Shown: positions 1-60,478 of the stretch, piece after piece | Layout of the letters: each line of letters starts with the position of its first letter | Numbering within the stretch: position 1 is the first letter of the stretch | Assembly (NCBI GenBank): GCA_021737975.1 | Contig: JAIPCZ010000011.1 | Coordinates: 1-60,478, forward strand | Direction: 5' to 3' | Length of the DNA: 60,478 bases | Origin: Polaromonas sp. | GTDB lineage: Bacteria > Pseudomonadota > Gammaproteobacteria > Burkholderiales > Burkholderiaceae_C | The notes under the pieces: generated by a model | Database searches by the model: none | The model's input: only the letters and a program-made list of their open reading frames with translations | Told to the model about the DNA's origin: nothing | Program-made: the position numbers and the translations under genes

Positions 1-44
1 TCCTTTCGTGAGCTGGTTGTTAAAACGACTTCCAAAAATTTCAG

Positions 45-470
45 TCAACGGCCGCGGCCTCCCTGGCCGCCTCCGCGACCACCACTACCTCCACTGCTGT
101 TACCGCCAGTACCTCCACTACTGCTACCGCCAGTACCCCCACCCGAGGTACCTCCGACAGACTGGCTGTCGGCTACGCTGTTCTTGTCATCCGTCCGGGA
201 GGACCGCAACAGTATGGCTTCGGCATCGTTGTTGTTCCTGCCTTCCAGCCCACGCGCCTCGTAACCGCTGCCGTAAGGCTTGATGTTGTTGCGTTCAAGC
301 GCCTGCTTCTTGCGCCACTCCTGCAAAGCCTTGGCATCGTGCGGCACCGAAGCATCAAGCGGGCGCTCGGTGGTCAGTCGCTGCGGCTCGGCGGCCTGCG
401 CCGCGCCAACGCACAGCAGCAGCGCACTGAGCAGATTCAAGGTGATGGTTGGTGTGTTCATGGTGTACAT
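45..470 (-). CDS. small exported glycine/serine-rich hypothetical protein
   Basis: I do not recognise a family. From the ATG at 470 the protein is about 141 residues. It has a signal peptide (hydrophobic stretch LLSALLLCVGAAQA, predicted cleavage after AQA), a charged middle with KALQEWRKKQALERN, and a C-terminal tail of about 40 residues made almost only of Gly and Ser ending in Arg/Gly. The tail is encoded by imperfect short direct repeats and could vary in length. An upstream in-frame ATG at 533 would put 21 charged residues before the signal peptide, so 470 (or the ATG at 461) is preferred. It is divergent from the two-component pair that follows, so co-regulation is possible but unproven. 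Probably periplasmic or secreted. Confidence 0.6.
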   Translation of the reverse strand: MYTMNTPTITLNLLSALLLCVGAAQAAEPQRLTTERPLDASVPHDAKALQEWRKKQALERNNIKPYGSGYEARGLEGRNNNDAEAILLRSSRTDDKNSVADSQSVGGTSGGGTGGSSSGGTGGNSSGGSGGRGGGQGGRGR

Positions 471-581
471 CTTGCCGGCGCCGTGTTGCGTGCGAATGTC
501 CTGCGCGTAAGCTTGCGTTTCGTCATGTTTCATCGTGTTTCAGGGCATCTTTCTGCTGCGACAGGCGCTAGACTGAAAGTT

Positions 582-1325
582 ATGAACCATCCTGCATTGG
601 CCCGGATCTTGGTGGTCGATGACGACCCCGCGTTGCGCGCGCTGCTGACCGACTATCTGGCAGCGAGCGGTTTTGCGGTCGACACCGCCGGTGACGGTGT
701 CGAGATGCACCAGCAACTCGCTGCCGCGAAGCCCGATGCCATCGTTCTCGACCTGATGATGCCCGGCGAGGACGGTCTGAGTCTGGCGCGCGGACTACGC
801 AGGACTTCTGAAATACCGATCCTCATGCTGTCGGCGCGCGGCGATGAAATTGACCGCGTGGTCGGGCTCGAGGTCGGCGCCGACGACTACCTCGCCAAAC
901 CGTTCAGCCCGCGCGAATTGCTGGCGCGCCTGCGGGCCCTGTTGCGGCGCGCACGCCCGGGTGAGCCCGCGGCTGCGGCTGTCCCCCGGGCAGAGCTTGA
1001 GGGGGGCGTGAACCTTTATAGCTTTGGGCCGTTCACCCTCGACACGAGTGCCTGGCGCCTGCTGCGCGAGGGTCTTGAAGTGGCGGTCTCCAGCGGTGAA
1101 ATCGCCCTGTTGCGCCTCTTTCTCGAGCATCCCAGGCGCGTGCTGTCGCGCGACCACCTGGTGGACTGGCTCAAGGGCTACGAGCGCGGCGCCTTCGACC
1201 GCAGCATTGATGTTCGGGTCACGCGCCTGCGCCGCAAGATCGAACCCGACCCAGCGCATCCGGTGTATATCCGCACGGTGCGCGGCGAGGGTTATCTGTT
1301 CAATCCGCAAGGCGGGCCCGCATGA
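582..1325 (+). CDS. OmpR-family response regulator
   Basis: Cytoplasmic DNA-binding response regulator of about 247 residues. It has an N-terminal receiver domain (ILVVDDDP acidic pocket, phospho-acceptor D57 in VLDLMMP, conserved K106 in LAKPFSPREL) and a C-terminal winged-helix Trans_reg_C domain (about residues 150-240, with RSIDVRVTRLRRKIE and IRTVRGEGYLF). The reading frame is open further upstream, but the ATG at 582 begins directly before the receiver fold and is the credible start. The stop overlaps the start of the kinase gene (ATGA), so the two are translationally coupled. It resembles OmpR more than PhoB or KdpE in the motif order. The target genes cannot be told from the sequence. 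Confidence 0.93.
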   Translation: MNHPALARILVVDDDPALRALLTDYLAASGFAVDTAGDGVEMHQQLAAAKPDAIVLDLMMPGEDGLSLARGLRRTSEIPILMLSARGDEIDRVVGLEVGADDYLAKPFSPRELLARLRALLRRARPGEPAAAAVPRAELEGGVNLYSFGPFTLDTSAWRLLREGLEVAVSSGEIALLRLFLEHPRRVLSRDHLVDWLKGYERGAFDRSIDVRVTRLRRKIEPDPAHPVYIRTVRGEGYLFNPQGGPA

Positions 1326-2680
1326 GGCCTGCGGCCGCCAGACGGCATGGGCTGACCCGCCTGTACACAGTTTGGCTGGCCGCTTTGTTCATCGCCATTG
1401 AACTCGTCACCATCTTCTCGGCGCTGGTGTTTATTTTTTTGCCGCTTTCCGAACGCGCCGCCGATGATCTGGCCGGGCTGATGGTGCTGTCGGCGCAGAC
1501 CTGGGTCGAGTTGCCACCGGAAACCCGACCGGCTTTTGAGGACGAACTCCTGCGCAGCTACCAGATGGCCGTGCGTCCGGACATGTCACCGGCGCCAGAC
1601 ACCGGCTTTCGGCATGGCTGGTACCTGTATTTTCTGGAGCGCGCCTTTGAGCGGCGGCTCGGGCAGGAGGTTTTTTTTCAGCCGGAGTCGGCCGACGATG
1701 GTAGTGAGTGGCTTTGGTTGGCCGTGCCAACCGGTGGCCGGTCGATGGGGATTGGCTTTGCGCTGAGCCGCATGCAGGCCAACCCCTTCGGCGCGATCGC
1801 CCTGGCCTTGCTGGTGGGCACCCTGCTGGTGCCCCTGATCGCCTGGTGGCTGGCAAGCCGGATCGCCCAGCCCATCGCCCGCCTGGAACTGGCGGCAGCG
1901 CATCTGGCCAGGGGCGCCGACCCGGCCCTGCTGCCTGAAACCGGGCCGCGTGAACTGGCCGAACTGGCCCACCATTTCAACCACATGGCGCTGCAGGTGC
2001 GCGAACTTAGCGATGCCCGCACCACCTTGTTTTCCGGCATCTCACACGACCTTCGCACGCCCTTGACGCGCATGCGGCTGGCGCTGGAAATGCTCTCGCT
2101 TAAACCCGATCCCAGACTGCTTGAGCGGCTCGAGCATGACATTGACGAGATGAACCAGTTGATCGGGCAATTGCTCGACATTGCCCGCGGTCTGAAGGCT
2201 GAGGCCGCCCAAGAGCTCGACCTGTGTGCATGGCTCACGGAGCGTGCTCAAGTGCAGCACGGGGCCGTTGAAGCAGCCGGCTCAGTCCTGTCGGTGCACT
2301 GCGTGGATGGTTTGCTTGTGCGGGCACCACCGGGCATGCTCGCCCGCATCGTCGACAATTTTCTGGGCAATGCGTTGCGGTATGCGCCTGGTCCGGTCGA
2401 GTTGGTCGGGCAGGCAGTGCCGCCCGCCAAACCTGGCGGGCCGGCAGGTGCGCGCGTGGGTGTGCTCGACCGCGGCCCGGGCATTCCCGCCGAGCAGCTT
2501 GACGCCGTCATGCGGCCGTTTTACCGCCTGGAGAGTTCGCGCAACCAGGCCACGGGTGGCTTCGGGCTGGGGCTGGCGATCGTGCAGCAACTCGCCCACG
2601 CGAACGGCTGGCTGGTCCGGCTCGAGGCGCGCGAGGGCGGCGGCCTGGCCGCCTGGGTGGTGTTGCCCGGTGCCGACTGA
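1322..2680 (+). CDS. EnvZ/RstB-type sensor histidine kinase
   Basis: Inner-membrane sensor kinase of 452 residues, partner of the preceding regulator (4-bp overlap). Order: TM1 about 14-42, periplasmic sensor region about 43-150, TM2 about 153-178, HAMP linker, HisKA with phospho-accepting H242 in SGISHDLRTPLTRM, then HATPase_c with N box (DNFLGNALRYA), G1 box (DRGPGIP) and G2 box (GFGLGLAIV). An insertion of about 15 residues (GQAVPPAKPGGPAG) sits between the N and G1 boxes. It is encoded by a perfect DNA palindrome (see the repeat entry), which is odd inside a conserved ATPase domain. All catalytic boxes are otherwise present, so the kinase is probably active. The stimulus is unknown. Confidence 0.92.
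   Translation: MRPAAARRHGLTRLYTVWLAALFIAIELVTIFSALVFIFLPLSERAADDLAGLMVLSAQTWVELPPETRPAFEDELLRSYQMAVRPDMSPAPDTGFRHGWYLYFLERAFERRLGQEVFFQPESADDGSEWLWLAVPTGGRSMGIGFALSRMQANPFGAIALALLVGTLLVPLIAWWLASRIAQPIARLELAAAHLARGADPALLPETGPRELAELAHHFNHMALQVRELSDARTTLFSGISHDLRTPLTRMRLALEMLSLKPDPRLLERLEHDIDEMNQLIGQLLDIARGLKAEAAQELDLCAWLTERAQVQHGAVEAAGSVLSVHCVDGLLVRAPPGMLARIVDNFLGNALRYAPGPVELVGQAVPPAKPGGPAGARVGVLDRGPGIPAEQLDAVMRPFYRLESSRNQATGGFGLGLAIVQQLAHANGWLVRLEAREGGGLAAWVVLPGAD
2411..2441. repeat. REP-like palindrome read in frame inside the kinase gene
   Basis: GCCCGCCA (2422-2429) and TGGCGGGC (2434-2441) form a perfect 8-bp stem with a 4-nt loop. It encodes the Pro/Gly-rich insertion AVPPAKPGGPAG between the N and G1 boxes of the histidine kinase. 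Such a GC palindrome in an otherwise conserved domain looks like an inserted repetitive extragenic palindrome, but only this copy was seen in the window. Confidence 0.4.
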
Positions 2681-2814
2681 GCAGCCTTGTCTCTTGCCGG
2701 TCGGCCCTGATCACGCTATTTGGCGTTCAACTGGCCTTTGGTCTAGAGCTGAAGTTGCTCTTGTGCCCGAACCTGGGTCTGCACATGGGCCTGCCGTGAG
2801 GCCACTATTGAGGG

Positions 2815-3885
2815 TCAACTGCGGGAAATGGGATCAAAGGTCTCGAAAAACTCCTCCAGCCGGTCATGCAACACCCGCTTGGCGGATGTGTCAATGAAAC
2901 TGGCCTCGAAGCTGTTGTGCGCCAGTTGCCAAGCGTGTTGGGCGGTGAGCCCGAGCGCCGCAAAGGTCTGGGTGAAGTTTTCATTGATGTAACCACCAAA
3001 ATAGGCCGGGTCATCTGAATTGACCGTGGCCACCAAGCCGGCAGCCAGCATGCCACCCAGGTTGTGCTGCGCCAAGGTGGGGAACACGCGAAGCTTCAGG
3101 TTGGACAAGGGGCAGACAGTGAGCGGCACCTTGTCTCGGACCAAGCGCTGGATCAAGGCCGGGTCACGCAGGGCTTGCACGCCATGGTCAATACGCTCCA
3201 CTTTCAGCGCCTCCAGCGCGCTCCAGATGTAGGCCGGCGGGCCCTCTTCGCCGGCATGTGCCACCAGCCGAAAGCCCAGGGTGCGCGCCCTGGCAAAGAC
3301 GCGGGCAAACTTTTCCGGCGGATGGCCGAGTTCGCTGGAAGCCAGGCCGATGCCCACCAGTTTGTCGCGCAGGGGCAGCGCCTGCTCCAGTGCCTCGAAG
3401 GCTTCGGCCTCGCTCAAATGGCGCAGAAAACACAGGATCAGTGAGGCACTCAGGCCCAGCTTGGCCTGGGCATCCACACAGGCCCGGTGCAGGCCGTTGA
3501 TGACCACCTCGGCATCAAGACCGTGGCCGGTGTGGGTTTGGGTGTCGAAAAAAATCTCGGCATGCAGCACATTGTCTGCGGCGGCGCGCTGCAGGTAGGC
3601 CCAGGCCATGTCATAAAAGTCCTGCTCGACCCTCAGCACCAGCGTGCCCGCGTGGTACACGTCCAGAAATTCCTGCAGGTTGTTGAACACATAGGCCCGG
3701 CGCAACGCTGCCACGTCGGCATAAGGCACGGTCATGCCGTTGCGCCCGGCAAAAGCAAACATCAGTTCGGGCTCCAGCGAACCCTCGATGTGCATGTGCA
3801 GCTCGGCCTTGGGCATGCGCCTGAGCAGCGCGGGCAGACGCTCAAGAGGGACAGGTTTCACTTCCATGCGGGTGACTGGTTTCAT
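2815..3885 (-). CDS. adenine/adenosine deaminase (Add-like amidohydrolase)
   Basis: Metal-dependent deaminase of 356 residues in the adenosine/adenine deaminase family. It would convert adenine to hypoxanthine, or adenosine to inosine, with release of ammonia. Seen: the metal ligands H30 and H32 in ELHMHIEG, a central HAGEEG segment, IDHGVQ, and [16 protein letters not shown] near the C-terminus. The [10 protein letters not shown] form after the HxH motif is, to my knowledge, more typical of the fungal AAH1/adenine-deaminase branch than of classical adenosine deaminase, so adenine is the more likely substrate. The start overlaps the stop of the truncated hybrid kinase by 4 bp. Its place next to a BMP importer and xanthine dehydrogenase supports a role in purine salvage or catabolism. 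Confidence 0.85.
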
Positions 3886-5693
3886 GGGGACTGCTGGAGC
3901 AGCGCCAGTGCCGCATCAAAGTCGAAGTCTTGCACACGGGTCGAAATTTGCTTCCATTGGTCGGGATAGGCGACACGAAACAGGTCTTGATGCTCTTGAC
4001 ACAGGTCGATGGCACGCGCATCCCCCAGGTCCAGCAGGCCCAGCAGGCGCGCGCGCAGGGTCGCGAGTTGCTCGGCATCGACAACAGCGGGTGCTGGCGC
4101 CGGGGCGCTGGTGTCTGCGTCACGCAAGGCCTGCAGCCCCGCCATCACGGGTTGCATTTCCTCCAGCACCCGGCGCAGCAGTTCGTCAATTTTGGCTTCG
4201 GGTGCCTTCTGTTTGCACGCCTGCTCGAGCTGCTCGGCCGCATGCTGAACACCCTTGGCTCCCAGCGTGGCGGCTGTGCCGCGCAGTGTGTGGGCGCAGC
4301 GCTGGGCCGCCGTGGGATCGGAATCGCCGCGGGCCTTGGCAAACAGCTCGGCAAAAGCCCCCTGACCCTCGCGAAACTTGAGCAGCATGCGCCGGTACAG
4401 TTCCTCCTTGTTCATGGCCGTTGCCAGGCCAAACCGGCTGTCAATGCCTGGCAAAGAAATATTGCCAAAGAGGCCTGAAACCCGGGTGTCCGGTTCAGGG
4501 GCAACTGCAGATTTTGGCGTGGCTGGAGCACCGCCGGCAGCATGCGCCGGGTGGATCCACTTGGCCAGGGTGGCAAACATGGCAGCCACATTGAGCGGCT
4601 TGGCAATGTGGTCCCACATGCCGGCTTCGAGCACTTTTTCCTTGTCACCCGCCATGGCATTGGCGGTCATGGCGACGATGGGCAAGTCTTTGAAGTCCGG
4701 GTTCTGGCGGATTTTCCGGGTGGCGGTGTAGCCGTCCATCACGGGCATCTGGCAGTCCATCAACACACCGTCAAAATGAGGGTCCCGGGCCAGAATTTCC
4801 AGTGCCTCCTGACCGTGGTTGGCCAGCACCACCGTGATGCACGCGTTGGCCAGCAATTCCATGGCCAGTTCCTGGTTCATGTCGTTGTCTTCCACCACCA
4901 AAACCCGGGCACCCTTGAGTTTTTCCATGGCCTCGGCGTAGTCCTCGGCACGGGCTTCCTGCCGGGTGGTGACTCTGTCGCCTTTGCCAAGGGCTTCCCC
5001 GATGGCTTCGAGCAATGAGGAGGCGGTCACCGGCTTGGTGAGCACGGTTTCCAGCGTCACATGGCCTGCGCCGGCGCCGGTCATGGCTTCTTCCCGACCA
5101 TAGGCAGTGACCATGATGATGGCGGGCATGTGAGTCAAGGCTTGGCTGCGCAAGCGGCGCACGGTTTCCACACCGTCCATACCGGGCATCTTCCAGTCCA
5201 TCAACACCAGGTCGTAGGGCCGGGCATTTTTGTCAGCGTCGCCCACCAGGCCCAAGGCCTCCGAACCGTCCGGAACGGCGTCAACGTCAAGGCCGAAGTT
5301 CCTGGTCATGGTGGCCAGGATATTTCGGGCCGAGGCGTTGTCGTCCACCACCAGCACCCGCACGCCCAGCAATTCGTCGGCCTTGAACATGCGCCGGACC
5401 TGTGGATTGGCCTGAACCCCAAAACGAACATGAAAGTGGAAGGTGGAGCCCTGACCCGGCACGCTTTCAACCCAAATCTTGCCGCCCATGCGTTCGACCA
5501 GCTTTTGGGAGATGGCCAAGCCGAGACCGGTACCGCCGTACTTGCGGGTGGTGGAGGCATCGGCCTGGCTGAAACTCTGGAACAACTTGCCGCATTGTTC
5601 GGGTGTCATGCCGATGCCGGTGTCAGCGACGGAAAACCTCCGGACGGCTGGATGGCGCCGACAAAAGAGATGAACAACAGGCAGTGAAGACAC
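3882..5693 (-). pseudogene. 5'-truncated hybrid histidine kinase (HATPase remnant-REC-REC-HPt)
   Basis: 603 codons are open from a GTG at 5693, but the protein begins in the middle of an ATPase domain. The first recognisable block is [11 protein letters not shown] (G1 box) at about residue 23, followed by the G2 region [12 protein letters not shown]. The N box, the dimerisation/phospho-His domain and any sensor are absent. Downstream everything is intact: receiver 1 (D166 in [11 protein letters not shown]), receiver 2 (D313 in [11 protein letters not shown]), and an HPt domain (H468 in [13 protein letters not shown]). The deletion junction lies near 5640-5690, just beyond the terminator of the BMP operon. 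It overlaps the deaminase start by 4 bp, as expected of an old operon. The remnant could still be expressed as a phosphorelay REC-REC-HPt protein; kinase activity is not possible. Confidence 0.8.
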
Positions 5694-5702
5694 TCAAGCC
5701 CT

Positions 5703-5739
5703 AAAAAAAATAGCCGCCTCCCTTCCCCGGAAGACGGCT
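5703..5739 (-). terminator. Rho-independent terminator of the BMP importer operon
   Basis: On the minus strand AGCCG...CGGCT and CTTCC...GGAAG form an interrupted stem, followed by ATTTTTTTT. It sits about 33 nt after the bmp stop codon and would separate importer transcription from the truncated kinase and deaminase genes. Confidence 0.75.
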
Positions 5740-5771
5740 TGTTGCAACGGGGTTTGACCCCAGTTTACAGC

Positions 5772-6920
5772 TTACTTGGCGCCCGGCACCTTGCCTTCAA
5801 CGCCCTTGACGTAGAAGTTCAGGCCACCCAGGAACTTGTCGTCAGCCACGCTGTCCTTGGCCACCTGCACCTTGCCGGTGTTGTCGGTGATGGGGCCTTT
5901 CCAGATGGCGAAGCTGCCGTCTGCCAGGCCTTTCTTGACTTCTTCCACTTTCGCCTTGGTCTCGGCGGGCACGTCTTCAGCGATGGAGACGATGTCGATC
6001 GCGCCTTCCTTCACACCCCACCAGGCGCCAGTGCCACCCTTCCAGCTACCGTCCAGGGCTTCCTTGGTGGCCTTGATGTAGTAGGGACCCCAGTTGATCA
6101 CTGCGGAGGCCAGATGCGCTTTGGGACCATAGGCGGTCATGTCGGAGTCCCAGCCAAAGGCGCGTTTGCCCTTGGCCTCGGCAGTCTTGAGCACGGCTGG
6201 CGAATCGGTGTTCTGGAACAGCACGTCGGCGCCGCCATTGATCAGGCTGGTGGCTGCTTCGGTTTCTTTCGGCGGGTCGAACCAGCCGTTGACCCAGACC
6301 ACCTTGGTCTTGACCTTGGGGTTGCTGCTTTGTGCGCCGAGCGTGAAGGCGTTGATGTTGCGAACCACTTCAGGAATCGGGATCGAGGCCACCACGCCCA
6401 GCGTGTTGGTCTTGGTCATCTTGCCGGCAATTACACCCGCCATGTACGCGCCCTCATAGGTGCGGCTGTCGTAGGTGCGCATGTTTTCAGCCTGCTTGTA
6501 GCCCGTGGCATGCTCGAACTTGACACCGGCGTTGTCAGCGGCCACCTTGAGCATCGGCTCCATGTAGCCGAAAGTGGTGCCAAAGATAAGCTTGTTGCCC
6601 TGGCCGGCCATGTCGCGCAGCACCCGCTCGGCGTCCGCCGACTCGGGCACGTTTTCAACAAAGGACGTGGCGATCTTGTCACCAAATTCTTTTTCCAGCG
6701 CCTTGCGACCGTTGTCGTGGGCAAAGGTCCAGCCGCCGTCGCCGACTGGGCCGACATAGGCAAAGGCAATTTTCAGAGGCTCGGGTTTGGCGGGTGCCGA
6801 CGCCACCGGCGCAGGTGCCGGCGCGGCCTCTTCCTTCTTGCCACAACCCACCAGCGCGGCGGCGGCCACGGCGGTCAGTGCGGCTGCTTTGAGCAGCGAA
6901 CGTTTTTGCAGATCAGTCAT
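5772..6920 (-). CDS. BMP-family purine/nucleoside-binding lipoprotein
   Basis: Substrate-binding lipoprotein of an ABC importer, 382 residues. The N-terminus has a signal sequence with lipobox LVGC (AALVGCGKKEE), then an Ala/Pro-rich linker and a BMP (PnrA/Med-like) domain with IAFAYVGPVGDGGW, TTFGYMEPM, YEGAYMAGVIAG and LFQNTDSPAVL. Characterised members bind purine nucleosides (Treponema PnrA; Bacillus NupN for guanosine). The start has a good ribosome site (AAGGAAATTAA). It is the last gene of the leftward operon ATPase-permease-permease-lipoprotein and is followed by a terminator. Purine nucleoside or base binding is inferred from the family and from the flanking deaminase and xanthine dehydrogenase genes. 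Confidence 0.9.
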   Translation of the reverse strand: MTDLQKRSLLKAAALTAVAAAALVGCGKKEEAAPAPAPVASAPAKPEPLKIAFAYVGPVGDGGWTFAHDNGRKALEKEFGDKIATSFVENVPESADAERVLRDMAGQGNKLIFGTTFGYMEPMLKVAADNAGVKFEHATGYKQAENMRTYDSRTYEGAYMAGVIAGKMTKTNTLGVVASIPIPEVVRNINAFTLGAQSSNPKVKTKVVWVNGWFDPPKETEAATSLINGGADVLFQNTDSPAVLKTAEAKGKRAFGWDSDMTAYGPKAHLASAVINWGPYYIKATKEALDGSWKGGTGAWWGVKEGAIDIVSIAEDVPAETKAKVEEVKKGLADGSFAIWKGPITDNTGKVQVAKDSVADDKFLGGLNFYVKGVEGKVPGAK

Positions 6921-6982
6921 TTAATTTCCTTATCAAGGGACGGGTTGGACAGCGAGAAAAATGGAATTATGAACCGGAAAGA

Positions 6983-7903
6983 TCAGGCTCCCGGATAAAA
7001 CGGTTTGCCAATGCTGGCCGGCATGTTGATGCGGATCCATTGCGGATTACGCGAGATCAGCGCCAGCACCACAATGGTGGCCACATAGGGCAGCATGCTC
7101 AAAAACTGCGGCGGCACATCGACGCCGATGCCCTGCAGGTGAAACTGCAACATCGTCACACCGCCAAACAGATAGGCACCCAGCAGCACGCGGGCCGGGC
7201 GCCAGGTGGCAAAGGTCGTCAGGGCCAGCGCAATCCAGCCCTTGCCAGCCACCATGCCCTCGACCCACAGCGGGGTATACACGACCGAGATGTAGGCCCC
7301 CGCCAAGCCGCAGAGCGCACCACCCACCACCACGGCGAGCAGGCGAATCAGACGCACCGGGTAACCCAAGGCATGGGCCGACTCCGGGCTTTCGCCGACG
7401 CTGCGCATCACCAGGCCATTGCGGGTGCGGTACATGAACCAGATCAATACCAGCGCCAGCAACACCGTGAGGTAGACCAGCGGATGGTGGCGAAACAGGG
7501 CCGGGCCAAACCAGGGAATGTCGGACAGGCCCGGAATGGCAAAGCTGGCGCGCTCGGGAATTTTGGCCTGCACAAAATTGGTTCCGACAAAGGCTGAAAA
7601 TCCGGTGCCGAACAAGGTGAGGGCCAAACCGGTGGCGTACTGGTTGGTGTTGAGCCAGATCACCAGCACGCCAAAAATAGCCGCCAGCAGAGCACCCACC
7701 GTCATGCCCGCAGCGAAGCCCATCCAGTCACTGCCGGTGGTGACCACGGTGGCAAAACCGGCAATGGCCGCGCACAGCATCATGCCCTCGGCACCGAGGT
7801 TGACGATACCCACTTTCTCGTTGATCAGCAGGCCCAGCGAGGCAATGGCCAACACCGTGCCCGCATTGAGCGTGGCTGCCAGCAGCAAGGCGTAGGATTC
7901 CAT
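6983..7903 (-). CDS. BMP-type ABC importer permease (NupQ-like)
   Basis: Inner-membrane permease of about 306 residues in the BPD_transp_2 family, with 8 or more hydrophobic segments starting at SYALLLAATLNAGTVLAIASLG. INEKVGIVNLGAEGMMLCAA is the family's cytoplasmic signature. I place the start at the ATG at 7903. It overlaps the previous stop as TGATG and has GGAG nine bases upstream, while the alternative start at 7915 is a GTG. Forms a heterodimeric channel with the next gene. Family homologues (NupQ, YufQ) import nucleosides. Confidence 0.9.
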   Translation of the reverse strand: MESYALLLAATLNAGTVLAIASLGLLINEKVGIVNLGAEGMMLCAAIAGFATVVTTGSDWMGFAAGMTVGALLAAIFGVLVIWLNTNQYATGLALTLFGTGFSAFVGTNFVQAKIPERASFAIPGLSDIPWFGPALFRHHPLVYLTVLLALVLIWFMYRTRNGLVMRSVGESPESAHALGYPVRLIRLLAVVVGGALCGLAGAYISVVYTPLWVEGMVAGKGWIALALTTFATWRPARVLLGAYLFGGVTMLQFHLQGIGVDVPPQFLSMLPYVATIVVLALISRNPQWIRINMPASIGKPFYPGA

Positions 7904-8958
7904 CACTTGCTCCACTTCAGACGGTAATTGACAAGCGTGTCGCAGGCCAGCAGGCTGAACAACAGCAGTCCTTGAAATACGCCGGTAAGCGACTTGGTGA
8001 GCCCGAGGCGCGACTGCGCCAGCTCACCGCCAATGTAAAACATACTCATCAAAATCGCTGAAAAGACCATGCCGACCGGGTGCAGGCGACCGACAAAGGC
8101 CACAATGATGGCGGCAAATCCGTAACCCGCCGGCACATAGGGCGTGAGCTGGCCGATCGGGCCGGCCACCTCCAACGCACCGGCAAGTCCGGCAGCGCCG
8201 CCCGACATCAGCAGCGCCGTCCACAGCGCCTTGCGCGAAGAAAAGCCGGCATAACGTGCCGCCGCCGGCGCCAGCCCGCCCACCTGCAAGGCCAGACCGG
8301 CGCGGGTGCGAAAAAGAAACACCCACAAACCAAGCACGCTGAGCAGCGCCAGCAGCGCGCCAATGCTCACGCGCGAACCCTCAAAGAGACGCGGGATGCG
8401 GGTCACGGCGTCGAACGTCTTGCTTTGCGGGAAATTGAAGCCCATCGGGTCCTTCCACGGCCCGCCGACCAGATAACTCAGCACCTGGACCGCCACGTAA
8501 ACCAGCATCAGGCTCACCAGGATCTCATTGGCATGAAAGCGGTCACGCAAGAGCGCGGTGAGGCTGGCCCACAACATGCCGCCAAGCACACCGGCCAGCA
8601 GAATGGGCACGACAATCCAGCGCCCGGTGCCGGCATCGGCCAGCAGCGCGATGCCGCCGGCAAATATCGCCCCGATGATGTACTGGCCCTCAGCGCCAAT
8701 GTTCCACACGTTGGACCTGAAACACACGGCCAGACCCAGCGCAATGATCAGCAAGGGCGTGGCCTTGACCAGCAACTCGCCGACCGCGTAGGCATTGTGG
8801 ACAGGCAGCCAGAAAAACATCTCGAGGCCCCTGAGCGGGTCTTTGCCAAGCGCAGAGAACATCAGCGCGCCGATGAGCACCGTGACCAGCAGCGCCAGCA
8901 GCGGCGAGCCATAGGTCCAGACCCTGGAAGGTTCCGGGCGCGCTTCAAGCTTCAGCAT
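7903..8958 (-). CDS. BMP-type ABC importer permease (NupP-like)
   Basis: Second permease, 351 residues, BPD_transp_2 family, with an N-terminal TM segment (LLALLVTVLIGALMFSALG), the signature FRSNVWNIGAEGQYIIGAI and further membrane helices to the end. The ATG at 8958 is supported by a strong ribosome site (AGGAGGT, 5 bases of spacing) inside the end of the ATPase gene, which it overlaps by 14 bp. Its stop overlaps the next start, so the operon is tightly coupled. Pairs with the NupQ-like permease to import nucleosides or purines. Confidence 0.9.
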   Translation of the reverse strand: MLKLEARPEPSRVWTYGSPLLALLVTVLIGALMFSALGKDPLRGLEMFFWLPVHNAYAVGELLVKATPLLIIALGLAVCFRSNVWNIGAEGQYIIGAIFAGGIALLADAGTGRWIVVPILLAGVLGGMLWASLTALLRDRFHANEILVSLMLVYVAVQVLSYLVGGPWKDPMGFNFPQSKTFDAVTRIPRLFEGSRVSIGALLALLSVLGLWVFLFRTRAGLALQVGGLAPAAARYAGFSSRKALWTALLMSGGAAGLAGALEVAGPIGQLTPYVPAGYGFAAIIVAFVGRLHPVGMVFSAILMSMFYIGGELAQSRLGLTKSLTGVFQGLLLFSLLACDTLVNYRLKWSK

Positions 8959-10537
8959 GGCGACCTCCTGAGTAGCCTGTCAAACCAGGCTCAGCGGCCT
9001 GCTCAAGCTCGGCCAGATGGCGCTGCAGGTCTTCGTCCCAGAGGCCGCTCATCCATACCCCGATACGTTCGACGCTGGCTTCGGCAATCGGTACCGAGGG
9101 GGACAGTTGCCCTTTTGAAATCACATGCAAACGGTCGCTCACCTCGAACAGTTCATCGAGTTCTTCGCTGACCACCAGCACGGCACATCCGGCATCGCGC
9201 AAAGCCAGAACTTCGCCCCGAATCTGCGCCGCCGCGCCCACGTCGACACCCCAGGTCGGCTGCGAGACGATGAACAACTTGGGCTGCGCGTCAATCTCGC
9301 GCCCGACAATAAACTTTTGCAGATTGCCACCTGAGAGCGAACGCGCCAGCGCGCGCGGGCCACCGGCCTTGACGTTGAAGGTCTTGATGAGTTGCGCGGC
9401 GTGCTGCTCCAGCGCGCCCACCTTGATCCAGCCACCCGCAAACTTCGGCAGGGAAATGGATCCGGTGCGTGTCAACAGCAGGTTGTGCGCCAGGCTCAGG
9501 GTGGGCACGGCGCCCCGCCCGAGCCGCTCTTCGGGCACAAAGTGCAGGCCCAGCTTGCGGCGCTCACCCGGATGCAGGCCCGAGACATCGGCATCACCCA
9601 TTCGAATGCTGCCCTTGGGAGCGCGGCAGTCTTCGCCCGACAAGGCGTACATCAGTTCCTTCTGGCCATTGCCAGACACGCCGGCGATACCCACCACCTC
9701 ACCGGCGCGCACCTGCAGGTCAATGCCCTCAAGGTCCACGCCGAACTGGTCCTCGCGCGCCAGACTGAGCCCCTTGACATCCAGCACAACGGCGCCCGCC
9801 TTTTGCGGACGGTGCTGCAACTGCGGCGGTTCGGCACCGATCATCATGCGGGACAAGGAGGCATTGGACTCCTCGGACGGATTGCAGACCCCGGTGACCT
9901 TGCCACCGCGCAGCACGGTGCAGGCATTACACAGCTCGCGAATTTCGTGCAATTTGTGGCTGATGTACAAAATGCTGCAGCCCTCGCTGGCCAGCTTTTT
10001 CAGGACCACGAAGAGCTTGTCGACCGCCTGGGGGGTGAGCACCGACGTGGGCTCATCGAGAATCAGCAACTCCGGACGCGTCAGCAGGGCACGGATGATT
10101 TCAACCCGCTGCATTTCGCCCACGCTCAGGGTATGCACCGGGCGCTCGGGGTCGATGTCGAGTCCGTACTCGGTGGCCTTTGCAACAATGCTGGAAGTGA
10201 CCTGGTCAAGGGAATCGCGCGCCAGGCCAAGCCAGACATTTTCTGCCACGGTCAGGGTGTCGAACAAATTGAAGTGCTGAAACACCATGCTGATGCCGTT
10301 GGCGCGCGCATCCTTGGGGTTTCGGATCTGCATGACCTGGCCATTGACCCTCACCTCACCGGCATCGGGCTTGACCGAACCGTAGATGATCTTCATCAGG
10401 GTGGACTTGCCGGCGCCGTTTTCACCGAGCACCGCGTGGGTCTCGCCGGGCATTACCGTCAGGCTGACATCACTGTTCGCGACCACACTGGGGTAACGCT
10501 TGGTGATGCCGGACAGTTGAAGACGGGGCGTGATCAT
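8945..10537 (-). CDS. double-domain ABC importer ATPase (NupO/RbsA-like)
   Basis: About 530 residues with two tandem nucleotide-binding domains. Domain 1 is canonical: Walker A GENGAGKSTLMK, signature LSVGEMQRVEI, Walker B LLILDEPTS. Domain 2 is degenerate, as usual in this carbohydrate/nucleoside subfamily: Walker A-like GVSGNGQKEL, signature LSGGNLQKF, and Walker B ending FIVSQPTWGVDVG, where the catalytic DE is SQ. I place the start at the ATG at 10537; the reading frame opens at a TTG 15 bases upstream. It is the first gene of the importer operon and is divergent from xdhA across a 0.2-kb intergenic region, so both directions may share control. Confidence 0.92.
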   Translation of the reverse strand: MITPRLQLSGITKRYPSVVANSDVSLTVMPGETHAVLGENGAGKSTLMKIIYGSVKPDAGEVRVNGQVMQIRNPKDARANGISMVFQHFNLFDTLTVAENVWLGLARDSLDQVTSSIVAKATEYGLDIDPERPVHTLSVGEMQRVEIIRALLTRPELLILDEPTSVLTPQAVDKLFVVLKKLASEGCSILYISHKLHEIRELCNACTVLRGGKVTGVCNPSEESNASLSRMMIGAEPPQLQHRPQKAGAVVLDVKGLSLAREDQFGVDLEGIDLQVRAGEVVGIAGVSGNGQKELMYALSGEDCRAPKGSIRMGDADVSGLHPGERRKLGLHFVPEERLGRGAVPTLSLAHNLLLTRTGSISLPKFAGGWIKVGALEQHAAQLIKTFNVKAGGPRALARSLSGGNLQKFIVGREIDAQPKLFIVSQPTWGVDVGAAAQIRGEVLALRDAGCAVLVVSEELDELFEVSDRLHVISKGQLSPSVPIAEASVERIGVWMSGLWDEDLQRHLAELEQAAEPGLTGYSGGRHAEA

Positions 10538-10748
10538 GAACAATTGTGTCAATTGGATTAGGTGCCGTTTTTACCAGCAAAATGCGTTGGGATTTGAATT
10601 TTTCTTTTGTCGTGGTGAGGCTTGTCCAGAAAAACTTGCAAAATCAATGCCAGCTCGCATCCACTTCATGGTGTTCTGCCACGCGATTTGCTCTATGCTT
10701 GCGGCCGTGGTGCCACCGACCCCTTCACCTTAGCTTGTGAGTGCTTTC
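10538..10748. other. divergent intergenic region between importer and xdhAB
   Basis: About 210 AT-richer bases holding the promoters of the leftward importer operon and the rightward xdhAB operon. A weak -10-like TATGCT lies at 10694-10699 on the + strand without a convincing -35. I see no clear operator palindrome or riboswitch fold. Confidence 0.4.
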
Positions 10749-12215
10749 ATGAACCCACCCATCATTCAATTTGTCTGGCGCGGCGAGATTGTCACGCTGC
10801 AGCACGTCCCGCCCACCCGCACGCTGCTGCAATTGCTGCGCGAGGACCTCGGTCACAGCGCCACCAAGGAGGGCTGCAACGAAGGCGACTGTGGTGCCTG
10901 CACCGTGGTGCTGGGGGAACTTAAGGGGGATCAGATCAGCTACAGCGCCATCAACAGTTGCATCAGGCTGGCGCACGCTGTCGACGGCATGGCCCTCTGG
11001 ACTGCCGCTGACATTGCCCGCGCGGACGGCGCGGCGCATCCGGTGCAGCAAGCGCTGCACCAGTGCCACGCCAGCCAGTGCGGCTTCTGCACCCCCGGCT
11101 TTGCCATGAGCCTGTTTGGCCTTTACCAGAACAAGGTACTCAAGGACCAAGCGGTCAGCCGCTGCCAGGCCCAGGAGGCGCTGTCGGGCAACCTGTGCCG
11201 CTGCACCGGCTACCGGCCCATACTGGACGCGGCCGAGCAGATGGCCTCCCTGCCAAGGGTCCAAATGGATGAGGCGCTCTTGCGCCGGCAATTAGGGACC
11301 ATCGCGCCCAAAAACAGGACGCAGCAAGGCGGGCTCTCTTACGAGGCCCCGATCCGCATGGAGGCGCTGCTGGCTGCCCGGGCTGCCCGTCCTCAGGCCC
11401 AGCTCGTGGCGGGCTGCACCGATGTCGGCTTGTGGGTCAACAAGCTGCACATGGATTTTTCGGAGGTGCTCGATCTCACGCGGGTGGCCGAACTCAAGAC
11501 CATCGAAGTGCAGGAGAGCCACACCGTCATCGGTGCCGCCGTCAGCTTGCACGACGCCTTTGCCGCGCTGGAATCGGATCGGCCGCAATTACACGGCTTT
11601 TTCAGCCGCTTTGCCGGCTTGCCGGTGCGCCATGCCGGCACCCTGGGCGGCAATGTCGCCAACGGCTCACCGATCGGCGACAGCATGCCGCTGCTGATCG
11701 CGCTGCACGCCAGCGTGGTGCTGATGAGTCTGCGCGGCCGGCGCGAACTGCCTCTGGAGGCGCTTTACACCGGCTACCGCAAAAACGTCATGGCGGCAGA
11801 CGAGGTGCTGGCCTTCGTTCGCGTGCCACTGCCACAGCCTGATGAGTTACTGCGGGTGTACAAAATTTCCAAGCGATCTGAGGACGATATTTCTGCGGTT
11901 TGCCTGGGCATCAGGCTGCACGTGCAAGGCGGGCAGGTCAAGCAGGCCTCGATCGGCGTCGGTGGCGTGGCAGCCACGCCGGTCCGTGCCGCGCAGACCG
12001 AGGCCGCGCTCGTCGGGCAGGACTGGACACACAGCACGGTCAACCGGGCAAAAGCCTGTCTGCTTAACGAGTTTCAACCCATCTCGGACATGCGCGCCAG
12101 TGCGGCCTACCGCCTGCAGGTTCTCGACGGCCTGATGGAACGCCTTTGGCTCGAGAGCCAGGGTGTGCCAGACACCAGCCTGGCGAACTTGCTGCTGGAA
12201 GGAGAGCGCGCATGA
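10749..12215 (+). CDS. xdhA: xanthine dehydrogenase small subunit (2Fe-2S and FAD)
   Basis: Electron-transfer subunit of xanthine dehydrogenase, which oxidises hypoxanthine to xanthine to urate. About 488 residues. The N-terminal plant-type ferredoxin domain has CNEGDCGACT. The second [2Fe-2S] domain has QCGFCTPGF and GNLCRCTGYRPI. Then follows the FAD-binding domain (VAGCTDVGLWVNK, HAGTLGGNVANGSPIGD) and a CO-dehydrogenase-flavoprotein C-terminal domain. The ATG at 10749 is used; an in-frame GTG lies 12 bases upstream and neither has a strong ribosome site. The stop overlaps the xdhB start (ATGA). No xdhC maturation factor is in this window. Confidence 0.93.
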   Translation: MNPPIIQFVWRGEIVTLQHVPPTRTLLQLLREDLGHSATKEGCNEGDCGACTVVLGELKGDQISYSAINSCIRLAHAVDGMALWTAADIARADGAAHPVQQALHQCHASQCGFCTPGFAMSLFGLYQNKVLKDQAVSRCQAQEALSGNLCRCTGYRPILDAAEQMASLPRVQMDEALLRRQLGTIAPKNRTQQGGLSYEAPIRMEALLAARAARPQAQLVAGCTDVGLWVNKLHMDFSEVLDLTRVAELKTIEVQESHTVIGAAVSLHDAFAALESDRPQLHGFFSRFAGLPVRHAGTLGGNVANGSPIGDSMPLLIALHASVVLMSLRGRRELPLEALYTGYRKNVMAADEVLAFVRVPLPQPDELLRVYKISKRSEDDISAVCLGIRLHVQGGQVKQASIGVGGVAATPVRAAQTEAALVGQDWTHSTVNRAKACLLNEFQPISDMRASAAYRLQVLDGLMERLWLESQGVPDTSLANLLLEGERA

Positions 12216-14530
12216 ACGCGGCCCTGCCCCTGGACGCGGCCCCGCTCACGGCCAGCGGCCAGTCCCACCCGCACGAGAGCGCCACCGCGCAGATCGCCGG
12301 TGCCGCGACCTACATCGATGACATCCCGGAGGTACGCGGCACGCTGTACGCCGCCCCCGTGCTGTCGAGGCTGGCGCACGGCAAGCTGCTCGGCGTGGAC
12401 ACGCAGGCCGCGCTGGCCCTGCCCGGTGTGTATGCCGTGTTGCTGGCGGCCGATGTGCCCGGCAGTCCGATGCTTGCGGCCTTTGCCGGGGATGAACCCG
12501 TGTTTGCGCGGGACACGGTGCAGCATGTCGGTCAGGTCATTGGTCTGGTGGTGGCCGACAGCGTGATGCTGGCGCGCCGTGCCGCGCGACTGGTGGCGCC
12601 CCACATTGAACCCCTGCCCGCCATACTGGACGTGCGCGCGGCACTCCAGTCGCAAAGTTTTGTGCTGCCGCCTGTCACCGTGCGCCGGGGTGATGCGGCC
12701 CAGGCCCTGGCACGCGCGCCGCACAGCCTGCAGGGCACACTGGAAGTCGGCGGCCAGGAGCACTTTTACCTGGAAGGCCAGGTGGCGTATGCGCTGCCGC
12801 AAGAGCAAGACCAGTGGCTGGTTTACAGCAGCACCCAGCACCCGGGCGAGGTCCAGCACTGGGTGGCCCACGCGCTCGGGCTGGACAACCATGCGGTCAC
12901 GGTGCAGTGCCGGCGCATGGGCGGCGGCTTTGGCGGCAAGGAGACACAGGCCGGCCACTTGGCGGTATGGGCGGCGCTGGCAGCGCACCGGGTGAAACGG
13001 CCCGTGAAGCTGCGGCTCGACCGCGATGATGATTTCATGGTCACCGGCAAACGCCATCCGTTCAGCTACGACTATCACGTGGGTTTTGACGACCATGGCA
13101 GGCTCTGCGGCCTGCAATTGCAGATGCTGGCGCACTGCGGCTTCAGCGCCGATCTGTCGGGCCCGGTGGCCGATCGCGCCATTTTTCATGCCGACAACGC
13201 CTACTTTTTGCAGGACGTGGAGATCACCTCGTACCGCTGCAAGCTCAACACGCAGAGCCACACCGCGTTCCGCGGCTTTGGCGGGCCGCAGGGCATGATC
13301 ATTACCGAGGCTATTTTGGGCGACATCGCGCGCCATCTGGGGCTGGACCCGCTCGCCGTGCGCCAACGCAACCTGTACAGCGATGATGCTGGTGAGGGCC
13401 CACGCAACACCACGCACTACGGCATGCAGGTCGAGGGCAACATCCTGCAGCCCTTGATTTCACAGCTGGCACGGACAGCCGAGTACCCGCAGCGCCGCGC
13501 GGCAATCGCCAGATGGAACAAAAATAGCGCAGTCATCAAGCGCGGCATCGCCCTGACACCAGTCAAGTTCGGCATCAGCTTCACCGCCACGCTGTTCAAC
13601 CAGGCGGGAGCATTGGTGCACGTTTACCTGGACGGCAGCGTCACGGTGAACCACGGCGGCACCGAAATGGGGCAAGGCCTGCACACCAAAGTGGGCCAAA
13701 TCGTGGCCGACGAGCTGGGCGTGCCCTTGCACCGGGTGCGCTTGAGCGCCAGCGACACCAGCAAGATTCCCAACGCCTCGGCCACCGCCGCCTCGGCCGG
13801 CACTGACCTCAATGGCCGCGCGGCCCAGTTTGCCGCGCGCCATGTGCGCGACAATCTGGCGGCGTTTGTGAGCGGCCTGGACGGCGTGGGTGCCGGTGCC
13901 GTGCAGTTTGCCGGTGGCCAGGTGATGACACCCAAGGCCACGCGCAGTTTCAACGCGGTGGTGGCGTTGGCCTATGCCAACCGCATCCAGCTCTGGAGCG
14001 ACGGTTTTTACCGCACGCCAAAAATCCATTACGACAAAACCACCCTGACGGGGCGGCCGTTTTATTACTTTGCCTATGGAGCGGCGTGCACCGAGGTGGC
14101 CATCGACACCCTGACCGGGGAGAGTCGGGTCCTGAAAGTGGACATCCTGCACGACGTGGGCCGCTCCATCAACCCGGCCATCGACATCGGGCAAATTGAA
14201 GGCGGCTTTGTCCAGGGCATGGGATGGCTCACTTCCGAGGAACTGGTGTGGAATGCGCAGGGGCTGCTGAGCACACACGCGCCCAGCACCTACAAAATAC
14301 CGACCTCCGGTGATGTGCCCGCCCATTTCAGGGTCGATTTGTGGCCCGAGCCCAACCCCGAGGACAACGTGTTTGGCTCCAAGGCAGTGGGTGAACCCCC
14401 TTTCATGCTGGCCATCAGCGTGTTCGAGGCGCTGCGCGAGGCCGTTGCCCAGGCACGCGGCGACGGGCAAGCGGTGCAACTGAATGCTCCGGCCACGGCG
14501 GAGCGGGTGTTGTGGGCGTTGCGGACTTGA
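12212..14530 (+). CDS. xdhB: xanthine dehydrogenase large molybdenum subunit
   Basis: Molybdopterin-binding catalytic subunit, about 772 residues. Motifs run in order: N-terminal a/b hammerhead (ATYIDDIPEVRGTLYAAPV), Mo-cofactor contacts GGGFGGKE, AFRGFGGPQGM, GTEMGQGLHTK, and the C-terminal KAVGEPPFML block that carries the catalytic Glu. Length agrees with XdhB of bicistronic bacterial enzymes. The start is the ATG at 12212 overlapping the xdhA stop. The frame runs open further upstream, but that part lies inside xdhA. It ends directly before a 54-bp palindromic repeat that separates it from the convergent Crp/Fnr gene. Confidence 0.94.
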   Translation: MNAALPLDAAPLTASGQSHPHESATAQIAGAATYIDDIPEVRGTLYAAPVLSRLAHGKLLGVDTQAALALPGVYAVLLAADVPGSPMLAAFAGDEPVFARDTVQHVGQVIGLVVADSVMLARRAARLVAPHIEPLPAILDVRAALQSQSFVLPPVTVRRGDAAQALARAPHSLQGTLEVGGQEHFYLEGQVAYALPQEQDQWLVYSSTQHPGEVQHWVAHALGLDNHAVTVQCRRMGGGFGGKETQAGHLAVWAALAAHRVKRPVKLRLDRDDDFMVTGKRHPFSYDYHVGFDDHGRLCGLQLQMLAHCGFSADLSGPVADRAIFHADNAYFLQDVEITSYRCKLNTQSHTAFRGFGGPQGMIITEAILGDIARHLGLDPLAVRQRNLYSDDAGEGPRNTTHYGMQVEGNILQPLISQLARTAEYPQRRAAIARWNKNSAVIKRGIALTPVKFGISFTATLFNQAGALVHVYLDGSVTVNHGGTEMGQGLHTKVGQIVADELGVPLHRVRLSASDTSKIPNASATAASAGTDLNGRAAQFAARHVRDNLAAFVSGLDGVGAGAVQFAGGQVMTPKATRSFNAVVALAYANRIQLWSDGFYRTPKIHYDKTTLTGRPFYYFAYGAACTEVAIDTLTGESRVLKVDILHDVGRSINPAIDIGQIEGGFVQGMGWLTSEELVWNAQGLLSTHAPSTYKIPTSGDVPAHFRVDLWPEPNPEDNVFGSKAVGEPPFMLAISVFEALREAVAQARGDGQAVQLNAPATAERVLWALRT

Positions 14531-14584
14531 TCAGTTGGGTTGAGAGCACGTCGCTAGGCGAGTGGTCTGACCCGCAAAGTCTCA
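14531..14584 (-). repeat. 54-bp dispersed palindromic repeat, copy 1
   Basis: Fills the space between the convergent xdhB and Crp/Fnr genes, starting at the first base after the xdhB stop. Its reverse complement matches 47467-47520 at 50 of 54 positions. The unit contains GGTCAGACCACTCGC facing GCGACGTGC and can fold into an imperfect hairpin. The outer stem is weaker in this copy (TCTCAACC instead of TCTGACC). It may act as a bidirectional terminator. Confidence 0.75.
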
Positions 14585-14587
14585 GGC

Positions 14588-15211
14588 TCAGACGCCGGCG
14601 AGCGAGCGTAACGCGTTGGGATTGACCAGGTTGAGCACCCGGCCGGAGCCGCTGATCAGGCTTTGCTCACGCAGGTGGCGCAGCACCCGCGAGAATGTCT
14701 CGGGCGCGATACCCAATTGCACCGCAATGCTGCGCTTGCGCTGATGCAACTCCACGGCCATCTGGCCATGTGCACCCGACTGGGCATGGCTGAGCAACCA
14801 CTCGGCACAGCGCGCCTCGGCATCCTTGGCCAGACGACTCACGGCAAACTCGGTTTGGCGGCGGTGAGCCATGGCCACATCGGTTAGCACGGCTTGGGCG
14901 GCTTCAGGCAGGTCGGCGATACCTTTGCTGAAATCATCGATGCTAACCTGGCGCAACTGCACCGGCGTGTCCGCCAGCGCGTCCACCAGGTGTGGCAAAT
15001 TGAGTACCGCCGAACTGGCATCAAGCCAGCAGGGCCCCTCCAGGACGCCGATCTGGTGCTCCATCAAGCCATCTTCCAGAACACCCAGAGCCACCCGCCC
15101 GGATTCAATGTAACTCACCCAGACCGGCTTGCCACCCCGCTGCAGCAAGAGCTGTCCACGGGCAATATTTTGAGGCTGGGCGCTAGGATCGATGGTATTT
15201 ACGGTAAACAT
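14588..15211 (-). CDS. Crp/Fnr-family transcription regulator without Fe-S cysteines
   Basis: DNA-binding regulator of 207 residues: an N-terminal cyclic-nucleotide-binding-like beta-roll (about 15-95), a dimerisation helix, and a C-terminal Crp-type helix-turn-helix with GIAPETFSRVLRHL. The ETFSR recognition helix matches the E..SR contacts used by FNR for TTGAT half-sites. Only two cysteines are present and there is no N-terminal cysteine cluster, so it is not an oxygen-sensing [4Fe-4S] FNR. A Dnr-like or other effector-responsive protein is more likely. A near-consensus FNR box lies about 36 bases upstream of its start, suggesting autoregulation and possible control of the divergent deaminase. 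Nearby purine genes are plausible targets but unproven. Confidence 0.85.
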   Translation of the reverse strand: MFTVNTIDPSAQPQNIARGQLLLQRGGKPVWVSYIESGRVALGVLEDGLMEHQIGVLEGPCWLDASSAVLNLPHLVDALADTPVQLRQVSIDDFSKGIADLPEAAQAVLTDVAMAHRRQTEFAVSRLAKDAEARCAEWLLSHAQSGAHGQMAVELHQRKRSIAVQLGIAPETFSRVLRHLREQSLISGSGRVLNLVNPNALRSLAGV

Positions 15212-15246
15212 AAGTGTTACTTTGCAGCGCCTGGCCCTTGTGAAAC

Positions 15247-15260
15247 TTGAGGAAGATCAA
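15247..15260. promoter_or_regulatory. FNR/Dnr-type operator
   Basis: TTGAGGAAGATCAA matches the TTGAT-N4-ATCAA consensus at 9 of 10 specified positions (read on the minus strand TTGAT-CTTC-CTCAA). It lies between the divergent Crp/Fnr gene (36 bases from its start) and the deaminase gene (about 88 bases from its start). The neighbouring regulator's ETFSR helix fits this site. Confidence 0.65.
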
Positions 15261-15347
15261 CGAATATGCAAAAATCAGCGCACAACTATGCCACTGGCTG
15301 CCCGCGTTCTTCGTTTTGCTACGATCCCTGATGTTCCATAGCACCTG

Positions 15348-16802
15348 ATGGAAGCCATCTTGCGCACGCTCCTCATCCACAACGCCCGCTGCATCGCCAC
15401 CTTCGACCACGTCAACCCGGCGCTGGCGCGTGAGTTGCGCGATGCGTCGATCTTCATCCAGGGTCACCGCATCCTGGCCATGGGCCCGGCGGCAGAACTG
15501 CCACAAACCGCTGACGAGGTGATCGACGCGCGCGGTCACTTGGTGACCCCAGGCTTGATCAACACCCACCACCACATGTTTCAGAGCCTCACCCGGGCGA
15601 TTCCGGCGGTGCAGAACGCCGAGTTGTTCGGCTGGCTTCGCGGCCTCTACCCGATATGGGCAGGGCTCACGCCGGACATGGTGCATGTCAGCACCCAGGT
15701 GGCCATGGCCGAACTGCTGCTGAGTGGCTGCACCACGAGCAGCGACCACCTCTACATTTATCCCAACGGAGTGCGTCTCGACGACAGCATTGACGCGGCA
15801 CGCCACATTGGCATGCGTTTTGTCGCCAGCCGCGGCAGCATGAGCGTCGGACAGTCACAAGGCGGGCTGCCCCCAGACAGCGTGGTCGAGTCAGAAGCCG
15901 TCATTTTGCGGGATACCCGGCGCCTGATCGAGGCCCACCACAACCAAGACCACGGGGCCATGGTCAACGTGGCGGTGGCCCCCTGCTCGCCTTTCAGCGT
16001 GAGCCGCGACCTGATGCGCGAATCCGCCCTGCTGGCGCGCAGCTATGGCGTGCGCTTGCACACCCATCTGGCAGAGAACGACCATGACCTGGCCTACAGT
16101 CGCGAAAAATTCAACTGCACGCCCACCGAGTACGCGCAAGATTTGGGCTGGCTGGGCGAAGATGTCTGGCACGCCCACTGCGTCAAGATCGACGATGCGG
16201 GCATCCGCTTGTTTGCCGCCAGCCGAACCGGCGTGGCGCACTGCCCTTGCAGCAATATGCGCCTGGCCAGCGGCATTGCCCCGATTCGCAAGATGCTCGA
16301 TGCCGGCATCGCGGTAGGGCTGGGTGTGGACGGCAGCGCCAGCAACGATGCAGCCCACATGGTCAACGAAGCGCGCCAGGCCCTGCTGCTGGCGCGGGTT
16401 GGCCGGGCCCTACAGCCGCCCGAAAGCCGTGTCAGCGAAGTTGGCAAGAAGCCAACCCTCTTTGGCTGCGATCTGGGTCCGGCCGAAATGACTGCGCGCG
16501 ATGCGCTGGCCCTCGCGACGCGCGGCGGGGCGCAGGTTCTGGGGCGCAGCGACATAGGTCATCTGGCTGTGGGCATGTGCGCCGATCTGGCGTTGTTTGA
16601 CCTGAACACGCTGGCCTTCGCCGGGGCCGCTGTGCATGACCCGGTCGCGGCCCTGCTGTTGTGTGCCAGCCCCTCAGCCGCCTACACCGTGGTCAATGGC
16701 CGGCCCGTGGTGCGCCAGGGACAACTGGAAAGCCTGGAACTCGGGCCACTGATCGAGCGGCACAACCGCCTGGCGCTTGAGTTGGTGGGGAAAAGCCTGT
16801 GA
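15348..16802 (+). CDS. 8-oxoguanine/guanine deaminase (ATZ/TRZ-like amidohydrolase)
   Basis: Zinc amidohydrolase of 484 residues. Metal ligands: HxH in NTHHHMFQS, a central HTHLAEND, HAHCVKIDD, and the catalytic Asp in VGLGVDGSASND. The combination of PCSPFSVS, HCPCSNMRLASG and GVDGSASND is what I know from the 8-oxoguanine deaminase / hydroxyatrazine hydrolase branch, not classical GuaD. 8-oxoguanine deamination yields urate directly, the same end product as XdhAB. Guanine as substrate would give xanthine for XdhAB. It is transcribed from a divergent region shared with the Crp/Fnr gene and converges with livF, leaving only about 10 bases. Substrate assignment is inference. Confidence 0.82.
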   Translation: MEAILRTLLIHNARCIATFDHVNPALARELRDASIFIQGHRILAMGPAAELPQTADEVIDARGHLVTPGLINTHHHMFQSLTRAIPAVQNAELFGWLRGLYPIWAGLTPDMVHVSTQVAMAELLLSGCTTSSDHLYIYPNGVRLDDSIDAARHIGMRFVASRGSMSVGQSQGGLPPDSVVESEAVILRDTRRLIEAHHNQDHGAMVNVAVAPCSPFSVSRDLMRESALLARSYGVRLHTHLAENDHDLAYSREKFNCTPTEYAQDLGWLGEDVWHAHCVKIDDAGIRLFAASRTGVAHCPCSNMRLASGIAPIRKMLDAGIAVGLGVDGSASNDAAHMVNEARQALLLARVGRALQPPESRVSEVGKKPTLFGCDLGPAEMTARDALALATRGGAQVLGRSDIGHLAVGMCADLALFDLNTLAFAGAAVHDPVAALLLCASPSAAYTVVNGRPVVRQGQLESLELGPLIERHNRLALELVGKSL

Positions 16803-16812
16803 CAAGGCTCAC

Positions 16813-17529
16813 TTATTCACCCAGGTAGGCTGCCCGCACCTTGGGATCATGCAACATGGTTTTGGCGTCGCCCGTCATCGTGATCAGGCCCGAATCCATG
16901 ACATAACCGCGGTCGGCAATGGCGAGCGCCCGGCTTGCATTTTGTTCCACCAGCAGGATCGTCACACCCTGCGCGTAGACCTCGCGCACCACTTCAAAAA
17001 TCTTGTCCACCATGATTGGCGACAGGCCCATGGAGGGCTCATCGAGCAACAGGACCTTGGGCCGGCTCATCAGAGCCCGGCCCATGGCCAGCATCTGCTG
17101 CTCGCCACCGCTCATGGTGCCAGCCAATTGGTCCTTGCGTTCCTTCAGGCGCGGAAAGGTCGTGAACACCCTTTCGATGTCCTGCTCGATTTCGGCTTTG
17201 TCACTGCGAATAAAAGCGCCCATCTGCAGGTTCTCGGTGATCGTCATGCGGGTAAACACGCCGCGACCTTCAGGCACCATGGCCAGCCCTTGCTTAACCA
17301 GGTCCCAGGGGCCCTGGCCGCGAATGCTTTTGCCCAGGTACTCGATGTCGCCGTCGGCCATGCCCAGCGAACCGGTGATCGCCTTCATGGTGGTGGTCTT
17401 GCCCGCCCCGTTTGACCCGATCAGCGACACCAGTTCGCCCTCGTGGACCTCGAAATCCACACCTTTGACGGCTTGAATACCGCCGTAAGCCACTTTGAGG
17501 CCTTTGACTTTTAAGAATACTTCGGCCAT
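16813..17529 (-). CDS. livF: branched-chain amino acid-type ABC ATPase LivF
   Basis: ATP-binding subunit of 238 residues. Walker A is GSNGAGKTTTMK, signature MSGGEQQMLAMGRALM, Walker B LLLDEPSMGLSP, and the LivF-type C-terminus ends in DPKVRAAYLGE. Last gene of the leftward livH-livM-livG-livF operon, one base after the livG stop. Family members import Leu/Ile/Val, urea or other small amides. Confidence 0.9.
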   Translation of the reverse strand: MAEVFLKVKGLKVAYGGIQAVKGVDFEVHEGELVSLIGSNGAGKTTTMKAITGSLGMADGDIEYLGKSIRGQGPWDLVKQGLAMVPEGRGVFTRMTITENLQMGAFIRSDKAEIEQDIERVFTTFPRLKERKDQLAGTMSGGEQQMLAMGRALMSRPKVLLLDEPSMGLSPIMVDKIFEVVREVYAQGVTILLVEQNASRALAIADRGYVMDSGLITMTGDAKTMLHDPKVRAAYLGE

Positions 17530-17530
17530 G

Positions 17531-18301
17531 TCAATGTCCTCCGGTGCCTAGATAGGCTTCGATCACTTTTTCGTTGCGCTGCACATCGGCCGGCGTGCCT
17601 TCGGCAATTTGCTTGCCGTAGTCGAGCACCGTGACCCGGTCGCACAGGCCCATGACCAGTTTCACGTCGTGCTCGATCAGCAAAATGGTGCGGTTGTCGT
17701 TGCGGATTTTGTCAATCAGTTCACGCAACATCACTTTTTCGGTGCTGTTCATGCCGGCAGCCGGCTCATCAAGCGCAATCAGTTGCGGGTCGGTGGCCAG
17801 GGCACGGGCAATTTCAAGGCGCCGCTGGTCGCCATAACTCAGGGTGCGGGCCTTGTAGTCGGCCAGACTGGCAATGCCCACATAGTCCAGCAACTCCAGG
17901 GCACGCTCGGCGATGGCGGCTTCTTCAGATTTGAAACCCCGGGTGCGAAACACGGCCCCGATCAAGCCGGAATGGGTGCGCACATGGCGTCCCACCATCA
18001 CGTTTTCGAGCGCCGTCATTTCGGCAAAGAGACGAATGTTCTGGAACGTGCGCGCAATGCCGGCCTTGGCCACCTCGTGCACGGCGGTGGGCTGGTAGGG
18101 CTTGCCGGCCAGTTCGAAGTTGCCTGTGTCCGGGGTGTACAGACCGGTGAGCACGTTAAAAAAGGTGGTTTTGCCAGCGCCATTGGGTCCGATCAGGCCA
18201 TAGACCTGGCCGCGCTTGATCAGGATGCCCACATCGCTCAAGGCCTGGAGGCCACCGAAACGCTTGGACACGCCGGTAACGTTGAGTACGGTGTCTGTCA
18301 T
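17531..18301 (-). CDS. livG: branched-chain amino acid-type ABC ATPase LivG
   Basis: ATP-binding subunit of 256 residues. Walker A is GPNGAGKTTFFN, the family's RTFQNIRLF segment follows, signature LSYGDQRRLEIARAL, Walker B IALDEPAAGMN, and the switch region is IEHDVKLVMGLCDRV. Pairs with LivF under the LivHM permeases. Spacing to both neighbours is short, so it is one operon. Confidence 0.9.
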   Translation of the reverse strand: MTDTVLNVTGVSKRFGGLQALSDVGILIKRGQVYGLIGPNGAGKTTFFNVLTGLYTPDTGNFELAGKPYQPTAVHEVAKAGIARTFQNIRLFAEMTALENVMVGRHVRTHSGLIGAVFRTRGFKSEEAAIAERALELLDYVGIASLADYKARTLSYGDQRRLEIARALATDPQLIALDEPAAGMNSTEKVMLRELIDKIRNDNRTILLIEHDVKLVMGLCDRVTVLDYGKQIAEGTPADVQRNEKVIEAYLGTGGH

Positions 18302-18327
18302 GTCAATTCTTTTTCAAAAGGGCCGCA

Positions 18328-19413
18328 TCAGGGCTTGGTCGTTTGCAGAGATTTGCCGTGTTCTGGCGACGGCCACAAACCGCGCGGACGCAGAAGCATC
18401 ACAATGATCATGGCCAGCGCAATCAACAACTGGCGCAATATGGAGGCATCAAGCCGTCCATCGGTCAGGTTCTGCAGGGGGCCCGCCACGTAGCGCAACA
18501 CTTCGGGCAGGGCTGACAGCGCAATCGCACCCAGCACCACCCCCGGCAGGTGGCCTATGCCCCCCAGCACCACCATCGCCACGATCATGATGGACTCCAT
18601 CAAACTGAACGACTCGGGCGATATGAAGCCCTGGAAGGACGCAAACATGGCGCCGGAAACACCGCCGAATGTGGCCCCCATGCCGAAGGCCAGCAGTTTC
18701 AGGTTGCGCGTATTGATGCCCATGGCCTTGGCCGCAATTTCGTCCTCGCGAATGGCCATCCAGGCCCGGCCCACGCGCGAAAGCTGCAGTCTGTGCGAGA
18801 TGATCACGCTGACCACCACCAGCGACAGGAACAAATAGTAGTACAGCGAGACCGAGGCGAGTTGAAAGCCGAAGATTTCCACTTTTTGACCCATGCTCAG
18901 GCCAAAAAAACTCAGCGAGTCAATTTGTCCCAGTCCCTTGGGGCCGTTCGTGATGTTGACCGGATGGTCCAGGTTGTTCATGAAGACGCGAATGATTTCG
19001 CCGAATCCCAGCGTCACAATGGCCAGATAGTCACCGCGCAGGCGCAAAGTGGGCGCACCCAGCAAGACGCCCAGCAGCCCGGCCAGGCCCGCCGCCGCCG
19101 GGATCACCAGCCAGATCGGCAAATGCAGGCCATCCGGGAACAAGGCGGCAATGGCGGGGAAAGTTTCGACCAGGTGCGGCGACGCCAGCAAGGCGTACAT
19201 GTAGGCACCGATGGCAAAAAATGCCACATAGCCCAGGTCGAGCAGGCCCGCATAACCCACCACAATGTTCAGGCCCAGCGCCAGCAGCACATACAGCAGG
19301 GCCATGTCGGCAATACGCACCCAGGCATTGCCAAAACCTTGAAGCACCAGCGGCAGCACCAGCAAACCCAGGGCTGCCAGCAGGAAAACGATGATCTGTT
19401 TTTGTTGTTTCAT
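18328..19413 (-). CDS. livM: branched-chain amino acid-type ABC permease LivM
   Basis: Inner-membrane permease of 361 residues with about ten hydrophobic segments. LGLNIVVGYAGLLDLGYVAFFAIGAY is split around the typical LivM signature, and REDEIAAKAMGIN is the conserved cytoplasmic EAA-like loop. Forms the channel with LivH. Confidence 0.9.
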   Translation of the reverse strand: MKQQKQIIVFLLAALGLLVLPLVLQGFGNAWVRIADMALLYVLLALGLNIVVGYAGLLDLGYVAFFAIGAYMYALLASPHLVETFPAIAALFPDGLHLPIWLVIPAAAGLAGLLGVLLGAPTLRLRGDYLAIVTLGFGEIIRVFMNNLDHPVNITNGPKGLGQIDSLSFFGLSMGQKVEIFGFQLASVSLYYYLFLSLVVVSVIISHRLQLSRVGRAWMAIREDEIAAKAMGINTRNLKLLAFGMGATFGGVSGAMFASFQGFISPESFSLMESIMIVAMVVLGGIGHLPGVVLGAIALSALPEVLRYVAGPLQNLTDGRLDASILRQLLIALAMIIVMLLRPRGLWPSPEHGKSLQTTKP

Positions 19414-19424
19414 GACGGGTCTCC

Positions 19425-20354
19425 TTACGCCCGGTCCGCCACCCGTTCACCCAGCAGCCCCGAGGGCCGCAGCGTGAGCATGATGATCAGCATCACAAAC
19501 GCAAATATGTCCGAGTAGTGGCTGCCCAGCACACCGCCCGTGAGCTTGCCGATGTAGCCGGCACCCAGCGACTCGATCAGGCCCAGCAGGATGCCGCCGA
19601 CCACCGCGCCGGCCAGGTTGCCGATGCCGCCAAAAACGGCCGCGGTAAAGGCCTTGAGGCCTGGCAAAAAGCCCATGGTGTGCTGCACCGTGCCGTAATT
19701 GGCTGCCCACATGATGCCGGCAATGGCCGCCAGCACGGCGCCGATCACAAAGGTCGCTGAGATCACGAGGTCGGGCTTGACTCCCATGAGCGCCGCGACC
19801 CGCGGGTTTTCAGCCGTTGCCCGCATGGCGCGCCCCAATTTGGTGTAGTTGACGAGCCACATCAGAGTGGCCAGCGCACAAGCCGTGAGCCCCAGAATCA
19901 GGATTTGGGTGAATGAAATCACGGCGCCGCCAATTTCATAAGGCTCACCCCCGAGCAAATTAGGGAACGGCTTGTAGTTGGGCTTCCAGATGATCATGGC
20001 CATCGTCTGCAGGAAGATCGACATGCCGATGGCCGTGATCAGGGGCGCCAGGCGCGGGCTGTTGCGCAAGGGCCGGTAGGCCACTTTCTCGATCGTAAAG
20101 TTGAGCGCGGCCGCCACGATGCAGGCAATGATCAGGGAGATCAGCAGGATGAGCCAGCCCGGTGCCCCGGGCATGGCTTCCTGCATCCAGCCGATGATGG
20201 TCCAACTGGTCAGCGCGCCGACCATGAGCACCTCGCCGTGGGCGAAGTTGATCAGGCCGATGATGCCGTACACCATGGTGTAGCCCAAGGCAACCAGGGC
20301 ATACATGCTGCCCAACACCAGACCGTTGATGATCTGCTGGATCAAGGTTTCCAT
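19425..20354 (-). CDS. livH: branched-chain amino acid-type ABC permease LivH
   Basis: Inner-membrane permease of 309 residues. It starts METLIQQIINGLVLGSMYAL and has the signature GLINFAHGEVLMVGA plus the loop RAMRATAENPRVAALMG. First gene of the operon, with a GGAGGAAA ribosome site upstream. The usual periplasmic binding protein (livK) is not next to it and must be encoded elsewhere if the system works. Position beside the purine locus hints at a nitrogen-rich substrate such as urea or an amide, but this is only inference. Confidence 0.9.
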   Translation of the reverse strand: METLIQQIINGLVLGSMYALVALGYTMVYGIIGLINFAHGEVLMVGALTSWTIIGWMQEAMPGAPGWLILLISLIIACIVAAALNFTIEKVAYRPLRNSPRLAPLITAIGMSIFLQTMAMIIWKPNYKPFPNLLGGEPYEIGGAVISFTQILILGLTACALATLMWLVNYTKLGRAMRATAENPRVAALMGVKPDLVISATFVIGAVLAAIAGIMWAANYGTVQHTMGFLPGLKAFTAAVFGGIGNLAGAVVGGILLGLIESLGAGYIGKLTGGVLGSHYSDIFAFVMLIIMLTLRPSGLLGERVADRA

Positions 20355-20567
20355 ATTTGTGTTTCCTCCGATTTTTGGCCGGTTGATGTGCCAGCGATTT
20401 TGCTGACGTGTTCTACAGCCTTATGAGCCTTGCCATTGTGTTGACGGCAAGCCTGCCAACGACGTGTTTGTATAAATGGATTGTAGCCAAGAGGTCGCCC
20501 CATGAAGGTGCATCAAAGCACGGGTTTACCCTCGCAAATGATCATCTCATGCAAGACCGATGCCATG
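20355..20567. other. intergenic region upstream of livH
   Basis: About 210 bases between the rarA stop and the livH start. It should hold the livH promoter. I see the ribosome site next to livH but no confident -35/-10 pair, operator or small RNA. Confidence 0.4.
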
Positions 20568-21848
20568 TCAGAGCCCTTGCGCATTACGCTCCTTGAGCGC
20601 CTGCAGTTTCTCGGCAATTTTGATCTCCAGCCCGCGCGCCACCGGTCGGTAAAAACCCGGCTCGGCCATGCCTTCGGGCAAATAACGCTCCCCCGCCGCA
20701 AAACCGTCGGCTTCATCGTGCGCGTAACGGTAGCCTTTGCCATAGTCCAGTGCCTTCATCAACTGGGTCGGCGCATTGCGCAGGTGCATGGGCACCGGCC
20801 GGGTGCCATCCCGCTTGACAAAGGCCTTTGCTTCATTAAACGCCTTGTAGACCGCGTTGGACTTGGGCGCCACCGCCAGATACACCACACATTCGGCCAG
20901 CGCAAGTTCGCCCTCGGGCGTGCCCAGACGCTCGTACACCTCGGCCGCATCGAGCGCCAGACGCAGTGCGCGCGGGTCGGCCAGACCAATGTCTTCGCTG
21001 GCCATGCGGATCAGGCGCCGCGCCATGTAGCGCGGATCAGCGCCCCCGTCGAGCATGCGCATCAGCCAATAGAGCGCGGCATCAGGATCGGAGCCGCGCA
21101 CACTTTTGTGCAAGGCGGAGATGGTGTCGTAGAACTGCTCGCCGCCCTTGTCATACCGGCGCATGCGCTCACCCAGCACCTTGAGCAGCCACACGTCGGT
21201 GATCTCGTCACGCTTTTCCTGCGTTGCCGAAACCGCCAGCGTTTCCAGCGTGTTGAGCAGGCGCCGCGCATCGCCATCAGCGTATGCCACCAGTCGGTCG
21301 ATCGCCGCGGGCTCAATCGGGGGCAGCGCTTGCAGCGACTGTGCCGACGCCACAATCTGCTGCAGATCCTCGGCCGTCAAAGGCTGCAACACATAGACGG
21401 CGGCACGTGACAACAGGGCCGAGTTGACCTCAAAAGACGGGTTCTCGGTCGTGGCCCCGACAAAAGTGAACAAGCCGCTTTCCACATGCGGCAAAAACGC
21501 GTCCTGCTGCCCCTTGTTGAAGCGGTGCACCTCATCGACAAACACCAGCGTGCGCCGCCCCTGTTGCTGGGCCAGCTGTGCTTTTTCAACGGCTTCACGA
21601 ATGTCCTTGACGCCGCCCAGCACCGCGCTGATGGTGATGAACTGGGCGTCGAATGCATCGGACATGAGACGCGCGATGGTGGTCTTGCCGGTGCCAGGCG
21701 GGCCCCAGAAAATACAGCTGTGGGGCTGGCCGGACTCAAACGCCAGGCGCAGTGCCATGCCTTCGCCCAGCAAATGCTGCTGGCCCACAACCTCGCCCAG
21801 ATTTTTTGGGCGCAATCGTTCTGCCAAAGGGGGCGTGCCTGATGTCAT
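20568..21848 (-). CDS. rarA: replication-associated recombination protein A (AAA+ ATPase)
   Basis: Cytoplasmic AAA+ protein of about 426 residues, also called MgsA, acting at stalled replication forks with SSB. Seen: PLAERLRPKNLGEVVGQQHLL at the start, Walker A GPPGTGKTT, Walker B LVFVDEVHRF, sensor 1 GATTENPSFEVN, and the C-terminal MgsA region (SVRGSDPDAALYWLMRMLDGG). The ATG at 21848 starts just before the conserved region; the open frame 13 codons further up adds unrelated sequence. Gene order ftsK-lolA-rarA is the common proteobacterial one. Confidence 0.94.
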   Translation of the reverse strand: MTSGTPPLAERLRPKNLGEVVGQQHLLGEGMALRLAFESGQPHSCIFWGPPGTGKTTIARLMSDAFDAQFITISAVLGGVKDIREAVEKAQLAQQQGRRTLVFVDEVHRFNKGQQDAFLPHVESGLFTFVGATTENPSFEVNSALLSRAAVYVLQPLTAEDLQQIVASAQSLQALPPIEPAAIDRLVAYADGDARRLLNTLETLAVSATQEKRDEITDVWLLKVLGERMRRYDKGGEQFYDTISALHKSVRGSDPDAALYWLMRMLDGGADPRYMARRLIRMASEDIGLADPRALRLALDAAEVYERLGTPEGELALAECVVYLAVAPKSNAVYKAFNEAKAFVKRDGTRPVPMHLRNAPTQLMKALDYGKGYRYAHDEADGFAAGERYLPEGMAEPGFYRPVARGLEIKIAEKLQALKERNAQGL

Positions 21849-21905
21849 GGGGTCAATTCTGTCAGATCGATGGAGACACCCGGTCATGGCCGCAACAGGC
21901 TGCTC

Positions 21906-22576
21906 TCACTGCCGGATCAGGTCTGCGCCCTCAGGCGTTTTGAAGTCGAATGCCTTGGCGGGCGGCACCAGGTTGACTTTGAAGCTTCCGAAGGTGAGCA
22001 CCGAGCGCTGGCCAAAGCTGTCCAGAATTTCCAGCACCTCCAGCACCGTGCTGGCCGCTGCCGCATCCGCTGTCGACCTGAAACCAACCCGGACCGACTG
22101 CAACTGCCCGTCATTTGATTTCGGCGTAGCCAGCACCCACTGCAAGCCGTCCTTGTCGGGCGCATCGGCCAAGACAAAATCAGCTTGCAAGGCCTGCACG
22201 TCGGCCGCCGAGGCAATCAGCGCGGCAGGTGTCGCGCCTAGCACCGCAGACTGCTTGCGCGCGGTGACCTGGTTCAGGTCGACATCATGCAACCACAATG
22301 TCTGGCCGTCAGCCACGATGCTCTGCACAAAGGGCTTGGCATAGTCGAAGCGGAACCGGTTCGGCCGTGAAAACTCAAAGCGCCCGCTCGAAGTCTTGAC
22401 CCGCGGCGCCTGCCCCGCGCGGGCGGGCGAAGTCACCACCTGGGTGAAATCTGCCTGGCCGGTCTTGACCGTCCTGACAAAGTCTTCCAGACTTTTCAGA
22501 CCACCAGCGTTGGCCGCAGTGGCACAAGCAACCAACAAAAAAGACGAAACCAGGAGTCGATTTATTCCCATTTTCA

Positions 22577-22580
<4 letters not shown>
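21906..22580 (-). CDS. lolA: outer-membrane lipoprotein carrier protein LolA
   Basis: Periplasmic chaperone of 224 residues that takes lipoproteins from the LolCDE complex to LolB. Has a Sec signal peptide ([17 protein letters not shown]) and the LolA fold signatures [19 protein letters not shown] and [15 protein letters not shown]. Its start overlaps the ftsK stop (ATGA). lolD and lolC lie in the same window at 48.8-50.9 kb. Confidence 0.92.
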
Positions 22581-25934
<3,354 letters not shown>

Positions 25935-25958
25935 ACCCAGGCAGTTCCCCGCCCGGGC

Positions 25959-25964
25959 TATAAT
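25959..25964 (+). promoter_or_regulatory. -10 element of the rpmB-rpmG promoter
   Basis: A perfect TATAAT lies in a GC-rich context about 120 bases upstream of rpmB. The -35 region is weak. The long leader may fold, with GC-rich stems around 25975-26045, but I could not assign it to a known regulatory RNA. Confidence 0.6.
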
Positions 25965-26085
25965 GCCGGGCTTTGCTGCCTACCCGTTAGGGATTGGGCT
26001 GCAGACGGGTTACCGCCACCCTCTTCTTGGCGAGGTGAGGCCTCTGGCGTCAGTCAGGGCCGTTTAATAGTATCGGAGTGTCCAC

Positions 26086-26319
26086 ATGGCACGCGTATGT
26101 GAAGTCACGGGCAAAGGCCCGATGGTCGGGAACAATGTTTCCCACGCCAACAACAAAACCAAGCGCCGGTTCCTGCCGAACCTGCAATACCGCCGTTTCT
26201 GGGTGGAGTCTGAAAACCGCTGGGTTCGCCTGCGGATTTCGAACGCCGGTCTGCGTTTGATCGACAAAAACGGTATCGACGCTGTGCTCGCAGATCTGCG
26301 CGCACGTGGTCAGGCCTAA
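26086..26319 (+). CDS. rpmB: 50S ribosomal protein L28
   Basis: 77 residues with the L28 signature: N-terminal [22 protein letters not shown] and the basic [11 protein letters not shown] segment. The mature start ARVC follows the ATG at 26086, with a GGAG ribosome site. First gene of the rpmB-rpmG operon, a standard proteobacterial pair. Confidence 0.97.
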
Positions 26320-26341
26320 ACCCATTTACTGAAAGAGCACC

Positions 26342-26512
26342 ATGGCTACCAAAGGCGGACGCGAAAAAATCAAGCTGGAATCGACAGCCGGCACCGGTCA
26401 CTTCTACACGACTGACAAAAACAAGAAAACCACTCCCGAGAAATTGCTGATCAAGAAATTTGATCCCAAAGCTCGCAAGCACGTGGATTACAAGGAAATG
26501 AAACTGAAGTAA
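26342..26512 (+). CDS. rpmG: 50S ribosomal protein L33
   Basis: 56 residues, reading [20 protein letters not shown] at the start and [19 protein letters not shown] at the end, the characteristic L33 ends. It lacks the zinc-binding cysteines of C+ L33 paralogues, so it is the Zn-independent form. It lies 22 bases after rpmB and is followed by a strong terminator. Confidence 0.97.
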
Positions 26513-26530
26513 TTCGGTTTTCTTCCAACA

Positions 26531-26557
26531 AAAAGCCCGCAGTTCGCGGGCTTTTTT
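26531..26557 (+). terminator. Rho-independent terminator after rpmG
   Basis: AAAAGCCCGC (26531-26540), a 5-base loop, then GCGGGCTTTTTT: a 10-bp stem running into a T tract, 18 bases after the rpmG stop. The A/T symmetry could also let it serve the convergent receptor gene. Confidence 0.92.
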
Positions 26558-26589
26558 GCGTCTGAAGCAGTCGCGGCAGCGCCCGACCT

Positions 26590-28764
26590 TTAGAAGTCCA
26601 CCGTCACGCTGGCGCGCAGTGTGCGCGGCGTTGCGGGAAACAGGTACACACCGCCCCAATATGTGGTCGGCGCCTCGCGCCAATAGCTGCGGTTGCTCAG
26701 GTTCTCGATGTTGAAACGCCAGACCGTTTCTTTGCCCGCCACACGCTGGATGTAGCTGAACCCCGCATCAAGTTGCCAGGCAGAGGGCAACCCAACCCTC
26801 CCGTCCGCCGTCACCTTTTTGCCGTTCTCGAAAGTGGCCAGCCCATTGAACGACAGGCCGGGTAGTGCCGCGAGCCTGTAATCGGCAAACAACGAGGCTT
26901 TTAAACGCGGCAGGTTGGTCACACGCTGCCCCACCAGCGGCTGATCGACGGCCTCGGTGTACTTGGCATCGAGCGCCATCAGGCTGGCTTGCAAGGACAA
27001 CGCCGCATCCAGGCGGCCGGCGGCGCTCAATTCAATGCCGCGATGGCGTGCGGTCTTGGCGCCAGCCACCTGCGTCGGCAACGCGGCCGGATCTGCTGCT
27101 GGCACGTCATCGGCATAGGGCTTGTCGACGCTGAAGGCTGCCGCGGTCAGCAGCAGGCGTGGATTGGCCTGCCATTTCAGGCCAATCTCGGTTTGCTCAC
27201 TCTTGAGCGCCGGCAGCACCTGCCCCGAGTTGGCAAACCGGTCCGGCCGATTGGGCACGGCTTCGAGTTCCACGCCCTGGCCCCAGGACACATAGATCGT
27301 CGTGCTTGGGCCGGGCGACCAGGCCAGCCCGGCCCAAGGCGTGGTCACCGTCTGCTCAAACGAGACGGCGCGCGTGCCGTCGCTGCGCTCGCTGCTGCGG
27401 ATCAACCGGGTCACACGGGCACCGACAAACGACTGCACGCCCGGGCTCAGATCGGACGTCAAGGTGGCATAGCCTGCGAGCGCACGCTCACGGCTGTCGG
27501 TATTGAGACTCGTCAGGGTGGGATCGGCCTGCAGCGCGACCGGCGCGTAGATATTGGTGATGCCGACCCAGTTGTACGCCTGCATCGGTGCCAGGTCAGC
27601 GCTGGCAGTGCGCCAGTTCAAACCCAGCCGGGTCGCGTGCTGCAGGCCGAGGGCCTTGAATTTACCGTCAAGGCGGGCGTCCCAGCTCGACACGGTGCGG
27701 CGTTCCCCATCACTGCGGTAGTCGTAAATATCCACATCGCCATTGGCACACAAACCGGGATAAACGTAGCTTGGCGCGCTGCTGCAGCCATCCGGAAAGG
27801 CAAGGCGATCGTTGATGTGGATGTTTTGGGTGTTGGCCGCGAGGCGGGCGCTCCAGTCGGCAGCCAGGCGATGCGTGATCACCACTTCGGCGGTCGTGCT
27901 GCCGCCCTGAAAGGGCTGCGACCACACTTGGTTGTTCAGGTTCAAGCGCGGATTGATGCCGCCGGGCAGCATGTCACCAACACCGTCACCGTTGCTATCG
28001 AGCAGGCCCAGGCCCGGCACCGAGGGCTGGCTCTTGCGATGGTAAGAAAAGTCTGCCGACACCGAAGTGGCTGAATCCAGCTCGGTCGCCAGGGCCAGAC
28101 TGAGCAACTGGCGCGAACCGTTCGCGTCGTCGAACTGGGGGTGCAAGCTTTCATCAACCAGGTTCAGTCGCACACCGCTCGATCCCAGCTTCTGATTGAC
28201 ATCGAGCTGAAGCTTGGCGCCGCCGCGGCCGTCGGCGCCGAGTGTTGCCCGGGTGAAGGGTTGCTTGAGCGGCAACTTGGTGACATAGTTCACCAAGCCG
28301 CCGGGCGCCGCTACCCCAGACTGCAGGCCAGCCACCCCCTTCAGCACCTCAATGCGCTCCATGCTTTCCAGCGCTATCGGCGCGATGTTCGACGTGGCCA
28401 GGCCGTTGCGGCTGAAATTGCCGCTCTGGTCGAGTAAAAATCCACGAATGGAGAGGCTTTCGATATAGCCGGTGGTGTTGTAGCTGTCGGCGAGCGAGGC
28501 GTCCAGCTTGATCGCCTGTGACAGTGTTTGCACGCCGCTGGCGGTCAACAGGTCGGCGGAGAGTACCGTGACGCTGATGGGTGATTTAGCCAAGGGTGCG
28601 CCAAAGCCGGTGACCTCTGCAGTTCCCACATCCAGCAGCGGTGCGGCTTTGCCGATCACAGTGATGGCCTCAAGCCGGGCGGGCGCGGTCTGAGCAATGG
28701 AAGGGAGGGAGGCACTTGCGGCGAGCGCCAGCGCGAACGGGGTCAGTTTCAAACGGGATGCCAT
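26590..28764 (-). CDS. TonB-dependent outer-membrane receptor under a TPP riboswitch (probable thiamin uptake)
   Basis: About 724 residues. It has a signal peptide (LTPFALALAASASLPSIAQT), a plug domain with SPISVTVLSADLL...GVQTLSQAIKLD and SLSIRGFLLDQ, and a 22-strand-type beta barrel. The barrel ends in LRASVTVDF with the terminal aromatic residue expected of outer-membrane proteins. By motif it resembles siderophore receptors (FhuA/FecA type). The leader, however, carries a clear THI box, so I assign thiamin, a thiamin phosphate or a precursor as the likely substrate; this agrees with the predicted thiamin-related receptor class in other Gram-negatives. The ATG at 28764 has an AAAGGA ribosome site; the longer frame would run into the riboswitch. 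Confidence 0.88.
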   Translation of the reverse strand: MASRLKLTPFALALAASASLPSIAQTAPARLEAITVIGKAAPLLDVGTAEVTGFGAPLAKSPISVTVLSADLLTASGVQTLSQAIKLDASLADSYNTTGYIESLSIRGFLLDQSGNFSRNGLATSNIAPIALESMERIEVLKGVAGLQSGVAAPGGLVNYVTKLPLKQPFTRATLGADGRGGAKLQLDVNQKLGSSGVRLNLVDESLHPQFDDANGSRQLLSLALATELDSATSVSADFSYHRKSQPSVPGLGLLDSNGDGVGDMLPGGINPRLNLNNQVWSQPFQGGSTTAEVVITHRLAADWSARLAANTQNIHINDRLAFPDGCSSAPSYVYPGLCANGDVDIYDYRSDGERRTVSSWDARLDGKFKALGLQHATRLGLNWRTASADLAPMQAYNWVGITNIYAPVALQADPTLTSLNTDSRERALAGYATLTSDLSPGVQSFVGARVTRLIRSSERSDGTRAVSFEQTVTTPWAGLAWSPGPSTTIYVSWGQGVELEAVPNRPDRFANSGQVLPALKSEQTEIGLKWQANPRLLLTAAAFSVDKPYADDVPAADPAALPTQVAGAKTARHRGIELSAAGRLDAALSLQASLMALDAKYTEAVDQPLVGQRVTNLPRLKASLFADYRLAALPGLSFNGLATFENGKKVTADGRVGLPSAWQLDAGFSYIQRVAGKETVWRFNIENLSNRSYWREAPTTYWGGVYLFPATPRTLRASVTVDF

Positions 28765-28831
28765 CGAGTTTCCTTTGTCGACGGCAGGGGATGTGCCAAA
28801 GCAGCCAGGTCCGGACCAGACTGGCTTCAGC

Positions 28832-28919
28832 AACGCTTCCCTGCGCAAGTATTATCTTGATCAAGTTCCAGGGTGTTATCTCAGCCGATCTTCTTGCGAA
28901 GATCAGCACCCCTAGCGTT
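28832..28919 (-). ncRNA. TPP riboswitch (THI box)
   Basis: Read on the minus strand. P1 is formed by AACGCT and AGCGTT at the two ends. The conserved pieces are GGGGTGC, GGCTGAGAT with ACACCC, GAACTTGATC, AGATAATAC and GCGCAGGGAAG in the right order and spacing for the TPP aptamer. A variable P3-type hairpin GATCTTC-GCAA-GAAGATC sits between GGGGTGC and CTGAGA. The expression platform of about 67 bases before the receptor ATG contains a further stem around GGTCCGGACC. There is no U tract, so control is probably translational. Confidence 0.95.
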
Positions 28920-28967
28920 TACAGGACCGGCGTGCGCCGGCCTGATCGGAGAATTGTAAGAGACGAA

Positions 28968-28996
28968 TCCCTCGGGCCCGCGCAAGCCCGAAGGGA
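28968..28996 (-). terminator. hairpin after the desaturase stop codon
   Basis: TCCCTCGGGC and GCCCGAAGGGA form a 10-bp stem with one bulge and an 8-base loop, five bases past the desaturase stop. No T tract follows on the minus strand, so it is either a weak terminator or a mRNA 3'-end stabiliser. It also insulates the riboswitch promoter region. Confidence 0.55.
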
Positions 28997-29000
28997 AACG

Positions 29001-30194
29001 CTAGGAAATCCGGACCGCGCGCAGGCGCATCGAGAATTCCTGCAAGGCGGCAATGCCGCTGGCTTCGGCGCGCTGGCACCAGGCCTGCAAATCCGCGGCC
29101 AGTTGCTCGCGGGTGTGTGAGCGGTTCAACCAGAGCTGGCGCAACTCTTCACGCATCAGCACCATTTTGTCGAGCACGGGTGAGGCAGCCCGCACGGTGG
29201 CCAAATGTGCCATCACCGATGCAGGCACCATTTCGGCGTCGCGGTGCAACCAGCTCTGTGCCGCCTTGATCATGATGGCGTCCGGACGCCGCGCCTTCAA
29301 AGCCGCCAATTCGTCGTTGAAAGCCTGGCGCATGCCGCGCGCGTATCCGGCCATCAGTTCGTAGCGGTTTTGAATCAGCGCTTCAAGCGTATGCTCGTCC
29401 GCCTGCGCGCGCATGGCCCCCAGGGCCAGCCGCGGGGGGGTTTTCTTGACCCTGGCCAGTCCGACGCGCTGCATCAGGCTGATGTACATCCAGCCAATGT
29501 CAAATTCATAGGGTTTGACGGAGAGCTTGGCCGAGGTGGGATAAGTGTGGTGATTGTTGTGCAGTTCCTCTCCGGCAATCAGGATGCCCCACGGAGAAAT
29601 GTTGGTGCTGGCATCGGGTGCCTCGAAATTGCGATAACCCCAGTAATGGGCCGCGCCGTTGACAATGCCTGCCGCCATCACCGGTGTCCAGAGCATTTGC
29701 ACCGCCCAGACAGCGAGACCGGCGACGCCAAACAGCGCCAGGTCAAGCACCAGCATCAGGGCCACACCGGTAAAGGAAAACCGGGCATAGAGATGGCGTT
29801 CGATCCAGTCATCGGGCGTGCCATGGCCAAATCGGGCCAGCGTCTCCTTGTTTTGCGCCTCTTTGCGGTACAACTCGTAACCTTGCAACAAGACCGTCTT
29901 GATGCCGTGCACATGCGGGCTGTGCGGGTCGTCAGGCTGCTCGCATTTGGCGTGGTGCTTGCGGTGAATCGCGGCCCACTCGCGCGTCACCTGGCCGGTG
30001 GTCAGCCACAACCAGAAACGGAAAAAATGCGAGGCGACCGGGTGCAGGTCCAGCGCGCGGTGAGCCTGATGACGGTGTAAAAAGATGGTCACGCTGAGCA
30101 TGGTCACATGCGTCATGCCCAGGGTGAACAAAACCAGTTGCCAGGCGCTCAGATTCCAGAACCCGTTCGCCGCCCATTCCAACAATGAGGTCAT
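29001..30194 (-). CDS. fatty acid desaturase (acyl-CoA delta-9 type)
   Basis: Membrane-bound di-iron desaturase of 397 residues. The three histidine boxes are HRHQAHRA, HRKHHAK and HNNHHTYP, each after hydrophobic segments (about 17-38, 140-175). These give the order of OLE1/SCD-type delta-9 desaturases. The C-terminal about 130 residues are soluble and helical, longer than in DesC. The frame opens with a TTG at 30197 directly followed by the ATG at 30194, which is used. Introduces a double bond into saturated acyl chains for membrane fluidity; physiological substrate inferred from the family. Confidence 0.9.
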   Translation of the reverse strand: MTSLLEWAANGFWNLSAWQLVLFTLGMTHVTMLSVTIFLHRHQAHRALDLHPVASHFFRFWLWLTTGQVTREWAAIHRKHHAKCEQPDDPHSPHVHGIKTVLLQGYELYRKEAQNKETLARFGHGTPDDWIERHLYARFSFTGVALMLVLDLALFGVAGLAVWAVQMLWTPVMAAGIVNGAAHYWGYRNFEAPDASTNISPWGILIAGEELHNNHHTYPTSAKLSVKPYEFDIGWMYISLMQRVGLARVKKTPPRLALGAMRAQADEHTLEALIQNRYELMAGYARGMRQAFNDELAALKARRPDAIMIKAAQSWLHRDAEMVPASVMAHLATVRAASPVLDKMVLMREELRQLWLNRSHTREQLAADLQAWCQRAEASGIAALQEFSMRLRAVRIS

Positions 30195-30215
30195 CAATTT
30201 GTCTCTCTAATCGTT

Positions 30216-31487
30216 TTATTGACGCTGCCAAACCGCAGCGAAGAAGCCATCGGTGTGGTGCCGATGCGGCCATAACCGTAAGAACCGCTGCTTATTATCA
30301 CCGCCATTGCACAAATTTTCAGCATGTTCGACTTTAAGCCCTACAAGCACCTCACCCACATCGAGCGGCACAAAGTCGGGGTTGGCCTCGGAAAACGCCA
30401 GTGCGATGGCTTCATTTTCCTGCGGCAGCACGCTGCAGGTGGCATACACCAGGCGCCCCCCGGACTTCAGCAGGCGCGCCGCACTTTGCAGGATGGCCGC
30501 TTGCTTGATCGTCATTTCATCGACCGCCGTCTGGTTCTGGCGCCATTTGAGATCAGGATTGCGTCGCAGCGTGCCCATGCCGGTGCAAGGTGCGTCAACC
30601 AGCACGCGGTCAATCTTGCCGCTCAGGCGCTTGACACGCTCATCACGCTCATGCGCAATGGCCGCGGGGTGCACGTTCGACAAGCCGCTGCGGGCCAGCC
30701 GCGACTTGAACGCGTCGAGTCGGCCGGCCGAGGTGTCGAACGCATACAGGCGCCCGGTGCTGCGCATGGCCGCACCAATGGCCAGCGTCTTGCCGCCGGC
30801 ACCAGCACAAAAATCGACCACCATCTCGCCGCGCTTGGCATCGAGCAGCATGGCCAGCAGTTGCGAGCCCTCGTCCTGCACTTCGAAATCGCCACGCTTG
30901 AAGGCTTCCATTTTGTTGAGTGAAGGCTTGCCGGCAATACGCAAGCCCCAGGGCGAATAGGGGGTCGGCACGGCCTTGATGCCCAAGGCGGCCAGCTCTT
31001 TTTGCACATCGGCACGTTTGGCCTTGAAGGCGTTGACGCGCAAATCCAGTCCGGCACCCTTGTTGAAGCTCTCAACCAAGGGCCAGAACTCGTCGCCCAA
31101 CTGGTCCTTGAGCGGCTGCACCAGCCACTCGGGGAGGTTATGGCGGTGGCGCTCCATCAGGTCCTCGGGTCTGATTTTTTCGCACTGATCAAGCCAGTTG
31201 ATTTCCTGCTCGGTCAGGGCGCTGCGCAAGAAATCACCCGGGCCGTAAAACCCCAGAATGGCCAGGCGGCGCTCTTTGGGGCCGCTGCCGGAAGGCGCAA
31301 AATGGTCATACAAGAGCTTTTTGCGAAGCACGGTGTAGACCGTCTCGGCCAGGGTGGCGCGCTCACGCGGGCCGAGGCCACGGTGCTCACGAAAGAATCG
31401 CGACACGATGGCGTCTGCAGGGTGGTCAAATTTGAGGGTCAGACGCACCAGTTCGGAACAGGCGTCAAGCAGGGCTTTTGGATGCAT
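30216..31487 (-). CDS. RsmB/NOP-family RNA m5C methyltransferase
   Basis: About 423 residues. An N-terminal NusB-like/RsmB domain is followed by a SAM-dependent Rossmann methylase with VVDFCAGAGGKTLAIGA (motif I), VDAPCTGMGTLRRNPD (motif IV, Cys) and YATCSVLPQENE (motif VI, catalytic Cys). Methylates cytosine-5 in rRNA or tRNA; 16S C967 (RsmB) is the usual annotation, but exact target is not decidable here. I use the ATG at 31487 (MHPKALLDAC); the upstream extension is unlike the family. Confidence 0.88.
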   Translation of the reverse strand: MHPKALLDACSELVRLTLKFDHPADAIVSRFFREHRGLGPRERATLAETVYTVLRKKLLYDHFAPSGSGPKERRLAILGFYGPGDFLRSALTEQEINWLDQCEKIRPEDLMERHRHNLPEWLVQPLKDQLGDEFWPLVESFNKGAGLDLRVNAFKAKRADVQKELAALGIKAVPTPYSPWGLRIAGKPSLNKMEAFKRGDFEVQDEGSQLLAMLLDAKRGEMVVDFCAGAGGKTLAIGAAMRSTGRLYAFDTSAGRLDAFKSRLARSGLSNVHPAAIAHERDERVKRLSGKIDRVLVDAPCTGMGTLRRNPDLKWRQNQTAVDEMTIKQAAILQSAARLLKSGGRLVYATCSVLPQENEAIALAFSEANPDFVPLDVGEVLVGLKVEHAENLCNGGDNKQRFLRLWPHRHHTDGFFAAVWQRQ

Positions 31488-31635
31488 AGCGTGCGATTGT
31501 CCCACGGGAACTTTACCCAACTTCACCACTCAGACCAGAGGCTGGCAAAATGAAGTTGCACAATAGGGATTGTCCAAGCTTGCCGCCAGTCACGACTCTT
31601 CGATCCATCCGTCTTTAAAAGCACAAGACCACCCG

Positions 31636-33024
31636 ATGTTTCAGCGCCCCATACGCCCTCTGCTCCCAAGCATTCCAGCGCACTGGCTTCGGCCGCTGGC
31701 TTGCGTCATGTTGCTGGCGCTGGGCTGGCTGCTGAGTGGCTGCGCCAATTTGAACCGCGATGCAAGCCCGGAAACCACCGCCACCCAAGTCGGCCGCGCC
31801 AGTTGGTGGGATGACTTCGACGACCCTTTGCTGGCTGAACTGATCGACCGGGCCATGCAGGCCAATCCCGGCATCCTTTCATCCCAGGCCGCCCTGCAGC
31901 AGGCGCGCGCGCTGCGGGATGTCAAACTGGCGGCCACCCGCCCCAACCTGACGGTGTCAGGCTCGGTGCAGCGCACGACCTCTGATGGTTCCGAGGCCAG
32001 TGTCAACTTCAGGGGCGGCCTGGACGCAAGCTGGGAGCTTGACGTGTTCGGCGCCAGAAACAGCGCGGTGGCCAACAGCGAGGCCGAGTTGCAGGTCGCT
32101 GGCGCCAATTTGCGCGATGTGCAATTAAGCATGACGGCCGAGGTCGCCCTGGCCTACATCCAACTGCGCGGCTTGCAGGCGCAACTTGCCATTGCCCAGA
32201 ACAACCTGGCCAGCCAGCAGGAGACCCTGCAAATCACCCAGTGGCGCGCCCAGGCCGGCTTGGTGACCTCGCTCGAAGTTGCGCAAGCGCAGACCGCAGC
32301 GGCCCAAACTGCGGCGCAGCTCCCCGCCTTGCAAAGCAGCCTGGCCCGAACGCGGCACAGTCTGGCCGTCCTCACGGGTCAGCGCCCGCAGGAGCTCGAT
32401 ACCCTGTTGATGGCCACCCGTCCCATCCCCCAGGTTGACTCGCAGGTGGCCGATGTGATCCCGGCGGACAGTCTGCGTCAACGCGCCGACGTGCGCGCAG
32501 CCGAGGCGCGCATCACCGCCGCGCTGGCCGCTGTCGACGCGGCCGATGCGGCCCGCTTGCCCAGCTACAGACTGGGAGGCTCGGTCGGCTTGACCGCACT
32601 CACCCTTGCAGGTTTCAGCAACGGGGCGGCACTTGCCACGCAGATTCTTGGCAGTGTGTCCGTGCCCTTGCTTGATGGCGGCGCCACCAAGGCCCAGGTG
32701 CGGGCCCAGCGGGCGGTCTTGGCGCAAACCCGGGCCAATTATCAAAGTACCCTGCTCACGGCGCTCAAGGAAGTCGAAGATGCCCTGATCGCCTTGCGCC
32801 ATGACCGCGAGCGGCTGGGCTACCTGCAACAAGCCGCCAGCGCAGCCGACAACGCCGCCCTGCTGGCCCAAAATCGCTATAGCAGCGGCCTGATTGACTT
32901 CCAGACCGTGCTGCAAACCCAGCGCACGCTGCTGGGTGCGCAGGACAGCGTGGCCAGCCTGCAAGCCGACCTCAGCAGCGGCCACGTCCGACTCATCAAA
33001 GCCATGGGCGGCGGCTGGCAGTGA
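31636..33024 (+). CDS. TolC-like outer-membrane efflux lipoprotein (NodT/OprM family)
   Basis: About 462 residues. Signal sequence with lipobox LLSGC (cleavage before CANLN), then two OEP repeats, each rich in Ala/Gln/Leu coiled coil (about 90-260 and 290-450). Repeats end with VEDALIALRHDRERL and QNRYSSGLIDFQTVLQTQRTLL, the family hallmarks. Forms the outer-membrane tunnel for the MacA/MacB-like proteins encoded just downstream (18-base gap). The frame is open from a TTG at 31570, but the ATG at 31636 gives a normal lipoprotein signal. Confidence 0.9.
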   Translation: MFQRPIRPLLPSIPAHWLRPLACVMLLALGWLLSGCANLNRDASPETTATQVGRASWWDDFDDPLLAELIDRAMQANPGILSSQAALQQARALRDVKLAATRPNLTVSGSVQRTTSDGSEASVNFRGGLDASWELDVFGARNSAVANSEAELQVAGANLRDVQLSMTAEVALAYIQLRGLQAQLAIAQNNLASQQETLQITQWRAQAGLVTSLEVAQAQTAAAQTAAQLPALQSSLARTRHSLAVLTGQRPQELDTLLMATRPIPQVDSQVADVIPADSLRQRADVRAAEARITAALAAVDAADAARLPSYRLGGSVGLTALTLAGFSNGAALATQILGSVSVPLLDGGATKAQVRAQRAVLAQTRANYQSTLLTALKEVEDALIALRHDRERLGYLQQAASAADNAALLAQNRYSSGLIDFQTVLQTQRTLLGAQDSVASLQADLSSGHVRLIKAMGGGWQ

Positions 33025-33042
33025 ACAAGACAGGGAGCACCC

Positions 33043-34359
33043 ATGACTGACGTCTCGCAAAAAATCCCCCGGGCCAGCAGCCCCGCACCCGGTGACCTCC
33101 AAGCACTTTTGCAGGAACCGGAGAAAAAAGCCTGGTGGCGCCGACGCGCGCTGTGGGCCACGCTGGTGGGCCTCCTCGCCGCCGCCGGCGGCACGGCCTA
33201 TTGGCAGCAAAGCCAGCAGCGCAGCGCAGCCCCCAGCTATGTCACCGAGCCCGCCGGCAAAGGCGACCTGACGCTGACCGTGACGGCCAATGGCACGCTG
33301 CAGCCCACACGCTCGGTCAACATCGGCAGCGAACTTTCGGGCACGGTGCTGCGCGTGCTGGTCGATGTGAACGACCGGGTCAAAAAGGGCCAGGTGCTGG
33401 TGGAGCTCGACACCGCCAAGCTCAATGACCAGGTGCTGCGCTCCAAGGCGGCTCTGGCCAGCGCGCAGGCCCAATTGGCGCAGGCCATAGCCACCGTCAA
33501 GGAAAGCAGCGCCAGTCTGGCCCGACTGGAAGAAGTGGCCAGACTGTCCGGCGGCAAGGTCCCTTCCAAAACCGAACTCGACAGCGCCCGCGCCGCCCAC
33601 GAGCGCGCCGTGGCCGCCGAGGCCAGTGCCCGTGCCAACGTGGATTCATCCCGTGCCTCCCTGGCCACCGACGAAACCAACCTGTCAAAAGCCTCGATCC
33701 GCTCACCCACCGACGGCGTGGTGTTGACACGCTCGGTCGACCCCGGCAACGCCGTGGCCGCTTCGCTGCAGGCGGTGACACTCTTCACGGTGGCTGAAGA
33801 CTTGCGGCAGATGCGCCTGCAGGTGAACGTGGACGAGGCCGATGTCGGCCGCGTCAAGGTCGGCCAGCCGGCCAGCTTCACCGTCAGCGCCTTTCCCAGC
33901 CGGCGCTTTCCGGCCTCGATCACCCGCGTCGCCTATGGCTCGACCATTACCGACAACGTGGTCACCTACCAAACCCTGCTGGACGTCAAAAACGAGGACC
34001 TGAGCCTGCGCCCCGGCATGACCGCCACCAGCGCCATCACCGCGGTCGAGCGCAAGAATGTCCTGCTGGTGCCCAACACCGCGCTGCGCTTCAGCCCGCA
34101 AACCAGTGCCGCCGCGGCGCCTTCCGGAAGCAACATCATGGCCAGTGTCTTGCCGCGCATGCCGCGCACCGGCGCGCGCAAGACCGCCACCGGGGGTGCC
34201 GCCAAACAGGTCTGGGTGCTGCGTGACGGCGCGCCAGTGGCGGTCAATGTCACACCCGGCATCAGCGACGGCCGCATGACCGAGATCACCGGCGGCGACC
34301 TGCTTGAGGGCATGGCCGTGATCACCGACCAGCGCTCGGGCGCTGCCAGCAAGCCATGA
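33043..34359 (+). CDS. macA: MacA-type periplasmic adaptor (RND/HlyD family)
   Basis: Membrane-fusion protein of 438 residues with one N-terminal TM anchor (LWATLVGLLAAAGGTAYW). It then has a lipoyl-like half motif (VNIGSELSGTVLRVLVDVNDRVKKGQVL), a helical hairpin rich in Ala/Ser (about 125-215), and the returning lipoyl half (ASIRSPTDGVVLTRSVDPGNAV) plus beta-barrel domains. Bridges the inner-membrane MacB-like pump to the TolC-like lipoprotein. The stop overlaps the ATPase gene (ATGA). Confidence 0.9.
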   Translation: MTDVSQKIPRASSPAPGDLQALLQEPEKKAWWRRRALWATLVGLLAAAGGTAYWQQSQQRSAAPSYVTEPAGKGDLTLTVTANGTLQPTRSVNIGSELSGTVLRVLVDVNDRVKKGQVLVELDTAKLNDQVLRSKAALASAQAQLAQAIATVKESSASLARLEEVARLSGGKVPSKTELDSARAAHERAVAAEASARANVDSSRASLATDETNLSKASIRSPTDGVVLTRSVDPGNAVAASLQAVTLFTVAEDLRQMRLQVNVDEADVGRVKVGQPASFTVSAFPSRRFPASITRVAYGSTITDNVVTYQTLLDVKNEDLSLRPGMTATSAITAVERKNVLLVPNTALRFSPQTSAAAAPSGSNIMASVLPRMPRTGARKTATGGAAKQVWVLRDGAPVAVNVTPGISDGRMTEITGGDLLEGMAVITDQRSGAASKP

Positions 34360-35123
34360 GCACCCCGCCCCTGATCGAGCTCAAAGGCGTCACCAAAACC
34401 TATGGCCAGGGTGCGACGGCCCTGCAGGCCCTGAAAGGCGTCGATCTGGCGATCGAGTCTGGCGATTTTGTCGCCATCATGGGCCCCAGTGGCTCGGGCA
34501 AGTCCACCGCAATGAACGTGCTGGGCTGCCTGGACACACCCACCAGCGGCGAATACCTTTTTAACGGCGTGCATGTGGAAACCCTGAGCCGCGACCAGCG
34601 CGCCCTGCTGCGCCGGCGCTATCTGGGTTTTGTGTTTCAGGGTTTCAATCTGCTGGCCCGCACCAGCGCGCAGGAAAACGTGGAACTGCCGCTGCTGTAC
34701 CGTGGCGAACCCACCAAAATGCGCCATGCCGCCGCAAAAAATGCTCTCGCCTCGGTGGGCCTGGCAGGCTGGGAACACCACACCCCGGCCGAGCTCTCAG
34801 GCGGCCAGCAACAGCGCGTGGCAATCGCCCGCGCCCTGGTTACCGAGCCCGCCGTGCTGCTGGCCGACGAGCCCACCGGCAACCTGGACACCCAGCGCAG
34901 CCGTGAAATCATGCACCTGCTATGGCAGCTCAGTGTCGATCATGGCATCACCGTGCTCATGGTCACCCACGAGGCCGACATGGCTGCCTACGCCAGACGC
35001 ATCGTGCATTTTGTTGACGGTGTGGTCGACAGCGACACCCGCAACCCGCATCCCACCGCCGCCAGTCATGGCACACCCAACCCGCAGCCCATGACGCCCC
35101 CCGCGGCGGCCGAGGCCAACTGA
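34356..35123 (+). CDS. MacB-like ABC exporter ATPase
   Basis: 255-residue LolD/MacB-type ATP-binding protein: Walker [11 protein letters not shown]-loop [10 protein letters not shown], signature [15 protein letters not shown], Walker [13 protein letters not shown]-loop VTHEADMA. Unlike E. coli MacB the ATPase is a separate polypeptide from the permease. A Pro/Thr/His-rich tail of about 30 residues follows the domain. Coupled to macA (overlap) and 1 base from the permease gene. Confidence 0.92.
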
Positions 35124-35124
35124 C

Positions 35125-36327
35125 ATGTGGCTCAGCACCCTCCTGCTGGCCATGCGCTCGATCCGGCGCAACCTGCTGCGTTCGTTTTTAACGATTCTGG
35201 GCATCGTGATCGGTGTCAGCGCGGTCATCACCATGGTCACCGTCGGCAACGGCGCCACGCTCGCCATTCAAAACCAGATTTCCGGTCTGGGCACCAACCT
35301 GCTGCAAGTGCGCCCGGGTCAGCGCATGATGGGCGGCGGCGGGGGCGCGCCGGCTTTCAAGGAGACTGATGCCGAGGCCATTGCCAGCCAGCTTGGCGGC
35401 ATCGCGGCGGTGGCGCCCGAGGCGCGAAGCGGAGCCGTGCTGGTGCTCGACGGCCGCAACTGGAGCAGCAGCATCATCGGCAGCACCAAGCACTGGCTGT
35501 TCACCGGCAACTGGAAACTCGCCGACGGCCGGGACTTCACCGACGACGAGCAGTTGGCCGGCGCGGGCGTCTGCCTGATCGGCGAAACCGTGCGCCGCGA
35601 GCTCTTCGGCAGTCGCGCGGCGGTGGGTGTGTCGATGCGTGTCAAAAAAATCAGTTGCGAGGTCATTGGTGTGCTCGCGCCCAAGGGCCAGGGCGCCTTT
35701 GGCAACGATCAGGACGACGTGGTTCTGATGCCCCTGCATACACTGCAGCGGCGTATCACCGGCAACACCCGCGTCAACACCTTGCTGGTTTCGATGCAGG
35801 ACGGCGCCGACCCGGAGCGCGTCAAGTCAGGCATCACCGAATTGCTGCGCGAGCGCCGCAAGCTGGCCCAGAACGATGAAGACAACTTCAACGTGCTCGA
35901 CACCAAACAACTCGGCGAAACCCTGTCGGGCACGACCAAAGTCATGACCATGCTGCTCGGCGCCGTGGCCGCGGTGAGCCTGCTGGTAGGTGGCATCGGC
36001 ATCATGAACATCATGCTGGTGAGCGTGACCGAACGCACCCGCGAGATCGGCCTGCGCCTGGCCATCGGCGCGCTGGAGCGCGAGGTGTTGCTGCAATTCC
36101 TGATTGAAGCCGTGGTGCTGGCCGCGCTGGGCGGCGTCATCGGCATCGTGCTGGCCACCGGGGCCTCGATCGGCCTGTCGCGGTTCATGGAGGTGCCGTT
36201 CGTCTTTAATCCCGGCGTCAACCTGCTATCGTTCGTGTTCTCGGCCGGCATCGGCGTGCTGTTCGGCTACTTCCCGGCGCGCCGCGCCGCCCGGCTTGAC
36301 CCGATCGAGGCGCTGCGGCACGAGTAA
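35125..36327 (+). CDS. MacB-like ABC exporter permease (FtsX family)
   Basis: 400 residues with the MacB topology. TM1 (LRSFLTILGIVIGVSAVITMVTVG), a large periplasmic MacB_PCD domain (about 45-270) with the NLLQVRPGQ and FGNDQDDVVLMPL blocks, and three C-terminal TM segments with VGGIGIMNIMLVSVTERTREIG. It completes a MacAB-TolC-like machine. Such systems export macrolides, lipopeptides, siderophores or other periplasmic molecules; the substrate here is unknown. Confidence 0.92.
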   Translation: MWLSTLLLAMRSIRRNLLRSFLTILGIVIGVSAVITMVTVGNGATLAIQNQISGLGTNLLQVRPGQRMMGGGGGAPAFKETDAEAIASQLGGIAAVAPEARSGAVLVLDGRNWSSSIIGSTKHWLFTGNWKLADGRDFTDDEQLAGAGVCLIGETVRRELFGSRAAVGVSMRVKKISCEVIGVLAPKGQGAFGNDQDDVVLMPLHTLQRRITGNTRVNTLLVSMQDGADPERVKSGITELLRERRKLAQNDEDNFNVLDTKQLGETLSGTTKVMTMLLGAVAAVSLLVGGIGIMNIMLVSVTERTREIGLRLAIGALEREVLLQFLIEAVVLAALGGVIGIVLATGASIGLSRFMEVPFVFNPGVNLLSFVFSAGIGVLFGYFPARRAARLDPIEALRHE

Positions 36328-36375
36328 TGTCTTTGCCGCACAATCGGTGAATCCACATAGCAGGACAATGGAAAC

Positions 36376-37215
36376 ATGGGCGCAAAAAAAGGTCCTTCGG
36401 ACGCCATACCCACAACACCGTTCAAGGTGCACGATCAGATCGAGTACCGCGTGAAAGGGCGCATTCTGCACACCACGGCCAGGGGACCGTTCAGTAATGT
36501 GGTGGAAGCCATTCCCCCCACCATCACCGGATTCATTCAACGACTGGCGCTACAGGGCCGCTGGGGACAAATCGTCAACTTCCAGCACAGCGCCTTGATA
36601 CCCCCTGAAGCGCTGCAAAATTTCGCGGTGTATCTGAAAGCACGCTACGAGAAGACAGAGGTCAAGCCGGTTGTTTGCCTGGTCTTCGAGCCTGAGGTCG
36701 AGGCTGGCGCCTTGATGGCACCCAAGATTCTGAAGTGTTATCTGGACGCCGGCATCCAGGGCCAGGTGTTTGAGGACTATGCCAGTGCGCTGAATTGGGT
36801 GGAATCCGAAATCAGCCAGTTTTCGGCGCAACTCGAATGGAAAGACAGTTACACGATCGGCGACCCCGCCATTGACGAGCAACACCGGGAGTTGTTCAAA
36901 CGTGCCGCCTATGTCCTGGCAGCGACTTCCCACGAGGGACAGGTCATCTCGGCCATGCGGCTGTTCCAGTACATGCGCACACACCTTTCGCACGAAGAAG
37001 AACTGATGCGGCGCCTGCACTATCCGAAACTCGACATCCATGCGCGGGAGCATCGTGAGCTGATTGCCAGGCTCAACACGATTTCACTCAAGATTGCCAA
37101 CGAAAACCTGGTGATGGCAGATCTGGAAGAATTCATCGGGGACAGGTTCTTGAGCCATATGGAGACGGCAGATGCCGACCTGGCCCGGTTTGCCAACGCG
37201 CCCCGGTCAGGCTGA
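36376..37215 (+). CDS. two-domain hemerythrin protein
   Basis: 279 residues. The C-terminal about 140 residues are a bacteriohemerythrin domain with all seven di-iron ligands visible: H in IDEQHRELF, HLSHE (H and E), HAREH (two H), and HMETAD (H and D). It should bind O2 or NO, or sense them. The N-terminal about 130 residues (from EYRVKGRILHTTARGPF to YASALNWVESEI) look like an alpha/beta STAS-like fold, but I cannot name the family. No signal peptide, so cytoplasmic. A second, degenerate hemerythrin is encoded at 48379-48768. Confidence 0.85.
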   Translation: MGAKKGPSDAIPTTPFKVHDQIEYRVKGRILHTTARGPFSNVVEAIPPTITGFIQRLALQGRWGQIVNFQHSALIPPEALQNFAVYLKARYEKTEVKPVVCLVFEPEVEAGALMAPKILKCYLDAGIQGQVFEDYASALNWVESEISQFSAQLEWKDSYTIGDPAIDEQHRELFKRAAYVLAATSHEGQVISAMRLFQYMRTHLSHEEELMRRLHYPKLDIHAREHRELIARLNTISLKIANENLVMADLEEFIGDRFLSHMETADADLARFANAPRSG

Positions 37216-37245
37216 GCCAAGCTTGCTGGCCGCGATGCCAGGCAG

Positions 37246-37839
37246 CTATATTTTCCGCAGCAATTGAGCCACCGCCCGCGGGTAGATCAAATGCTCCTGC
37301 GTGAGCACCCGCGCCGCCAGAGCGTCCGCCGTGTCACCGTGCAACACCGGCACCACGGCCTGGGCCAGGATCGGGCCATGGTCGAGTTCCGCGGTCACCA
37401 GATGCACCGTGGCCCCCGCCACCTGGCAACCGGCATCAAGGGCGCGCTGGTGCGTGTGCAAGCCGGCAAAGGCGGGCAAGAGCGAGGGATGGATATTGAC
37501 CAGGCGACCGGCATAACGGTTGACAAACCCCGGCGTCAGGATACGCATGAAACCCGCCAGCAGCACCAGTGCCGGCTGGCGGGGGCTGTCATGACGCTCA
37601 ATCACCTGCGCCAGCGCGGCATCAAAGGCCTCACGGCTCGGGTAAGCCTTGTGGTCCAGCACCTCGGTGACAATGCCATGGTCGCTGGCAAATTTCAAGC
37701 CCTTGGCATCCGCCCTGTTGCTGATCACCGCGGCCACGCGGGCACCGTAACAATCGGCCCAGCGCTCGCGCTGTGCGGTTTTCACAATGGCGGCCATGTT
37801 GGAGCCGCCGCCTGAGATCAATATGACGATATTTTTCAT
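37246..37839 (-). CDS. purN: phosphoribosylglycinamide formyltransferase
   Basis: 197 residues; transfers a formyl group from 10-formyl-THF to GAR in purine synthesis. N-terminal [15 protein letters not shown] binds the phosphate, then [13 protein letters not shown], the catalytic Asn-His block [16 protein letters not shown], and the catalytic Asp in [10 protein letters not shown]. Normal length for PurN. Divergent from yceH. Confidence 0.94.
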
Positions 37840-37851
37840 GAAGAACGAATT

Positions 37852-38532
37852 ATGACTTTGAGCAACCCGGCTTCCCTCATCCTGACGCCCATCGAGGCCC
37901 GCGTGCTCGGCACCCTGATGGAAAAGGCCCGCACCGTGCCCGACAGCTACCCGCTGTCGCTCAATTCCCTGATGCTTGGCTGCAACCAGAAGAGCAGCCG
38001 CGAGCCGGTGATGGACCTGACCGAGGCCGATGTGGCCAGCGCGCTGGAAAACCTCATGGCGCAGTCCCTGGCGCGCACCAACGCTTCAGGTCGCGTGGCG
38101 CGTTACGAGCACAACTTCCAGCGCGGCGTGGGTGTGCCCGAGCAGTCGGCCGTGTTGCTCGGCCTGCTGATGCTGCGCGGCCCGCAAACTGCTGCCGAAC
38201 TGCGCCTGAACACCGAACGCTGGTACAAGTTTGCCGACATCTCCTCGGTTGAGGGTTTTCTGGAAGAATTGCAGGACCGCTCCGTTGAAAAAGGCGGCCC
38301 GCTGGTGATCAAGCTGGCGCGTGCGCCAGGCGCCCGCGAGCAACGCTGGGCGCATTTGCTGTGCGGTCCGGTCGACGAGGCGCAATTGGCCCAGTCCGGC
38401 AGTGCCCGTGGCGCCGACGGCTCGCCGAGCAACCTGGCGCGCATCGAACAGCTTGAAGCAGAAGTGACCCAGCTCAAAGCCGCGATGCTCAAGTTATGCA
38501 CCGAACTGGGTGTGTCGGCTATTGAGGTTTGA
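37852..38532 (+). CDS. YceH-family protein (DUF480)
   Basis: 226 residues. Two winged-helix-like DUF480 repeats: the first has [30 protein letters not shown], the second [25 protein letters not shown]. The C-terminus (from about 195) is a coiled coil. Function unknown in the family. Its last 14 bases overlap the end of the convergent Bug-receptor gene. Confidence 0.88.
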
Positions 38533-39505
38533 AGCCGCTGTCCGTGATGATCCGCGCCCAGGTTTTGGCATAAGCCTGCTCACGGCTGGCCAGCTGCGCT
38601 GAGGTCATGTAACCCACAGTCAAACCCATGTTGGTGAGGCGCTCGCGCACTTCGGGCAAAGCAATCACTTTGGCCATGGCGCTGCCCAGCTTGTCCAGGC
38701 TGGCCTGCGGCGTGCCTTTGGGGGCAAAAATGCCGTAGTACGGCAGGTCTTCAAACCCTGCCAGGCCCAGTTCGGCAAAGGTGGGCACATCGGGCAAGGC
38801 GGCCTGGCGCTTGGCGCCCAGCACCGCCACCATGCGGATCTTGCCGGCTTTCTGGTTCTCGATGAAGTCCGGCACCGAACCCACGCCGGCGTGGATCTGG
38901 TTGCCCAGCATGTCAGCCATCATGGGTGCACTGCCGCGATACGGCGCGGCCTGCAGATCAAGCTGGTATTTCTGGCCAATCACCTTGACCAGAAACTCGG
39001 GCACCGAGGCCGGTGACGGCACACCCACGGTGTCCTTGCCAGCACCCTGCTTTTGCACCCAGGCCACGTACTCGGCCATACTTTTGGCAGGGGTTCCGCC
39101 GGATATGGCCAAGCCGTTGGCAAAGGTGGCGAAACCGGCCACGGGAACAAAGTCACGCGCCGAGTCATAACCCGGGTTTTTCACCAGCAACGGCAAAATG
39201 GTGATGCTGTGGTCGTGCGACAAAAACAGCGTGTTGCCGTCCGCTGGCGCCGCCTTGAGCGCCTGCGCCGCAATCTGGCCACCGGCGCCCGCCTTGTTGT
39301 CAACCAGCACCGGCACACCCATTTGGTCCTTGAGCTTGTCCGCCAAAATGCGGGCAATGGCGTCGGTGCCGCCGCCGGGCGGAAAGCCCACCATCAGCTT
39401 GATCGGGCCACTTTGCGCCTGCGCCAGACCGGCAGCCAGCAAGGCGCTTACGGTCAGGGTTTTGAGAAGGCCGCGCAGGCCCTGGGAAACTTGAAATTGA
39501 CGCAT
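38519..39505 (-). CDS. Bug-type solute receptor (TctC family)
   Basis: Periplasmic binding protein of 328 residues: signal peptide [20 protein letters not shown], then the TctC signature [21 protein letters not shown], a [17 protein letters not shown] block, and [23 protein letters not shown]. Start at the ATG at 39505, which has GGAG nine bases before it. It is the receptor expected for the TctA/TctB genes 3-4 kb upstream in the same leftward run. Bug proteins bind carboxylates and small amides; ligand unknown. Confidence 0.9.
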
Positions 39506-39523
39506 GTCTCGCTCCATAAAAAA

Positions 39524-40318
39524 CTAGAAAGTACCGGGGTACGCACCACCGTCTGCCAGCACATTTTGCCCGGTCATGTAGCCGGCCTGCTGACTGCACA
39601 AAAATGCGCAAATGGCGCCGAACTCGTCAGGTGAACCAAAGCGTTTGGCCGGAATGGTGTTGCGCCGAGCGGACGCCACCACGTCCAGCGGTTGCGAGGT
39701 TTTGACGGCCGCGCCTTGAAAGATGGATTGCAGTCGCTCCGTGTCAAAGGCACCGGGCAAGAGATTGTTGATGGTGACCCCCCTGGCGGCGACACCACTG
39801 CGCGCCAATCCGGCCACAAAACCCGTCAAGCCGCTGCGCGCACCGTTCGACAAGCCCAGCACATCAATGGGCGCTTTGACCGCGCCAGAGGTGATGTTGA
39901 CAATGCGCCCGAACCCGCGTGCCGCCATGCCGTCCATCGTGGCCTTGATCAGCGCAATCGGCGTGAGCATGTTGGCATCGAGCGCACGAATCCAGTCATC
40001 CCGCTCGAAGTTGCGAAAGTCACCCGTGGGTGGGCCACCGGCATTGGTCACCAAAATGTCGAAGTCGGCGCGCTGCGCCAGCACGGCCATGCGGCCCGCT
40101 TCGGTGGTGACGTCTGCCGCCAGCCATTGCACAGTGGCCCCGGTCTGGCTGGCGACAGAAGCCGTCAACTGCGCCGCTGCAGCCTGAAGCGCCTCTGCCC
40201 CGCGCGCCACCATCAGCACGCTCACACCTTCCTGCACCAACGCTTTGGCGCAGCCCAGCCCCAAACCCTTGCTGGCACCACACACCAGAGCCCACTTACC
40301 GCTAATGCCCAAATCCAT
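39524..40318 (-). CDS. SDR-family oxidoreductase with atypical active site
   Basis: 264 residues, Rossmann fold. The NAD(P) site is CGASKGLGLGCA, with NAGG and VNITSGAV following. At the place of the catalytic YxxxK there is SNGARSGLTGF, so Tyr and Lys are replaced by Ser and Arg. This matches the 3-oxoacyl-ACP-reductase-like subgroup that lacks a perfect SDR tetrad. The ATG at 40318 has an AGGAG site. It lies between the Bug receptor and an EamA transporter, so it may act on the imported compound; that is inference. Confidence 0.85.
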   Translation of the reverse strand: MDLGISGKWALVCGASKGLGLGCAKALVQEGVSVLMVARGAEALQAAAAQLTASVASQTGATVQWLAADVTTEAGRMAVLAQRADFDILVTNAGGPPTGDFRNFERDDWIRALDANMLTPIALIKATMDGMAARGFGRIVNITSGAVKAPIDVLGLSNGARSGLTGFVAGLARSGVAARGVTINNLLPGAFDTERLQSIFQGAAVKTSQPLDVVASARRNTIPAKRFGSPDEFGAICAFLCSQQAGYMTGQNVLADGGAYPGTF

Positions 40319-40343
40319 CACAGTCTCCTGTTAAAAAAAAGCA

Positions 40344-41270
40344 TCACACCAGTGGCCGGGGCCGACTGGTGAACACAAAAATACCCGCCACCACCAGCGC
40401 CGTGCCCACTGCCACCCAGGCCGTAAAGGGCTCCCCCAGCAACAGCACCCCCATCAAAATCGTCGACAGGGGCCCGACCATGCCGGTCTGGGCCGCCATG
40501 CCCGCACCTATGCGCTCGATGGCCATCATCACCATCATCACCATCAGTACCGGTGCGGCAGTGCACAGGGTGGCGTTCAGCACCGACAACCAGATCACCT
40601 CCGGCGCCACCAGCGCGGCTGTCAGCGGTCGCAACACGAGAAATTGACCGATACACAGCACACAGGCCACACTGGTGGCCAGTCCCACCAGGCGCAGCGA
40701 ACCCAGGCGTTGCACCAGTTCGCCGCTGAAGCTGAGGTAGACGGCATAACTGACCGCGCTGCCAAACACCAGCAGCGCGCCCAAAGCGGCATCCGCGCCT
40801 TCGAGATTGATCTCGTGGCCAAACACCAGCATCACACCGCAGTAGCTAAGCGCCATGCCCAGCGCGTGGCGCCGGCTGATGTGGCGCTTGTACAGCACCA
40901 GACCCAGCAACAATACCAGCGTCGGATTGATGTACAAAATAAGCCGTTCCAACGACGCGCTGATGTAAGCCAAACCGGCAAAATCCAGAAAACTCGCGAG
41001 GTAGTAGCCGGTAAATCCCAGCCCCAGCACACCCCACCAGTCATGCCGATTCAAGGGCGGTTTGCCGCGGCTGGCCCACCAGGCCATGACCGCAAAAATG
41101 GGCAACGCAAACAGCATGCGGTACATGATGAGCGTGACCGCATCCACACCATGGCGGTAGGCCAGTTTGACAATGATGGCCTTGCCGCTGAAAGCAATGG
41201 CGCCCAGCGTGGCCAAAATCAAACCCGTGGCCAGTGTTTTGGATGGCAAATGAACGGCGTTAGTGCCCAT
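40344..41270 (-). CDS. EamA/DMT-family transporter
   Basis: Inner-membrane protein of 308 residues with ten predicted TM helices in two EamA repeats (about 12-145 and 160-300). It starts TGLILATLGAIAFSGKAIIVKLAY and has AFSFSGELV-like loops between repeats. Probably a metabolite exporter. Its start overlaps the TctA stop (TGATG), so it is translated with the TctAB genes, which is unusual for that family. Confidence 0.88.
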   Translation of the reverse strand: MGTNAVHLPSKTLATGLILATLGAIAFSGKAIIVKLAYRHGVDAVTLIMYRMLFALPIFAVMAWWASRGKPPLNRHDWWGVLGLGFTGYYLASFLDFAGLAYISASLERLILYINPTLVLLLGLVLYKRHISRRHALGMALSYCGVMLVFGHEINLEGADAALGALLVFGSAVSYAVYLSFSGELVQRLGSLRLVGLATSVACVLCIGQFLVLRPLTAALVAPEVIWLSVLNATLCTAAPVLMVMMVMMAIERIGAGMAAQTGMVGPLSTILMGVLLLGEPFTAWVAVGTALVVAGIFVFTSRPRPLV

Positions 41271-42781
41271 CAGTCTTCCACAAACGCCACGTCGCGCGTG
41301 CGCCTGACGGTGGGCAGCAGCACCAGCGCCAGCAGCGCCAATGCCGCCAGCAGCAGGCCCGCAGACAGCGGCCGGGTCACAAACACGCTCCAGTCACCGC
41401 GTGACAGCAGCAACGCGCGGCGCAGGTTTTCTTCCAGCATCGGCCCCAGAATAAAACCCAGCAGCAAAGGCGCCGGCTCCATACCGAGTTTGATAAAAAG
41501 ATAACCCATCACGCCAAACAGGCCCACCATCCAGATGTCCCAGGTGTTGTTGTTGGTGCTGTACACACCAATGGCACAAAACAGCACGATGGCAGGGTAC
41601 AACCAGCGGTAGGGCACGCTCAGCAGCTTGATCCAGATGCCAATCAGGGGCAAGTTCAGCACGATCAGCAGGGCGTTGCCAATCCACATTGACACGACCA
41701 GCCCCCAGAACAGCTCCGGGTTACTGGTCATGACCTGCGGCCCAGGCTGGATGTTGTGGATGGTCATGGCACCCACCATCAGCGCCATCACCGCATTGGG
41801 CGGAATACCTAAAGTGAGCAGCGGAATGAAGGAGGTTTGCGAGGCGGCATTGTTGGCCGCTTCGGGCGCCGCCACCCCGCGGATGTTGCCCTCGCCAAAG
41901 GGCACTTCACCGGGTTGCAGCCGGGTCTTTTTTTCAATGGTGTAGGCGGCAAAAGCACTCATCACCGCACCACCGCCGGGCAAGATGCCCAGCACCGAGC
42001 CCAGACCGGTGCCGCGCAAAATGGCCGGCCACATGCGTTTGAAGTCCTGGCGGCTTGGCATCAGGCCATGCACATTGGCGGTGAACACCTGGCGCTCGAT
42101 CTCCGGGTGGCTCAGGTTGCTGATGATTTCACCATACCCGAAAAGGCCCATGGCGATCACGATGAAGCCAATGCCGTCGGTCAGTTCCGGAACATCAAAG
42201 CTGAAACGCGCCACCCCCGAATTCACGTCAGTGCCGACCAGCCCCAGCAGCAGGCCAAGCAAAATCATGCCGAAAGCCTTGAGCAAATCCCCCGAAGCCA
42301 GCACCACCGCCCCCACCAGCCCCAACAGCATCAAGGCACAGTATTCCGAGGGGCCAAACAGAAACGCCACCTCGGTCAGCGGCACGGCAAAAGCGGCCAG
42401 CACCAAGGTGCCAACACAACCGGCAAAAAACGAGCCGATGCCCGCCGCCGCCAGCGCCGGCCCGGCGCGACCCTGGCGCGCCATCTGGTAGCCGTCAATG
42501 ACCGTCACCACTGACGAGGCCTCGCCGGGCAGATTGACCAAAATGGCAGTGGTGGAGCCGCCGTATTGCGCGCCGTAATAAATGCCCGCCAGCATGATCA
42601 GCGCCGACGTGGGCGGCAAGGCGTAGGTTGCGGGCAGCAACATGGCGATGGTGGCCAGCGGCCCGATGCCGGGCAGCACGCCAATCAGCGTGCCGAGCAG
42701 ACAGCCGACAAAGGCATACATCAGGTTGATCGGTGTGAAAGCCACACCAAAACCCAGCGCCAAGTGGTTGATCAACTCCAA
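41270..42781 (-). CDS. tctA: tripartite tricarboxylate transporter large permease TctA
   Basis: 503 residues with about twelve hydrophobic segments. Signatures: GVLPGIGPLATIAMLLP near the N-terminus, IYYGAQYGGSTTAIL, NLPGEASSVVT, GILPGGGAVMSAFAAY and PEAANNAASQTSFIPLLTLG. Works with TctB and the periplasmic Bug receptor, driven by ion gradients. One base separates it from tctB. Confidence 0.93.
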   Translation of the reverse strand: MELINHLALGFGVAFTPINLMYAFVGCLLGTLIGVLPGIGPLATIAMLLPATYALPPTSALIMLAGIYYGAQYGGSTTAILVNLPGEASSVVTVIDGYQMARQGRAGPALAAAGIGSFFAGCVGTLVLAAFAVPLTEVAFLFGPSEYCALMLLGLVGAVVLASGDLLKAFGMILLGLLLGLVGTDVNSGVARFSFDVPELTDGIGFIVIAMGLFGYGEIISNLSHPEIERQVFTANVHGLMPSRQDFKRMWPAILRGTGLGSVLGILPGGGAVMSAFAAYTIEKKTRLQPGEVPFGEGNIRGVAAPEAANNAASQTSFIPLLTLGIPPNAVMALMVGAMTIHNIQPGPQVMTSNPELFWGLVVSMWIGNALLIVLNLPLIGIWIKLLSVPYRWLYPAIVLFCAIGVYSTNNNTWDIWMVGLFGVMGYLFIKLGMEPAPLLLGFILGPMLEENLRRALLLSRGDWSVFVTRPLSAGLLLAALALLALVLLPTVRRTRDVAFVED

Positions 42782-42782
42782 G

Positions 42783-43268
42783 CTAACTCCCCGCCAGAAA
42801 TACCGGCCACACCGGGAACTGCAATTTAAGCAGCAGCACGAAGGCCAGGTAACTCAAGGCGGCCAGCGCGGTGGCCAGCAGCGCCGCTTCCTTGAGCTTG
42901 AAACGCTCACCGGCCAGGCAGGCGACAAAAGTTAGCAGGTAAATACCGGCTATCAGGCCGAGCGCCGGCAGCTCCAGGCTCGGCAGCCCCCCTAGCGCCG
43001 CGCCAAACAACAGATTCGCCGCGATGATGGCCATCATCGGCTTCCAGGCCCAGGGGCCAATGGCATTGACCCGGTCGGCCTGAAACAGCGCGGCACGCAA
43101 CATCATGACAGCGCCCAGCATGGCCAGCAACACACCCAGCAACAGCGGGAAATAACCAGGTCCCATGCGCCCGCTGCTGCCCATCTGGTAGTCCAACGCA
43201 CCCCAGCCGAAAGCACTGCCGACCCCCATGAACAGCAAACCGGCATAAAAGTCTTGGGTATTTTTCAC
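42783..43268 (-). CDS. tctB: tripartite tricarboxylate transporter small subunit TctB
   Basis: About 161 residues with four TM helices (FYAGLLFMGVGSAFGWGALDY; GYFPLLLGVLLAMLGAVMML; two more), typical TctB. I use the GTG at 43268 (VKNTQDFY), which has an AGAGGTG-like site; the frame also opens at a TTG 15 bases upstream. Start choice is uncertain. Confidence 0.85.
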   Translation of the reverse strand: MKNTQDFYAGLLFMGVGSAFGWGALDYQMGSSGRMGPGYFPLLLGVLLAMLGAVMMLRAALFQADRVNAIGPWAWKPMMAIIAANLLFGAALGGLPSLELPALGLIAGIYLLTFVACLAGERFKLKEAALLATALAALSYLAFVLLLKLQFPVWPVFLAGS

Positions 43269-43299
43269 AGCACCTCTGTCCAACTCATCACACGGCCAC

Positions 43300-45084
43300 T
43301 TAAACCAGTGCCGGGGTGGATGACAGCACCTCTTCGATCACCGTCAGGCCCTCGGCCACGCGCAGGGCACCGGCCAGGCGCAAGGGGCGCATGCCGTCAG
43401 CCACGGCCTGGCGCTTGAGCGCCTCGGCGTTGGGTTCACGGTTGACTTTTTCCTTGAAGGTCTCGCTCACCACCAGCAACTCGTAGAGCCCCATGCGCCC
43501 CAAAAATCCGGTCATGCGGCAGTCGACGCAGCCCACCGCCTTGAACGGCTTGTAGACCCCGTTGAGTTGCCAGGGCTTCACCACCTCGGCCAGCAACTCG
43601 GGGGTGGCGGCCGGGTCCGGCACCTTGCAATGGGGACACAGGGTGCGAATCAGGCGCTGCGCCAGCACGCCCAGCAGCGTGGCATTGATCAAGTACGGGG
43701 GCACGCCGAGTTCCATCAAGCGCGTGACCGCCGAGGGCGCGTCGTTGGTGTGAAGGGTCGAGAACACCAGGTGCCCGGTGAGCGCCGCCTGGACCGCCAT
43801 CTCGGCAGTCGCCTGGTCGCGGATTTCGCCGACCATGATGATGTCGGGGTCCTGGCGCATCAGGGCGCGCAAGCCCTCTGGAAAGCCAAAGTCAAGTTGC
43901 GGCTGCACCTGGGTCTGGTTGAACGCCGGTTCGATCATCTCGATCGGGTCTTCCACCGTGCTCACGTTGACCTCTTCGGTGGCAACCCGCTTCAGGGTGG
44001 AATAGAGCGTGGTGGTCTTGCCTGAACCGGTGGGACCGGTCACCAGAATGATGCCGTTCGGACGCTTCACCAGCGCCTCCCAACGCTGCGCGTCGTGCGC
44101 CGAGAAGCCCAGCGCGTCCAGGTCCTTGACCGTCGTGTCGGGGTCAAAAATGCGCATGACCATCTTCTCGCCAAAAGCCGTTGGCAGGGTGGAAATGCGC
44201 ATTTCGATCTCGTCGCCGCCGGGGTTGCGCGTCTTGATGCGGCCGTCCTGCGGGCGGCGCTTTTCGACCACGTCCATGCGCCCGAGCAGCTTGATGCGCG
44301 CCGTCATGGCGCCCAGCACGCCCATTGGCATCTGGTACACCGGGTGCAGCACGCCGTCGATGCGAAAACGGATCACGCCCTGCTCGCGGCGCGGCTCCAG
44401 GTGGATGTCGCTGGCGCGCTGGTCGAACGCGTATTGCCAGAGCCAGTCGACGACCTGCACCACACTCTGGTCGTTGGCGTCGAGCTGCTTGTTGCTCTTG
44501 CCCAGTTCCACCAGTTGCTCAAAGCTGGAACCGGCGTTGCCGCCCGCCTTGCTGGCGGCGCGCACCGATTTGGCCAGCGCGAAAAACTCGGCGGTATAAC
44601 GCGCGATGTCCTGCGGATTGGCCAGCACGCGGCGCACACTGCGCCGCGATTGGCGCTCCACCTCAGCCACCCAGTCGGTCAGAAACGGCTCGGCGGTGGC
44701 GACCACCACCTCATGGGTCGTGACCTGCACGGGCAAAATCCTGTGGTGCTCGGCATAGGCCGGGCTCATGGTGTCAGCCACTTTGGCCACGTCGACCTTG
44801 AGCGGGTCAATGCGCAAATAGCTCAGGCCCGCGCGCGGGGCCAGCCATTGCACCAGCGCCTCCATGCCCATCGCCTTGTCGTCGCTGGCGCGGTGCACCC
44901 CAACACTGGTCAGGCGCAGCAGCGGATGCTGCACACTCTCGGCCTGGGCACAGCGCGACTGGATGCGTTGCGCCTCTTGCGCCGTAATAAGACCATCCGC
45001 CTGCAGCCACTGCACCAGACTGCGCCAATCCAGCGGACCTTCTGGTTTTCGACCAGGCAATGGGTTGTGAGTGCCGTGCGTCAT
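43300..45084 (-). CDS. GspE/PilB-type secretion ATPase
   Basis: About 594 residues. It has an N-terminal MshEN-like domain (about 30-170), Walker A GPTGSGKTTTLYS, the Asp box, Walker B IIMVGEIRD, the His box, and a zinc-binding site with CPHC and CVDC as in PilB/GspE. It powers assembly of type IV pili or type II secretion pseudopili. Here it stands apart from any pilin, secretin or platform gene, next to tctB and a spermidine-synthase-like gene. The ATG at 45084 overlaps the end of the upstream gene. It may serve a pilus encoded elsewhere. Confidence 0.88.
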   Translation of the reverse strand: MTHGTHNPLPGRKPEGPLDWRSLVQWLQADGLITAQEAQRIQSRCAQAESVQHPLLRLTSVGVHRASDDKAMGMEALVQWLAPRAGLSYLRIDPLKVDVAKVADTMSPAYAEHHRILPVQVTTHEVVVATAEPFLTDWVAEVERQSRRSVRRVLANPQDIARYTAEFFALAKSVRAASKAGGNAGSSFEQLVELGKSNKQLDANDQSVVQVVDWLWQYAFDQRASDIHLEPRREQGVIRFRIDGVLHPVYQMPMGVLGAMTARIKLLGRMDVVEKRRPQDGRIKTRNPGGDEIEMRISTLPTAFGEKMVMRIFDPDTTVKDLDALGFSAHDAQRWEALVKRPNGIILVTGPTGSGKTTTLYSTLKRVATEEVNVSTVEDPIEMIEPAFNQTQVQPQLDFGFPEGLRALMRQDPDIIMVGEIRDQATAEMAVQAALTGHLVFSTLHTNDAPSAVTRLMELGVPPYLINATLLGVLAQRLIRTLCPHCKVPDPAATPELLAEVVKPWQLNGVYKPFKAVGCVDCRMTGFLGRMGLYELLVVSETFKEKVNREPNAEALKRQAVADGMRPLRLAGALRVAEGLTVIEEVLSSTPALV

Positions 45085-45836
45085 GACAGCATGGGCTTGA
45101 AGACCCGCACCCATTTGCTGGCCGGCAGGCCCCATTCAAACTCTATGCTTTCAGCGCGAGCCGTCAGCACATCGCGCTTGGGTCGGCTCGGGGTGCGCTG
45201 CGCCAGCACCACGGTGTTGCCCTCGCGTGTGGGCTTGAAGGCCCAGATGGCCTCCTTGCCAAAGGCCGCCGACATTTTCTCGACGCTGCGCACGAAGCTG
45301 GAGGCGCGGCCAAACAGGTTCACCGTCATGCAGCCTTCTGGCGTGAGCAGGCGCCGGCAGTGGTTGTAAAACGGCAGGCTGTCGAGCACCGGCGCGGCGG
45401 CCTCGTGGTCGTACAAATCCACCTGCAGGGCATCCACCGTGCCCCACCACCTGGGATTCTGAATTTCCTGCGCCGCGTCGGCAAGCACGACCTGCATGCG
45501 GGGGTTTTCAGCCGGCAGCTTGAACCAGCTCTTGCAGGCTGCCAGCACCTGCGGGTTGAGTTCGATCGCGGTGGTTTTCATGCGCAACTCCTTGTGACAA
45601 AACTTGGTCAATGACCCCGCGCCCAGGCCCAGTTGCAGCGCCTGGCGGTCCTTAACCGACTCCGCAGGCACAAACAACAACCAGGCCATCATGCGCTGGA
45701 TGTACTCATGCACCAGGGTGTTGGGCTCGGCCAGGGCCATCGAGCCCTGGATCCATTCGGTGCCGAGATGAAGGTGCCGCATCGGACCATCATCCGAGAA
45801 ATTGACTTCGGGAAGAGCGTGGGTGTGTTTTTTCAA
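45081..45836 (-). CDS. spermidine-synthase-like SAM-dependent protein
   Basis: 251 residues from a TTG at 45836; the first clear block is DGPMRHLHLGTEWIQGSM. It has a Rossmann methylase-type core: ALQLGLGAGSLTKFC (nucleotide site), TAIELNPQVL, VVLADAAQEI, VDALQVDLYDHEAAAPVL. It resembles PRK-type spermidine synthase-like proteins that lack obvious putrescine-site residues, so enzyme activity is uncertain. Overlaps the GspE/PilB-like gene by 4 bp and heads this leftward run. Confidence 0.78.
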   Translation of the reverse strand: MKKHTHALPEVNFSDDGPMRHLHLGTEWIQGSMALAEPNTLVHEYIQRMMAWLLFVPAESVKDRQALQLGLGAGSLTKFCHKELRMKTTAIELNPQVLAACKSWFKLPAENPRMQVVLADAAQEIQNPRWWGTVDALQVDLYDHEAAAPVLDSLPFYNHCRRLLTPEGCMTVNLFGRASSFVRSVEKMSAAFGKEAIWAFKPTREGNTVVLAQRTPSRPKRDVLTARAESIEFEWGLPASKWVRVFKPMLS

Positions 45837-45924
45837 GATGGGATGATTATCCCCGCTGAAACGCGGGCGGTCACCGAGCTTGTGTCAAGCTGTGCTGCGA
45901 TCCATGACGCCTGCCTGAGCACGC

Positions 45925-45953
45925 TTGCCGGAAATTCTTGAGCTTGGTATAAA
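45925..45953 (+). promoter_or_regulatory. sigma70-type promoter of the exported protein gene
   Basis: TTGCCG (45925-45930), a 17-base spacer, TATAAA (45948-45953). It lies about 42 bases before the start codon of the next gene, which has an AAGGAG site at 45983-45988. Confidence 0.7.
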
Positions 45954-45994
45954 TACGGCCGACCAGCGTTTTAACCCCCACCAAGGAGAATTGA

Positions 45995-47464
45995 ATGCCA
46001 ACCATAAAGCCCTGCCCTGGCTGGATTCTGACGGCCTGCTTCACGTCCATGGCCGCCACGGCACAGTCGCTCCCGGCATCGCGTGACGGCGACTTCAATC
46101 TTGACTGCGGCGCCATCCAGACCGAGCAGGCGGGTCTGAAAGACACCATCGCCGCCGGCAGCAACGACCCCAGCATCGGCAAGGCCGCCGCTGCCGGCAC
46201 CGCCAATGTGGGCGGTCAACTGGCCGGCTCGATCGCGGCGCAGAGCGCGGGCATTTTTGGCAGCCTGGGCGGACTGCTGAGCAAGGCCGCCGGTTCAGTT
46301 GCCCAGCAGCAGGTGGAAGCACGGCTGGCCCCCGATGCACAACTGGTGCAGCAGGCCAAGCAAGCGCAGGCACGCAGTGATTTTTTAACCACCCTGTCCC
46401 AAGCCAGGGGGTGCCGTGCTGATGACACCAGCTTTGCCGGCAAGCCCCTGTCGCAGGCTGAATTTGCCGCGCTCTCCAGCGGACCGTCTGCTGGTGTGGT
46501 GCGAGCACTGACGACTGCTGTCGTCGCCGACACGTCGGCGCAGCCGGTGACGCTGCTGACGCAGCGCCCGGCTTTTGAGGGCAACCTCAAGCTGGGTGGC
46601 AAGCGCTTTTACCTGGCCGAGTTCCGCGTGCTCTACGAGGTGGCAGGTGAGGTTTCGGCGCGCACCAATGCGGGCTACATGCCTGGCACCAGCTACGGTG
46701 CCACCAGCTCGCGCATCAAGTACCAAGTACCCCAGGTGGATGTGGCCGCGCTGCAGGCGCTGACCGACAAGGCTTTTGCCGACTTTCAACAGCGTCTGCT
46801 GCATGCGGGTGTGACGCCGGACCCCGCTGACGCCTTCATCTCCCAGCATGGTGCCGTCTACCCGGCCACCGAGGCCGGCAGCACGGCAAATTCGCCTGTC
46901 TACATCGAAGAAAACCTGGGCCACACCAAGCGCAAATACATGGTGTTCGCGCCCACCGGCATGAAACTGCAGCCACGCGGCTTTGCCGGTCTGGGCGCGG
47001 GCAACATGGGTATCCGCATGGACTGGGTGAAAAACAAGTTTGAGGGTCTCAACGTCGGGCTAGCGCTGAATTTCGCATCTCTGGAAAGCTCGGGCTCGGG
47101 CTCTTCGATTCTGAACCGCGACGGATCAAGCACTGCGGCCCAGCCCGTGATGAGCATCGCGACACCTTCGGGCTCGGTGGTTGCCCAGGGGCATGTTGAT
47201 GCCGGCGCCCTGTACATGCCCAAACCGACGACGGTGCCTGGCGACTTTGCCAAGATGCGAGAAACCGGCGGCTTCGACACCCAGAAAGACGCTGGGGTCA
47301 AAGGCTTGCAGATGTTGGGCAACCTGATGGGTGTTGCCGCCAACACATCCAAAACGGTGGAGATGGAACTCGAGCTCGATGGCACGACCACCACCCGACT
47401 GGCATTGCAGGCCATGAGCACGTTCAACCAGTCACTGGTCGACAAAATCAAGGCCGGCCTCTGA
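45995..47464 (+). CDS. exported protein of unknown function
   Basis: 489 residues; no family recognised. A signal peptide (PGWILTACFTSMAATAQS) is followed by an Ala/Gly-rich stretch (about 45-95, IAAGSNDPSIGKAAAAGTANVGGQL, GSLGGLLSKAAGSVAQQQ, here split). This stretch could form amphipathic membrane-binding helices. Two cysteines (DLDCGA-like NLDCGA, ARGCRADD) may form a disulfide. The C-terminal half is soluble, with AEFRVLYEVAGEVSART and VQVDVAALQALTDKAFADFQQRL-like segments. Expressed from its own promoter with a strong ribosome site. It converges with tatD, and a 54-bp repeat starts 3 bases after its stop. Confidence 0.6.
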   Translation: MPTIKPCPGWILTACFTSMAATAQSLPASRDGDFNLDCGAIQTEQAGLKDTIAAGSNDPSIGKAAAAGTANVGGQLAGSIAAQSAGIFGSLGGLLSKAAGSVAQQQVEARLAPDAQLVQQAKQAQARSDFLTTLSQARGCRADDTSFAGKPLSQAEFAALSSGPSAGVVRALTTAVVADTSAQPVTLLTQRPAFEGNLKLGGKRFYLAEFRVLYEVAGEVSARTNAGYMPGTSYGATSSRIKYQVPQVDVAALQALTDKAFADFQQRLLHAGVTPDPADAFISQHGAVYPATEAGSTANSPVYIEENLGHTKRKYMVFAPTGMKLQPRGFAGLGAGNMGIRMDWVKNKFEGLNVGLALNFASLESSGSGSSILNRDGSSTAAQPVMSIATPSGSVVAQGHVDAGALYMPKPTTVPGDFAKMRETGGFDTQKDAGVKGLQMLGNLMGVAANTSKTVEMELELDGTTTTRLALQAMSTFNQSLVDKIKAGL

Positions 47465-47466
47465 AC

Positions 47467-47520
47467 TGAGACTTTGCGGGTCAGACCACTCGCGCAGCGA
47501 CGTGCTCTGACCCCAACTGA
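47467..47520 (+). repeat. 54-bp dispersed palindromic repeat, copy 2
   Basis: Matches the reverse complement of 14531-14584 at 50 of 54 bases. Folds as GGTCAGA / TCTGACC outside, CAC / GTG, and TCGC / GCGA around a GCA loop, broken only by single C mismatches. It begins 3 bases after the stop of the exported-protein gene and contains the tatD stop codon and last 12 tatD codons. Confidence 0.78.
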
Positions 47521-48356
47521 TTAATTAAGTCCGCCAGGCCCGGCAGCGCAGCGCAGGCATTGGCGCTGGTCTGGTTCGCCAGCACCGCCACCTCCATGCC
47601 ACGCAACGCGGCCAGTTCAGCGCCGATGCGCGGCAACTCGGTGGGCGAATTGATGGCTTGTGCTTCACCGGCATCTCGCTGCTGCGCGGTTTTATAGAGC
47701 CAGTGCGGCGGCATGTCGGGGGCATCCGTTTCCAGCACGATGGACTCAAGCGGCAGGTTGGTCGCCAACCGGCGCAACTGCTGCGCCCGGTCATAAGTCA
47801 AGGCGCCGCCAAAACCCAGCTTGAAGCCCAAATCAATGAAGCTGCGCGCCTGTTGGGCACTGCCGTTGAAAGCATGGGCAATGCCGTGCCAGCCGCCGCG
47901 CGCCACGCTGCGCAGACCCTTGAGCACCAGGTCGACCGAGCGACGCGAGTGCAAGATTACCGGCAAGTCATATTGGCGCGCCAGCTTGAGCTGGGCCACA
48001 AAAAAAAGTTGCTGCCGCTCGCGCAAAGGGCTGGTGCAGAGCTCGGGCACGAACAGGTCCAGCCCGATCTCACCCACCGCAACCAGACGGGGATCGTCGC
48101 GGTAATGCTGCAGCGTGGCATCGAGCCGGTGCAGGTCGTCGTCTTGCGCAGTTTTGACATACAGCGGATGAATGCCCAATGCATAAGCATCACCGCCGGC
48201 ATGGGCGAGCCTGCGCACCACCTCGAAATTGGCGACCTCGACCGCCGGCAGCACACACAGGGCCACCCCATCGCGCGCGGCCCGCGCCCGGGTTGCCGGC
48301 CCGTCAGAGCCGAACTCAGGCGCATCGAGATGGCAGTGGGTGTCGATGAACTTCAT
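47481..48356 (-). CDS. TatD-family metal-dependent hydrolase
   Basis: About 291 residues, TIM-barrel hydrolase (DNase/RNA 3'-exonuclease activity in the family). Metal ligands: DTHCHLDAPEF at the start, VGEIGLDLF, ILHSRRS, HAFNGS and LETDAPDMPP. The start is the ATG at 48356; the frame above it is not conserved in type. The C-terminal residues LGSEHVAARVV are encoded by the 54-bp repeat, so the original stop was probably displaced by its insertion. Confidence 0.9.
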   Translation of the reverse strand: MKFIDTHCHLDAPEFGSDGPATRARAARDGVALCVLPAVEVANFEVVRRLAHAGGDAYALGIHPLYVKTAQDDDLHRLDATLQHYRDDPRLVAVGEIGLDLFVPELCTSPLRERQQLFFVAQLKLARQYDLPVILHSRRSVDLVLKGLRSVARGGWHGIAHAFNGSAQQARSFIDLGFKLGFGGALTYDRAQQLRRLATNLPLESIVLETDAPDMPPHWLYKTAQQRDAGEAQAINSPTELPRIGAELAALRGMEVAVLANQTSANACAALPGLADLINQLGSEHVAARVV

Positions 48357-48378
48357 GCACCCCGATCCAAAGAGGGGG

Positions 48379-48768
48379 TCAGGCAGATTGGGTCGTTGCC
48401 AGAAATCGACCCAGTCTGGCGTCGTCTTCGGGCACATGGCGCTCGCACCAGTCCCGCATCAGCGCGGCAATGGCCGGCTTGTTCATGTAGCCCTTGCCAA
48501 CGTCCATGCTGCGACCGATCAATCGGTCCAGCAGCATTTGGTGCTGCGCCGCGTGCGCCGCCAGCTCCGGGTAATCAAGGCGCCGCATCAGCGCCTCCTC
48601 AAGCTCGAACTGTGCCCGAGCCTGTTTGCACAGGGAAACAATGGCGGACCGCAAGACCGTCAGGTCATCGGATGCGAGAAACGCATTCGTCAGAGCGAAC
48701 AGCCTCTCTTGCATGGCGTCCACCTCGGTGTCGCCGATTTTGTAACTCGTCTGCCATTCCACTTTCAT
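48379..48768 (-). CDS. degenerate bacteriohemerythrin-like protein
   Basis: 129 residues, a single hemerythrin domain beginning VEWQTSYKIGDTEVD. Aligned by eye with the hemerythrin at 36376, two of the five iron-binding histidines are Gln: VDAMQERLF (for IDxxHxxLF) and QFELEEALMRRLDYP (for HxxxEExxM). HAAQH and HVPEDD, with the Glu of LEEA, are kept. It may hold one iron, bind differently, or be a regulatory paralogue. Soluble and cytoplasmic; 22 bases upstream of tatD in the same direction. Confidence 0.82.
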   Translation of the reverse strand: MKVEWQTSYKIGDTEVDAMQERLFALTNAFLASDDLTVLRSAIVSLCKQARAQFELEEALMRRLDYPELAAHAAQHQMLLDRLIGRSMDVGKGYMNKPAIAALMRDWCERHVPEDDARLGRFLATTQSA

Positions 48769-48834
48769 CTTGACACCTCAAAAATCAGGTTTGCATCGTG
48801 CAAATGATAAATAATAAATTTCGGGCCTGCTGGC

Positions 48835-49626
48835 CTAGGCGGAAGCCGCCTCAGTCAATTTGCCCTGCACCAGCCTGAGCTGGCGGGCGCAGCGGGCGGC
48901 CAGCACCTCGTCGTGAGTGACCACAATGAACGCGGTCCCTTGCGTGCGCGCCAGCTCCAACATCAAATCGAACACGCCATGCGCGGTGCTGCGGTCCAGG
49001 TTGCCAGTGGGCTCGTCAGCCAGCACGCAGGCGGGTTGCGTCACCAAAGCGCGGGCAATGGCCACACGCTGGCGTTCCCCGCCAGAGAGTTCCGCCGGGC
49101 GATGTTGCAGACGGTCGGCAAGCCCCACGCTGCTGAGCATTTTGGTGGCGATCTGGCCCGCTTCAGCGTGCGCCATGCGCCTGATCCACAGCGGCATGGC
49201 CACATTGTCAAGGGCATTGAACTCGGGCAGCAGATGGTGGAACTGGTAAACAAAACCCAGGTACTGGTTGCGCAGGCGGCCCTGCTCGGCTTCACCCAAA
49301 TGCGCCAGATCCTGGCCATGCAGCAGCACTGAGCCACTGGTGGGCGCATCCAGCCCGCCCAGCAAATGCAACAGCGTGCTTTTGCCGGAGCCAGACGCGC
49401 CCACAATGGCCAGTGTCTCGCCGGCACGCACGTCCAGATCAACACCTTGCAACACGGTCACATCCAGCCGCCCCTCGGTAAAGCGCTTGGTCAAGCCGCG
49501 GGCGCTCAGGACAACATCGCCATTGGCGATGGCCAGCCCAGCCGCCCGGCCGCCCGAAGGCTGGGCAGCCCCCCCGGGGGGCAGCGCAGCACGCGAAGCG
49601 GCAAGCGTGGGGGTCGTATCACTCAT
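48835..49626 (-). CDS. lolD: lipoprotein-releasing ABC ATPase LolD
   Basis: 263 residues. Walker [13 protein letters not shown]-loop [10 protein letters not shown] (typical for LolD), signature [15 protein letters not shown], Walker [13 protein letters not shown]-loop VTHDEVLA. Powers extraction of lipoproteins from the inner membrane to LolA. The ATG at 49626 overlaps the permease gene by 8 bp. The first about 35 residues ([16 protein letters not shown]...GGRAAG) are an extension encoded by a GC-rich repeat and are not part of the ATPase fold. Confidence 0.92.
49541..49617 (-). repeat. GC-rich repeat read in frame at the lolD 5' end
   Basis: On the minus strand it runs GACCCCCACGCTTGCC, then GCTTCGCGTGCTGCGCTG, then CCCCCCGGGGGGG and GCCTTCGGGCGGCCGG-like stems. 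C and G runs pair with one another. From memory this resembles a repeat common between genes in Comamonadaceae. Here it supplies residues about 3-28 of LolD. Confidence 0.5.
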
Positions 49627-50875
49627 AACGCAGCGCCTCCGCCGGATTGACGCGGCTGGCACGCCAGCTCGGGTAAAGCGTGGCCACAAAGGCCAGCACC
49701 AGGGAGATGAGCGCGATCGGAACAATGTCGGCCTGTTGCGGGTCGCTGGGCATCCGGCTGATCAGGTAAATGTCTTTCGGTAAAAAGCTGGCGTGAAAGA
49801 GTTGCTCCAGTGCCGGCACGATCACGTCGATATTGAACGCCACACCCAGGCCCATGGCAAGCCCTGCCATCGTGCCAATCACCCCCACCATGGCCCCTTG
49901 AACCACAAAGATCCCCATGATGCTGGCCGGACTGGCGCCCAGCGTGCGCAGAATGGCAATATCGGCGCGCTTGTCAGTGACCGTCATCACCAGCGTGCTG
50001 ACCAGGTTGAAGGCGGCCACCGCCACGATCAGCGTCAGGATGATGAACATCATGCGTTTTTCAAGCTGGACTGCGGCAAACCAGGTTCGATTCTGCCGCG
50101 TCCAGTCCCGGACCAGCAACTTGTCCGTCAGCGTGGTGGCCAACTCTGCGGCCACTTCGCGCGCCTGATGCAGGTCGCGCAGCCGCACCCGCACACCACT
50201 GGGACCCTCGAGGCGAAAGATGCGCGCGGCATCCTCGATGTGCATCAGCACCAGGCCCGAGTCGTATTCAAAATGACCCGAATCAAAGGTCCCAACCACC
50301 GTCATCTGCTTCAGGCGCGGCACGACCCCGGCCGGTGTCACCTGGCCACTGGGTGCCACCAGCGTCACCTTGTCACCGGTCATCAGACCCAGACTGCGCG
50401 CCAGCTCGGCGCCCAGAACGACGCCGAACTCGCCCGGCATCAGCAGATTCAGGCCGGTGTTCTTGAGTTCCAACGCCAGGTCAGTCACATCGCCCTCGCG
50501 CGCCGGGTCAATGCCCCGCACTACCGTGCCCTTCATGTCCTCCCCCCTGGCCAGCAGCGCCTGGGTGGCGATAAATGGGGCGGCACCAATGACCGCGGGG
50601 TTCGACCGAACCTGGGTCAAGGTGCGCCCCGCATCGGGCAAGGCCTCGCCGTTGGGTGCAAGAATCTCGATGTGCGAGACCACGCCCAGCATGCGGTCGC
50701 GCACCTCTTTCTGAAAACCATTCATCACGCTCAGCACAATGATCAGTGCCGCCACGCCCAGCGCGATGCCGAGCATCGAGACCCCCGAGATGAACGAGAT
50801 GAAGCCGTTGCGCCGGGTGGCACGACCCGCACGCGTGTAACGCCAACCAAGGATCAGTTCATAGGGGAGTTGCAT
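49619..50875 (-). CDS. lolC: lipoprotein-releasing ABC permease (LolC/E type)
   Basis: 418 residues, FtsX-type. N-terminal [17 protein letters not shown]1 [30 protein letters not shown] (shown here as the family hallmark region, residues 25-54), a periplasmic domain (about 60-265), then three TM segments (about 270-295, 320-350, 380-400) and the final [16 protein letters not shown]. One permease with LolD implies a LolF-like homodimer instead of LolC/LolE. Start at the ATG at 50875. Confidence 0.92.
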
Positions 50876-51009
50876 GCCCCCATTGTGGCATTGCGGTTGA
50901 CGTCCATCGGGCTCCAAAACCAAGTCTCCTTGATAATCCGGACCTGACACCTTTCACAGGACAGCACCATGCGACTTCCCGCACACTCCGACCCAGGCCG
51001 CCGCCCCCC

Positions 51010-51960
51010 ATGCACCTGCTGATTCCCTATGCCGCCAGCCATGCCGAGGGTTGCCAGGCCGCGCTCGCCACGCTGAAACTGCCCAACCTGCAAAGTCTTC
51101 TAGGTCGCCTGAGCGCGCAAACCCCGGACCAGGGTGACGAGCTGAGCTGGTCGCCACCGCACGAGCGCGCGCAGGCCGGCGCATTGGGGCTGACCGTTTC
51201 CGACGGACGGATTCCATGGGCGGCGCTGCAGGCGCAACAGCGCCCGGAGCTCGCATCCCTCAACGGCGCTTGGGCGTTTGTCACGCTGTGCAACTGGCAA
51301 GCCAGCACGCACCAGGTGACAATGCGCCAAATCCCCATGCGTGACCTCGACCCCGGCGAATCCGACGCCCTGCTGGCCGCCATGAAGCCCTTTTTTGTCC
51401 AGGACGGCATCACGCTCCATGCCGACCAGCCGGGGCGCTGGCTGGCCCACGGGACGGTTTTCGAGGGCCTGCCCAGTGCCTCGCCTGACCGGGTGCTGGG
51501 GCGCAACCTGGCCCCGTGGATGCCCACGGCGGCACAGGCCAGCGGCCTGATCCGGCTCATGAGCGAAATGCAGATGTTGCTCTACACCCACCCGCTCAAC
51601 GACGCCCGCGAGGCGCGCGGCGCGCTGCCCGTCAACGCCATCTGGCTTAGCGGCACAGGGGCCTTGCCCCCCCCCAGCTCAGGGGCGATGCGCAGCCCCC
51701 CGCCCCCAACCCTTTTTCCCACGCTGCGCGAGGCCGCGCTGCAGGAAGACTGGGCCGGCTGGGCCAGCGCCTGGCAGGCGCTGGATGCGCTGGAAATCAA
51801 GGCCCTTCTGGACGCCCACGGCCGCGGTCAGCCGGTTCAGCTTACGCTCTGCGGCGAGCGCCATGCCAAGCTCTGGCGCAGCCAGCCGCAGGGCCTGAGG
51901 CAAAAAATAAGGCTGTTTTTCGGCTCGCAGCCCATTCACAGCCAGCTTGCACAATTATGA
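51010..51960 (+). CDS. RpfE-like conserved protein (COG4255 type)
   Basis: 316 residues. It begins MHLLIPYAASHAEGC and contains LSWSPPHERA, IPWAALQAQ, ITLHADQPGRWLAHG, LGRNLAPWMP, and the helical SEMQMLLYTHPLNDARE block. I match it to the RpfE-type proteins annotated as regulatory or phosphoglycerate-mutase-like, whose gene lies next to recJ in Xanthomonas too. A proline-rich linker (PPPSSGAMRSPPPP) interrupts the C-terminal part. Its stop overlaps the recJ start (ATGA). Function unknown. Confidence 0.75.
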   Translation: MHLLIPYAASHAEGCQAALATLKLPNLQSLLGRLSAQTPDQGDELSWSPPHERAQAGALGLTVSDGRIPWAALQAQQRPELASLNGAWAFVTLCNWQASTHQVTMRQIPMRDLDPGESDALLAAMKPFFVQDGITLHADQPGRWLAHGTVFEGLPSASPDRVLGRNLAPWMPTAAQASGLIRLMSEMQMLLYTHPLNDAREARGALPVNAIWLSGTGALPPPSSGAMRSPPPPTLFPTLREAALQEDWAGWASAWQALDALEIKALLDAHGRGQPVQLTLCGERHAKLWRSQPQGLRQKIRLFFGSQPIHSQLAQL

Positions 51961-53681
51961 AGATCACGGTCAGAGATGCCCCGCCCAGAACCATCTGGAC
52001 GCTGGAGCAAGCCGGCATTCACCCCTTGCTGGCACAACTTTATGCTGCGCGCGGCGTGCAAAACCCCGAGGAACTTGACGACGCGCTGGTCAGGCTGTTG
52101 CCGCCCGCGAGCCTGCAGGGCGCCGCCGATGCAGCGCGGCTGCTGGCCGACGCCATACGGGACAAGCAGAGGCTCTGCATCGTGGCCGACTACGACTGCG
52201 ACGGCGCCACTGCGTGCGCAGTTGGGGTTCGCGGCCTGCGCCTGCTTGGTGCCAGACATGTGGACTACATCGTGCCCGACCGGGTGCAGGACGGTTACGG
52301 ACTGACGCCACCCATCACAGAACGGGTCAAGGCCAGTGGCGCCGATGTGCTGATCACGGTCGACAACGGCATTGCCAGTTTCGAGGGTGTGGCACGGGCA
52401 CGTGAACTTGGCCTGCAGGTCTTGGTGACCGACCACCATTTGCCGGCGCTGCGCGGCGGCCAGATTGCGCTGCCCAACGCCAATGTGATCGTCAACCCGA
52501 ACCAGCCCGGCTGCGCCTTCGAGAGCAAGTCGATCGCCGGGGTCGGTGTGATGTTCTACGTGTTGCTGGCGCTGCGCGCCGAGTTGCGCCAGCGCGGGAT
52601 GTTCGACGCCCAAAATCAGCCGAAACTGGACGCCCTGCTCCCGCTCGTCGCCCTGGGCACCGTGGCTGACGTGGTCAGGCTCGACACCAACAACCGCCGC
52701 CTGGTGGCGCAAGGGCTCAAACGGGTGCGCGCCCTGGCTTTGCCGGCCGGGCTGGCGGCCCTGTTCGTGGCGGCCTCGCGTGAGGCCAGGACAGCCACCA
52801 CCTTCGACTTCGGCTTCGCGCTGGGGCCCCGCATCAACGCCGCCGGGCGCCTGTCCGACATGACGCTGGGCATTGAATGCCTGCTCACCGACGATGCGGG
52901 CCGTGCCCAGGAACTGGCCAAGGCGCTCGATGCCATCAACCGCGAGCGCCGCGAGATCGAAGGCAGCATGCGCGAACAGGCGCTGGCGGTGGCCGAATCC
53001 CTGTTTGAAGACGCCGCCGAGGCGCCACCGGCGATTTGTGTTTTCGATGCGGACTTTCACGAGGGTGTGGTCGGCATCGTGGCCTCACGCATCAAGGACA
53101 AGTTCCACCGCCCCAGCTTTGTCTTTGCCAGCAGCGGCGCCACCGGCCACGGCCATGAGCTCAAGGGTTCGGGCCGCTCCATCCCCGGCTTTCACCTGCG
53201 CGACGCGCTCGACCTGGTGGCCAAACGTTACCCTGGCGTGTTGCTGCGTTTTGGCGGCCACGCCATGGCGGCGGGCTGCACCCTTAACGAGGACCAGTTG
53301 GACCGGTTCGAGCAGGGCTTGACCGAAGTTGCCCAGGAGTGGCTGGACGCCGCCACCCTGACGCGCCGCCTCGACACCGACGGCGCGCTCAAGCCCGAAT
53401 ACCGCCGCCCGGACCTGGTGGACACGCTGCACCATGCGGTTTGGGGACAGGGTTTCGCCGCCCCCACCTTCAGCGAAGAGTTGGAGGTCGTGTCGCAGCG
53501 CCTGGTGGCCGACAAACACCTGTCGCTCAAACTCAAGCACCGCGGGGAACCGGTCGACGGCATCTGGTTTGGCCGCACCGAGCCGCTGCCCAACCGGGTC
53601 AAACTGGCGTTCCGGCTGGACGTGGACAGCTGGCGCGGTGAGCGCCGCGTGCGTTTTCTGATCGAGGCCGCCGAGCTCTGA
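51957..53681 (+). CDS. recJ: single-stranded DNA exonuclease RecJ
   Basis: 574 residues, 5'-3' ssDNA exonuclease of recombination and mismatch repair. DHH motifs: VADYDCDGATA, VTVDNG-like ITVDNGIAS, VTDHHLPA, NPNQPGC, and LGTVADVV. The DHHA1 domain has GSGRSIPGFHL and RFGGHAMAAGC, followed by the OB-like C-terminal domain. Coupled to the RpfE-like gene. Followed by a long inverted repeat. Confidence 0.95.
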   Translation: MKITVRDAPPRTIWTLEQAGIHPLLAQLYAARGVQNPEELDDALVRLLPPASLQGAADAARLLADAIRDKQRLCIVADYDCDGATACAVGVRGLRLLGARHVDYIVPDRVQDGYGLTPPITERVKASGADVLITVDNGIASFEGVARARELGLQVLVTDHHLPALRGGQIALPNANVIVNPNQPGCAFESKSIAGVGVMFYVLLALRAELRQRGMFDAQNQPKLDALLPLVALGTVADVVRLDTNNRRLVAQGLKRVRALALPAGLAALFVAASREARTATTFDFGFALGPRINAAGRLSDMTLGIECLLTDDAGRAQELAKALDAINRERREIEGSMREQALAVAESLFEDAAEAPPAICVFDADFHEGVVGIVASRIKDKFHRPSFVFASSGATGHGHELKGSGRSIPGFHLRDALDLVAKRYPGVLLRFGGHAMAAGCTLNEDQLDRFEQGLTEVAQEWLDAATLTRRLDTDGALKPEYRRPDLVDTLHHAVWGQGFAAPTFSEELEVVSQRLVADKHLSLKLKHRGEPVDGIWFGRTEPLPNRVKLAFRLDVDSWRGERRVRFLIEAAEL

Positions 53682-53685
53682 GCCC

Positions 53686-53785
53686 GGTTAGGAGCCTAGG
53701 CAGCAGAGCGTTCTGCTGCGTGTCCCCCGCCCTGCGGGCTCCACCTTTTCCTGCGCAGAACGCTCTGCCGCCCAGGCTCCTAACC
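53686..53785. repeat. inverted repeat with 31-bp arms
   Basis: Left arm 53686-53716 and right arm 53755-53785 are reverse complements with 2 mismatches in 31. The loop of 38 bases holds CCCGCCCTGCGGGC. It fills the space between the convergent recJ and DUF599 genes, and its right arm overlaps the stop codon of the latter. It would make a very stable RNA hairpin in both directions, so it may act as a bidirectional terminator, or it may be a MITE-like element. Confidence 0.85.
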
Positions 53786-54460
53786 CATCAGGTCGGTGTC
53801 GTGCCGGGGCGCCCGGTCAAGGTGAAACAGAAAGAACACCACGGCCATCGTGGCGCCCAGCAGCCAGATCGGCCCGAACAACCAGAACAACAGCGGCACC
53901 GTGAAGTAATAGGCGCGCATGCCAATACGGTAATAGATGCCCGCCCGGTTGAGATGCTCCTCGACCTTGCTGATCTGAAGCGCCTCACTCGACTTGTCCA
54001 GCGGCACATTGATCAGGTACCCGATATGGTGAAAAATCCGCACCGACATGGAGAACGAAAAAAATGCAAACAGCAGGTCAAACAACATCATCAGGAGTTT
54101 GAACAACCACATTTCAGCACCCGCGCGCCCCAAAAAATTGAGCGCGTGCCAGGTGCCAGAAAGCTTGTCGCCCTGCGCACTGAGGGTCAGCACACCGATG
54201 ATCAGCAACACCGCAGTCGACGCCATGAAACTGGCAGACATGGTGGAATTGCGCAAGGTTTGCACGGCCAGGATGTCGCGCCGCTCGCGCATCACGCTGC
54301 CCACCCAGGCAGCGCGCGCCGCCAGCATGACATCCTGCGCACTGGAAGCCGGATCGCGACGCGTGCGCCAGCGCAAGTAATGCTGGTATAGCAGCACCAT
54401 GCCGGCAGAGGCAGCAAAGCACAATAGATCGGTCGCGTGCGTGGTCATGAAGTCATACAT
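53780..54460 (-). CDS. DUF599 membrane protein
   Basis: 226 residues with about four TM segments (DLLCFAASAGMVLLYQHYL; SFMASTAVLLIIGVLTL; FKLLMMLFDLLFAFFSFSM; two near the C-terminus). The conserved blocks are WVGSVMRERRDILAVQTLRNSTMSAS and NRAGIYYRIGMRAYYFTVPLLFW (each longer than shown motifs, at about residues 50-75 and 168-190). Family function is unknown. The last codons run into the inverted repeat. Confidence 0.85.
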   Translation of the reverse strand: MYDFMTTHATDLLCFAASAGMVLLYQHYLRWRTRRDPASSAQDVMLAARAAWVGSVMRERRDILAVQTLRNSTMSASFMASTAVLLIIGVLTLSAQGDKLSGTWHALNFLGRAGAEMWLFKLLMMLFDLLFAFFSFSMSVRIFHHIGYLINVPLDKSSEALQISKVEEHLNRAGIYYRIGMRAYYFTVPLLFWLFGPIWLLGATMAVVFFLFHLDRAPRHDTDLMG

Positions 54461-54494
54461 GCGCGCATTTTGCCAGTAACCCTAGAATCCGACC

Positions 54495-55361
54495 ATGAAC
54501 GCCGACCTGCATTGCCACTCTGTTGTCTCCGACGGCACCCTCACACCAGAAGAACTGGCCCGGCGCGCCAAGGCCCAGGGCGTCGCGCTGTGGGCCCTCA
54601 CCGACCACGACGAAATTGGCGGCCAGGCACGGGCGGCGGCGGCGGCGGCGGCCTGTGGGCTGGATTACCTGACCGGCGTTGAAATCTCGGTCAGTTTCTT
54701 GCATCAGACAGTGCACATCGTCGGCCTGGGTTTCGATGCCAACGACGCCCCGCTCGCTGAGGGGCTGGAGCGAACGCGTGGCGGCCGCTCGCAACGTGCC
54801 AGGGAAATGTCGGCTGGCCTGGCACGCGTTGGCATCCACGGCGCCTTCGAGGGCGCCCTGAAATACGCCGGCAACCCCAACCTGATCTCACGCACCCATT
54901 TCGCCCGCTTTTTGGTGGAAACCGGGGTCTGCAAGGACACCTACGAGGTGTTTCGCAAATACCTCACCGAAGGCAAGCCGGGTTTTGTCGAGCACCGCTG
55001 GGCCAGCCTGAAAGAGGCCGTGCGCTGGATCACGCAGGCCGGCGGCATGGCGGTGATTGCGCACCCCGCGCGCTACAAATTCAGCGCCAATGAAGAGCTG
55101 GCGCTGTTCACCGAGTTCAAGGGGCACGGTGGTCTGGGCGTGGAGGTGGTCACTGGCAGCCATTCCGCAGCCGAGAGCGTCAACTACACGGCGACCGCGC
55201 TCGAGTTTGGCCTGGCGGCGTCGCGCGGCAGCGACTTTCACAGTCCCGACGAGAGCCGAACCGCGCTCGGAGCCCTGCCCGAACTGCCAGCCCAGCTGAC
55301 ACCGGTGTGGCAGTTGCTGGCCGACCGGATTCAGCGCGCCCCCACTGCGGCGCTGATCTGA
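54495..55361 (+). CDS. rnm: PHP-domain 5'-3' exoribonuclease / nucleoside bisphosphate phosphatase
   Basis: 288 residues, YciV/TrpH family (RNase AM). PHP metal motifs: NADLHCHSVVSDG, LTDHDEI, GVEISVSF, RTHFARFLV, VIAHPARY, and SRGSDFHSPDES near the end. Acts on 5' ends of small RNAs and on 3',5'-nucleotides in characterised members. Divergent from DUF599 and followed after 5 bases by the EamA gene. Confidence 0.92.
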   Translation: MNADLHCHSVVSDGTLTPEELARRAKAQGVALWALTDHDEIGGQARAAAAAAACGLDYLTGVEISVSFLHQTVHIVGLGFDANDAPLAEGLERTRGGRSQRAREMSAGLARVGIHGAFEGALKYAGNPNLISRTHFARFLVETGVCKDTYEVFRKYLTEGKPGFVEHRWASLKEAVRWITQAGGMAVIAHPARYKFSANEELALFTEFKGHGGLGVEVVTGSHSAAESVNYTATALEFGLAASRGSDFHSPDESRTALGALPELPAQLTPVWQLLADRIQRAPTAALI

Positions 55362-55366
55362 ACCCC

Positions 55367-56251
55367 ATGCCCTTCTGGAAAAGCCGGCAAGCCGGCGGCA
55401 TTTTGCTGATCATTCTGGCCTCGCTCTCATTCGCCACGCTCGACACGGCGGTAAAGCACGCCACCCAACTTGTGCCCTTGCTGATGCTGTTGTGGTTTCG
55501 CTATGCGTTTCAGGCCATGGTGACCTTTGCGCTCCGGTTCCCGGTGCAGAAAACCAGTCTCTTTGTCACGCCGAATCCGCGCTTTCAGGCACTGCGCGGC
55601 GTGCTGCTGCTTACCAGCAGCGCCTGCGCTTTTTTGGGCCTGCAACACCTGCCTGTCGGGGAATTCACGGCCATGGCCATGCTCTCCCCCATGGCAGCCA
55701 GCGCCATGGCCGCCTGGACGCTCAAAACCCATGTGTCGCCAAGGCGCTGGGCTCTCATGGGTCTTGGGCTGCTGGGCGTCTTGCTGGTGGTGCGCCCCGG
55801 GGGGCAGGTATTTGGTTGGGCGTTATTTTTCCCGCTGCTCATGGTGACCTCATACGCCTGGTTTCAGGTGTTGACCAGCCGGCTCAGTGGTGACGAAAAC
55901 CCCTACACCACGCACTTTTACACGGGCCTGGTGGGTGCGGTGGTGATGACCCCCATCATGCTGTTCAGCTGGAATACCGCCGCGTTGCTGAGCTATTGGT
56001 ACTGGTTTGTGCTGGTCGGCTTCATGGGTACCTTTGGCCACCTGATGCTGATTCGCGCCTACAACCGCGCCAATGCCGTGGTGCTCACGCCCTATCTCTA
56101 CACGCAAATTGCCTTTGCCACGGTGCTGGGCTGGCTGGTGTTTCGCCATGTGCCCGACGGCTTGGCCTGGGGCGGCATCGCCGTGATTGCGGCCAGCGGC
56201 GTGGGCAACGCCATGCTGTCAGCCAGTGAAGCCACCGGACTGCGACAATAG
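55367..56251 (+). CDS. EamA/DMT-family transporter
   Basis: 294 residues, ten TM segments in two EamA repeats (about 10-140, 155-285): ILLIILASLSFATLDTAVKHAT, LMLLWFRYAFQAMV, ... WGGIAVIAASGVGNAML. RhtA/YdcZ-like metabolite exporter; substrate unknown. Start at the ATG at 55367 (MPFWKSRQAGG), 5 bases after rnm. Confidence 0.88.
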   Translation: MPFWKSRQAGGILLIILASLSFATLDTAVKHATQLVPLLMLLWFRYAFQAMVTFALRFPVQKTSLFVTPNPRFQALRGVLLLTSSACAFLGLQHLPVGEFTAMAMLSPMAASAMAAWTLKTHVSPRRWALMGLGLLGVLLVVRPGGQVFGWALFFPLLMVTSYAWFQVLTSRLSGDENPYTTHFYTGLVGAVVMTPIMLFSWNTAALLSYWYWFVLVGFMGTFGHLMLIRAYNRANAVVLTPYLYTQIAFATVLGWLVFRHVPDGLAWGGIAVIAASGVGNAMLSASEATGLRQ

Positions 56252-56255
56252 CGCC

Positions 56256-56879
56256 ATGCCGCAAATTTTCGAAATCCACCCCGACAACCCGCAGCCGCGC
56301 CTGCTCAAACAGGCCACCGCCCTGCTTGACAAGGGTGAGGTGCTGGCCGTGCCCACCGACTCCAGCTATGCACTGGTGTGCCACCTCGACGACAAGGCGG
56401 CGGCCGACAAGCTGCGCCGCATTCGCGGGGTCGACGACAAGCATCACCTGACGCTGTTGTGCCGCGACCTGTCGGAGTTGTCAACCTACGCCAAAGTGGA
56501 CAACCAGCAGTACCGGCTGATCAAGGCGGCCACGCCGGGAGCCTACACCTTCATTCTGGAAGCCACCAAGGAAGTGCCCCGCCGCCTGAGCCACCCCTCG
56601 CGCAAGACCATTGGCCTGCGCGTGCCCGACCACAAGGTGCTGCAGGAGTTGCTGGCGCTCAACAGCACGCCGCTGCTGGCCACCACGCTGATCGCACCGG
56701 GTGAAACCGAACCCATGAACGATGCCGATGAGATCAGCGCCCATTACAAAAACAGCATTGCCGCCATCATCGATTCTGGCGCCTGCCCGCGCGAACCCAC
56801 CACCGTGGTTGACTTGACGGGCAGCGAAGCCGTCGTCATCCGCGAAGGCCGCGGCCCCCTGGCCGCCCTGGGCCTTTGA
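56256..56879 (+). CDS. Sua5/YciO/YrdC-family threonylcarbamoyl-AMP synthase-like protein
   Basis: 207 residues of the YciO branch: LDKGEVLAVPTDSSYAL, KLRRIRGVDDKHHLTLL, ATPGAYTFILEATKEVP, SRKTIGLRVPDHKV and STPLLATTL. YrdC/Sua5 make L-threonylcarbamoyl-AMP for tRNA t6A; YciO proteins are related but their role is less clear. rnm-yciO synteny is also seen in E. coli. Start at the ATG at 56256, 4 bases after the transporter gene. Confidence 0.88.
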   Translation: MPQIFEIHPDNPQPRLLKQATALLDKGEVLAVPTDSSYALVCHLDDKAAADKLRRIRGVDDKHHLTLLCRDLSELSTYAKVDNQQYRLIKAATPGAYTFILEATKEVPRRLSHPSRKTIGLRVPDHKVLQELLALNSTPLLATTLIAPGETEPMNDADEISAHYKNSIAAIIDSGACPREPTTVVDLTGSEAVVIREGRGPLAALGL

Positions 56880-56906
56880 GCGCGGCGGCTCTGAGACAAT
56901 CACACC

Positions 56907-57575
56907 ATGGATTTTGCCCAACTGATTCAAACTGTCAGCCTCTACGCTATTCCGGTGTTGCTGGCCATCACCCTGCACGAGGCCGCGCATGGGTATGCCG
57001 CCAAACACTTTGGCGACAACACGGCCTACGCCATGGGCCGCGTCACACTCAACCCGCTGCCACACATCGACCCGGTGGGCACCATCCTGATGCCGCTGAT
57101 GCTGTACTTTGCCACCTCGGGCGCTTTTTTGTTTGGCTACGCCAAACCGGTGCCGGTGCGCTTTGGCAACCTGCGCAACCCCAAGCGCGACATGATTTGG
57201 GTCGCCCTGGCCGGGCCCGGTGCCAACTTTTTTCAAGCGCTGGTCTGGGGCGCGCTGCTCTATGTGTTTCGCGGTGCCGAGATCAACGAGCCATTTCTCA
57301 TTGAAATGGCGCAGGGCGGCGTGCTGGTGAATGTGGTGATGGCCGTGTTCAACCTGTTCCCGCTGCCGCCGCTTGACGGTGGCCGCATTCTGGTGGGGCT
57401 GCTGCCGTACCGCCAGGCCATGCTGGTGTCTCGCGTGGAACCCTGGGGCTTTTTTATCGTGATGGCGCTGGTGCTGGCCGGTGTGGTCAGCAACCTGTGG
57501 TTGCGCCCGCTGATGGGTCTGACCTATCAACTCATCAACCTGCTCCTCAGCCCACTGGCCTGGCTGGTGGGCTGA
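56907..57575 (+). CDS. site-2-type zinc metalloprotease (M50)
   Basis: 222 residues, polytopic. The active site is TLHEAAHGYAA (HExxH) in TM1-2 and the third ligand block is NLFPLPPLDGGRIL. Compact M50B-type fold without a PDZ domain. Presumed to cut membrane-bound substrates; target unknown. 27 bases before trpS, same direction. Confidence 0.9.
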   Translation: MDFAQLIQTVSLYAIPVLLAITLHEAAHGYAAKHFGDNTAYAMGRVTLNPLPHIDPVGTILMPLMLYFATSGAFLFGYAKPVPVRFGNLRNPKRDMIWVALAGPGANFFQALVWGALLYVFRGAEINEPFLIEMAQGGVLVNVVMAVFNLFPLPPLDGGRILVGLLPYRQAMLVSRVEPWGFFIVMALVLAGVVSNLWLRPLMGLTYQLINLLLSPLAWLVG

Positions 57576-57602
57576 ACGCAACAAACCCTGACTTCGTCTC
57601 TC

Positions 57603-58910
57603 ATGCGCATCGAACGTTTTCTGACTGGCATCACCACCTCGGGCACGCCCCATCTGGGCAACTACGTGGGCTCGATTCGCCCCTCCGTGGGCCACAGTCT
57701 GCGCCCTGGCGTCGAGAGTTTCTACTTTCTGGCCGATTACCACGCCCTGATCAAGATCGATGATCCACAACGCATCCAGCGCTCCACGCTGGAAATTGCC
57801 GCGAGCTGGCTGGCATGCGGCCTGAATCCGGACAAAGTGGTGTTCTACCGCCAGTCCGACGTCCCCGAGATCCCCGAACTCACCTGGTTCTTGAGCTGCG
57901 TGCTGGGCAAAGGTGTGCTCAACCGCGCACATGCCTACAAGGCTTCGGTCGACAAAAACACGGCGGCCGGCAACGACCCCGACGCCGATGTCAATGTGGG
58001 CCTGTTCATGTACCCGGTGCTGATGGGCGCCGACATCCTGATGTTCAACGCGCACCAGGTGCCGGTGGGTCGCGACCAGGTGCAGCACATCGAGATGGCG
58101 CGCGACATGGCGCACAGCTTCAACCACCGTTATGGCGAGCATTTTGTCGCACCCGAGGCCGCCATCGAAGAGCATGTCGCCACCCTGCCCGGCCTCGACG
58201 GCCGCAAGATGAGCAAAAGCTACGACAACACCATCCCGCTGTTTGCCCCGCGCGAGCAGCTCAGAAAGCTCATCGGCAGCGTCGTGACCGACTCCCGTGC
58301 CCCGGGCGAAGCCAAGGCGGTGGAGGGCTCGACCCTGTTCCAGATTTACCAGGCCTTTGCCAGCGCCTCCGAGTCCGAAGCCCTGCGCCAGGCCTATGCC
58401 AGGGGCATTTCGTGGGCCGATGCCAAACAGCTCGTTTTTGAGCGCATTGACCAGGAAATTGCGCCCATGCGCGCGAGCTACCAGGCCCTGATCGACAACC
58501 CGGCCAAGATCGAAGCCATCCTGCAAGACGGCGCCGCCAAGGCCCGGGCCATTGCGACCCCCTTCATGGGCCAACTGCGCCATGCCGTGGGGCTGCGCCC
58601 GCTGCAAACCCATGCCAGCACGAGTGCCAAGGCAGTGAAGCAGGTGCTGCCGGTGTTCAAGCAATACCGCGAAACAAACGGCCAGTTTTACTTCAAGCTG
58701 CTTAGCGGCGACGGCACGCTGCTGCTGCAAAGCGGTGCCTTTGCATCGCCCAAAGTGGCGGGGCAAACCATCGCCGCGTTGCAGGCAGAGGGCATCACCG
58801 CCCTGAGCAGCAGCCCGGTGACGCTGGAAAAAGGCCCGGAGGTCACAGAATCTGACATTGCAATCGCCTTGCAAGCCCTGCAAATTGCCAAGGAAGCCAA
58901 ACCAGGCTAG
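57603..58910 (+). CDS. trpS: tryptophan-tRNA ligase
   Basis: 435 residues. HIGH-type TSGTPHLGNYVG (PHLGN), GADILMFNAHQVPVGRDQVQH split around the substrate site, and KMSKS in GRKMSKSYDN. It is about 100 residues longer than E. coli TrpS because of a C-terminal extension (about 345-435), as in other betaproteobacterial enzymes. Last housekeeping gene before the disrupted tRNA locus. Confidence 0.95.
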   Translation: MRIERFLTGITTSGTPHLGNYVGSIRPSVGHSLRPGVESFYFLADYHALIKIDDPQRIQRSTLEIAASWLACGLNPDKVVFYRQSDVPEIPELTWFLSCVLGKGVLNRAHAYKASVDKNTAAGNDPDADVNVGLFMYPVLMGADILMFNAHQVPVGRDQVQHIEMARDMAHSFNHRYGEHFVAPEAAIEEHVATLPGLDGRKMSKSYDNTIPLFAPREQLRKLIGSVVTDSRAPGEAKAVEGSTLFQIYQAFASASESEALRQAYARGISWADAKQLVFERIDQEIAPMRASYQALIDNPAKIEAILQDGAAKARAIATPFMGQLRHAVGLRPLQTHASTSAKAVKQVLPVFKQYRETNGQFYFKLLSGDGTLLLQSGAFASPKVAGQTIAALQAEGITALSSSPVTLEKGPEVTESDIAIALQALQIAKEAKPG

Positions 58911-58919
58911 CCGTCACTG

Positions 58920-58925
58920 TACAAT
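58920..58925 (+). promoter_or_regulatory. -10 element of the tRNA-Ser promoter
   Basis: TACAAT 12 bases before the tRNA 5' end, just after trpS. The -35 is weak. In the present orientation transcription from here runs through the tRNA 5' half and into the recombinase gene. Confidence 0.5.
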
Positions 58926-58937
58926 TCGCGGCTTCGC

Positions 58938-58977
58938 GGAGAGATGGCAGAGTGGCCGAATGTACCTGACTCGAAAT
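58938..58977 (+). tRNA. 5' half of a split tRNA-Ser(CGA) gene
   Basis: GGAGAGA acceptor strand, TG, a D-arm with GGCCGAA, then CCTGA and the anticodon loop CTCGAAA (anticodon CGA). After ACTCGAAAT the sequence turns into ACAGGCTAAAAACGC, not the expected CAGGCGTACC, so the variable arm, T-arm and 3' acceptor strand are missing here. They lie on the minus strand at 60346-60402. Joined at the core the two pieces give a complete 88-nt tRNA with a 7-bp acceptor stem, CCTGA/TCAGG anticodon stem and GTACC/GGTAC variable arm. As the DNA stands this copy cannot make a mature tRNA. Confidence 0.93.
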
Positions 58978-59005
58978 ACAGGCTAAAAACGCTGAAACCC
59001 GCATG
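58965..59005 (+). other. left recombination site (att core and arm)
   Basis: CCTG-ACTCGAAAT-ACAGG at 58965-58982; the 9-bp core 58969-58977 is the tRNA anticodon loop. AACCCGCATG at 58996-59005 recurs at the right site at nearly the same distance from the core (18 and 17 bases). Confidence 0.85.
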
Positions 59006-59033
59006 AACGCTAGCTTTTAGCGGTTTTGTGCAG

Positions 59034-59098
59034 CTACACAAAGGCTACACAATTTTCACACTTGGGAGTAAGATTTAGTTCTCACTCTTTTTGTGTAG
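59034..59098. repeat. arm-type CTACACA repeats, left
   Basis: CTACACA at 59034-59040 and 59045-59051 (11 bases apart) and its reverse TGTGTAG at 59092-59098, just before the recombinase start. The same heptamer recurs at 60299-60305, 60461-60467 and 60472-60478. Their paired spacing and fixed distance from the cores (about 60 bases) fit integrase arm-binding sites. Confidence 0.7.
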
Positions 59099-59102
59099 CC
59101 AA

Positions 59103-60296
59103 ATGAACGCTGAAAAGTCCCTCCCAACGCACACCATTCTCGAAGGCAAAGTGCATGTTTTCATGCGTGAGGGGTCTCCATATTGGTGGGGTGGCTTTCA
59201 CTTCAAAGGCAAGTACCTTCGCACTTCGACCAAGCAAAAAAACAGCGATGCTGCTGACGCTATGGCGAGTCAGTGGTACTTCAAAAAGCAAAATGAAATT
59301 GCAAGTGGTCAGATCGCGTCGCCAAAACACGCGTTCGACAAGTTGGCAGAAGACGCACTGACAGCATACAAGGGACTTGTCTCGCGAGGCATCAGAAGTC
59401 AAAAAACATTCGATGGCATCGAGGGCATCATGCGTTCGCGCATCATGCCGTACTTCAAGAAAATGGCCGTCATCACCATCGACAACACGACATGGCACAA
59501 GTTCAAAGAAGACATGGTGAAAGAATATCCTCTGATCAAACGAGGCACGCTTCATCAGTACAAGAATTCAATTCGCGTCGTTCTCAACCAAGCTTACAAG
59601 CTTGGCTACATCAAAGAACTGCCCGTCTTCAAAGACGAATACACAGCAAGGCGAATCGACTCACCACGGCCGTGGTTCAACTCGGCTGAATACAACAAAC
59701 TTCATCGCGCCATCTTGGCCCACGCAAAGAAGCTACAAAAAAGGGACAGACTTCTTTACGAGCATGCCATGGAGCTTTATGACTATGTGATCTTCGCTGT
59801 AAACACGGGAATGCGCGTTGGGGAGATGAAAAATCTCAAGGTCTCAGATGTCAAGATCGTCAAGGAGCAACTGACAGCCAAAGACATTCTGATGATCAGC
59901 AACATTAAAGGCAAGCGAGGAACGGGAAGTTGTCAGAGCTTCTACGGCGCTGTCGCGCCATTCAATCGCGTTCTTGAGCGACGCGCCATCAAAGAGCCAA
60001 GCAAGTGCGACGAGCCACTTTTTCTGATCCATCACAGAACGATGCTCAACAAGATATTGGTCAAGTCTGACTTGAAGATGTCGAAGACCAATCCACCATC
60101 AAAGCGCGACTCTGTTTCATTCAGAGCGACCTACATCTGTTTTCGACTGCTCAATGGAGTCCCTATCTACGAGATCGCCAACAACTGTCGAACCTCAGTG
60201 GCTGTGATTCAAGAATCGTACGCACGGCACTTGGGCGCACATATGCTACGCAATATCAATCGCGTGGGGAACAAAGTCGAGGGTTGGGATTACTAA
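59103..60296 (+). CDS. tyrosine recombinase (integrase) inside the split tRNA locus
   Basis: 397 residues from the ATG at 59103 (the frame opens at a TTG 12 bases upstream). N-terminal SAM-like core-binding region (about 75-170). Catalytic domain with box I R238 in NTGMRVGEMKNL, box II R341 in SVSFRATYICFRLL, and the nucleophile Y373 in QESYARHL. Both usual histidines of box II are missing (SxxR where HxxR is typical, and RA where RH is typical), so it belongs to a divergent branch. Base composition is clearly more AT-rich than the neighbouring genes, a sign of transfer. It is flanked by two inverted att cores in the halves of a tRNA-Ser gene and by CTACACA arm sites, which mark it as the enzyme acting here. 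Confidence 0.88.
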   Translation: MNAEKSLPTHTILEGKVHVFMREGSPYWWGGFHFKGKYLRTSTKQKNSDAADAMASQWYFKKQNEIASGQIASPKHAFDKLAEDALTAYKGLVSRGIRSQKTFDGIEGIMRSRIMPYFKKMAVITIDNTTWHKFKEDMVKEYPLIKRGTLHQYKNSIRVVLNQAYKLGYIKELPVFKDEYTARRIDSPRPWFNSAEYNKLHRAILAHAKKLQKRDRLLYEHAMELYDYVIFAVNTGMRVGEMKNLKVSDVKIVKEQLTAKDILMISNIKGKRGTGSCQSFYGAVAPFNRVLERRAIKEPSKCDEPLFLIHHRTMLNKILVKSDLKMSKTNPPSKRDSVSFRATYICFRLLNGVPIYEIANNCRTSVAVIQESYARHLGAHMLRNINRVGNKVEGWDY

Positions 60297-60298
60297 GT

Positions 60299-60313
60299 CT
60301 ACACATTGCGTAG
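60299..60313. repeat. CTACACA / TGCGTAG pair after the recombinase gene
   Basis: CTACACA at 60299-60305 faces TGCGTAG at 60307-60313, 3 bases after the stop codon. Related to the arm repeats; in the flipped orientation it would lie just downstream of the restored tRNA. Confidence 0.5.
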
Positions 60314-60345
60314 AACTCGGCGCTATATAAAAAATAGCAGTGAAG

Positions 60346-60402
60346 TGGCGGAGAGAGTGGGATTCGAACCCACGGTACCTTGCGGTACGCCTGATTTCGA
60401 GT
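60346..60402 (-). tRNA. 3' half of the split tRNA-Ser(CGA) gene
   Basis: Read on the minus strand: anticodon-loop core ACTCGAAAT, then CAGG, a variable arm GTACC-GCAA-GGTAC, a T-arm GTGGG-TTCGAAT-CCCAC and TCTCTCC-GCCA. The acceptor strand pairs perfectly with GGAGAGA of the 5' half at 58938. The genomic CCA is encoded. After the CCA comes CTTCACTGCTATTTTTTATATAG, whose T6 tract (TGCTATTTTTTA) may be the tRNA terminator. Confidence 0.93.
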
Positions 60403-60429
60403 ACAGGACGATGCGTCACAACCCGCATG
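60390..60429 (-). other. right recombination site (att core and arm)
   Basis: On the + strand CCTG-ATTTCGAGT-ACAGG at 60390-60407: the core is the reverse complement of the left core, while CCTG and ACAGG lie on the same sides. AACCCGCATG follows at 60420-60429. TGTGTAG arm repeats follow at 60461 and 60472. Confidence 0.85.
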
Positions 60430-60460
60430 TCTATTGGCTTTCAAGACGGTAATAATATTT

Positions 60461-60478
60461 TGTGTAGTTAATGTGTAG
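60461..60478 (+). repeat. arm-type TGTGTAG repeats, right
   Basis: Two TGTGTAG copies 11 bases apart, as in the left pair. In the reconstructed attP (left flank reversed next to right flank) all four are direct repeats and both pairs are about 60 bases from the core. The window ends here, so further copies cannot be excluded. Confidence 0.65.

Follow-up and report, generated by a model that had tools for sequence, protein, structure and literature searches.

A tRNA-Ser(CGA) gene that lies in two halves of opposite orientation, with a tyrosine recombinase gene between them, raises the question of what rearrangement produced this layout and what it means for the tRNA. The locus sits near the end of a 60,478-nucleotide stretch of Polaromonas sp. 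DNA (the window), which is the whole of contig C31 of genome G000, a metagenome-type assembly of 2.61 Mb in 66 contigs that is 69.5% complete. We consider it likely, though well short of certain, that the window shows one terminus of an integrative element, with an attL that splits tRNA-Ser(CGA) after trpS at the anticodon loop. The body of this element was most likely inverted, with its own integrase as the probable agent; the exchange points would be the anticodon loop of a tRNA gene carried by the element and the far attachment site. The features concerned are the following; G030 is a congeneric genome with a related element.

57603..58910, plus strand: trpS, chromosomal, upstream of the split tRNA gene (ORF of 435 aa).
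58938..58977, plus strand: chromosomal tRNA-Ser(CGA), 5' half, with the shared core as its last nucleotides (40/40 nt identical to the intact tRNA).
58965..58982, plus strand: attL, CCTG-ACTCGAAAT-ACAGG, consisting of host anticodon-stem arm, core and element arm (read from the sequence; the same in G030).
59034..59098, no strand assigned: three copies of CTACACA/TGTGTAG (59034, 59045, 59092), kept in G030, which may be the arm-type sites of the integrase side (P').
59103..60296, plus strand: tyrosine recombinase (integrase, int) of 397 aa (ORF from ATG; an upstream TTG start lies at 59091).
60299..60305, plus strand: CTACACA motif 3' of int (motif search).
60346..60402, minus strand: 3' half of the tRNA-Ser(CGA) that the element carries; it converges on int and includes the core at 60394-60402 (57/57 nt identical to the intact tRNA; a complete tRNA stands at the same position in G030).
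60403..60478, minus strand: the other element attachment arm (attR-left, P arm), with an ACAGG repeat and two TGTGTAG motifs (60461, 60472), reaching the contig end (window 60346-60478 aligns with the attR on contig C2 of G030).

The window contains exact matches, on opposite strands, to two pieces of the intact 88-nt tRNA-Ser(CGA), its first 40 nt and its last 57 nt; the recombinase gene lies between them and the break is at the anticodon loop, as the first-pass annotation had described. Perfect identity over 40 and 57 nt is much more than chance could give. The pieces have 9 nt in common, ACTCGAAAT, found at 58969-58977 and inverted at 60394-60402, which confirms the inverted cores proposed there, and an ARAGORN scan of the window (60,478 nt) gives no complete tRNA. 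Each core has the host anticodon-stem arm on one side and the element arm CCTGT/ACAGG on the other: the right site, read on the minus strand, is CCTGT-ACTCGAAAT-CAGG and the left site is CCTG-ACTCGAAAT-ACAGG. The motif CTACACA/TGTGTAG occurs six times in the 60,478-nt window, all six within 59034-60478, and recurs in G030; its tandem pairs on both element arms form the arrangement expected of arm-type integrase sites and probably serve as such. The contig ends 76 nt beyond the second core. Two inverted sites enclosing a segment with its own recombinase, as in invertible DNA, are therefore present, and it was rightly remarked in the earlier reading that a simple insertion would have left the cores in direct orientation; DNA inversion explains the arrangement best.

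The recombinase matches Pfam PF00589 with an E-value of 3.7e-5 and 24 bits, under the cut-off of 27.1, and the PHROG integrase family with an E-value of 7.7e-16. A structure model built from a 26-sequence alignment (mean pLDDT 84.9, pTM 0.53) has XerA, Tn1549 Int, XerH and Cre as its closest folds in the PDB, and no PDB chain was matched by a sequence-profile search. The PHROG match and the fold search agree with the tyrosine-family integrase first assigned. Relatives at E≤1e-20 occur in three of the 89 genomes of the genus, namely G000, G030 (95% identical) and G077 (29%), and at E≤1e-60 no relative beyond the window's own was found in 399 genomes of the family and 399 of the order. The genome_contigs collection yields one locus, which is G030's own contig CAIRAW010000054.1 (a metagenome-assembled uncultured betaproteobacterium). 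The viral_contigs collection yields none by a first scan and one distant locus (38%) by a second, and no match to the att patterns. Plasmid records contain four matches at 29–33% identity, and 50,697 phage records contain none at E≤1e-10. Metagenomes hold 296 homologues; among the 120 listed, 109 are of at least 390 aa, and many of these stand alone on contigs that barely exceed the gene. The DNA outside the ORF spans 150–299 nt in 23 of these 109 and less than 150 nt in none, and the commonest span is near 190 nt, compared with 240 in the window. Such contigs give the impression that assemblies stop at set positions on either side of the gene.

The simple layout of this element is found in G030. 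In the genus tRNA-Ser(CGA) commonly stands after trpS: of 29 trpS loci taken from other genomes, 19 have it there according to ARAGORN, 18 of these on the strand of trpS. Contig C54 of G030 carries, in order, trpS, a tRNA 5' half, ACTCGAAATACAGG and int. Next comes a complete tRNA-Ser(CGA) gene that converges on int and has upstream DNA of its own (C54:4906-4993, ARAGORN). Contig C2 carries element DNA, the attR CCTGT-ACTCGAAAT-CAGG and a tRNA 3' half that ends in CCCACCCTCCGCCA and is decayed: the congener form, CCCACCCTCTCCGCCA, has 2 nt more. The layout thus runs from trpS and the 5' half through the core to int, the converging complete tRNA gene and the element body, and from there to the arm, the core and the chromosomal 3' half. 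Neither attL nor attR of G030 holds a complete tRNA, and the host tRNA is not rebuilt. Two types of half can be told apart. Those of the element tRNA (GGAGAGA...TCTCTCC) go together, while the 5' half on the chromosome, with GGAGAGG, and the 3' half at attR, with CCCACC, belong to a second type and match one another; this pairing of half types indicates that G030 has the unexchanged layout. At the far end, window 60346-60478 is 88% identical to the C2 attR over 133 nt, the 3' half included.

G030 is 97% complete, and the element tRNA is the only tRNA-Ser(CGA) found in it. Ten of its 42 tRNA matches are long (at least 82 nt); these include Ser TGA, CGA, GCT and GGA once each, the CGA copy being the element's. 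A tRNA-Ser(UGA) that may read UCG is present, so the element tRNA may or may not be needed for stable integration. About 9 kb of the element body could be seen, with matches to a clamp-loader-like protein, a serine invertase and DUF6641, and no structural phage gene appears among the nine of the 14 listed ORFs that were scanned. We speak of this betaproteobacterial element as an integrative element, of which a temperate phage is one possible kind. Contigs C54, C55 and C56 of G030 begin with an identical 141 nt, which is an element end near the serine invertase gene. The non-coding stretch beside the replacement tRNA (G030 L048:4700-4905) is conserved in six of the 89 genomes of the genus; its places include G007 C70 and C311, G072 C208, G077 C10 and C96, G073 C72 and G030 C7, some of them with no tRNA in the fetched flank.

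A second tRNA-Ser(CGA) gene in G000, which the first-pass annotation had proposed to look for, does exist. It is intact and lies at C15:98899-98986 on the minus strand, 299 nt from the contig end; five of the 21 tRNA matches in G000 are long, and this is the sole Ser(CGA) among those five. With its upstream region it is 88.5% identical to the element tRNA of G030 and its upstream DNA over 192 nt, tRNA included. C15 therefore shows an element-type promoter and 5' half joined to a 3' half with no int after it. The tRNA 3'-half pattern (up to two mismatches) occurs at two places in G000 and two in G030. The C15 tRNA, the element tRNA of G030 and the chromosomal tRNA of G003 are identical over 88/88 nt, so the sequence gives no clue to where either half of a G000 copy came from.

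The DNA around the C15 copy was compared with that of relatives. No synteny link was found between the genes downstream of it and trpS in relatives, and the downstream region is unlike the trpS and attR neighbourhoods of G003 and G030; a downstream regulator gene has its best relatives in G028 and G030, on contigs other than those with trpS. The neighbourhood downstream of tRNA-Ser(CGA) varies among the species compared. Matches to the element body DNA of G030 are limited, within G000, to the tRNA ends on C15 and C31. The end of C15 shares a 135-nt IS-like end with the start of contig C8, where it interrupts a GGDEF-like ORF; on C15 the IS-like sequence is located upstream of the tRNA. It resembles an IS terminus, presumably of the IS66 type.

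The window ends with the 3' half of the element tRNA joined to the far attachment arm, and C15 carries the complementary junction. Together the two junctions are what one exchange between the element tRNA and attR would leave as reciprocal products, and as these two sites are inverted to each other, the product of such an exchange is an inversion of the body. C31 and C15 would then be linked by the unassembled body, the 3' half on C15 would be the original chromosomal one, and the exchange itself was presumably driven by the integrase. Of the readings offered for the window at first, an island whose int end had flipped comes closest: a flipped island is what we favour, and comparison with G030 indicates that it was the body of the element, past the contig end, and not the 1.4-kb int segment that moved. 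The reservation that the 3' half might belong to a different insertion also holds in a sense, in that G030 identifies this half as part of the element's copy of the tRNA and not the host's. The inverted layout is seen in one genome and the simple layout in one, and the two are of different species.

The same inversion could have arisen with no part played by the integrase. The element tRNA and attR share a 57-bp inverted repeat, made up of the core and the tRNA 3' half, over which homologous recombination could have acted. The two 57-nt copies are inverted and 57/57 identical, and the product would look alike; as the exchanged stretch is identical in all copies, both routes leave the same sequence. 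Against this, an integrase gene adjoins the site, together with arm motifs and an attB-type core that matches, and 57 bp is short for efficient RecA-type recombination. We hold this route to be unlikely, with a minor but real chance.

We think it rather less likely still that the tRNA on C15 is an independent second tRNA-Ser(CGA), such as another element's, and not the partner of the window junction. In its favour, the genome is incomplete and the genes downstream of this copy are not trpS neighbours in the relatives checked. An element-type promoter and 5' half set on a 3' half with no int is, on the other hand, precisely the reciprocal product, and the 3'-half pattern occurs at only two places in G000.

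An assembly artefact would require that a short-read assembler swapped the two 57-nt repeat copies, the true layout being the simple one of G030. The fragmented, metagenome-type assembly speaks for it, as does the position of both odd junctions inside a single repeat at the ends of contigs; the pair seen on the window and C15 is just what a reciprocal mis-join would produce, and neither stranded tRNA fragment has accumulated a single mismatch. To set against this, we compared 63 contig-end pieces of G000 (40 starts and 20 ends as fetched, both window ends and the C15 end). Contig ends of C5 and C8 share 136 exact nt, and the end of C15 and the start of C8 share 135, which implies that the assembly word size exceeded both the 57-nt repeat and the 88-nt tRNA. 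The common 141-nt start of C54, C55 and C56 likewise indicates that the G030 assembly resolves the 88-nt tRNA, and the end of C15 is explained by the repeated IS-like sequence it has in common with C8. We hold an artefact to be improbable. The window contig ends at 60478, 133 nt past the repeat boundary and near the 135–136-nt overlaps of other ends; this end could reflect a branch from both layouts in the sample, among other possible causes.

The switch proposed in the first-pass annotation, in which the 1.4-kb int segment flips between the cores and turns the tRNA-Ser(CGA) gene on and off, can hardly be right. The inverted cores do enclose int, an inversion between them would indeed join the halves into a complete tRNA, and the metagenome homologues among the 120 listed of 296 are often alone on contigs slightly longer than the gene; the commonest extra-ORF span of these, near 190 nt, is not the 240 nt of the window. 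The intact copy on C15 means that the tRNA is not off in G000, and for the tRNA itself orientation-dependent expression is contradicted by the presence of an intact tRNA-Ser(CGA) in both layouts. Going by G030, the 3' half belongs to a second, complete tRNA gene, and no reversed int segment was found in the genus, where int occurs in the three genomes named above.

Simpler insertions were also considered and set aside. Plain insertion of a 1.4-kb element is rejected by the inverted cores; a classical tRNA-restoring island is rejected, since attL continues with ACAGG and int instead of tRNA and attP restores nothing; and separate insertions at each tRNA half are unneeded, as the one element of G030 has the same ends.

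The favoured reading, inversion of the element body through the element's own tRNA, can be written in symbols, where B and B' are the two halves of the host tRNA, b and b' those of the element tRNA, P and P' the arms of the element, and a slash marks each junction. G030 would be B/P'-int-b'/b-body-P/B' and G000 B/P'-int-b'/P-body-b/B'. The inversion first drawn on paper would give B/b'-int-P'/P-body-b/B', and a fourth layout would be B/b'-int-P'/b-body-P/B'. By half-site counting, each integrated layout has three junctions; P and P' can disrupt no more than two of them, which would leave one complete tRNA or more in every layout. In the G000 layout attL (B/P') and an attR-type site (P/b') would now be inverted to each other, so that, judging from the map, the reaction that normally excises the element would turn the 1.4-kb int segment round and leave the element integrated. 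With a spare tRNA in direct orientation, these reactions could remove parts of the element.

Elements that split tRNA-Thr(CGU) occur in the genus at three loci (G077 C96, G073 C72 and G035 C476). Each has a host 5' half broken at the anticodon loop and next to it int, which is truncated in G073; a complete replacement tRNA-Thr(CGU) follows, identical over 76/76 nt across the three loci. Their integrases are 26–29% identical to that of the window and, unlike in the window element, the replacement tRNA lies on the same strand as the host half. The loop flanks of the replacement, CTTCGTAAG, differ on both sides from those of the host, ATTCGTAAT, and with this alteration the replacement may no longer be an integrase target. 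That an inverted spare keeps attB and a direct spare is altered is a rule we put forward as a hypothesis from few cases. On G017 C123, a tRNA-Ser(CGA) 3' half lies beside a different integrase (25% identical), with no complete tRNA on the contig. Among the distant matches, ordinary islands are also found in relatives, at tRNA-Ala(CGC) in G078 and tRNA-Pro(CGG) in G094, with displaced 45-nt 3' fragments.

We suggest tentatively, as a possibility we would not yet back, that the window element is self-targeting. Its replacement tRNA would act as an inverted attB, so that the integrase could shuffle the four integrated arrangements, turning excision into inversion and producing chimeric host/element tRNAs while always leaving at least one intact tRNA; the sister elements would avoid this through a tRNA in direct orientation with altered loop flanks. 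The problem exposed is that a spare tRNA can be the target of the element's own integrase, and two solutions are visible, an inverted spare, through which self-recombination inverts and cannot delete, and an altered spare. The locus offers a test case for an element locking into the chromosome and for tRNA genes built from host and element halves.

The closest published counterpart is tRNA-dependent lysogeny, in which, according to the part of the account available to us, actinobacteriophages split a tRNA that is not rebuilt and supply a cognate one (Guerrero-Bustamante and Hatfull 2024, PMC10865867). The cores in Table 2 of that paper are about 8–17 bp, and it also cites prophage Lj965 of Lactobacillus johnsonii. 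The likeness extends to a tyrosine integrase, an attB within a tRNA, a short core (9 bp here), a tRNA rebuilt at neither junction, and a complete tRNA of the same isotype encoded by the element, seen directly in G030 and deduced for G000 from C15 and C31 together. Unlike those actinobacteriophages, the element here is betaproteobacterial and its replacement tRNA keeps an unchanged attB in inverted orientation; inversion through the phage tRNA is not described in the available part of that source. Our case adds a betaproteobacterial tRNA-destroying, spare-carrying element to the actinobacteriophage cases of 2024 and the single cases elsewhere, and adds sister cases with unrelated integrases within one genus.

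Sinorhizobium meliloti prophages inactivate tRNA-Leu(UAG) and carry a similar tRNA, with two like cases reported, and the sections available of that study state that no evidence exists for prophage tRNA genes acting as new integration sites (PMC11476347). They describe no self-inversion either, unlike the element here, where the evidence suggests that the element tRNA served as a new site. Inversion reactions of archaeal recombinases have been reviewed (PMC8371274, consulted in part), and among the titles and abstract openings covered, a partial sample of the literature, we found no description of an element inverting through its own replacement tRNA. In classical tRNA islands, as the available part of the Islander paper has it, a tRNA fragment in attP restores the gene (PMC4383910). 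The window element resembles these islands in its tyrosine integrase and in a crossover at the anticodon loop, a known sublocation in that source, and it differs from them in that its attP, as deduced from G030, lacks a tRNA fragment and a separate whole tRNA gene takes its place.
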